From Paludibacter sp. (GTDB lineage: Bacteria; Bacteroidota; Bacteroidia; Bacteroidales; Paludibacteraceae), in NCBI GenBank assembly GCA_010365115.1, contig JAAFGX010000037.1, positions 1-37,333 of the forward strand: 37,333 nt of DNA, in the 5' to 3' direction. Position 1 is the stretch's first letter. Every line of letters starts with the position of its first letter. Below, piece after piece: positions 1 through 37,333 of this stretch. The translations under genes and the position numbers were made by a program. The notes under the pieces are model-generated. The model ran no database searches. It saw only the letters and a list, made by a program, of their open reading frames with translations, and had not been told where the DNA came from.

Positions 1-78
1 AAACAACTATGTGAACAAAATCAGTTCATCATAAACCGTGTTTATCAGTATGCTCCGTTTATTCTGTGTGCTAACTAA
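1..78 (+). CDS. possible C-terminal end of a gene entering from the left
   Basis: Frame 1 is open from the first base to a TAA at 76-78, giving 25 residues that end in PFILCAN. I do not recognise the family. An open frame this short can occur by chance, so this is only a candidate for the 3' end of a truncated gene. Confidence 0.25.
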   Translation, partial: KQLCEQNQFIINRVYQYAPFILCAN

Positions 79-203
79 GCAATATTGGATTAGACACGTT
101 AATTGCGGATAATCATATAAAATAAATGCAGTTAATTGTATTAGCTACACTAGTTTATTTTAGAACTTACATCCTGTTAGCTTCTTACCATGCCAAAAAT
201 AAT

Positions 204-243
204 AAAAAAACCGAAAACATTTTTACATGTTTTCGGTTTTTTT
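204..243 (-). terminator. rho-independent terminator behind tRNA-Arg
   Basis: The arms at 204-220 and 227-243 pair perfectly for 17 bp around a 6-base loop. The stem reads AAAACCGAAAACAT on one side and ends in a run of T on the other. It lies 4 bases beyond the 3' end of the leftward tRNA, where its terminator should be. T runs on both strands would let it work in both directions. Confidence 0.85.
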
Positions 244-247
244 TGAG

Positions 248-321
<74 letters not shown>

Positions 322-479
322 ATTTTTAATAATAATTCTTAATTTTAAAAGGTAACTATGAATTATCATCAGAATAAGTGCTTTTTCTAAAGCGTTGCAA
401 AAGTACTTCAAATTTTGGAACGATGCAACACTTTTAGCAGAAAATGGGGAAACGCACCAATTATTCGCTGAAAAATCGC

Positions 480-487
480 TAATTTTG
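480..487 (+). promoter_or_regulatory. candidate -7 element for thrA (TAATTTTG)
   Basis: TAATTTTG matches the Bacteroidota primary-sigma -7 consensus TAnnTTTG and lies 43 bases before the thrA ATG. No clear TTG is seen about 19 bases upstream, so the -33 half is weak. The short leader it predicts leaves no room for a threonine attenuator. Confidence 0.45.
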
Positions 488-530
488 CAGACAGAAATAA
501 ATTAAGATTAATTAAATAGAATACATAACG

Positions 531-2966
531 ATGAAGGTATTGAAATTCGGTGGAACATCCGTAGGTTCTGTCAATGGGATTTTGAATGTAAAAAAGATTG
601 TAGAGGCGGAAAACGAGCCTGTAATTGTTGTTGTATCAGCATTTTCAGGAATTACAGATCAACTCTATAAAGTGGCAAAACTTGCGTCGGAAGGAGATGA
701 TTCATATCTTTCTGATTACCAGGAAATTGGTATTCGCCATTTGAAAATAATTGAAGATGTAATTGATGCAAGTAAAAAAGAGGATGTTCTTCAACAAGTA
801 CAAGCTCAATTCACAGATTTATCCAATATCCTTCGGGGTATTTTCCTTATCAAAGATATTTCTGTTAAAATAACTGATACAATTGTAAGTTATGGCGAAT
901 CTATTTCGTCCATCATTATTTGCAATGCAATTACAAACGCTACTCATTTCGATTCACGTACATTTATAAAAACGGAAAACCAATTCGACAAGCACATTGT
1001 TGATTTTGAAAAAACCAATGCGTTGATCTGCGAAAAATTTGCATATATCAATCCCATTTCTGTATGTGGTGGTTTCATTTCTACCGATTGCATCACTAAT
1101 TTCATTACTAATTTAGGTCGCGGAGGTTCGGATTATACTGCAGCAATAATTGCAGCAGCACTACATGCTTCCATTCTTGAGATATGGACAGATGTTGATG
1201 GATTTATGACAGCTGATCCACGAATCATCAACAATGCGTATGTAATTGAAAAATTAAGTTTTATAGAAGCAATGGAACTTTGTAATTTCGGTGCAAAAGT
1301 GATTTATCCGCCAACTATTTTCCCTGTATTTCATAAGAATATTCCGGTAAAAATCAAAAATACGTTTAATCCGGAAGCAGAAGGAACGTATATCTCGCGT
1401 GAAAAAACAGGTGAACCTTCCAAAGCTATTAAAGGGATTTCATCTATCAACGACACTTCATTAATAACCGTACAGGGTCTTGGTATGGTGGGAGTTATTG
1501 GCGTTAACTACCGTATTTTCCGTGTATTGGCTAAAAGCGGCATTAGCGTCTTTTTGGTTTCTCAAGCCTCATCTGAGAATACTACTTCGATTGGTGTTCG
1601 TAATGCAGACAGTGCTGTAGCTGTAGAAGCCTTGCGAAAAGAATTTGCTTATGAAATCTCGCAAGGTGAGATCAATGAAATATTTTCAGAAGACGATTTA
1701 GCTACTGTTGCCATTGTGGGCGATAACATGAAACGCACACCAGGAATTGCAGGAAAACTTTTTGGAACGCTTGGTAGAAACGGAATTAACGTGGTGGCTT
1801 GCGCTCAGGGTGCTTCAGAAACAAATATCTCGTTTGTTACTGATAGAAAATCACTTCGCAAAGCATTAAATGTAATTCACGATTCGTTTTTCTTATCAGA
1901 ATATCAGGTACTTAATATTTACATTACCGGCATTGGTACAGTTGGTGGTAGTTTGATAAATCAAATTAAAAAGCAACAGGAAAAACTTAAAGCTCAAAAT
2001 GGTCTGAAATTAAACGTGGTGGGAATTGCATCCAGTAAAAAAATGCTATTTAATCGCGATGGAATTGATCTGGAAAATTATGCTGAAAACCTTAAATTAA
2101 ATGGAGTTGAAGCCACTTCCGAACTGATTTGTAAAGAAGTAATAAATCTAAATATTTTCAATTCCGTTTTTGTAGATTGTACTGCCAATTCTCATATTTC
2201 TGATTTATATCAACAATTATTAGAAAATAATATTTCTGTTGTAACAGCAAATAAATTAGCTGCTTCCGCAGCTTACGATAAATATTTAAGTCTAAAAGAA
2301 ACAGCCCGAAGACGTGGTGTAAAGTTTCTTTTCGAAACCAATGTGGGTGCCGGACTTCCTATTATCAACACCATGAATAATCTTATAAATAGTGGTGATC
2401 ATATTCAAAAAATGGAAGCAGTTCTTTCCGGAACTCTAAATTTTATTTTCAACACAATAAGCAACGATATTCCACTTAGTAAAGCAATTCTAATGGCGAA
2501 AGAAGCCGGTTTTGCAGAGCCCGATCCACGAATTGATCTAAGTGGCAAAGATGTAATCAGAAAACTCGTGATTTTGGCACGAGAAGCAGGGTATAAAGTA
2601 GAACAAACTGATGTTGTCAAAAATTTATTTATTCCCGAAAAATACTTTTCCGGAAGTCTGGAAGATTTCTGGTTGACCGTGCCTGAATTGGATGCGGAAT
2701 TTGAATCAAAACGACAGAAACTAGATGCCGATGGAAAACGTTGGCGCTTTGTTGCCACCATGGAAAACGGAGATTGTAATGTTGGACTGCAAGAAGTAGA
2801 TAGTTTACATCCGTTTTATGACCTACAGGGAAGCAACAATATCATTCTCATTACTACAGAACGTTATAATGAATTTCCAATGATGATAAAAGGCTATGGT
2901 GCAGGTGCAAGTGTTACTGCGGCTGGCGTTTTTTCTGATATTATGAGTGTTGCAAATATCAGATAA
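531..2966 (+). CDS. thrA: bifunctional aspartate kinase / homoserine dehydrogenase
   Basis: This fusion enzyme catalyses the first and third steps of threonine, methionine and isoleucine synthesis from aspartate: phosphorylation of aspartate, and NAD(P)H reduction of aspartate semialdehyde to homoserine. The N-terminal kinase domain opens with KFGGTSVG (residues 5-12) and contains the TDVDGFMTADPR segment. Two regulatory ACT repeats follow at about 310-455, where allosteric feedback would act. The dehydrogenase domain begins at about 462 with the Rossmann motif G467-x-G469-x-x-G472, and later has NKLA and the GTLNFIF segment. At 811 residues it has the usual length for ThrA. The usual partners thrB and thrC do not follow; the next gene is a sugar-nucleotide reductase 86 bases downstream. 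The ATG starts directly at the conserved MKVLKFGG. Confidence 0.97.
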   Translation: MKVLKFGGTSVGSVNGILNVKKIVEAENEPVIVVVSAFSGITDQLYKVAKLASEGDDSYLSDYQEIGIRHLKIIEDVIDASKKEDVLQQVQAQFTDLSNILRGIFLIKDISVKITDTIVSYGESISSIIICNAITNATHFDSRTFIKTENQFDKHIVDFEKTNALICEKFAYINPISVCGGFISTDCITNFITNLGRGGSDYTAAIIAAALHASILEIWTDVDGFMTADPRIINNAYVIEKLSFIEAMELCNFGAKVIYPPTIFPVFHKNIPVKIKNTFNPEAEGTYISREKTGEPSKAIKGISSINDTSLITVQGLGMVGVIGVNYRIFRVLAKSGISVFLVSQASSENTTSIGVRNADSAVAVEALRKEFAYEISQGEINEIFSEDDLATVAIVGDNMKRTPGIAGKLFGTLGRNGINVVACAQGASETNISFVTDRKSLRKALNVIHDSFFLSEYQVLNIYITGIGTVGGSLINQIKKQQEKLKAQNGLKLNVVGIASSKKMLFNRDGIDLENYAENLKLNGVEATSELICKEVINLNIFNSVFVDCTANSHISDLYQQLLENNISVVTANKLAASAAYDKYLSLKETARRRGVKFLFETNVGAGLPIINTMNNLINSGDHIQKMEAVLSGTLNFIFNTISNDIPLSKAILMAKEAGFAEPDPRIDLSGKDVIRKLVILAREAGYKVEQTDVVKNLFIPEKYFSGSLEDFWLTVPELDAEFESKRQKLDADGKRWRFVATMENGDCNVGLQEVDSLHPFYDLQGSNNIILITTERYNEFPMMIKGYGAGASVTAAGVFSDIMSVANIR

Positions 2967-3052
2967 TCTATTCTTAATCAATAATATTGCATGTTATTGG
3001 TTTCCATATAATTCCTTACTTAATTTTTACAAGTACCTGACTCCAAAAAAAT

Positions 3053-3919
3053 ATGAATACAATTTTAATTACAGGCAGTAACGGGCAATTAGGCAACGAA
3101 ATGCAACAAGCATCCAAGCGTTATAATTCATTCAATTATCTTTTTACCGATGTGGCAGAACTAGATATATGCAACAAATCGGCGTTAGATGCTTATGTTA
3201 TTGAAAATAATGTAAATATTATTGTAAATTGTGCAGCTTATACAGCTGTCGACAAGGCAGAGGATGATCAGGAATTATGTTACAAAATAAACCGCGATGC
3301 TGTACGAAACATTGGGGAAGTAGCAGCAAAAAATAAACTTAAAGTTATTCATGTTTCTACTGATTATGTTTTTGATGGAACAAATCATATTCCTTACACC
3401 GAAGAAATGCCTGTTAGCCCGGTTTCTGTTTATGGCAAATCGAAGCAAGAAGGCGAAAAAGCATTAATGGAAGTTTGTAACCAAGCAGTTATTATTCGTA
3501 CATCTTGGCTTTATTCTTCATTTGGGGGCAATTTTGTAAAAACAATGATTAAACTCGGCACAGAGCGGGATACATTGAATGTCATTTTCGATCAGATTGG
3601 GACACCAACATATGCTGCCGATTTGGCAAACTCTATTCTTCAGGTAATAAATGCAGAAAAATTCATTTCAGGCATTTATCATTATTCTAACGAAGGAGTA
3701 TGCAGTTGGTACGATTTCACCAAAACCATTCATCGAATTGCAGGCATCAACTGCAAAGTTCTGCCCATAGAAACTAAAGATTACCCCACACGCACTCCCC
3801 GTCCTCATTACAGTGTATTAAACAAAGCCCGGATTAAAACAACTTATGGAATATCAATTCCTTATTGGGAAGAAAGCTTAAAGAAATGCATTGCTATTTT
3901 GACAATTTATAAAAAATAA
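3053..3919 (+). CDS. rfbD: dTDP-4-dehydrorhamnose reductase (RmlD/RfbD family)
   Basis: RmlD reduces dTDP-4-keto-L-rhamnose to dTDP-L-rhamnose, the last step in making the rhamnose donor for surface polysaccharides. The protein is an extended short-chain dehydrogenase of 288 residues. It has an N-terminal nucleotide-binding motif in ITGSNGQLG, a VSTDYVFDG strand carrying the catalytic Thr, and the catalytic pair Y127-x-x-x-K131 (VYGKSK). The segment PYTEEMPVSPVSVYGKSK is typical of RmlD. No other rml or rfb gene lies nearby, so the pathway must be completed elsewhere. It follows thrA by 86 bases and might be co-transcribed. A related NDP-sugar reductase with another substrate cannot be excluded. 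Confidence 0.88.
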   Translation: MNTILITGSNGQLGNEMQQASKRYNSFNYLFTDVAELDICNKSALDAYVIENNVNIIVNCAAYTAVDKAEDDQELCYKINRDAVRNIGEVAAKNKLKVIHVSTDYVFDGTNHIPYTEEMPVSPVSVYGKSKQEGEKALMEVCNQAVIIRTSWLYSSFGGNFVKTMIKLGTERDTLNVIFDQIGTPTYAADLANSILQVINAEKFISGIYHYSNEGVCSWYDFTKTIHRIAGINCKVLPIETKDYPTRTPRPHYSVLNKARIKTTYGISIPYWEESLKKCIAILTIYKK

Positions 3920-3933
3920 AACAACTGCAATTG

Positions 3934-3959
3934 GAGTTAAATTTTAGCCGATTTAACTC
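3934..3959 (+). terminator. hairpin after rfbD
   Basis: GAGTTAAAT (3934-3942) and ATTTAACTC (3951-3959) form a perfect 9-bp stem with an 8-base loop, followed by ATTTCATTTT. It lies 15 bases after the rfbD stop. The T run is interrupted, so it is a moderate terminator candidate. Confidence 0.55.
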
Positions 3960-4800
3960 ATTTCATTTTAAATCAAGCATTTCATTTTGATTTATTATTT
4001 CAGATAACTTAAAAAAAAACTATTCGATTTACTACCATTAATTCGTGAACTATTTATTAAAAAAATTATCTTTTCCACCATCAGTATCGAATTCCCTGCG
4101 ATATAAAATCAACACTTCATTATTATTCAGAATTCACTTTTGTAGAATTAGTATCAATTTGAAATTAGTATTCTTTCCATTCACACAAACCTAAATTAAC
4201 GTTCTCTCTGCAATAAAATTACTTGTAAGAAAATGAATTTGAGCCGTAAAACACATTTTGCATTAAATTTGAAGTAGTAAATTCAATTCATATAATACAT
4301 AAATATGCTTGTTTTGTAGTCAAAAGTTTAATTAATGATTTTACTACACAACTTACATTGTTACTTTGTGTTATTTTTTTACCATTATATGTTATACTTT
4401 GTTATTGTATTATTTCTCATTTTTGTATTACTCTATCAATTTGAGTTTAATGAAAGTGATATTTTATAAAATGAAATTACTTTTGTAGCACTTTTAAGAA
4501 TATCAAATTTAATTAATTTGATTTAAATCTTATAATAAAGATTTTCATATTTTCTTTAAAATACAGCAACCTTATATAGTGCACGTTAAAGATCATTTCA
4601 AATATGATTTCGGAGTTTAAAGTAATTATTTACTTCATCTTAAAAAAAATGTCATAATTAATACTACACAATCAAATAAATCGCCACACGACACTACCTA
4701 TCAATACTTTACCGAACAAAGTAGTATATTTGCAATGCAGAAATGAAACAAAATAAAACTGCATTAAACTTATAATATTTATCTTGTAAATTAAATCATT
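3960..4800. other. long AT-rich intergenic region
   Basis: I see no credible gene on either strand in these 840 bases. The stretch is very AT-rich and holds scattered promoter-like matches. One is TACTTTTG at 4478-4485; another is TATATTTG at 4725-4732, which could serve the tiny ORF at 4801. It could hold an unrecognised small RNA, but no diagnostic structure is visible. Confidence 0.5.
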
Positions 4801-4899
4801 ATGGAAACTTCAACTTTCAAACCACTGCTTAAAACAGCTAGTTTAATTTTTTCAAGCTATTTATTTGTACTGATAGTTCTTGTGATTATTTTTAACTAA
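4801..4899 (+). CDS. tiny predicted single-pass membrane peptide (32 aa)
   Basis: The ORF starts at ATG 4801 and stops at TAA 4897-4899, giving 32 residues. The first half is polar (METSTFKPLLKTAS). The second half is one strongly hydrophobic segment, residues 15-31, ending VLIVLVIIFN. A TATATTTG -7-like element at 4725-4732 lies 69 bases upstream. I recognise no family. The membrane-like composition and the promoter match are the only support, and hydrophobic ORFs arise easily in AT-rich DNA, so existence as a gene is uncertain. Confidence 0.4.
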   Translation: METSTFKPLLKTASLIFSSYLFVLIVLVIIFN

Positions 4900-4933
4900 T
4901 ACCGATTGCAGAAATAATTCAGTCCAATGTCGA

Positions 4934-5081
4934 CCCTGCCTGCCGCAGGGAAGTTCGTCTAATGGAACATCCTGTTTAACGGGATTGTACTATATGCCTT
5001 CCGCAAGCGGAATCTTGAAATACTCGATCGGCATTATACCAAAGATGACTTTAGACTGAAATAGAAATTCATTTGGTATAA
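4934..5081. repeat. cluster of three inverted repeats, possible element remnant or structured RNA
   Basis: Three inverted repeats lie in about 150 bases that are more GC-rich than their surroundings. CCCTGC/GCAGGG is at 4934-4950. TTCCGC/GCGGAA with a 2-base spacer is at 4999-5012. A 10-bp pair, TTATACCAAA (5034-5043) and TTTGGTATAA (5072-5081), closes the region. No ORF spans it. The pattern suits a decayed repeat element or a structured transcript following the tiny ORF at 4801. The sequence alone does not decide. Confidence 0.45.
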
Positions 5082-5135
5082 CCTTTCATTCAAAGTTAGC
5101 TTCATATTTACATTTTTCACTACGTGAATATATTC

Positions 5136-5179
5136 CACAACAAACGGTCATTCAAGTACTTGAATGACCGTTTGTTGTG
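5136..5179 (-). terminator. perfect 44-bp palindrome at the end of the leu operon
   Basis: The arms 5136-5157 and 5158-5179 are exact reverse complements over 22 bp with no unpaired loop. The palindrome ends 14 bases beyond the leuB stop, so in the leftward leu transcript it would form a very strong hairpin. Neither side carries a clean T run, so it may work as a 3'-end stabiliser or a protein-binding site rather than as a standard intrinsic terminator. Confidence 0.65.
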
Positions 5180-5193
5180 AAATACTTTTAAAA

Positions 5194-6315
5194 TTATTTT
5201 GATATATAGTTTACAATCCACTCTCCAACATCGGTTGTAGAATATGCTTTCTCATTATCTGCAATATCTTCAGTAACAATTTTAGCATCCATACTTGCAG
5301 TTACGGCTTCACGTATCAAAGCGCCTTCTTCCATCATTCCAAATGCATATTCGAACATCAACGCGGCTGAAAGGATTGTCGCCAAAGGATTTGCTATGTT
5401 TTTACCTGTAGCCTGAGGATACGAGCCATGGATTGGCTCAAAAACTGAAGTATGAATTCCGACAGAAGCAGAAGGTAACATTCCCAAAGATCCGGTTATA
5501 ACCGAAGCTTCATCTGTCAAAATATCTCCAAATAAATTCTCTGTAACCAACACATCAAAGCTTTTTGGCCATTGGATAATTCGCATAGCTGCGTTATCAA
5601 CAAACATAAATTCAGTTTCTATTTCAGGATATTGAGGTGCAATTTCCTGACCAATTTGACGCCAGAGACGTGATGTTGCCAACACATTGGCTTTATCAAC
5701 AATAGTTACTTTTTTATTTCGTTGTCCGGCATATTTATAAGCCAAATGAAGAATACGTTCCACTTCCTCTCGAGTGTAAACACAAGTATCGTAAGCAGTA
5801 TTTCCATCTTCTGCCCTTCCTTGCGGACGACCAAAATACATACCGCCTGTTAATTCACGAATACACATAAAATCGGCTCCATCAATTAGTTCTGCACGAA
5901 GTGGTGATTTATGGATTAATGATGGGAAAGTAGTAACGGGGCGAATATTTGCATACAATCCTAAATCTTTGCGCATTTTCAACAGGCCCTGTTCCGGACG
6001 AACTTTTGCCGATGGATCATTGTCATATTTTGGGTCGCCAATAGCTCCAAAAAGTACAGCATCTGACTTCATGCATAAATCATGTGTTGCCTTTGGATAG
6101 GGTTCGCCTACAGCATCAATTGCACAAGCACCAACAATAGCATATTCGAATTTTAATTCATGTCCGAACTTATTACAAATTGCTTTTGTTACATTCAAAG
6201 CTTGTTCAACAATTTCAGGTCCAATACCATCACCTGGTAAAATTGCAATGTTTAAAACTTTTGTATTTTCTTGAGAACTGTTTGCGAAATTTGATTTTTG
6301 AGATATTACATCCAT
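5194..6315 (-). CDS. leuB: 3-isopropylmalate dehydrogenase
   Basis: LeuB oxidises and decarboxylates 3-isopropylmalate to 2-ketoisocaproate with NAD+, the third step of leucine synthesis. It can act on the analogous methylmalate if a citramalate route to isoleucine is present. The 373-residue protein shows the family features in order: [12 protein letters not shown] near residue 26, the [21 protein letters not shown] substrate region, [12 protein letters not shown], and a C-terminal EPIHGSYP followed by [17 protein letters not shown]. An N-terminal tail of about 20 residues ([19 protein letters not shown]) precedes the conserved start; it may be real or the start may lie further in. It is the last gene of the leftward leu operon. 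A rightward small gene at 6400-6579 fills the gap before it. Confidence 0.96.
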
Positions 6316-6346
6316 ATTTTATAATTTTTTAATATTATTTAGAATC

Positions 6347-6372
6347 TTGTGATAAAAAATTTCTTATATTTG
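6347..6372 (+). promoter_or_regulatory. candidate promoter for the small gene at 6400
   Basis: TATATTTG at 6365-6372 matches the -7 consensus TAnnTTTG and lies 27 bases before the ATG at 6400. A TTG at 6347-6349 is spaced 15 bases upstream, shorter than the usual 19-21. Its presence supports the reading of the small ORF as an independent rightward gene. Confidence 0.5.
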
Positions 6373-6399
6373 CAGTATCAATCTTAAAACTATACTTTT

Positions 6400-6579
6400 A
6401 TGATCTACGTATTATTTGCAATTGCGGCTTTTATGGCAATTGTTACAGCATTTATTACAAATTCCATAACTAAAAACAGTAAAAATAGCAAGGTTAAAAA
6501 AATAATAGTTATTATAATTTCTATTCTAGCTTATGGTGTAATTGCGGTTCTGTTATTTCAAGAAAAGAGTTATTCTTAG
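6400..6579 (+). CDS. small predicted two-pass membrane protein (59 aa)
   Basis: The ORF runs from ATG 6400 to TAG 6577-6579 and encodes 59 residues. It shows two hydrophobic segments, about residues 2-20 (IYVLFAIAAFMAIVTAF) and 35-54 (IIVIIISILAYGVIAVLLF), separated by a basic, Ser/Asn/Lys-rich loop. A short polar tail ends in QEKSYS. A TAnnTTTG promoter element precedes it. It lies between the cimA-like gene and leuB but on the opposite strand, so the leu operon transcript would read it antisense. The positive loop suggests a hairpin with both ends outside. I do not recognise the family and can name no function; coding itself is likely but not proven. Confidence 0.6.
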   Translation: MIYVLFAIAAFMAIVTAFITNSITKNSKNSKVKKIIVIIISILAYGVIAVLLFQEKSYS

Positions 6580-6588
6580 AAAATTGCC

Positions 6589-8157
6589 TTAATCAATAAT
6601 ATTTAGCATTTTTACTGTTGCCTTGATTGCAGCCACTGTTTGGTCACTATCCAGTCCTCTTGTTTTAAAAATCTTATCATTGAATCTCCAGGTAATTATA
6701 GTCTGTACTAACGCATCGGTTTTGCCTCCCGGAGGTATCACTACCACATAATCCAACAATTCAGGTGTGGGTTTATTCAGACTTTTATATATTTTCCACA
6801 TTGCTTTCGAAACAGCATTGTATTGTCCATCGCCCGAAGCCGATTGCTCAAACACTTCACCTCTTACTTCCATCTTTACTGTTGCCATTGGTCGCAAACC
6901 GTATGTAAGTGACAATGAATAATTCAACATCTTCACAACCTGCTCTTCTTGCTCATTTTTAAGAACATCCGAAACAATATATGGTAGTTCATCCAACGAA
7001 ACCGTTTCTTTTTTATCTCCTAATTCAATGACACGAGCAGTAACGCGTTGCATCATTTCATCATCCAACTCTATTCCAAGCTGTTGAAGGTTTTTCAGGA
7101 TATTTGCTTTCCCTGATGTTTTTCCGAGCGCATATTGCCGTTCGCGACCAAATCGTTCGGGCAATAAATCGTTGTAATAAAGATTTTTTTTGTTGTCACC
7201 ATCAGCGTGAACTCCTGCTACTTGTGTGAAAACATTTTCTCCAATTACAGGCTTGTTATGCGGAATTCTAATACCCGAATATGTTTCAACAACTTTACTT
7301 ACTGAATTTATTTTATCCTCCTGTAAATCTGTTCTCATTTTGAAATGATCGTGCAAAACTGCTATTACACTTGACAAAGGTGCATTTCCGGCACGTTCGC
7401 CCAATCCATTTACAGTAACATGGATTCCTTGCACTCCTGCTTTTATAGCTTCAAAAACATTTGCAATTGCAAAATCATAATCGTTATGAGCATGAAAATC
7501 AAAATGCAAATCAGGATACCGGGCAATCATTTTATCACAAAAATTACGGGTTTCATCCGGATTTAAAATTCCAAGCGTATCGGGCAACATAAATCGTTTG
7601 ATAGATTCAGTTTTCAATGAATCAACCATAAAATACACATAATCTTCCGATTCGCGCATTCCGTTGGACCAATCTTCGAGATACACATTCACCGAAATAC
7701 CCATATCTTTGGCATTGTTCAATACCTGTTTGATATCAGCTATATGTTGTTCGGGTGTTTTTTTGAGCTGATGCGTACAATGTTTTAGTGAACCTTTGCA
7801 CAACAAATTAATGACAGTGCAACCTGCATTTTTTATCCAATCGAGCGATAAAAAACCATCAACAAACCCTAATACTTCAATTTTATCAATATATCCGCGC
7901 GAACGAGCCCATTGAGCTACCTTTTTTACAGAGGCAAATTCCCCTTCTGATACGCGGGCTGATGCTATTTCAATTCTATCGACACGCAACTCTTCCAACA
8001 ATAGTCGTGCAATGCTCAGTTTTTCTTGAGCTGCAAATGAAACTCCCGATGTCTGTTCTCCATCGCGAAGTGTGGTATCCATTATTTCAATAGCCCCCCT
8101 CAATCCCACCGATGGAGGGACATTTGGTGTAGAGGATTTTGTGTTGTTTTTATTCAT
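6589..8157 (-). CDS. CimA/LeuA-family acyltransferase, probable citramalate synthase
   Basis: This 522-residue DRE-TIM metallolyase has the TIM-barrel start [13 protein letters not shown] near residue 23, a metal-binding HAHND motif (DFHAHNDYDFAIANV) and NGLGERAGNAPL. A C-terminal LeuA-type allosteric domain (about 400-522) ends in DSDQTVAAIKATVKMLNI. It is distinct from the LeuA at 10921 and shares with that gene the operon encoding LeuC, LeuD and LeuB. The most economical role is (R)-citramalate synthase, condensing pyruvate and acetyl-CoA at the head of the threonine-independent isoleucine route; a second isopropylmalate synthase is the alternative. The first 22 residues precede the conserved core, and PNVPPSVGLRGA among them is encoded by a copy of the local G/C-rich repeat. 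The ATG itself lies within that repeat element. Confidence 0.8.
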   Translation of the reverse strand: MNKNNTKSSTPNVPPSVGLRGAIEIMDTTLRDGEQTSGVSFAAQEKLSIARLLLEELRVDRIEIASARVSEGEFASVKKVAQWARSRGYIDKIEVLGFVDGFLSLDWIKNAGCTVINLLCKGSLKHCTHQLKKTPEQHIADIKQVLNNAKDMGISVNVYLEDWSNGMRESEDYVYFMVDSLKTESIKRFMLPDTLGILNPDETRNFCDKMIARYPDLHFDFHAHNDYDFAIANVFEAIKAGVQGIHVTVNGLGERAGNAPLSSVIAVLHDHFKMRTDLQEDKINSVSKVVETYSGIRIPHNKPVIGENVFTQVAGVHADGDNKKNLYYNDLLPERFGRERQYALGKTSGKANILKNLQQLGIELDDEMMQRVTARVIELGDKKETVSLDELPYIVSDVLKNEQEEQVVKMLNYSLSLTYGLRPMATVKMEVRGEVFEQSASGDGQYNAVSKAMWKIYKSLNKPTPELLDYVVVIPPGGKTDALVQTIITWRFNDKIFKTRGLDSDQTVAAIKATVKMLNIID

Positions 8158-8201
8158 CTCATTTTTTTATTTCAAAAAAAGATATTTTTAATTTAGGGGG
8201 C
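8093..8201. repeat. degenerate G/C-rich repeat pair overlapping the cimA-like start
   Basis: A degenerate palindromic copy begins at 8093 (GCCCCCCTCAATCCC, continuing into GATGGAGGGA). An oppositely oriented stub, TTAGGGGGC, ends at 8201. The two ends match only over about 7 bp, so a 109-bp MITE-like element is inferred rather than clear. The interval contains the cimA-like ATG (8155-8157), its first 21 codons, and the whole gap to leuD. Confidence 0.5.
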
Positions 8202-8203
8202 TT

Positions 8204-8788
8204 TTATCTTGCTTTTTCGTACGCTTCAATTTGTACTTTTTTACTTAGCAAATAGTCGATATCGTCAAGTCCATTTACTAAACATTCCTTTTTATATGGA
8301 TTTATGTCAAATGATTCCGAATTTCCGGTTTCATTGTTTGTTATAATCTGCTTTTCCAAATCAATTGTCAAGGAAGTTGCAGGATTACTATTTACGGATG
8401 AAAATATTTCCGCCAAAAATTCTGTTGATACAACCACAGGAAGTACACCATTATTCAAAGCATTATTTTGAAAAATATCGGCAAAAAAGTTGGAAACAAC
8501 TACTTTGAATCCGTAACCATCAATTGCCCATGCAGCGTGTTCGCGGCTTGAACCCGAACCGAAATTTTTTCCGGCAACAAGAATAGAACCTTTGTACAAG
8601 GAATTATTCAACACAAAATCCGCTTTAGGGCTACCATCTTTGTTGTAACGCCAATCAGCGAAAAGATTATTTCCAAAACCTTCCTTATCTGTTGCTTTCA
8701 AAAAACGAGCGGGTATAATTTGGTCAGTATCCACATTTTCGATTGGAAGTGGAACAACCGTTGAAGTTAATTTTATAAATTTTTCCAT
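8204..8788 (-). CDS. leuD: 3-isopropylmalate dehydratase small subunit
   Basis: LeuD pairs with LeuC to isomerise 2-isopropylmalate to 3-isopropylmalate, the second leucine step. It also serves citramalate to methylmalate conversion in the isoleucine variant. The 194-residue protein has the family's [12 protein letters not shown] segment near residue 20, and the swivelling-domain motif [17 protein letters not shown], which supplies substrate-binding Ser and Arg. The C-terminal helical tail [10 protein letters not shown] is typical. In the operon it should follow leuC directly, but here a GxxExxY gene with inverted-repeat ends separates them. The ATG at 8788 is 15 bases from the inner end of that element, so its native upstream sequence has been replaced by element sequence almost up to the start. 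Confidence 0.95.
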
Positions 8789-8802
8789 TTTTCTATATGT
8801 TT

Positions 8803-9291
8803 GAACGCAAATTGCGCAAATAAACGCAAATTTGAATTCTGATTTTTAATTAAGAAAATTTCTATTATTTGAATAAACTTTCCTACTAAATTTAGCTTTC
8901 TTTCCAAAATTCAGTAAATATCCAACCTCTATTTCAGTTGCTTTCAGATAGTTTATTAATTGAGCTTTATGTGCAGTATTAAGTTCTTCACATGCTTTTA
9001 GTTCAACAATTACGCAATCTTCAACCAATAAATCAGCACGATAATCACCCACAACATGGCCATCATGATATACTTTAATCGGTTTTTCAATCTCACACTT
9101 CAAACCTTCATTTACCAATGCATAATACAATGCATTCTGATAAACTCTTTCGAGAAATCCATAACCCAAATCGTTATAAACCCGATAAAACTGTTTTAGA
9201 ATGGTATCAACCAGTTCCTGATGAACTAATCTTTCGAATTCCTGCATGTGCATTTATGGATCATTTGCGTTAACTTGCGTAATTTGCGTTC
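8803..9291 (-). mobile_element. 489-bp inverted-repeat element carrying a GxxExxY gene
   Basis: Bases 8803-8831 and 9263-9291 are inverted copies of each other, 26 of 29 positions matching. Each arm contains three CGCAA units spaced 9-10 bases apart. The only gene between them is the GxxExxY ORF. The outer base of the right arm (9291) belongs to the leuC stop codon, so the element sits exactly at the 3' end of leuC, and its other end is 14 bases before the leuD ATG. No target duplication is evident. A mobile unit is the simplest reading, but I see no transposase, so mobility is inferred. Confidence 0.65.
8846..9253 (-). CDS. GxxExxY family protein, predicted PD-(D/E)XK nuclease
   Basis: The 135-residue protein carries the name-giving motif G32-F-L-E35-R-V-Y38. 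It also has the layout of a PD-(D/E)XK nuclease core: D74 in YRADLL, E84-L-K86 in VIVELKA, then Q98 and Y102 in AQLINYLKA. All presumed catalytic residues are present, so it may be active. No biochemical role is established for the family to my knowledge. It lies between leuC and leuD, in the operon's direction, inside 29-bp inverted repeats, and has no metabolic link to leucine synthesis. A role in moving or maintaining its own element, or as a selfish nuclease, is inference. An alternative start is the second Met, three codons in. Confidence 0.85.
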   Translation of the reverse strand: MHMQEFERLVHQELVDTILKQFYRVYNDLGYGFLERVYQNALYYALVNEGLKCEIEKPIKVYHDGHVVGDYRADLLVEDCVIVELKACEELNTAHKAQLINYLKATEIEVGYLLNFGKKAKFSRKVYSNNRNFLN

Positions 9292-10781
9292 TAAGATCTT
9301 GGGTCAGTTATGCGACCTGAGATAGCTGCAGCAGCGGCAACAAGTGGACCTGCCAATATAGTACGGGCTCCCGGACCTTGACGGCCTTCAAAATTACGAT
9401 TTGAAGTTGAAACCGCATATTTTCCTGCCGGAACTTTATCATCGTTCATCGCTAAGCATGCCGAACATCCGGGTTGGCGAAGCAAGAAACCTGCTTCAGT
9501 TAAAATATCGTAAAGTCCTTCTTCACGAATTTGTTTTTCCACCATCCAACTGCCTGGAACAAGCCATGCAATAACGTTATCAGCTTTCTTTTTGCCTTTT
9601 ACATAATTGGCAAAAACACGAAAATCTTCAATACGTCCATTGGTACAACTTCCAAGAAAAACATAATCAATTGATTTCCCTTCCAATTTTTCACCGGCTG
9701 TGAAACCCATGTATTCCAAGGATTTCTGATAAGACATTCGTCCGGCTTCGTCAATTTGATCCAAAGTTGGAATTGATTCCGTAATGCCCATTCCCATACC
9801 AGGGTTTGTTCCGTAAGTAATCATAGGCTGAATATCCGACGATTCAAAAACAAGTTCTTTATCGAAACTTGCACCTTCGTCTGTTTTCAAGGTTTTCCAG
9901 TAAGTCAATTGTTTGTCCCACTCTTCTCCTTTTGGAGCAAATTCACGCCCGTTTACATAATCGAAAGTGGCTTCATCGGGTGCAATCATTCCTCCACGAG
10001 CACCCATTTCGATACTCAAATTACAAACGGTCATGCGCTCTTCCATCGACAAATTACGAATGGCTTCGCCGGCATATTCCACAAAATAACCAGTGGCACC
10101 GCCTGTTGTCAATTTCGAAATCATGTAAAGTGCTAAATCTTTAGCGGAAACGCCTTCGTTCAATTTACCATTGAAGGTAATACGCATTGTTTTCGGACGT
10201 GTTTGCAGCACACACTGAGTTGCCAATACCATTTCCACCTCACTTGTTCCAATGCCGAAAGCTATAGCTCCAAAAGCACCGTGTGTAGAAGTATGACTAT
10301 CGCCACAAACAATAGTCATACCCGGTTGAGTAAAACCATTTTCAGGACCAATGATATGAACAACACCATTTTTGATGTGTCCCAACGGATAATACAATGG
10401 CATATTGAAATATGCAGCATTTTGTGCAAATGTATCCAACTGATGACGAGAAATCGGATCTTTAACCGGTTGATCCTGATCAATAGTAGGTGTGTTATGG
10501 TCGGCAGTCATCGTCGTTTTTTCAGGACGAAACACTTTCAAACCACGAGCACGAAGTCCGTTGAATGCCTGTGGACTTGTAACTTCGTGGCAAAAATGAC
10601 GGTCGATATACAATTGAGTCGGACCGTTCTCAACAGCAGATACCACATGGGCATCCCAGATTTTATCAAAGAGGGTACTTGCCCCCCAACCAGCCCCCCA
10701 ACCCCCTGAAGGGGGAGTGGATTGCCCCCCAACCCCCTGAAGGGGGAGTGGAGAGTTCGTATTATTATTCTTGTTATTCAT
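9291..10781 (-). CDS. leuC: 3-isopropylmalate dehydratase large subunit, with repeat-derived N-terminus
   Basis: LeuC is the aconitase-type catalytic subunit of isopropylmalate isomerase. The three 4Fe-4S ligands are visible as C379 (LGSCTNG), C439 and C442 (PGCSACLAM). [13 protein letters not shown] and the C-terminal [14 protein letters not shown] segments are also typical. The family normally starts within a few residues of [12 protein letters not shown]. Here about 35 residues come first, including [10 protein letters not shown] and [14 protein letters not shown], which are translations of two tandem copies of the G/C-rich repeat at 10681-10752. No other in-frame ATG lies between 10781 and the conserved core, so the extension is probably translated. 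The TAG stop overlaps the end of the GxxExxY element. Confidence 0.95.
10681..10752. repeat. tandem copies of a G/C-rich palindromic repeat inside leuC
   Basis: Two direct copies of GCCCCCCAACCCCCTGAAGG followed by GGGAGTGG (10693-10720 and 10724-10751), plus a partial copy at 10681-10692, lie in the first 34 codons of leuC. Each copy contains the small palindrome CCCCCTGAAGGGGG. The same core recurs at 10789, 10891 (inverted), 12421 and 12503 (inverted). The insertion keeps the reading frame open. Confidence 0.85.
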
Positions 10782-10788
10782 AAAATAT

Positions 10789-10914
10789 GCCCCCTAACCC
10801 CCTAAAGGGGGGAATTACCTTGATTATAACGGGGGTAAGGTAAATTGTTTTTTGTTTTTTTAAATTTTCTTATTCATCCTTTTTCATATTCCCCCTTCAG
10901 GGGGTTAGGGGGCC
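10789..10914. mobile_element. MITE-like element between leuA and leuC (about 126 bp)
   Basis: The left end (10789-10813, GCCCCCTAACCCCCTAAAGG...) and the right end (10891-10914) are inverted copies of the repeat with few mismatches. Each end is itself a small hairpin. The element fills almost the whole leuA-leuC gap, ending 6 bases from the leuA stop and 7 bases from the leuC ATG. It encodes nothing recognisable. Its non-autonomous, inverted-repeat form suggests a MITE, but no related transposase is in the window. Confidence 0.65.
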
Positions 10915-10920
10915 AACTTG

Positions 10921-12414
10921 TTATTTCACAAACTGATTAATTGCATTGATATACGCTTCAACTGATGCTGCTACAATATCGGTATTCGCTCCAAAACCAT
11001 AATAGACGATTCCTGCGTGTTCCACTTGCATGTGAACTTTACCTACATCATCGCTTCCTCTATTAATAGCTTGAATCGTGAATTCCTGCAACAACATTTC
11101 GCGTTTAATAATTTGCTTCAATGCTTTTATGGCTGCATCTACAGGACCATTACCGGAAGCTGCTGCTTCAAATTTTTCATTAGCAATAATTAATCCGATA
11201 CTGGCAACAGCTCTCACTCCTACCCCTGAAGTAACTTGCAAGTAATCAAGTTTAATGCGTTGTTTTTCATTTCTTTCCTGACCAGCAAGCAATAAAACAT
11301 CGTCATCATTGATATCTTTTTTCTTATCGGCAAGTTTCAAAAATTCTTCATAAATTTTATCTAATTGTTCGCCTTCAACATCCACACCCAAAATACTTAA
11401 CCTATGTTTCAATGCTGCACGTCCACTACGGGCAGTAAGTACAATGGAGTTTTTATCAATTCCCACATCAGTTGGATCCATAATTTCGTAACTCTCACGA
11501 TTTTTCAACACGCCATCTTGATGAATTCCAGATGAATGCGCAAATGCGTTACGACCAACAATTGCTTTATTGGCTTGTACGGGCATATTCATTAAACTAG
11601 AAACTAAACGGCTCGTTGAATATATTTTTTGAGTATTGATTTGAGTTTCAATGTTCAAATTTTTGTGACATTTCAAAATCATGGCAATTTCTTCCAATGA
11701 AGTATTTCCGGCACGTTCGCCAATGCCGTTCATGGTAACTTCCACTTGTCGGGCACCATTCAGCACTCCCGAAATGGTATTAGCAGTTGCCATTCCCAAA
11801 TCGTTGTGACAATGTGTAGAAATAATGGCATTATGCACACCTTTCACATTATCCATCAAGAATTTAATCTTTTCACCAAATTCCCATGGCAAGCAATATC
11901 CGGTTGTATCGGGTATATTAACTACTGTAGCTCCTGCTTTAATAACTGCTTCCACCACACGTGCTAAATACACATTATCAGTACGACCAGCATCTTCACA
12001 ATAAAATTCTACATCTTCAACATACTTTTTTGCATATTTTACTGCTGCAATTGCACGTTCGAGAATTTCTTCTTGATTAGAATTAAATTTGTATTTGATA
12101 TGAAACTCAGAAGTTCCAATTCCAGTGTGAATTCTCTTATTTTTAGCATACTGTAGAGCTTCAGCAGCTACATCAATATCTTTTTGCACACCACGGGTCA
12201 ACGCACAAATTGTAGGCCATGTTACTGCTTTAGAAATTTCAACTACCGATTTAAAATCGCCCGGACTTGAAATTGGGAATCCAGCCTCAATTACATCCAC
12301 ACCCAAAGTCTCCAATGCTTTGGCCACTTGAATTTTTTCTACAGTATTCAACTGACAACCGGGAACTTGTTCACCATCGCGCAATGTAGTGTCGAAAACA
12401 AATAATCTGTCCAT
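10921..12414 (-). CDS. leuA: 2-isopropylmalate synthase
   Basis: LeuA condenses 2-ketoisovalerate with acetyl-CoA, the committed step to leucine. The 497-residue protein starts close to the conserved [13 protein letters not shown]. It has [12 protein letters not shown], the metal-site motif [14 protein letters not shown], and [14 protein letters not shown]. The Leu-binding regulatory domain lies at about 385-497, with [12 protein letters not shown] and [22 protein letters not shown]. It is the first structural gene of the leftward operon and lies behind an attenuator and a MITE-like repeat that starts 6 bases upstream of its ATG. Feedback inhibition by leucine is expected from the family, in addition to attenuation. 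Confidence 0.96.
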
Positions 12415-12420
12415 AATGTA

Positions 12421-12526
12421 GCCCCCTAACCCCTAAAGGGGGAACCGAGGGGTTTCGGCTTTTTTATTTTTATTATAATTCTTTTCTTTCTTTTTCTCTT
12501 ATTCCCTCTTCAGGGGGATAGGGACA
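12421..12526. mobile_element. MITE-like element between the attenuator and leuA (about 106 bp)
   Basis: A copy at 12421-12445 (GCCCCCTAACCCCTAAAGGG...) faces an inverted, more degenerate copy at about 12503-12526 (TTCCCTCTTCAGGGGGATAG). It occupies nearly all of the leader between the attenuator terminator and the leuA start, and it must have replaced the native translation-initiation region. No ORF is present. Confidence 0.55.
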
Positions 12527-12538
12527 GGCATGGCCATT

Positions 12539-12614
12539 AAAAAAACCTTCCGCACCGTAGTGAGAAAGGTTTTATATATTTCTATTGTACAATTACATAC
12601 ACACCAAACTCACT
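12539..12614 (-). promoter_or_regulatory. leu operon attenuator: terminator with alternative antiterminator
   Basis: In the leftward transcript the terminator is AAAACCTTTC (12573-12564) pairing with GGAAGGTTTT. Inside it a CAC/GTG stem is capped by a stable UACG tetraloop, and seven U residues follow (12545-12539). The competing pair is AGTGAG (12614-12609), just after the leader stop codon, with CTCACT (12564-12559), which lies inside the terminator's 5' arm. A ribosome finishing the leader peptide would cover AGTGAG and let the terminator form. A ribosome stalled at the Leu/Ile codons would leave it free to disrupt the terminator. All of this lies 125-200 bases before the leuA ATG. Confidence 0.8.
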
Positions 12615-12615
12615 T

Positions 12616-12678
12616 CTACTTGTTCTGCAAGAGAATAATAATACCGAGTAGGAGAATATGTAAGTAATTCTTGTTCAT
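12616..12678 (-). CDS. leuL: leu operon leader peptide (20 aa, Leu/Ile-rich)
   Basis: ATG at 12678-12676 to TAG at 12618-12616 encodes MNKNYLHILLLGIIILLQNK. Six leucines and four isoleucines fall within residues 6-17, including LLL, III and LL runs. The ORF lies about 15-20 bases after the predicted transcription start and directly before the antiterminator strand. Its codons CTC CTA CTC and ATT ATT ATT CTC TTG are ideal control codons for attenuation sensing Leu- and Ile-tRNA charging. The peptide itself need have no function after translation. The symbol leuL is used by role analogy with enterobacteria, not by sequence homology. Confidence 0.8.
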   Translation of the reverse strand: MNKNYLHILLLGIIILLQNK

Positions 12679-12699
12679 TGTTCTTTTTTAATTTCGGTG

Positions 12700-12729
12700 C
12701 AAAGATAATTCATTTTTTGATACGAACAA
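12700..12729 (-). promoter_or_regulatory. leu operon promoter
   Basis: On the minus strand TTG (12729-12727), a 19-base spacer and TATCTTTG (12707-12700) match the Bacteroidota consensus exactly. Transcription would begin near 12693, about 15 bases before the leader peptide ATG. Confidence 0.8.
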
Positions 12730-12730
12730 A

Positions 12731-13010
12731 TACAAAGTGATATTTTTTTTATTATTATTCTTTCAATTCAAAATAAAATGAATATAAAATGCACTATTTT
12801 AATACATATTAGACCTAATTATAAATTTTTCCATTATTCTTAGTTTGACATAACTAAGGCTTTAAACAATAATATACAATAATTGTTCATGTTTTTTTTA
12901 ATTAAGATAAACATAAATACTCTACATACGATATTTTCCAATAAAATTGGATTAAGATGTAATGCAAAAAAAACTTCAAACCTCAGAAAACAATTTTCTG
13001 CTTAATCTTG
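12731..13010. other. AT-rich divergent intergenic region
   Basis: This lies between the leu promoter and the promoter of the DUF2147 gene. Apart from AT-rich runs I see no ORF, hairpin or operator-like palindrome worth naming. Confidence 0.5.
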
Positions 13011-13040
13011 TTGCAAATGAGTTAGTAATTAATATCTTTG
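13011..13040 (+). promoter_or_regulatory. promoter of the DUF2147 gene
   Basis: TTG (13011-13013), a 19-base spacer and TATCTTTG (13033-13040) match the consensus. The ATG follows 24 bases after the -7 element. Confidence 0.75.
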
Positions 13041-13064
13041 TAAGAAATTAAAATCAATTAAATC

Positions 13065-13505
13065 ATGAAAAAAACATTTTTATCTTTTGCTCTGTTAATG
13101 ACATTTAGCTTATGTGGTTCTGCCCAGGTTGACAAAATTGTTGGAAAATGGAAAACCATCGACGATAAGGATGGTAGTGCAAAATCAATTGTTTATATCT
13201 TTAAAGCTACAAATGGTAAGTATTTTGGTAAAATAGAAAAACTATTCAAAGAACCTGAAAAAATTTGCACTGAATGCGAAGGAGCTAATAAGGGTAAACC
13301 TATTTTGGGGATGATGATTATCAATAATATGGTAGAAAGCGATGGAAAATTAACCGGAGGAACTATTTTGGATCCCAACAATGGTAAAATATATAAATGC
13401 AACATAAGTCTTGAATCGGAATCTGATGAGAAATTGAGCGTTCGCGGTTCTCTCGACAAAAATGGTTGGATTGGACGTTCGCAAAGCTGGATTCGATCAA
13501 AATAG
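13065..13505 (+). CDS. secreted DUF2147 protein
   Basis: The 146-residue protein starts with a signal peptide (MKKTFLSFALLMTFSLCGSA, cut probably after SAQ). It continues into the DUF2147 fold, with VGKWKTIDDKDGSAKSIVYI, the CTECEGANKGKPILGMMI segment (two Cys in CTEC) and a C-terminal GSLDKNGWIGRSQSW. DUF2147 is a lipocalin-like beta-barrel domain, about 115-120 residues, found in exported proteins; I know of no established function. It has its own consensus promoter and stands alone, followed by about 220 bases before the next gene. The envelope location is inferred from the signal peptide. Confidence 0.85.
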   Translation: MKKTFLSFALLMTFSLCGSAQVDKIVGKWKTIDDKDGSAKSIVYIFKATNGKYFGKIEKLFKEPEKICTECEGANKGKPILGMMIINNMVESDGKLTGGTILDPNNGKIYKCNISLESESDEKLSVRGSLDKNGWIGRSQSWIRSK

Positions 13506-13607
13506 AACATTTATTTTGATTAATAAAAAAAAGAACAACTCTTAATTTAATATTATACACAAACGAGCTTAAATAAAGTTAATTATACTCGAAATACAGT
13601 AAACATG

Positions 13608-13638
13608 TTGTACAACATAAATTTTAGCTTTACTTTTG
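13608..13638 (+). promoter_or_regulatory. promoter of the nucleoside-recognition gene
   Basis: TTG (13608-13610), a 20-base spacer and TACTTTTG (13631-13638) fit the consensus. The predicted start near 13645 leaves a leader of about 80 bases that contains a terminator-like hairpin. Confidence 0.7.
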
Positions 13639-13683
13639 CACTGTGTTTTTCATGGTATTAGATTTAAGGTTAATTAAAAGACT

Positions 13684-13713
13684 GGGTTGTCGTGAGACAA
13701 CCTTTCTTGTTTT
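13684..13713 (+). terminator. terminator-like hairpin in the leader of the gene at 13727
   Basis: GGTTGTC (13685-13691), a GTGA tetraloop and GACAACC (13696-13702) form a 7-bp stem followed by TTTCTTGTTTT. It lies after the promoter and 25 bases before the ATG, so it cannot simply end the upstream gene. A small ORF (13652-13723, 23 codons, opening MVLDLRLIKRL) overlaps it. Attenuation is possible but unproven. Confidence 0.6.
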
Positions 13714-13726
13714 ATACATTTAGCAA

Positions 13727-14680
13727 ATGAAAACTACTTACAAAAGATTATATAGCTGCACATTGAATGCATTTCCAACAGCTGGAAAAACCATTTGGTG
13801 GCTTTTAAAAATCATACTTCCTATAAGTTTTGCTGTAAGTGTTTTACAATATTTAGGTGTAATTGCACAAATAGCTTCATATTTAACTCCTGCCTTTTCA
13901 TTAATCGGACTTCCTGGGGAATCAGCCATTGTATTTATTTCAAGTATTTTTCTCTCGCTTTATGCACCGATAGCCATTATTGCAACCCTCCCACTCGATA
14001 TGCGGGAAATCACAATTCTTGCAGTTATGTGCTTGATTACCCACAACATGATTATCGAAACGGCAATTCAAAAAAAAACTGGTTCTTCAGCATTAGTTAT
14101 GTTTTCGCTTCGATTGATTACTTCATTTGTAGCTGCTTATTTGTTAAATTTAATTTTGCCTGAGCAAATTGGATCAAGTCATGTTGTTCAGGAAAATATA
14201 GTGTATAGTACTTTTACCGACATGCTTAAATCGTGGATTATTGGTGCGGGTGGCTTATCTCTAAAAATTATATTAATTATCACTGGTTTAATGATTTTGC
14301 AAAACATATTAAAAGAATTTAAGATCCTTGATATTATTTCTAAAATTTTTGCTCCATTTATGCGATTCTTTGGTTTATCAGCTGATAGCTCATTTCTATG
14401 GTTTGTTGCTCAAACTTTAGGTTTGACATACGGTTCAGCAGTGATGATTGAGCAAGTAGAACTTAAGGAAATATCGCCATACAATGCCAACTTATTAAAT
14501 TATCATATAGCAATAAATCACTCATTATTAGAAGACACTTTATTGTTTGTGGCTATTGGAGTTCCTGCCGGTTGGATGATTGCACCTCGATTTATATTAG
14601 CAATTATAATTGTTTGGGGAGTTCGGTTACTGTCAAAAGTAGGCAGTATTAACAAGAAACCGATACCAAATAATATTTAA
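13727..14680 (+). CDS. nucleoside-recognition (Gate) domain membrane protein
   Basis: The 317-residue protein is almost entirely hydrophobic, with about eight membrane segments in two similar halves. Each half begins with a segment of the Gate type: WWLLKIILPISFAVSVLQYLG in the first and SLKIILIITGLMILQNILKEF in the second. Conserved polar features include the THNMIIE stretch (about 105-111) and the NYHIAINHSLLEDT stretch (about 260-273). This is the domain found in SpmA/SpmB- and YjiH-like proteins. The name comes from similarity to nucleoside transporters, and the true substrate is not known. It has its own promoter and a hairpin-containing leader. It stands alone, so context gives no substrate. 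Confidence 0.85.
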   Translation: MKTTYKRLYSCTLNAFPTAGKTIWWLLKIILPISFAVSVLQYLGVIAQIASYLTPAFSLIGLPGESAIVFISSIFLSLYAPIAIIATLPLDMREITILAVMCLITHNMIIETAIQKKTGSSALVMFSLRLITSFVAAYLLNLILPEQIGSSHVVQENIVYSTFTDMLKSWIIGAGGLSLKIILIITGLMILQNILKEFKILDIISKIFAPFMRFFGLSADSSFLWFVAQTLGLTYGSAVMIEQVELKEISPYNANLLNYHIAINHSLLEDTLLFVAIGVPAGWMIAPRFILAIIIVWGVRLLSKVGSINKKPIPNNI

Positions 14681-14718
14681 GAAGTTACAAGAATTTAGTT
14701 ACGGGTTACAAGGCTATA

Positions 14719-14732
14719 CCGATAGCTATCGG
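14719..14732. repeat. 14-bp palindrome CCGATAGCTATCGG
   Basis: A perfect palindrome lies between the nucleoside-recognition gene and the TetR gene. It is GC-richer than its surroundings. It may be a dispersed repeat or an operator; it lies about 100 bases before the TetR promoter's -33 region, too far upstream for a simple repressor site. Confidence 0.5.
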
Positions 14733-14832
14733 CACTGAAAGTTATTTTGGAAAAACATATCAATAATTATTTTCTTTTGGTTAGATAACAAGTAATTATC
14801 TAAATAAAAAAATATTTTCATAACAATTTCAA

Positions 14833-14864
14833 TTGTGAAATTCTAAATATTTTTTATATATTTG
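14833..14864 (+). promoter_or_regulatory. promoter of the TetR-family gene
   Basis: TTG (14833-14835), a 21-base spacer and TATATTTG (14857-14864) precede the ATG at 14891 by 26 bases. Confidence 0.65.
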
Positions 14865-14890
14865 CAAAATCAACAAATAACTGATTCTTA

Positions 14891-15475
14891 ATGGCTAAAA
14901 AAATGTCTAATACTAAAAAAATGCTTATTGAGGTTGCTCGTCAACTTTTTGCTGACAAAGGCAAAAAGGAAGTAACTATGAATGACATTGCCGAAGCTTC
15001 TCAAAAAGGTCGTCGTACTTTGTACACCTATTTTAACAACAAAGAAGACATTTACAGAGCAGTAATTGACAAAGAATTAGACTCAATACTCGAAAAACTC
15101 AAAATAGTTTCTTCTCAAAAAGCAGAACCTGATGTAAAACTCACAAACCACATTCTCACGCATTTGGATGCGGTAAAAGATGTTGTTAGCAGAAACGGCT
15201 CATTGCGAGCCGACTTTTTTCACGATATATATGAAGTAGAACGTAAACGTAGAAAAATTGATATGAAAGAGATTGCCTTAATACGTTCAATAATCGCAGA
15301 AGGCATCGAAAAAAGTATTTTTAAAAGAATGGATTTGGATTTATCATCAATTATTATTTTTTATGCAATAAAAGGAATGGAAGTTCCTTATATAAGACAA
15401 AATATTAGTTCTGACTTTGAGAAAAATAAAAATAGCATCGTTGAATTTGTATTTATGGGTATAAAGAAAAAATAG
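14891..15475 (+). CDS. TetR/AcrR family transcriptional regulator
   Basis: The 194-residue protein has the TetR N-terminal DNA-binding domain. The helix-turn-helix, about residues 10-56, reads ARQLFADKGKKEVTMNDIAE followed by ASQKGRRTLYTYFNNKEDIYRAV. A helical C-terminal ligand and dimer domain of about 130 residues follows, with no recognisable effector motif. The lysine-rich start (MAKKMSNTKK) could begin at the second Met. It has its own promoter and a strong terminator and is flanked by unrelated genes. Its target cannot be read from the window; autoregulation is usual for the family, though no clear palindromic operator overlaps its promoter. Confidence 0.92.
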   Translation: MAKKMSNTKKMLIEVARQLFADKGKKEVTMNDIAEASQKGRRTLYTYFNNKEDIYRAVIDKELDSILEKLKIVSSQKAEPDVKLTNHILTHLDAVKDVVSRNGSLRADFFHDIYEVERKRRKIDMKEIALIRSIIAEGIEKSIFKRMDLDLSSIIIFYAIKGMEVPYIRQNISSDFEKNKNSIVEFVFMGIKKK

Positions 15476-15522
15476 CAGAGAATATAAAATCAATATCAGA
15501 ACAATTAAACTTTTTCTCAAAC

Positions 15523-15572
15523 AAACCAAAAGCCCTACAAACTCAAATTTGAGTTAGTAGGGCTTTTGGTTT
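15523..15572 (+). terminator. strong terminator between the TetR gene and tspO
   Basis: The arms 15523-15538 and 15557-15572 pair perfectly for 16 bp (core AAAAGCCCTAC/GTAGGGCTTTT). An inner CTCAAATTTGAG palindrome extends the hairpin. Outer A and T runs suit termination in both directions, serving also the leftward SRPBCC-tspO unit. Confidence 0.85.
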
Positions 15573-15678
15573 TCGAGGATTTAACAAACTTTGAATCAGT
15601 AAATTATATAAGCCAGATGTAATACTGATTTGTAAATAAACTAACTTTGTTTTAAAATAAAAACAAAAGACTTAACGT

Positions 15679-16152
15679 CTATCCTCTATTTAGAAACCAA
15701 ATACTAAAGTTCAATACAGAAGCAAAGGATACCCAGCATAGATATGGAATCATAAGGAATGCTGCTTTTCGATTAATTTTATAAAATGCAACAATTGTGA
15801 AAATAATCACAATTAGTAAAGTTATAATTTCGACAAATGCAAGTCCTAACTCATGAAGATTAAAAAAAATGTATGACCATGCTAAGTTCAAAACAAACTG
15901 AGCAACAAATAATTGCAACGCTCTTTTTTTATCCGGATGAGGTGTATGCCAAATAAGTGCAACTGCAATTCCCATTAACAAGTAGAGCAACGTCCAAACC
16001 GGACCAAAGATCCAATTAGGCGGATTGAAAGTGGGTTTATTTAAAAACTGATACCAATTGGTAATGGAATCGATAGTACTGAATCCACTTGCGGTGCCAA
16101 GTGCAACACAAAGTGAGGCGCAAATAATAATCTTTACAATTAATGATTTCAT
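15679..16152 (-). CDS. tspO: TspO/MBR family membrane protein
   Basis: TspO binds porphyrins and related tetrapyrroles in the membrane, and in bacteria acts as a stress- or oxygen-linked regulator or scavenger. The 157-residue protein has five hydrophobic segments. Family landmarks are WYQFLNKPTFNPPNWIFGPVW (about 33-53), the WTLLYLLMGIA segment, a helix-4 LNLAWSYIFF and the final ASVLNFSIWFLN. Its length matches the family. The ATG lies 3 bases after the stop of the SRPBCC gene, so the two are almost certainly co-transcribed. The conserved N-terminal Ser/Thr-rich stretch ALGTASGFST may form a short inter-helix loop. Confidence 0.95.
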   Translation of the reverse strand: MKSLIVKIIICASLCVALGTASGFSTIDSITNWYQFLNKPTFNPPNWIFGPVWTLLYLLMGIAVALIWHTPHPDKKRALQLFVAQFVLNLAWSYIFFNLHELGLAFVEIITLLIVIIFTIVAFYKINRKAAFLMIPYLCWVSFASVLNFSIWFLNRG

Positions 16153-16155
16153 ACG

Positions 16156-16608
16156 TTATTTTTTAAAATAGGTTTCTAATGTTTTATATCTGTAATTGAA
16201 AATTGTTTTTACTCTTTTGTTGACGAAAAGTTCTCCTGCAATCCATCCAAATATTGATTTTCCAATATCGTAATGTAGCAAATCTGTCATAAGAACACCT
16301 CCATCAACAGCCTTAAAGTGGTGTTCGTGATGCCATATTTTGTATGGACCTTTGCGTTGTTCGTCAACAAAATACTCCATTTCTTTGACATGGGTTATTT
16401 CTGTGCACCAATTTATTGGGATGTTGAGTACAGGGTTCAAACGGTAATTAATAATCAAACCAGCGTACATAGTGTCGGGCAGCTCCGATATAATTTCAAA
16501 AACCATATCTTTAGGTGTTACTTCGTTTAGGTTTTTGGGAGTAGCAAAAAACTGCCAGGCTTCGTCGAGGCTGATTGGTAGAAATTGTTCTTGTTGGAGT
16601 TTTTTCAT
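16156..16608 (-). CDS. SRPBCC family protein
   Basis: The protein has the SRPBCC (START/Bet v1-like) helix-grip fold. It reads MKKLQQEQFLPISLDEAWQF with FFATPKNLNEVTP next, then YRLNPVLNIPINWCTEI, YKIWHHEHHF, GVLMTDLLHYDIG and a C-terminal helix ending YKTLETYFKK. Such domains bind hydrophobic ligands, and this subgroup is often annotated as a ligand-binding or cyclase-like protein. I chose the ATG at 16608 (150 residues), because the 12 residues encoded upstream of it (MYFDVLYFKKLK) do not fit the family. It precedes tspO by 3 bases, which suggests a shared job, possibly around a tetrapyrrole or pigment ligand. That link is inference. Confidence 0.82.
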   Translation of the reverse strand: MKKLQQEQFLPISLDEAWQFFATPKNLNEVTPKDMVFEIISELPDTMYAGLIINYRLNPVLNIPINWCTEITHVKEMEYFVDEQRKGPYKIWHHEHHFKAVDGGVLMTDLLHYDIGKSIFGWIAGELFVNKRVKTIFNYRYKTLETYFKK

Positions 16609-16743
16609 TTTTAATTTCTTAAAATATAAAACATCAAAATACATAAGTTCAATATAACAATCAACCCATTAACAAAACAAAGCACTGAAATGTTTAGAAC
16701 TACAATTACCGCTTTTTTTCTTTAATTCATTAGCAAAAAATTC

Positions 16744-16772
16744 TTGTAAATCAACATAAAGTAGTAATTTTG
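16744..16772 (+). promoter_or_regulatory. promoter of the methylmalonyl-CoA mutase genes
   Basis: TTG (16744-16746), an 18-base spacer and TAATTTTG (16765-16772) precede the mutA ATG by 34 bases. No cobalamin riboswitch is visible in the short leader. Confidence 0.65.
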
Positions 16773-16806
16773 TACCCGCTTAGAAATTTCGAAAACATTA
16801 TATATT

Positions 16807-18696
16807 ATGGCAGAAAAAAAAATGAATTTATTGGCTGAATTTCCGTCTGTTAGCACACAGCAATGGATGGACAAAGTTACAGCCGATCTCAAGGGAGCTG
16901 ACTTCAACAAAAAGCTCGTTTGGAAAACCAATGAAGGCTTCAATGTGATGCCTTTCTATCGTGCAGAGGATATTGCAAACCTCAAAACAAAAGATTCGGC
17001 TCCGGGTGTATTTCCTTTCATTCGCGGCACAAAACCGGGAAATGAGTGGTTGGTGCGTCAAGACATTGATGTAGTAAATGCTAAAGATGCAAACGCAAAA
17101 GCGTTGGACATTCTTTGCAAAGGTGCAACGTCGGTTGGGTTCAAATTGAAAAAAGCTGATTTAAGCGCCGATTTCATTGCTACTTTACTAAAAGGTATTG
17201 TCGCCGAATCATGTGAATTGAATTTTGGAATTTGTGTAAGTTCTGCTGCCGAATTGGCAACCATTCTTACCGCTTATTTCAAATCGCAAAACGCTGATGT
17301 ATCTAAATTGCACGGTTCTATCAACTTTGACCCAATGAAACGCATGTTACAGTCCGGAAAAGAGTTGACAAAAGAAGAAATTGTTGCGAAAGCAAAAGCA
17401 ACTATTGAAGCTTCAATCGGATTACCTTTTTACCGTGTAATTGGTGTAAATGCAACTGTATTGAGTAATGCCGGTGCCTTTATTGCACAAGAATTGGGTT
17501 ATTCATTGGCTTGGGGAAATGAATATCTTTCGATGATGGTGGAAGCCGGAGTTGATACTTCATTGGCAGCAAAAAAAATTAAATTCACTTACGGTGTTGG
17601 TGGGAACTACTTTATGGAAATTGCCAAATTCCGAGCCGCACGCATGTTGTGGGCGATGATTGTAGACGCTTACCAACCAGCTTGTAGAAAAGATGATTGC
17701 AAAAGTACCGAAAATGGAATTTGCAAATGTGCAGCAAAAATGCGCATTCATGCCGAAACCAGTACTTTCAACAAAACAATTTTAGATGCTAACGTAAATA
17801 TGCTTCGAACCCAAACCGAAGCTATGAGTGCAACTATCGGAGGCGTTAACTCGCTTACCGTGTTGGGTTACGATTCAATCTACAAACCTACCGACGAGTT
17901 CTCGGAACGTATCGCCCGTAACCAACAATTATTATTGAAAGAAGAATGTCATTTCGATAAAGTTTCTGATCCGGCTGCCGGTTCATACTATGTTGAAACA
18001 TTGACAAATGAAATAGCTGCTCAAGCCTGGAAATTGTTCTTAGAAGTTGAAGAACAAGGTGGATTCTTTGCTGCTATCACTTCTGGTTCTGTTCAACAAA
18101 CCATCAAAGCTACTGCAACTAACCGCTTAAAAGCTGTTTCAAGCCGTCGCGAAATTTTATTAGGAACCAATCAATTCCCAAATTTCAACGAAATTGGTGC
18201 TGAAAAAGTACAGATAGTTGAATCTGCCGATTGCGGTTGCTCGCACTCAGGAACTGAAAAGTTAATTCCGGTTCGTGCCGCCGCCGAATTTGAAGCGTTG
18301 CGCTTTGCCACCGAAGCAGCAGCTAAACGTCCAAAAGCGTTTATGTTGACAATCGGAAACTTGGCTATGCGTTTGGCTCGTGCACAGTTTTCTTGTAATT
18401 TCTTTGCTTGTGCAGGTTATGAGGTAGTTGATAACTTAGGTTTCAATACTGTTGAAGAAGGTGTAAAAGCAGCTTTGGAAGCAAATGCCGATATTATTGT
18501 TATCTGTTCAAGCGACGACGAATATGCTGAACTAGCTCCTGCTGCTTATGCATTAGCTAAAGGAAAAGCACAATTTGTAGTTGCCGGAGCGCCTGCTTGT
18601 ACCGACGATTTGAAAGCTATTGGAATTGAACATTTTGTAAATGTGAAAACCAATGTGCTTGATATGTTGAAAGCGTTTAATGCAAAATTGGTTTAA
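16807..18696 (+). CDS. mutA: methylmalonyl-CoA mutase small (beta) subunit
   Basis: MutA is the non-catalytic partner of MutB in the adenosylcobalamin-dependent interconversion of succinyl-CoA and methylmalonyl-CoA, used to make propionate or to take it up. The 629-residue protein has the mutase barrel (about 1-450), with FYRVIGVNATVLSNAGAF, MLWAMIVDAYQP and the DPAAGSYYVETLTNE segment. A degenerate C-terminal flavodoxin-like domain lacks the DxHxxG cobalamin-ligand motif, as expected. Unusual is a cysteine cluster C293, C298, C306, C308 (in DAYQPACRKDDCKS and ICKCAAKM) just before MRIHAETS, and a CGCSHSG stretch nearer the C-terminus. Its TAA stop is immediately followed by the repeat end of the four-helix-bundle element. 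Confidence 0.95.
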   Translation: MAEKKMNLLAEFPSVSTQQWMDKVTADLKGADFNKKLVWKTNEGFNVMPFYRAEDIANLKTKDSAPGVFPFIRGTKPGNEWLVRQDIDVVNAKDANAKALDILCKGATSVGFKLKKADLSADFIATLLKGIVAESCELNFGICVSSAAELATILTAYFKSQNADVSKLHGSINFDPMKRMLQSGKELTKEEIVAKAKATIEASIGLPFYRVIGVNATVLSNAGAFIAQELGYSLAWGNEYLSMMVEAGVDTSLAAKKIKFTYGVGGNYFMEIAKFRAARMLWAMIVDAYQPACRKDDCKSTENGICKCAAKMRIHAETSTFNKTILDANVNMLRTQTEAMSATIGGVNSLTVLGYDSIYKPTDEFSERIARNQQLLLKEECHFDKVSDPAAGSYYVETLTNEIAAQAWKLFLEVEEQGGFFAAITSGSVQQTIKATATNRLKAVSSRREILLGTNQFPNFNEIGAEKVQIVESADCGCSHSGTEKLIPVRAAAEFEALRFATEAAAKRPKAFMLTIGNLAMRLARAQFSCNFFACAGYEVVDNLGFNTVEEGVKAALEANADIIVICSSDDEYAELAPAAYALAKGKAQFVVAGAPACTDDLKAIGIEHFVNVKTNVLDMLKAFNAKLV

Positions 18697-19140
18697 GAAC
18701 CAAGAGTCAAGAACCAAGAGTCAAGACAAGAAAAGAGATGCATAACTTTAAGAAATTAGATATTTGGACAAGATCAATGGATTTGGCAAGTGAGATTTAT
18801 TTGCTTACAAATTCATTCCCAAATATCGAAAGGTTTTGCCTGATTTCTCAAATGCAGCGATCAGCAGTTTCAATACCTTCAAATATTGCCGAAGGTTCTG
18901 CAAAATCGAGCAATAAAGATTTTTCTCGTTTTTTGGAAATGTCAATCGGTTCTTTGTTTGAGTTAGAAACACAACTTATTTTAGCCACAAAACTAAATTA
19001 TCTTGAGTCAGTAGTTTCTATTTCAACTCAAAATAAAATCAACGAGTTACAAAAAATGATAATTGGGTTTAAAAACAAATTGGATTAAGACTAAAAGTCA
19101 GAGACAATAGTAATTGTCTTGATTCTTGGTTCTTGGTTCT
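18695..19140 (+). mobile_element. inverted-repeat element carrying a four-helix-bundle gene, between mutA and mutB
   Basis: Bases 18710-18729 (AGAACCAAGAGTCAAGACAA) and 19114-19133 are inverted copies with 19 of 20 matching. The left side is a 14-bp unit in tandem (AAGAACCAAGAGTC at 18695-18708 and 18709-18722). The right side ends in repeated TTCTTGG units reaching 19140, 14 bases before the mutB ATG. Outermost bases overlap the mutA stop codon. The only gene inside is the S23-type ORF. No transposase is seen, so mobility is inferred from structure and position. Confidence 0.6.
18738..19088 (+). CDS. four-helix-bundle protein (S23 / 23S rRNA intervening-sequence family)
   Basis: The 116-residue protein matches the family best known from ORFs inside 23S rRNA intervening sequences, and related to Avd of diversity-generating retroelements. 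[21 protein letters not shown] is helix 1, then [20 protein letters not shown] and [26 protein letters not shown], and a last helix ending [10 protein letters not shown]. The members are small, basic and oligomeric; no catalytic site is evident. It lies between mutA and mutB in their direction, yet has no link to cobalamin or propionate metabolism. Its ends are inverted repeats, so it looks like cargo of a small element. Function in this context is unknown. Confidence 0.88.
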
Positions 19141-19153
19141 AAAATCTAAAAAA

Positions 19154-21280
19154 ATGAAACCAGATTTTAAAAATATAGATATTAAAAATATAGCAACTAA
19201 TCAAGTTGCTCCTCAGACCGAAAGCACATGGCTAACTCCTGAGTTGATTCCCGTAAAGCCATTTTATACCAAAGACGATTTGGAAGGAATGGAACATTTG
19301 AATTATGCTGCCGGACTTCCACCTTATTTGCGTGGACCATACAGCGTAATGTACGCCATGCAGCCATGGACCATCCGTCAGTATGCAGGTTTTTCAACCG
19401 CTGAAGAATCAAATGCATTCTATCTTCGTAATCTTGCAGCAGGACAAAAAGGTTTGTCAGTTGCTTTCGACTTACCAACTCACCGTGGCTACGATGCTGA
19501 TCACGAACGTGTGGTTGGTGATGTAGGTAAAGCAGGTGTGTCTATTTGCTCGGTGGAAGATATGAAAGTTTTGTTTGATGGAATTCCATTGAATAAAATG
19601 TCGGTTTCTATGACCATGAACGGTGCTGTACTTCCTATCCTTGCATTTTATATCAATGCAGGTTTAGAGCAAGGTGCTAAACTGGAAGAAATGGCAGGAA
19701 CTATCCAAAACGATATTTTGAAGGAATTCATGGTGCGTAACACTTATATTTATCCGCCAAAATTCTCGATGAAGATTATTGCTGATATCTTCGAATTTAC
19801 TTCTCAAAAAATGCCTAAGTTCAACTCGATTTCTATTTCGGGTTACCACATGCAAGAGGCTGGTGCAACTGCGGATATCGAATTGGCTTACACCTTGGCT
19901 GATGGACTTGAGTATCTTCGTGCAGGAGTTAATGCAGGTATGGATATCGACTCGTTCGCTCCACGTTTGTCATTCTTCTGGGCTATTGGTATGAATCACT
20001 TTATGGAAATTGCCAAAATGCGTGCAGCACGTATGTTGTGGGCAAAAATCGTAAAACAATTTAACCCTAAAAACCCAAAATCACTGGCATTGCGTACACA
20101 CTCGCAAACTTCGGGTTGGTCGTTAACTGAACAAGATCCATTCAACAATATTGGCCGTACATGCGTTGAAGCTATGGCAGCAGCATTGGGTCACACTCAA
20201 TCGCTTCACACCAATGCATTGGACGAAGCTATTGCATTGCCTACAGAATTCTCGGCTCGTATTGCCCGTAATACTCAAATCTATATCCAACAGGAAACGG
20301 ACATTTGCCGTGAGGTTGACCCTTGGGCTGGTTCATATTATGTTGAATCATTGACCAACGAATTGGCTGAAAAAGCATGGGCATTAATTGAAGAAGTAGA
20401 AAAATTGGGTGGTATGGCTGCGGCTATCGAAACCGGTGTTCCAAAAATGCGTATTGAAGAAGCTTCGGCTCGCACACAAGCACGTATTGATTCTGGAAGT
20501 CAGGTAATTGTTGGTGTAAATCAATACCGTTTGGAAAAAGAAGCTCCCATAGATATTTTGGAAGTAGACAATACTGCGGTGCGTATTCAACAAATTGAAC
20601 GGTTGAAACAATTACGAGCTAATCGCAACGAAGCTGATGTTCAAAAAGCATTAGCTGCCATTACCGAATGTGCTAAATCCGGAAACGGCAACTTACTCGA
20701 ATTGGCTATTGAAGCAGCTCGTTTGAGAGCTTCTCTGGGCGAAATATCCGATGCCTGCGAAGCAGTTGCAGGTCGTTATAAAGCAACCATTAGAACAATT
20801 TCAGGCGTGTATTCATCAGAAACTAAAAACGATGCAACTTTCATGAAAGCATGTGAGTTGACAGAAAAATTTGCTAAAAAAGAAGGTCGTCGTCCGCGTA
20901 TCATGATCGCTAAAATGGGTCAGGATGGTCACGACCGTGGTGCAAAAGTTGTTGCTACCGGTTATGCCGACTGTGGTTTCGACGTGGACATGGGACCATT
21001 GTTCCAGACTCCTGCCGAAGCAGCAAAACAAGCTGTAGAAAACGATGTTCATATCATGGGTATCTCTTCATTGGCAGCTGGTCACAAAACATTGGTTCCA
21101 CAAGTTATTGCTGAATTGAAAGCAATGGGCCGTGAAGATATCGTTGTAATTGCTGGCGGAGTTATTCCGGCACAAGATTACGATTTTCTTTACAAAGCTG
21201 GTGTTGCAGCCATCTTTGGCCCTGGCAGTCCGGTTGCAAAAGCTGCGGTGACTATTATGGAAATATTGTTGGAGGAATAA
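19154..21280 (+). CDS. mutB: methylmalonyl-CoA mutase large (alpha) subunit
   Basis: MutB is the catalytic, cobalamin-binding subunit that rearranges succinyl-CoA and methylmalonyl-CoA. The 708-residue protein has the barrel domain with [39 protein letters not shown] and the [18 protein letters not shown] segment. Its C-terminal cobalamin domain carries D591-G-H593-D-R-G596, the DxHxxG motif whose His ligates cobalt, then the conserved Ser in [12 protein letters not shown] and a Gly-rich GGVIPAQD. I use the ATG at 19154 because an upstream in-frame TTG at 19133 lies inside the repeat of the neighbouring element. The four-helix-bundle element separates it from mutA. A terminator follows, so no further gene of the pathway is in this operon. 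Confidence 0.97.
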
Positions 21281-21321
21281 AACAACCCCAGACCCATAAA
21301 GAGGGTTAAAACAAAGAAGAG

Positions 21322-21353
21322 ACGGACTTGCCTGTTATAGGTGAGTCCGTTTT
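21322..21353 (+). terminator. terminator of the mut operon
   Basis: ACGGACT (21322-21328) pairs with AGTCCGT (21344-21350), and inner CCT/AGG pairs extend the stem. TTTTG follows. It lies 42 bases after the mutB stop. Confidence 0.7.
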
Positions 21354-21359
21354 GTATTT

Positions 21360-21738
21360 ATATAATCTTAGTCAAAAGTAAAGAATTCATTTTATCTTCT
21401 ATGAAATTTTTTCACAAAATTCACATCGGATATAAAACCAAATTGACACCTACAAATAAATAATCTATTGCTAATACTGTTGATTTTTGCTCATAAAATC
21501 GTTTTAATAATTACTTTTGTATAAAAACAGAATTAGTAAAAAAGAAATAAAATATTTTGAAATTCAATAATTGAAAAATCCTAATATAATTAACATAAAT
21601 GACAGCTATCTTTTTTTGGCACAGCAATTGAATTAATAAACATGAAACAATTTAAAAAATTTCTAAGCTACTAATAATCAAGCAAGGAGATTTTTAAAGT
21701 GACTTCAGATTTAATTCCAGATTTGAATATATGCCATT
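21360..21738. other. intergenic region upstream of lon
   Basis: This 380-base AT-rich region has no convincing gene. It contains a TACTTTTG -7 element at 21512-21519 with TTG at 21487-21489 (22-base spacer). It also contains a sigma-54-like site at 21617-21632 and an AAGGAG at 21684-21689 that is not in frame or position for lon. A 10-residue ORF (21642-21674) follows the sigma-54-like site but has no other support. Confidence 0.5.
21617..21632 (+). promoter_or_regulatory. candidate sigma-54 promoter upstream of lon
   Basis: TGGCAC (21617-21622), five bases and TTGAA (21628-21632) match the -24/-12 consensus TGGCAC-N5-TTGCW except for one base in the -12 element. A T run precedes it, as is common. 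It lies about 105 bases before the lon start. No RpoN activator is encoded nearby. Confidence 0.35.
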
Positions 21739-24180
21739 ATGGCAGCAATAAATAAAATACAAACAATGAACAATCCTTTTGATAATTTATTTTCAGATGA
21801 AATGTTGGGTTCGTCCGATATGTTTCCCATTATATCACTCGATGAACGATCGTCCGATTTGAATATGAATTCCGGCGATATTATTCCTATTCTTCCCTTA
21901 CGAAACATGGTACTCTATCCTGGCGTTTTACTGCCGGTTTCCGTTGCCAGATCCAAATCATTAAAATTGGTGCGTTCAGCCAACGAAAATGATTTATTGA
22001 TAGGTGTTTGTTCGCAAATCGACAAAAAGTTGGACGATCCAACTATTGACCAATTATATTCAATGGGAACAGTTGCTCAGGTAGTTAGAATACTTGAAAT
22101 GCCTGATAATTCAACAACCGTTATTTTGGAAGGTAAACGTCGTTTTCAATTAGGAGAATTAGACTCGAACAAACCATTTATGAAAGCCAAAGTAACTTTA
22201 GTAGAAGATGTGCTACCCGAAGCAGCAGATGGACTTTTTGTCGCATTAGTTTCTTCTATAAAGGACTTGGCTATTAACATTATAAACGACTCAGGCGCCA
22301 TGTCACCCGAAATGGCATTTGCTATTCGGAATATTGAAAATCCCGTTTTTCTGATCAACTATGTTTGTGTTAATTTTGGCCTAAACGTCAAAGAGAAACA
22401 ACGCTTATTGGAAATAGATGATATCATGGAACGTGGTTATCAGTTGTTGGATTTACTCAACAAAGAATCGCAATTGCTCGAAATAAAAATGACGATTCAG
22501 AACAAAGCCAAAGAAGGAATTGATCAACAACAACGGGAATATTATCTGCAACAACAGATGAAAACCATTCAGAATGAATTGGGAGGTGGCTCACCAGAAC
22601 AAGATGCAGCAGATTTTAAAGATCGAGCCAAGAAAAAGAAATGGGGCGAAGCAACAGCAAAAGTTTTTGAAAAAGAATTGAAGAAACTAGAACGTATGAG
22701 CCAACACTCACCCGATTATTCTACACAGCTCAATTATATAGAAAATATGCTTGAATTACCGTGGAACGAATTTACCAAAGATAACTTTAACCTGAAACAT
22801 GCACAAAAAGTATTGAACAAAGATCATTTTGGCATGGATACGGTGAAAGATAGAATACTGGAACATTTGGCTGTACTCAAGTTAAAAGGCGACATGAAAT
22901 CGCCAATTATATGTTTATATGGCCCTCCTGGAGTTGGAAAAACATCACTTGGAAAATCAATTGCAACTGCATTGAACAGAAAATATGTTCGTATTTCATT
23001 GGGCGGATTACATGACGAAGCAGAAATACGTGGACATCGTCGAACCTACATTGGTGCATTACCAGGAAGAATAATGCAAAATATTCAAAAAGCCGAATCG
23101 GCGAATCCTGTTTTTGTACTCGATGAAATTGATAAAATTACTGCCGATTACAAAGGTGACCCTTCGTCAGCCCTCCTAGAAGTACTTGACCCTGAACAAA
23201 ATACTGCATTTCATGATAATTATCTGGATGTAGATTTTGATTTATCCAAAGTACTTTTTGTAGCAACTGCCAATAATTTAAGTACTATTCCACGCGCATT
23301 GCTGGACAGAATGGAATTAATCGAAGTAAGCGGATATACACAGGAAGAAAAAATTGAAATTGCAAAAAATCATTTAATTTCCAAAGAATTAGAAAATCAT
23401 GGTTTGAAAGAATCAGATTTAGTTTTGAAAAAACCGATTCTCAGCAAACTTATTAGTTCATATACAAGAGAATCCGGGGTTAGAGAGTTAAGTCGACGAA
23501 TAGCTGCATTGATGCGTAAAGTTGCAAAACATGTGGCTACGGATGAAAAGTACAATATTGAATTAAACGAAGAAGATTTAAAAACATACCTTGGCGCGCC
23601 AAGGTACAGTTCTGATATTTATCAGGGGAATGAGTATCCGGGTGTAGTTACAGGTTTGGCATGGACACAAGTTGGTGGTGAGATTTTATTTATTGAATCC
23701 AGCTTGAGTAAAAGCAAATCGCCAAAATTGACTCTTACAGGTAATCTAGGAGATGTAATGAAAGAATCTGCCATGCTGGCACTTGAATATATTAAAGCGC
23801 ATGCTGACAAACTGAATATAGACAGTCAGCTTTTCGAAGAATGGAATGTACATATCCATGTGCCTGAAGGAGCAATACCAAAAGATGGTCCTTCAGCTGG
23901 AATAACAATGACAACTGCTTTAGTTTCGGCATTTACTAAGCGAAAGGTAAGGAAAAATCTTGCAATGACAGGGGAAATTACCTTACGGGGAAAAGTATTG
24001 CCGGTTGGTGGGATTAAAGAGAAAATCCTTGCTGCCAAGCGTGCCGGAATAACAGATATTATTCTTAGTGCAGCAAATAAAAAAGACATTGAAGAAATAA
24101 AACCTATCTATCTGAAAGGATTAACATTTCACTATGTAAACGACATTATGGAAGTGATAGATTTTGCTTTACTCAAATAA
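21739..24180 (+). CDS. lon: ATP-dependent protease La (Lon)
   Basis: Lon degrades misfolded and regulatory proteins in the cytoplasm as a homohexamer. The 813-residue protein has the N-terminal substrate-binding domain (about 45-250, from [18 protein letters not shown]) and a helical linker. The AAA+ domain has Walker A GPPGVGKT at 395-402 and Walker [10 protein letters not shown]. The protease domain carries the catalytic Ser-Lys dyad S719 (PKDGPSAG) and K762 (GGIKEK). All are intact. The start is uncertain: ATG at 21739 or ATG at 21769 (MNNPFDNLF), and neither has a clear ribosome-binding site. The first 40 residues are acidic and poorly conserved. A sigma-54-like site upstream hints at stress-linked control. 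A bidirectional terminator separates it from the converging hemerythrin unit. Confidence 0.97.
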
Positions 24181-24185
24181 TCAGT

Positions 24186-24225
24186 AAAAAAAGCCAGTTG
24201 AGAAATTTCCAACTGGCTTTTTTTT
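24186..24225. terminator. bidirectional terminator between lon and the hemerythrin unit
   Basis: AAAAAAAGCCAGTTG (24186-24200) pairs with CAACTGGCTTTTTTT (from 24210). Both A and T flanks are long, so it should work for lon and for the leftward hemerythrin unit, whose stop codon it overlaps. Confidence 0.9.
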
Positions 24226-24670
24226 ATTCTTGCTCCATAGCTTTTTCAACCAAATACTTTTGTACAGGTTCTACATATTTTGCGTCAATTTCAGAAATAT
24301 GAATTAAGAACCATTTTCTCATAAAAGCTACCATTTGCTCAAGCAGCAAACTGTTTTTATAACTAAATGCAACTTTAAACTCTTCAATTTTTTGAATAAA
24401 CAATTGATGTTGAATTACATGTAAGTCATAATCCGGGACGTTTGCTTTGCGCATTAAAGCCTCTTCGGTATTAAAATGTACATGAGTGTATTTTTCCAAT
24501 TCTTCAAGAACCTCCTGAATTTGAAAGTCCTTATCAACTTCTTTATTTAATGCCATCAACATATCAAAAAGCTTGAAAAATCTCATATGCTGTTTGTCAA
24601 TCATTGGAATGTTCAACATGTAACTATTGTTCCATGATTGATTATCGTTTTTACTTTCTAATGAACTCAT
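24224..24670 (-). CDS. bacteriohemerythrin
   Basis: Bacteriohemerythrins bind O2, or sometimes NO, at a di-iron site in a four-helix bundle. All seven usual ligands can be placed in this 148-residue protein: H28 (DKQHMRFF), H65 and E69 (HFNTEE), H84 and H88 (HVIQH), H124 and D129 (HISEID). The family start WNNSYMLNIPMIDKQH is clear, after a 12-residue polar tail. It is the last gene of a tight leftward unit with a glycosyltransferase, a HEAT-type protein, an outer-membrane barrel and a receiver-domain protein; the gap to the glycosyltransferase is 23 bases. It may report oxygen to, or buffer oxygen for, the polysaccharide system. That connection is inference from gene order. Confidence 0.93.
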   Translation of the reverse strand: MSSLESKNDNQSWNNSYMLNIPMIDKQHMRFFKLFDMLMALNKEVDKDFQIQEVLEELEKYTHVHFNTEEALMRKANVPDYDLHVIQHQLFIQKIEEFKVAFSYKNSLLLEQMVAFMRKWFLIHISEIDAKYVEPVQKYLVEKAMEQE

Positions 24671-24693
24671 AATCTGCTATTTGAAATTTATAT

Positions 24694-26121
24694 TTATTTT
24701 TCTTTAGTAAAACCGGTCCGTGTCATCTCTCCCCAATTTTTTTTATTCTTTTTAAAATAGAAATCGAAATGACCTGATAATGAGAAAACCATATTTAATG
24801 GTTGATAAATAAACATTTCGAGAAATATAAATAAAACTGCCTGAGACATATAACTCACACCTTTGTATTTGTGATAAGTATAGGCTTCGAAAAAAATTGC
24901 AAATAATGAATACATTACTGAAAAGCTAAAAACGAACAACAACAAAGTTATGAATACATGTAAATTCAATAATCCGAAAATTACTGTTAAAAACAAGTAA
25001 ATTAGTCCTATGATTTGAATTAGAGGTGCCAACCATTCAAATACTACCCAATAGGGAAAACTTATCATTCCAACACGTCCGTACTTTGGATTTAAAAACA
25101 TTTTTTTATGTTTTAAAATTGTATCGATTGCACCCCTAGTCCATCTATTTCTTTGACGCGATAGCACTTTATATGATTCTGGAACTTCAGTCCAACAAAG
25201 AGGATCAGGAATAAATGCAACTCTATATTTTCGTTTCTCAACTTCATGCATATACCTTCTAAGTCTGACTACTAATTCTAGATCTTCACCAATACTATTT
25301 TTATCATAACCTCCAACTCTGATAACTCTTTTTTTATCAAAAAGACCGAAAGCACCTGATATAATTAACAATCCATTTAATTTACTCCATGCCATTCGCC
25401 CTAATGTAAATGCTCTAAAATATTCCAGAACCTGAAATTTTGCCCAAAAATTCTTTGGATAATTTACTTTTGAAATTCTACCATTCGTTACTTCCGACGA
25501 ATTGGCAATTCGAACAACACCACCTGAAGCTATCACTACGTGTTTGTTATTATCAATAAATGGTTTAACCATTTTTAGAAGCGCATCCGACTCTAAAATA
25601 CAATCAACATCAATAGCAAGAAATAGATCGTTTTGGGAAACATTAATTCCTGCATTTAACGCATCGGCTTTACCACCATTTTCCTTATCAATTAGCACAA
25701 GATGATTGTAAGCAGGATTCTTCGATTGGTAAATTGATTTTATTGGCGCACAATCTAATTCTAATTTAAATGCTCTGCTAACTTTAACTAAATCAAAATG
25801 TTCAATAACCTTTAACAAAGTATTATCATTACTACCGTCATTTACAATTATTATTTCAAAATTTTGATATTGTAATGAAATTAAACATTTTATATTTTCA
25901 ATAATAGTTTTTTCTTCGTTGTAAGCTGGAGCAATAATTGATATAGTTGGCAATTTTTCAAAAGCTAACATAGATTTATAATTAACATATTCATTTTTGT
26001 TAGAATAACTTCTTAATTCTAAAATTGATAAAATTGCATTAAATAGATACATAGCAAACAAAATGCATGCATATGCGAAAAAAACACTGTTCAGGACGTC
26101 AATCCATTGAATTTGATACAT
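24694..26121 (-). CDS. membrane-bound processive-type GT2 glycosyltransferase
   Basis: The 475-residue protein has an N-terminal membrane helix (about 12-34). A cytoplasmic GT-A domain follows with the full motif set of polymerising family 2 enzymes: D95 (NDGSND), D171-V-D173, E279-D280 (GED) and Q323-R-N-R326-W327. Three or four C-terminal membrane helices follow (about 350-460). This is the layout of PgaC/IcaA-like and hyaluronan/cellulose-synthase-like polymerases that couple chain growth to inner-membrane export. No PilZ domain is fused. With a TPR-barrel outer-membrane protein two genes upstream in the operon, it is the probable synthase of an exopolysaccharide. The sugar cannot be deduced. 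The gap from the preceding HEAT-type gene is 12 bases. Confidence 0.9.
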   Translation of the reverse strand: MYQIQWIDVLNSVFFAYACILFAMYLFNAILSILELRSYSNKNEYVNYKSMLAFEKLPTISIIAPAYNEEKTIIENIKCLISLQYQNFEIIIVNDGSNDNTLLKVIEHFDLVKVSRAFKLELDCAPIKSIYQSKNPAYNHLVLIDKENGGKADALNAGINVSQNDLFLAIDVDCILESDALLKMVKPFIDNNKHVVIASGGVVRIANSSEVTNGRISKVNYPKNFWAKFQVLEYFRAFTLGRMAWSKLNGLLIISGAFGLFDKKRVIRVGGYDKNSIGEDLELVVRLRRYMHEVEKRKYRVAFIPDPLCWTEVPESYKVLSRQRNRWTRGAIDTILKHKKMFLNPKYGRVGMISFPYWVVFEWLAPLIQIIGLIYLFLTVIFGLLNLHVFITLLLFVFSFSVMYSLFAIFFEAYTYHKYKGVSYMSQAVLFIFLEMFIYQPLNMVFSLSGHFDFYFKKNKKNWGEMTRTGFTKEK

Positions 26122-26133
26122 AAATAAAGCGTT

Positions 26134-27357
26134 TTATAAGTTAATGTCTAAAACTTGTAAGCATGACTCTCGTACCAGTTTATCATCGGATTGTTTAAAC
26201 CGATTTATTGAACTTAAGTCCAGTTCCAAGAGTTGTCTAATGGCTTCAGTTTTGTGGGTGAATGGTTTATTTTCGACAATCCAATTCAGAAATTCAATTG
26301 ATTTAACAGTATCCGGACATATTGCTAGTGATTTGATAATCATTAATTGTGCTTTATGTGTTGCAGTATTAAATTTTTCTATTAGATAATCGAAGTCTGA
26401 TTGTTTGTTCGCAAATGAAATAAATGTAAAAAAGGCTTCTTCGTTTACTAATGTATTGGAATTTCCAATTCTCAAAATAACATCGTTCTTTAATTCAATT
26501 CGATTGTGAAGTCTTGTCAAAATTAAGCCTAATGCCGAAATTTCCGGAATATATGACTTTATTAAAGTTGAAAAATTTATATCTTTTTTGTCAATATCTT
26601 GTATCGTTTTTACTATCAAATTAATATCCCACAATGTCAATTTAAATTCCAATTCATTCAAAAACAGCAAATTATTATAAACTTTAAGCTTCAACAAAGT
26701 GATAATAGCTTCAGCATGTAAAACATTATTTTTACGTTTAGTCAACTTTAGTATATAATTGTCATAACCTTCTAATTTAAATTCTGAAATCACTTTTAAA
26801 GCAAATAATTTATGTACAGAATACGGAGAATGAAGATATGCTTTGATGAATTTTTCGTATTTTAGTGCTTCTAAAAATTGAAAAGTTCTATTTTCTACAA
26901 TTCCTTTAGTTTGAGAATGTACATCTACAATAGTATTAATTAATATTTTTTTTGAGTGATCAGAACTTAAATACTTTTTTAATTCTTTTATCATTTTTTT
27001 TTCTTCATCTTCACTTAATTCATCTTTCGAAAACAAATAATCAAAAAACCTTTTCACAAATATATTCATGAATTTTTTATCCGATGTATCCTTTCTTTTT
27101 TTATCAATATTGTAATAAACAATTAAAAATGCGATAACCGCTATGGCAACAACAAATATAAATATAAAATAATTAACATCGTAAAGCCAAGGTGATAAGT
27201 TTTCTACATTAGTATACAACGGGTTTACAATTATATAACTACCAAGTTCCACTTGTGGAACAGCATAAAAATAACTGCCAAAAATCAATAAACTAGCCAA
27301 TAATATATAAAACAACCTTATTGACCAATAGCGCAAATATAATGTAAGTATTTTCAT
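26134..27357 (-). CDS. membrane-anchored HEAT-repeat-like protein
   Basis: The 407-residue protein begins with two membrane helices, about residues 13-32 and 62-83, with about 30 residues of periplasmic loop between them. A long cytoplasmic part (about 95-407) follows, consisting of paired helices that resemble degenerate HEAT repeats; examples are VHKLFALKVISEFKLEGYDN, AEAIITLLKLKVYN and KAQLMIIKSLAICPDTVKS. No catalytic motif is visible. Its ATG overlaps the TGA of the YaiO-like gene by four bases, and the glycosyltransferase follows after 12 bases, so the three products are probably made together. A scaffold linking the synthase to the exporter is a reasonable guess and no more. Sequence conservation is likely to be low, and the fold call rests on helix patterning. 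Confidence 0.7.
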   Translation of the reverse strand: MKILTLYLRYWSIRLFYILLASLLIFGSYFYAVPQVELGSYIIVNPLYTNVENLSPWLYDVNYFIFIFVVAIAVIAFLIVYYNIDKKRKDTSDKKFMNIFVKRFFDYLFSKDELSEDEEKKMIKELKKYLSSDHSKKILINTIVDVHSQTKGIVENRTFQFLEALKYEKFIKAYLHSPYSVHKLFALKVISEFKLEGYDNYILKLTKRKNNVLHAEAIITLLKLKVYNNLLFLNELEFKLTLWDINLIVKTIQDIDKKDINFSTLIKSYIPEISALGLILTRLHNRIELKNDVILRIGNSNTLVNEEAFFTFISFANKQSDFDYLIEKFNTATHKAQLMIIKSLAICPDTVKSIEFLNWIVENKPFTHKTEAIRQLLELDLSSINRFKQSDDKLVRESCLQVLDINL

Positions 27358-28604
27358 CTTAATCGTAGTTTATAGCCAAGTTCAATGGTCAATCTATTTC
27401 TAAAAGTTTTGGTAGTAGTGCCGAATTCTTCTCTTGCATATCCCAAACCAATATGAAGATCAGAAACCCTATTAAGCATAAAATTTCTTTCCAGTTTTAA
27501 TCTGTATGATAACAATTGATTAAAGCCACCTGAAGATAGTGAGTAAATATCATCGGGAGAATTTCCGAGTCCGACTTCAAGTCCCCAATATTCTAATTCA
27601 TTTTTACCATAAAGTCTGTAATTCCCAATTATTGAGAGCGATGAAGTTTTACTTTGAAGTTGATAAACATAGAACGGTCGTAGACCTATCCAACTTTTCC
27701 CCACGTATTTTCCTAAATGTCCGGTAAAAATAATCACATCTGAACTTGTGAAATTTAAATAGCGACCGCCAATTGATGCTTCAAATTTTGCAGGCAGTGG
27801 AAAATAATATTCAATTCCAACTCTATTCCGCGGGAAAAGCGTAGCATTAAATGCATATCCATAATTAAAATACATGTACTGCTGGTTCCTGAGCATAAGG
27901 TAAAAGTCAGACTCTAGCTGTACATCATTTTTCCCAAATCTATTCGCATAATTAGCCCGAAATGCCCAAGTGTGGTCTTTTACTTTAAAGGAATATCCTA
28001 ACGAAGCTAAGTGTTGCAGCGATGAATCATTACTCAGCCTATCGAGTGTATAATTGGCAGAAATTAGGTTCGTATTTTTCTTTATCAATAAACTGGTGTA
28101 CAGATCATCAATTGGCTTTAAAACAAGGAACTTTTTATTTTCAGGAGCTTCTACTAATTCAATCCCTTTATCGTATTGTTTCAACAAAGAATAAGCAATC
28201 ATTCGTTTGCGAAGTAAATCTTCCACATTAGAATAATTTTTCTTTTCGGCTTCGTCACAACTTTGCAGAAGCTCATCGTACTTTTTAGATCTCAATAAAA
28301 TATTTGTCCATGAATCGTAAAAATCATCTCCTTTGTAATTCAATTGTTGAGCTTTATCTATAAAAATCAATGCTGAGTCATTCTTTTCTTGCCAAGAGTA
28401 AACATTAGCAATAAAAACGAGTATATCGCCTCGATTTTTATCTGTATTCGAAGCATTTTGAGCTTCTCGTATCGCTGAATTGTACTGTTGATTTTTACCC
28501 AGATTTACTGCATTATTGAAAATTGAATCAGTATTTGTTTGAGCTGTAGTTTGGGAAAAAATTACTAAAATTAAGAATAGAAAGAGTGTTATTTTATATT
28601 TCAT
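27354..28604 (-). CDS. YaiO-like outer-membrane beta-barrel protein with TPR domain
   Basis: The 416-residue protein has a signal peptide (MKYKITLFLFLILVIFSQTTA). A periplasmic stretch of TPR-like helix pairs follows (about 24-150, for example NAVNLGKNQQYNSAIREAQNA and DILVFIANVYSWQEKNDSAL). The C-terminal half (about 170-416) is a run of alternating aromatic strands such as HTWAFRANYANRFG and MYFNYGYAFNATLFPRNRVG, ending in LTIELGYKLRLR, the barrel pattern of the YaiO family. TPR plus barrel is also the layout of PgaA, the exporter of poly-N-acetylglucosamine. With a PgaC-like synthase in the same operon, export of a polysaccharide is the likely role. It overlaps the HEAT-type gene by four bases. 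Confidence 0.85.
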   Translation of the reverse strand: MKYKITLFLFLILVIFSQTTAQTNTDSIFNNAVNLGKNQQYNSAIREAQNASNTDKNRGDILVFIANVYSWQEKNDSALIFIDKAQQLNYKGDDFYDSWTNILLRSKKYDELLQSCDEAEKKNYSNVEDLLRKRMIAYSLLKQYDKGIELVEAPENKKFLVLKPIDDLYTSLLIKKNTNLISANYTLDRLSNDSSLQHLASLGYSFKVKDHTWAFRANYANRFGKNDVQLESDFYLMLRNQQYMYFNYGYAFNATLFPRNRVGIEYYFPLPAKFEASIGGRYLNFTSSDVIIFTGHLGKYVGKSWIGLRPFYVYQLQSKTSSLSIIGNYRLYGKNELEYWGLEVGLGNSPDDIYSLSSGGFNQLLSYRLKLERNFMLNRVSDLHIGLGYAREEFGTTTKTFRNRLTIELGYKLRLR

Positions 28605-28618
28605 AGGATAATAATTTT

Positions 28619-28993
28619 TTATTTTAAAGACAGTAAAGAGATAATTTCATCTACAACCACATATGGATCAAATGGTTTGCTAATAATTCTATTTACTCCA
28701 ATTAACATTGACTTGTGTAAATATGCATCTGACTTAATTTCGGGGAAAAACCAAACTGGTGAAAGAATTCGCTTCGATGATCGTATATATTGTATTATTT
28801 CTATACTTGAGAGATTTTTAATACCTCCATCAATAATTATTAAACTGAAATTATTTTGATCTGCCACGTAGTTAATCTCCTGATAATTTCTGCAAACATT
28901 TATTTTCAAATCAGGTGCTTTTCTATCTAGTAAAGGAATAAATAAATTCCAAAATAAAATATCATCTGAGATAATTGCTATAGTTGAATTCAT
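28619..28993 (-). CDS. single-domain response-regulator receiver protein
   Basis: The 124-residue protein is a stand-alone CheY-like receiver with no output domain. The acidic pair D10-D11 (IISDDI), the phosphoacceptor D55 (LIIIDGG) and K106 (ISKPFDP) are present. The usual Thr/Ser at the end of strand 4 is not evident; the region reads PVWFFPEIKS. It is the first gene of the leftward five-gene unit, 14 bases before the YaiO-like gene. No histidine kinase lies nearby, so the phosphodonor is encoded elsewhere. It probably acts through protein contact, perhaps on the HEAT-type protein or the glycosyltransferase, making polymer synthesis respond to a phosphorelay. That partner choice is inference. 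Confidence 0.85.
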   Translation of the reverse strand: MNSTIAIISDDILFWNLFIPLLDRKAPDLKINVCRNYQEINYVADQNNFSLIIIDGGIKNLSSIEIIQYIRSSKRILSPVWFFPEIKSDAYLHKSMLIGVNRIISKPFDPYVVVDEIISLLSLK

Positions 28994-29333
28994 AAATAGT
29001 TGTTAATAAATTAAATATCATTTTTGTTTTTAAATTGAATTTATTTTTAAATCTATTTTAAATTTACAATTAATTCAATACAATAATACTACAATTATTC
29101 TATTGCATTTGTTCGATAATTTTTAATTTCATTCTCAGAAAATTACTTAATATCTAGTTTTAACATGTAAAATACATACTTTTGCATCTATATGCTACAA
29201 ATTGTAAATGTAAAGATAATGGAAATTTCTAATACTTTGAAAAAAAATAATAATAATCATCAGGAATTTATATTTTTTTTGAACAAATATCGTTAATTTT
29301 GTCTCGAAAAAAAGTTTACTAATTTAAATTAAC
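28994..29333. other. AT-rich divergent intergenic region
   Basis: The region separates the leftward polysaccharide unit from the rightward DUF4403 gene. It holds -7-like elements TACTTTTG (29177-29184) and TAATTTTG (29294-29301), both rightward. I see no ORF, and no clear consensus promoter for the leftward unit, which may use an activator-dependent one. Confidence 0.5.
29294..29301 (+). promoter_or_regulatory. candidate -7 element of the DUF4403 gene (TAATTTTG)
   Basis: TAATTTTG fits TAnnTTTG and lies 32 bases before the start at 29334. The nearest TTG (29279-29281) is only 12 bases upstream, so the -33 half is poor. Confidence 0.4.
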
Positions 29334-30731
29334 TTGAAAGTGAAAAAAACATCCCGATTATTAACGTTAGCATGTGTTGTAATATTTTCATCATCTTGTA
29401 AAACATTACAAATTGAAAAACCTAAAGAATCTTATTTGCCCTCTAATTTGAGCCCTGTTCAATCTGAGTTTCCTTTGAAAGTTGACATTGATGTAAAACA
29501 ACTGGAAGTAGGAGTAAATTCTAAAATGAATGGACTTATTTTTGACGGTTCAAAAATTTCTGATCAGGATTTACAAATAAAAGTTTGGAAAGCGCAAGAC
29601 TTTAGCTTCTTAGTAAAAAACAATGTTATAGAATATCGTGTACCTCTTAAAATATGGTCACGTTTCGCTTGGAAAGTAGAAAAATTCGGGTACGAAATTG
29701 GCGATAATTATGAAGCTGAGGGAAGTATTGCCTTAAAATACAAAACTACAATTAATATAAATAAGGATTGGAAATTAGTTTCTCAGACTGTTCCTAATGG
29801 ATACGAATGGATTGAAGCGCCAAAACTGAAAGCAATTGGAGTCAACGTTCCGATATCTCTTATAGCAAATATGGCATTGGCACGTTGTGATAAATTGATT
29901 TCTGCACAAATTGACAAATCACTCACAGAATCAGTCGATTTAAAAAAATATGTATCTCAAGCATGGTCGGAAGTTCAAAAGCCAAGACTTGTGAGTGCTG
30001 AAAATGACTTATGGATAAGAATAACTCCAAAAGATTTTTATGCTTCGCCCATTACAAGTGTCGGCAATCACATGAATATTGGGGTGACACTTTACGGACA
30101 GATTGAATCATTCATGGGTGTACAACCATCAGCGAATGCTTTGGCAAAACTTCCCGAATTCAGGTATGTAAATAGACCAGCTCAACAATTCAATTTAAAC
30201 ATAGCAACTGATGTTACTTACGAAAAAATATCAGAAATGGCTAAAAAGGAATTGATTAATAAAACATTTACTGAAGGAAAGAAAACAATTACGATAAAAG
30301 ATTTATCCATTTTTGGAAGTGAAGGCAAAGCTATTTTTGTTGCAGATGTAACCGGAACACTAAACGGAAGAGTTTATTTTAATGGTAATATGGTTTATAA
30401 TCCAACTAAAATGGCGGTTGAAATAACTGACCCCGAATTTGATGTGAAAACTAAAAACGCATTGGTAAAATCTGCAAACTGGCTTTTACATGGAGTTATA
30501 CTAAAGCAATTGACTCCTTATCTGACTTATCCGGTAAAAGCTGACATTGAAAAAATGAAAGCAGAAGTAAACAAAATGATGGAGAATTACCCAGTTTTTG
30601 ATGGCGTTACTATGCAAGGAAAATTGAACGAGATTAATGTTACTAGTTTGAACCTAGTTCCGGGAGCGTTAAGAATTCAAGCGAATGTAAAAGGGAATAT
30701 TGCTATGAAAATTGCAAATTTTAAATTCTAA
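29334..30731 (+). CDS. DUF4403 family lipoprotein
   Basis: The 465-residue protein starts with a basic, hydrophobic leader and a lipobox (VIFSSSC, with C22 as the lipidated Cys), so it is exported and membrane-anchored. The rest fits DUF4403, a family of about 450 residues common in Bacteroidota envelopes. It has a long beta-rich tube-like body, including FPLKVDIDVKQLEVGVNSKM, a conserved IEYRVPLKIWSRF, IRITPKDFYASPI and TYPVKADIEKMKAEVNKMM. The family has no established function; a lipid- or ligand-binding tunnel of TULIP type is a suggestion only. No ATG opens the frame: the start is TTG 29334 or GTG 29340, both giving the same leader. It stands alone, closed by a strong terminator. Confidence 0.87.
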   Translation: MKVKKTSRLLTLACVVIFSSSCKTLQIEKPKESYLPSNLSPVQSEFPLKVDIDVKQLEVGVNSKMNGLIFDGSKISDQDLQIKVWKAQDFSFLVKNNVIEYRVPLKIWSRFAWKVEKFGYEIGDNYEAEGSIALKYKTTININKDWKLVSQTVPNGYEWIEAPKLKAIGVNVPISLIANMALARCDKLISAQIDKSLTESVDLKKYVSQAWSEVQKPRLVSAENDLWIRITPKDFYASPITSVGNHMNIGVTLYGQIESFMGVQPSANALAKLPEFRYVNRPAQQFNLNIATDVTYEKISEMAKKELINKTFTEGKKTITIKDLSIFGSEGKAIFVADVTGTLNGRVYFNGNMVYNPTKMAVEITDPEFDVKTKNALVKSANWLLHGVILKQLTPYLTYPVKADIEKMKAEVNKMMENYPVFDGVTMQGKLNEINVTSLNLVPGALRIQANVKGNIAMKIANFKF

Positions 30732-30756
30732 TAGTAAACAAAGATCAAGAAAGCCA

Positions 30757-30798
30757 AAAGAGAGGTTATAGAAAAAAATCAATAACCTCTCTTTAATT
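30757..30798. terminator. bidirectional terminator between the DUF4403 and ABC-F genes
   Basis: AAAGAGAGGTTAT (30757-30769) and ATAACCTCTCTTT (30782-30794) form a perfect 13-bp stem with a 12-base loop between converging genes. T-rich sequence follows on the plus strand and the minus strand ends in a weaker run. Confidence 0.8.
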
Positions 30799-30814
30799 GT
30801 CAGTATAAAGTTTC

Positions 30815-32507
<1,693 letters not shown>

Positions 32508-32601
32508 GTTCTTGATATTTCTAATTTATCAATTCCCACACTAATTTGTATTGAACTTAGTTTTATACAACGCTCTGATTCTTTATTATTTTTAAAACAA
32601 A

Positions 32602-32638
32602 GAATAGAACCAATCTGTTTCCTAGATTTGTTCTATTC
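32602..32638 (-). terminator. terminator of spt
   Basis: GAATAGAAC (32602-32610) plus CAATC pairs with GATTTGTTCTATTC (32625-32638) with one mismatch. In the leftward direction TTTGTTTT follows. It lies 36 bases beyond the spt stop. Confidence 0.75.
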
Positions 32639-32673
32639 CTTAATATTTAAACTTGTAAATTTTTGAAAATCAA

Positions 32674-33861
32674 TTAATCAATGATTTCTAAAAGACGAGC
32701 TGCTTTTGAAATTTTTTCTATTGATTCATCTATTTGATCAAAAGTATGTGTTGCCATTAACGAATAGCGAATAAGCGAGTCCTCAGAGGGAACTGCCGGA
32801 GAAACCACCGGATTCACAAACACGCCATCATCCATTAACATTCTTGTCAATTTAAATGTTTTTGTATTATCACGTACAAAAAGCGGGATTATCGGTGTTT
32901 CTGTAGGTCCAATTTCAAAACCGGCTTTCAAGAAACCATCTTTTGCTCTATTTGTATTTGCCCATAATGCATCTTTACGCCAAGTTTCTTCAGCCATAAC
33001 ATCCAAAGCAGCTAAAACACATCCAGTAGAAGCAGGAGTAATCGAAGCACTAAAAATAAGTGTTCTTGAATTATGTTTTAAGTAATTTATAATATTTTCG
33101 TCTGATGCAATAAATCCACCAATAGTACCAAGCGATTTGCTGAATGTTCCCATAATCAAATCAACATCATTCGACACACCAAAATGCTCACAAATTCCTG
33201 CTCCTGTTTTACCAAAAACACCTAATGAATGAGCTTCGTCGACATATATGGAAGCATTATATTTTTTTGATAATTCAACAATGTCTGGCAATTTGGCAAC
33301 ATCGCCTTCCATGCTGAATACACCATCTGTTACAATAAGTTTCAATTTATCGGGTTCACATCTCTGAAGTAGTTTTTCTAACGAATCCATATCGTTGTGA
33401 CGATATTTCAATTGTTTAGAAAACGACAACCGTTTACCTTCAATAATGGAAGCATGATCGTATTCATCAAATATAAGATAATCTTCGCGACCTGTGATAC
33501 AAGGCACTACTCCTGAATTTACAGTAAAACCTGTTGCGTAAACCAAAGCAGCTTCTTTATGTACCAATTTTGCTAAGCGGTCTTCTAATTCAATATGAAT
33601 ATCGAGAGTACCATTCAGAAAACGAGAGCCAGCGCAACCAGTACCGTATTTCTCTACTGCTTTTATAGCACCTTCTTTAAGGCGAGGGTGATTTGTAAGC
33701 CCCAAATAGCTATTTGACCCAAACATCAAAACCCTTTTACCGTCAATGGTTACAACAGTATCCTGATCAGATTCAATAGGACGAAAATATGGATATACGC
33801 CCATTGCCTTAGCCTGCTGGGGAGCATCATATTGCCCCAACACATTACTTAGTTGACTCAT
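32674..33861 (-). CDS. spt: serine palmitoyltransferase (alpha-oxoamine synthase family)
   Basis: This PLP enzyme would condense serine with an acyl-CoA to form 3-ketodihydrosphingosine, opening sphingolipid synthesis, a hallmark of Bacteroidales membranes. The 395-residue protein has the family landmarks MFGSNSYLGLTNHP, GSRFLNGTLDIHIELE, DHASIIEGKRLSFSKQLKYRH, VDEAHSLGVFG and the PLP lysine K242 in TFSKSLGTIGG. The start QYDAPQQAKAMGVYPYFRPIE and the end MATHTFDQIDESIEK agree closely with remembered Bacteroides Spt. Glycine C-acetyltransferase and 8-amino-7-oxononanoate synthase share the fold and are the alternatives; no kbl/tdh or bio partner lies nearby. Its promoter faces a divergent YkgJ-type gene. 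Confidence 0.87.
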   Translation of the reverse strand: MSQLSNVLGQYDAPQQAKAMGVYPYFRPIESDQDTVVTIDGKRVLMFGSNSYLGLTNHPRLKEGAIKAVEKYGTGCAGSRFLNGTLDIHIELEDRLAKLVHKEAALVYATGFTVNSGVVPCITGREDYLIFDEYDHASIIEGKRLSFSKQLKYRHNDMDSLEKLLQRCEPDKLKLIVTDGVFSMEGDVAKLPDIVELSKKYNASIYVDEAHSLGVFGKTGAGICEHFGVSNDVDLIMGTFSKSLGTIGGFIASDENIINYLKHNSRTLIFSASITPASTGCVLAALDVMAEETWRKDALWANTNRAKDGFLKAGFEIGPTETPIIPLFVRDNTKTFKLTRMLMDDGVFVNPVVSPAVPSEDSLIRYSLMATHTFDQIDESIEKISKAARLLEIID

Positions 33862-33893
33862 AAATATTCAATTGTGTATAAATAAAACGGCTG

Positions 33894-33901
33894 CAAAGAT
33901 A
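33894..33901 (-). promoter_or_regulatory. -7 element of spt (TATCTTTG)
   Basis: TATCTTTG on the minus strand lies 32 bases before the spt ATG. The base triplet at the expected -33 place is GTG instead of TTG. Confidence 0.55.
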
Positions 33902-33989
33902 CGATTTTTTTGTCTATAACCACTTTTTTTTTGATTTCTAAGGTATATTTCTGTACTTTTACACATTCTTCTGAATATATAAAATACAA

Positions 33990-34475
33990 GTGAGCAAACA
34001 ATTAGATTATAAATTATTGGGCGTTTTGGCAGCAAAATCGGAGCCTGAATGGAAAAAATATTTTTCAAGAAATAAAAAGAAACTTGAAGGAATGGATTTG
34101 CTCGTTCATAAGTTGCATGATGATATTTCGAGACGTGTTGATTGTCTGAAATGTGCAAATTGTTGCCGCTCATTGGGACCTAGAATTACAGATAAAGATG
34201 TAGAACGAATAGCTAAGCATCTTCGATTGAAAACATCGGCAGTTATTGACAAATACTTTAAGATTGACGAAGATGGTGATATGGTTTTTCAAAACATGCC
34301 TTGTCCATTTTTGGGTGATGATAATTATTGTGCCATTTACGAAAACAGACCAAAAGCATGCCGGGAATATCCACACACCGACAGAAAACGCTTTTATCAG
34401 ATTTATAATCTTTCGATAAAAAATGCATATACTTGTCCAATTGTATATGAAGTGATGCAGGGAATTAACAAATAA
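33990..34475 (+). CDS. YkgJ-type cysteine cluster protein
   Basis: The 161-residue protein has the cysteine pattern of the YkgJ zinc- or iron-binding family. The first group is CLKCANCC (about 52-59) followed by RSLGPRIT. The second is CPFLGDDNYCAIYENRPKAC and REYP, and a last Cys lies in YTCPIVYE. The C-terminal Pro-Tyr region matches family members. The cluster is thought to bind metal, possibly as an Fe-S or zinc centre; no biochemical role is settled. The start is GTG at 33990, with no better in-frame ATG upstream. It is transcribed divergently from spt and converges on aroA with a 24-base gap, which contains only a weak hairpin. Confidence 0.88.
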   Translation: MSKQLDYKLLGVLAAKSEPEWKKYFSRNKKKLEGMDLLVHKLHDDISRRVDCLKCANCCRSLGPRITDKDVERIAKHLRLKTSAVIDKYFKIDEDGDMVFQNMPCPFLGDDNYCAIYENRPKACREYPHTDRKRFYQIYNLSIKNAYTCPIVYEVMQGINK

Positions 34476-34499
34476 GCTGTCAGTAAGCTTTTATGGAGA

Positions 34500-35711
34500 T
34501 TATTTCAACTTTTCAAAGTCAGCCCAGAAATTCGGATATGATTTGCTAACTACATGAGGTTCTTCAATACTAATTGGTGTAACCAAAGCAGCAGGAGCAA
34601 AAGCCATAGCCATTCGGTGATCGGCGTAAGTGGCAATACTAATTTTTGCTGCAGGTTCGCAGCGTTCGCCATCCCATGCCAATTGACTTTCGGCTGGTTC
34701 ATAAACCACATAACCAAGTTTCCCTAATTCATTAATTAAAGCCGCGATTCTGTCCGTTTCCTTAATTTTAAGGCTTTCCAAACCGCTAAATTTGAAAGGT
34801 ATTCCTTTCAGGCAACAGGTAACTGCAAATGTTTGTGTCAAATCGGGTTGGTCAGAGAAATTGTATTCCATTCTCGAAGTTATACTGTCATTTGGCGATA
34901 ATAAAACGCCTTCGTCAAGGTATGACGTTTTCACACCCAATTGTTCGAATAATTCAGCAACCTTACTATCACCCTGATAACTATTTTCAGTCAATCCATT
35001 CAGAAAAACGCCCCCTTTACCCACAATGGAAAGTACCTCATACCAATACGAAGCCGCCGACCAATCTGACTCTACTTTGTACGGAATAGGTTGATATTCT
35101 TGCGGTTCAATCCGAATTATGTTATCAACAAATTCAACTTCCAAGCCATATTCTTCCATCATTTCCATGGTCATTTTGATATATGGCTTAGATATGATTT
35201 TACCTTCAAGAACAATTTTAAGACCTTTATACATGGTCGGAGCAATCATCATTAATGCAGAAATATATTGACTGCTTACATTTCCCTTTAAATGAATTTC
35301 GCCACCCATTAATGCACTTCCAAAAATACGAAGTGGTGGAAAACCTTCATTTTCAATATATTCAATTCGCGCACCCAAACTATTCAGCGCATCTACCAAC
35401 AATTTTATTGGGCGCAGTTTCATGCGTTCACTGCCTGTAATAATCCATTCGCCAACAGTTTTCGACAAAAAAGCGGTGAGAAAGCGCATTGAAGTTCCTG
35501 CAGCACCAATATCAAAAGTTGTATCATTAGAATCTAATGCATTAATTAACACATTAGTATCATCACAATCAGACAAATTGTCAATATCGTATGGACTATA
35601 TGACAAGGCATCCAAAATCAAAGCACGGTTACTAATGCTCTTGGAAGCTGGAAGATTGATGTTAACTTTTACGTATTCTATTGGTAAACTTAATTCTTTG
35701 GTAGTTGTCAT
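34500..35711 (-). CDS. aroA: 3-phosphoshikimate 1-carboxyvinyltransferase (EPSP synthase)
   Basis: AroA transfers enolpyruvate from PEP to shikimate-3-phosphate in the sixth step of chorismate synthesis. The protein shows LPASKSISNRALIL with the shikimate-phosphate-binding Lys near residue 22 and FDIGAAGTSMRFLTAFL. It also has GNVSSQYISALMM, VESDWSAASYWYE, LKIKETDRIAALINEL and a C-terminal DHRMAMAFAP. I set the start at ATG 35711 (MTTTKELSLP, 403 residues). The frame stays open to an ATG at 35774, but the gene's consensus promoter occupies 35745-35774, so that longer start would lie in the promoter. The family is usually about 410-430 residues, so it is slightly short but complete. Confidence 0.95.
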   Translation of the reverse strand: MTTTKELSLPIEYVKVNINLPASKSISNRALILDALSYSPYDIDNLSDCDDTNVLINALDSNDTTFDIGAAGTSMRFLTAFLSKTVGEWIITGSERMKLRPIKLLVDALNSLGARIEYIENEGFPPLRIFGSALMGGEIHLKGNVSSQYISALMMIAPTMYKGLKIVLEGKIISKPYIKMTMEMMEEYGLEVEFVDNIIRIEPQEYQPIPYKVESDWSAASYWYEVLSIVGKGGVFLNGLTENSYQGDSKVAELFEQLGVKTSYLDEGVLLSPNDSITSRMEYNFSDQPDLTQTFAVTCCLKGIPFKFSGLESLKIKETDRIAALINELGKLGYVVYEPAESQLAWDGERCEPAAKISIATYADHRMAMAFAPAALVTPISIEEPHVVSKSYPNFWADFEKLK

Positions 35712-35744
35712 AATTTGTAAGAAGTAAAATTGAAAAGTTTGATT

Positions 35745-35774
35745 CAAAGTTAAGTGACTCAAAAAACAGTACAA
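35745..35774 (-). promoter_or_regulatory. aroA promoter
   Basis: On the minus strand TTG (35774-35772), a 19-base spacer and TAACTTTG (35752-35745) match the consensus exactly. It fixes the aroA start downstream, at 35711. Confidence 0.8.
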
Positions 35775-35926
35775 TATTCATAAATATTTATACTTATATC
35801 ACTTTACTATGTTTGGAAAATATACTTTTGAGCGTTGTTGATAAAAACTTCGCAAAAGTAATCCTTTTTTTATATTAAAGAATAAGAATCAAAATTTTTA
35901 CGAATGCATAAAGATCAAAAAAAGTA

Positions 35927-35934
35927 TATCTTTG
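35927..35934 (+). promoter_or_regulatory. -7 element of the serine hydrolase gene (TATCTTTG)
   Basis: TATCTTTG matches TAnnTTTG and lies 23 bases before the ATG at 35958. It argues against the in-frame ATG at 35904. The -33 TTG is not evident. Confidence 0.6.
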
Positions 35935-35957
35935 CCAAACAAAAAATGTTTTTGAAC

Positions 35958-37172
35958 ATGAATAAAACACTTCTATTGCTTGCGATATTTATTTGCATTT
36001 CTCTTGTAAACACTGCACAACCTCTGCCAAAAGCAATACCAGAAGATGTTGGTCTCGATTCACACAAACTAAAATATGCCGATATTGCCATCAAACTTTC
36101 AATCGACAAAAAAGAAATTCCCGGTGCAGTGTTGGCAGTAGTTCGCAACGGAAAAATGGCTTACTTGAAAGCTTTTGGTAACAAGCAGGTTTATCCAACC
36201 GTTGTACCGATGGATGTAAACACGGTTTTTGATCTTGCTTCATGCACAAAACCACTTGCTACAGCAATCTCGGCGATGATACTCACCGAAAGAGGTTTAC
36301 TTCGGCTACAAGACAATGTCAACATGTATATTCCCGGTTTTACCTACATGACAAAAGAGATTCGGATTCTGAATTTAATGACACACACTTCCGGTTTACC
36401 ATCCTACGCCCCTGAAACGACACTAAAAAAACGATATGGTTCGCCGAATCCGACAGGATTCATGCAATATATTGATTCGTGTAAACGTGATTTCGAACCC
36501 GGTTTTAAAATGCAATACAGCTGTTTGAATTTTATTACATTGCAACACGTCATTGAGAATGTGAGCGGAGAAAGTCTGAGAGATTTTGCCAAAGAAAACA
36601 TTTTCGATGTACTTGGGATGACTCATACTGACTTTAACCCAACAGGCGAAATACTAACATACTGTGCTCCTACTTCGAAGTTAAACAACGGAAATATATT
36701 AACAGGCATTGTTCACGACCCCTTGGCGCGCGTGTTGAATGGAGGTATATCGGGAAACGCAGGTTTATTCTCCGATGCCAATGACATCGGGATATTGGTT
36801 GCAACTTTACAAAATGGAGGAGAAAGAAACGGAAAGAAAATTTTAGGACCTTTAACGGTAAAAGCAATGAGAACTGTACCTGATTCCCTAAAAACCTTCG
36901 GGCGTACTCTGGGTTGGGATATGACATCGCCTTATTCAAGTTGTAAAGGAGATTTGTTGGGACCAAACACTTACTGCCATACCGGTTATACCGGAACTTC
37001 CATTGTCATTGATCCGGACAATGACATCTCTATCATTTTGCTTACCAACAGAGTACACCCCTTTGACAAAGGAAGCGTGGTAAAACTAAGGGCTTTGGTT
37101 TCGAATGCCGTTGCAGGTTCAATTATTAAGCAATTCGCAATGAAACAGAATTCCAACACCGAACAAAAATAG
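35958..37172 (+). CDS. secreted serine hydrolase, beta-lactamase class C / PBP-like
   Basis: This exported serine hydrolase has a signal peptide (MNKTLLLLAIFICISLVNTA, cut before QPLPKA) and a beta-lactamase-type domain through residue 404. The active-site S95-x-x-K98 is in LASCTKPLA. The second motif region reads MQYSCLNFITLQHV, with Tyr as the probable general base, and the third is HTGYTGTSIVI in place of KTG. Members cleave D-Ala peptides, esters or unknown substrates; class C beta-lactamase activity itself is not implied. The start at 35958 is chosen because it begins at the signal peptide and lies after the promoter element; the ATG at 35904 is upstream of that promoter. It is divergent from aroA. 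The substrate is unknown. Confidence 0.9.
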   Translation: MNKTLLLLAIFICISLVNTAQPLPKAIPEDVGLDSHKLKYADIAIKLSIDKKEIPGAVLAVVRNGKMAYLKAFGNKQVYPTVVPMDVNTVFDLASCTKPLATAISAMILTERGLLRLQDNVNMYIPGFTYMTKEIRILNLMTHTSGLPSYAPETTLKKRYGSPNPTGFMQYIDSCKRDFEPGFKMQYSCLNFITLQHVIENVSGESLRDFAKENIFDVLGMTHTDFNPTGEILTYCAPTSKLNNGNILTGIVHDPLARVLNGGISGNAGLFSDANDIGILVATLQNGGERNGKKILGPLTVKAMRTVPDSLKTFGRTLGWDMTSPYSSCKGDLLGPNTYCHTGYTGTSIVIDPDNDISIILLTNRVHPFDKGSVVKLRALVSNAVAGSIIKQFAMKQNSNTEQK

Positions 37173-37333
37173 TAATTTCTGATAAATTTTTAATTCTTCT
37201 CATAATCAGGAAGAAAGAAAATCTCTACTAAAATTAAGTTTTTAGCGGATTTTACTTCAATAAAACAAGTGTTGGTGCATGTTTTGAGAGATATTTTTTT
37301 TAATTTATTGCTACAAATTCAGGTGCTTCATGT
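37173..37333. other. intergenic end of window
   Basis: No gene or clear terminator is visible in the last 161 bases. A weak pairing of TTTCTGAT with ATCAGGAA just after the hydrolase stop is too loose to call. Confidence 0.4.

Follow-up and report, generated by a model that had tools for sequence, protein, structure and literature searches.

Insertion sequences and MITEs are short units with terminal inverted repeats, and they include gene-less derivatives. REP/RAYT systems and the Y1 elements of the IS200/IS605 type tie short palindromic intergenic repeats to one small protein, and free-standing PD-(D/E)XK homing endonucleases are single nuclease genes that recur at one site in many hosts. 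GxxExxY genes, which occur in many phyla, have no assigned role as far as we know, and we know of no GxxExxY protein for which cleavage has been demonstrated. Among the literature matches listed, with most subscription journals and the NCBIfam and Pfam description pages outside the scope of the search, none deals with terminal repeats around GxxExxY genes, and those listed for the repeat strings are unrelated papers. In the excerpts available, the GxxExxY domain is mentioned beside a reverse transcriptase. According to the available parts of the source, the 23S rRNA IVS of Coxiella is a selfish element of 428 nt with an S23p ORF and a 28-bp terminal stem, and has been proposed to be mobile (PMC4990558). 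The Rpn (YhgA-like) proteins are described in an abstract as PD-(D/E)XK nucleases whose overexpression raised RecA-independent recombination (PMC5350276).

An array-bounded GxxExxY gene between leuC and leuD

The window, i.e., the whole stretch of 37,333 nucleotides that was analysed, contains an element of 489 bp which reads, on the minus strand, as an array repeat, a GxxExxY gene and an inverted array repeat. It lies between two minus-strand ORFs that we take to be the upstream host gene leuC (9291..10781) and the downstream host gene leuD (8204..8788), names which stem from the first reading of the sequence and not from a family search. Sequence inspection and a repeat search place the gene-proximal (5′) terminal repeat at 9263..9291 and the distal (3′) terminal repeat at 8803..8831, and the gene for a GxxExxY/PDDEXK_3 nuclease-like protein of 135 residues lies between them at 8846..9253, all on the minus strand. 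The arms are inverted copies of 29 bp each, identical at 26 of the 29 positions, and each holds three CGCAA units at steps of 9 and 10 bp, exactly to the base as the earlier note had described them; a repeat-finding program widens them to 8797-8831 and 9263-9297 (35 nt, 86%). On its outer side the right arm ends with position 9291, the G of the leuC TAG, so that stop codon and repeat overlap by one base, and between the left arm and the leuD ATG there are 14 bases (8789-8802); the coordinates thus bear out the proposal of an element that begins in the leuC stop codon and ends 14 bases before leuD. With a score of 22.5 the arms are not a chance match, since the maximum among 2000 dinucleotide shuffles of both 350-bp flanks is 15.5. 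GxxExxY is the sole gene between them according to the ORF list and Pfam, and no DDE transposase is found there. As a separate observation, the predicted N-terminus of LeuC holds a stretch (10680-10751, residues 11-34, PLPLQGVGG...GWGAGWGA) that looks like an in-frame palindromic repeat and resembles a stretch in an ORF of locus L001.

By profile comparison the window protein is assigned to the GxxExxY/PDDEXK_3 family, well above both curated cut-offs: it matches PF13366 with an E-value of 8.6e-40 (136.2 bits, cut-off 22) and TIGR04256 (GxxExxY) with an E-value of 4.8e-39 (133.3 bits, cut-off 35). At E ≤ 0.001 no Pfam family besides PF13366 is matched in the window protein, which therefore is not an S23p four-helix-bundle ORF. 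The predicted PD-(D/E)XK active site is strictly conserved: in an alignment of 130 rows, in which the protein from the window is counted twice, D74 is present in 99%, E84 in 100%, K86 in 99% and Q98 in 97%, in keeping with the earlier description of a single inner gene with these four residues intact. The dN/dS values, 0.03–0.28 in the 10 computable of 12 close GxxExxY pairs, indicate that the protein has been kept working. The AlphaFold model of the window protein is confident (pLDDT 92), and its best Foldseek match in the PDB is SSO0001 (PDB entry 4ic1; E-value 6e-4), which we take to be a Cas4. Among 355 Foldseek matches, E ≤ 0.001 is reached by two, which are chains of SSO0001 with TM-scores of 0.54 and 0.53. 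Weaker matches include LHK-Exo and lambda exonuclease (E-values 0.002–0.005) and Hjc (0.017), and a sequence search of the PDB with the window protein gave a best E-value of 0.27. A role of GxxExxY proteins in defence was considered and set aside; the matches that bear on it are weak ones to Cas4 (E-value about 0.006) and one to a PHROGs endonuclease (0.012).

Terminal repeats around GxxExxY genes and a four-helix-bundle class

Whether other GxxExxY genes carry terminal repeats was a check set beforehand. A starting set of 174 open-frame matches, drawn from relatives and from a set of 80 loci spread over many phyla, was reduced to 141 distinct genes by dropping domains of less than 90 positions and identical copies, and the 131 genes (130 distinct loci) that had 200 bp or more of flanking sequence at both ends were tested for the best inverted match between the upstream and downstream flanks, with a score cut-off of at least 14. 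Inverted arms were found around 94 of the 131 genes; when flanks were swapped, 5.1% of 1048 pairs passed, a control that is inflated because some swapped pairs have a unit family in common. Among 195 control genes of the same loci (frames of 150–600 residues more than 400 bp from any GxxExxY or four-helix-bundle match) five exceed the cut-off, and the best of these, in L163, itself has array arms. The remaining 37 GxxExxY genes show no arms above the cut-off, including three of the five type B elements described below.

In a breakdown by phylum that covers 71 named loci, arms are present in 21 of 25 loci from Bacteroidota, 14 of 15 from Chloroflexota, three of four from Planctomycetota, all three from Thermodesulfobacteriota, both from Pseudomonadota, four of five unplaced loci, one of three each from Kiritimatiellota and Balneolota, one of two from Acidobacteriota and neither of two from Spirochaetota. 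Single loci are armed in Lentisphaerota, Magasanikiibacteriota and Fusobacteriota, and armless in Nitrospirota, Verrucomicrobiota, Cyanobacteriota and Omnitrophota. The genome of the window itself has four GxxExxY places, two intact, one frame-shifted and one truncated. Inspected by eye, all four have inverted arms of about three units, with a different unit at each; since the units differ, these copies do not represent a recent burst. No relatives of the window protein were found in IMG/VR or phages, and eight diverged plasmid records were retrieved; of the four examined, L217 and L219 have arms scoring at least 14, and L220 has, by eye, an array on one side only. In the fourth, a Prevotella nigrescens plasmid record (L218), the GxxExxY gene lies between similar ACAAAT units that by eye seem to be direct and not inverted. 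Extra palindrome repeats of the CCCTGCTTGCGCAGG type occur inside and outside the arms of L126, L129 and L130, which come from two Saprospiraceae and one other member of the Bacteroidota.

The units vary widely, including CGCAAAT, CGCGGAT, CACGAAG, CACATAG and CAGAATT, and both ends of an element agree. Their period of 9–10 bp in the GxxExxY arms (autocorrelation 0.43 and 0.38, against 0.28 when shuffled) is close to one helical turn. In 4050 element pairs that lack homologous flanking genes, the repeats are more similar the more identical the proteins are (Spearman 0.32; standard deviation 0.031 and maximum 0.10 in 1000 label permutations), a trend that the DNA adjoining the arms on the outside does not show (Spearman −0.03 over the 4050 pairs). 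The comparison shows, at the level of sequence, that the arms go with the protein across unrelated loci and not with the locus. Transitions among the arm mismatches comprise 100 that are compatible with RNA wobble pairing and 99 that are not, so that the arms look more like DNA sites than like an RNA stem; an IVS-like RNA-stem reading of the GxxExxY arms gains no support from this comparison. The similarity of the two arms within single leuC-leuD elements (22.7) exceeds that of arms on the same side of different elements (14.6 and 16.1; n = 19), a comparison biased by the selection of these elements for matching arms.

A sister class follows the same plan without the nuclease fold. In the window, the left array of such an element runs from the base after the TAA of a gene ending at 18696 (18697..18729, plus strand; repeat search and sequence), followed by a four-helix-bundle gene of the 23S IVS type (18738..19088, plus strand; Pfam profile PF05635) and an inverted right repeat (19114..19135, plus strand; repeat search and sequence). 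This second array-bounded element of the window, 18697-19140, is co-oriented with both neighbours. Genes of the PF05635 family occur in 33 of 40 relatives, and 54 of 72 testable ones lie between inverted arrays, against 3.5% of swapped pairs. In 48 of the 54 both neighbouring genes read in the same direction as the element gene, in one both are opposed, one case is mixed (+−) and four are incomplete, and the arm mismatches (87 wobble-compatible, 65 incompatible) lean slightly towards an RNA stem.

The architecture shared by the four-helix-bundle genes is the main objection to the nuclease as the enzyme of mobility, a part which it may not play. A serious rival explanation, though one that we regard as rather unlikely, is that the array repeats themselves are the mobile part, moved in trans by another factor or by host recombination, and that both proteins are array-binding passengers which serve protection, expression or maintenance. 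Besides the four-helix-bundle elements, pairs of inverted arrays without a gene, about 70 bp long, would fit it; they occur just past the same stop codon, that of a gene we take to be sufC, in L087, L252 and L269. Also in its favour, in the leuC-leuD gap of L059 a palindrome of about 110 bp stands on each side of the gene, and its close relative L060 has one palindrome and no gene, which on our reading reflects either loss by recombination between the copies or the state before insertion. The tracking of the protein by the repeat units across loci, the near-invariant catalytic residues of GxxExxY and the different unit periods of the two families (9–10 bp for GxxExxY, 7/14 bp for the four-helix-bundle arrays) argue against passengers. 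So do three genomes of the same genus, G003, G006 and G021 (drafts, 89–95% complete), which have one, two and three GxxExxY matches, respectively, and no detected Y1 match, so that this transposase seems dispensable; mobilisation by RAYT/Y1 is disfavoured on the same ground.

Turnover at the leuC-leuD junction and insertion at other sites

The leuC-leuD junction was surveyed in 30 genomes of the genus, including that of the window. It is empty in 11, and holds a type A GxxExxY gene in eight (in G011 on another contig, in L059 with a variant unit), a type B GxxExxY gene in five (about 56% identical to type A, with CACAC-type arms, passing the cut-off in two of the five), a four-helix-bundle gene with TGTGCCAAT arms in two and gene-less or other repeats in three; one junction is broken by a contig end. 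On a leuC tree of 29 rows, 28 of which have a state, the junction states require 15 changes, against 15.2 (standard deviation 1.1) in 300 label shuffles, and sister pairs include the window (type A) with L048 (empty). By this measure the states are random on the leuC tree, and the junction turns over. The leuC stop codon is TAA in all 11 empty hosts and TAG in six of the 10 readable hosts occupied by GxxExxY. Because arms are found around 94 of the 131 GxxExxY genes and the leuC-GxxExxY-leuD arrangement is not fixed in the genus, the minimal mobile unit proposed in the earlier note is well supported as a reading of the sequences; neither of the two findings which that note named as refuting it was observed. 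Genus-level pairs were used for the comparison of occupied and empty sites, which does not fix the joint to the base; among relatives and viral and plasmid records no strain-level pair was found, nor was a joint or an excision product seen.

It is very improbable that the element is a non-mobile operon gene, inherited stably though frequently lost, whose inverted repeats are regulatory. The recurrence of leuC-GxxExxY-leuD across Bacteroidales, in a group of 24 loci, and the correlated divergence of GxxExxY and leuC among type A elements (Spearman 0.47, nucleotide level, 153 pairs) would agree with such a gene, but the random junction states do not, and neither do the closely similar proteins that occur with matching arms at loci which are unrelated and in different phyla. 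It is also at odds with the host pair L117/L118, in which the synonymous difference is 0.22 for GxxExxY and 0.50 and 0.51 for leuC and leuD. This gap (Fisher p 1.3e-5 against leuC) is the largest of the 153 type A pairs, and in steps of 60 bp the similarity is 0.82–0.98 in the element, 0.80–0.97 in leuC and 0.72–0.90 in leuD, falling near the arms. In this one clear host pair, sequence divergence indicates that the element entered the junction separately from leuC and leuD. A smaller gap is seen in L107/L028 (34% in GxxExxY, 54 and 55% in the neighbours; p 0.002, lost on correction for 153 pairs), where the raised similarity extends past the arms into both neighbours and thus fits homologous recombination or homing and not a unit cut at its ends.

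The latter pair, with its resemblance to a co-conversion tract, leads to a further explanation, in which GxxExxY cuts an empty junction, e.g., at the 3′ end of leuC, repair copies the unit in, and the arrays are secondary, for instance regulatory sites or repair products. All 20 proteins at least 65% identical to that of the window have leuC or leuD in their locus, against none of the four at 60–65% (of 131), and the lineage of the window therefore appears to be a site specialist; a Chloroflexota group of 11 loci is likewise linked by homologous genes on both flanks. We nevertheless consider this explanation improbable. Close relatives also occur without homologous flanks, both as pairs of 82% identity (L080/L098 and L025/L074) and as six armed elements from five phyla (L159, L164, L169, L170, L173 and L179), which are 62–73% identical in the listed pairs of this kind and have arms of the AACCACGAAA/AACCACGGAA type. 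The fall of similarity near the arms in L117/L118 and the presence of three different element types at the leuC-leuD junction also argue against it.

Other operons carry insertions as well. In one that we take to be the suf operon, with genes presumably named sufB and sufC, L087 and L256 have a GxxExxY element between the first two genes and L015 has one between the next two; in L268 and L269 the first gene directly adjoins the second. A CCCCCAACCCCCTAAAGGGGG / CCCCTTTAGGGGTTAGGGG repeat family fills the putative sufB-sufC gap in L251-L255, L257, L258, L260, L266, L267 and L015. Palindromes of the form GTAGAGACGCA...TGCGTCTCTAC are found in L240 and L245 in the gap that corresponds to the L077 insertion site, where L077 and L246 hold GxxExxY elements.

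The insertions are strongly oriented. Of the 94 armed elements, 79 read in the same direction as both flanking genes and two in the direction opposite to both, with three and one in the mixed arrangements (+− and −+, respectively) and nine incomplete; the 37 armless genes are less biased (22 in sense, six opposed). The bias goes beyond the co-directional background of the GxxExxY loci (235 of 280 adjacent gene pairs), which alone predicts equal numbers in sense and opposed. Among the 84 armed elements with a co-oriented upstream gene, the arm contains or touches the upstream stop codon in 28 and begins at most 12 bp past it in 57. Selection is probably the main cause of the sense, intercistronic placement: an insertion would have to leave intact the stop codon, the ribosome-binding site that follows and translation along the operon, and the GxxExxY gene would probably be expressed by read-through. 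No excess of target duplications is observed, with direct repeats of at least 5 bp at 16 of the 94 elements against 24.2 expected; the element ends were taken from local alignments, and a duplication of 2–4 bp could escape. No common target motif was found among the elements.

Proposed mechanism and comparison with known systems

The reading preferred here, to which we give a nearly even chance, is a minimal mobile element whose GxxExxY protein binds and cuts the arrays and whose unit is joined by host repair. At each end, GxxExxY proteins would line up on the same face of the helix, bound to units spaced by 9–10 bp, pair the two ends and cut there; host repair would then join the liberated or copied unit into a break, leaving no target duplication. 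Like a homing element, the lineage at leuC-leuD re-enters the same site in new hosts, and other GxxExxY lineages reach new sites as well. Recognition of the terminal repeats by the nuclease, as suggested in the earlier note, gains indirect support from the covariation of repeat and protein; that it cuts the arms is what we infer. Spread without a classical transposase fits the sole gene, the lack of a detected target duplication and the occurrence of GxxExxY in three Y1-less genomes. The element-specific unit, the oriented insertion usually near stop codons and the four-helix-bundle elements, one of them in the window, were missing from that first account.

More broadly, these units look like a little-noticed class of mobile elements without a known transposase, with similar units in many bacterial phyla. 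A more tentative proposal is that they form a cross-phylum class whose sole mobility enzyme would be one PD-(D/E)XK protein that reads the co-diversifying arrays at both ends, with in-sense insertion at stop codons of operon genes without duplication and with a sister class of the four-helix-bundle/IVS type. If GxxExxY proteins are mobility nucleases of half-kilobase elements, a large orphan family would gain a function, and a very small DNA-mobility system would be at hand with its specificity in a short unit that co-varies with the protein, a recognition code readable by comparison. Such elements would account for much odd spacer DNA within operons of these bacteria. The old puzzle of the 23S rRNA IVS would be tied to a general phenomenon and, if the sister-class reading is true, the IVS would be a special case of a much larger intercistronic mobile population.

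As far as the available parts of the source go, the Coxiella IVS resembles the window element in having one small ORF between terminal inverted repeats, and its four-helix-bundle family is that of the sibling elements described here (PMC4990558). IVSs differ in that they lie in 23S rRNA genes and are removed from the RNA by RNase III, whereas the window element is found within a protein operon, with iterated units and a PD-(D/E)XK-type protein, and belongs to a kind without wobble bias. Rpn proteins share the PD-(D/E)XK assignment, a proposed role in gene acquisition and, for one paralog, a reported independent insertion at the same place, but belong to a different Pfam family (PF04754), and their abstract makes no mention of terminal repeats (PMC5350276). 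Unlike insertion sequences and MITEs, the window element has no DDE transposase and no detected target duplication, and its iterated units are element-specific. It also lacks the Y1 domain of the REP/RAYT and IS200/IS605 systems, and elements of its kind persist in genomes without detected Y1. Compared with free-standing homing endonucleases, GxxExxY is bounded by array repeats and has relatives at unrelated sites as well; confinement to one site holds true for the leuC-leuD lineage (20/20), but not for other close relatives.
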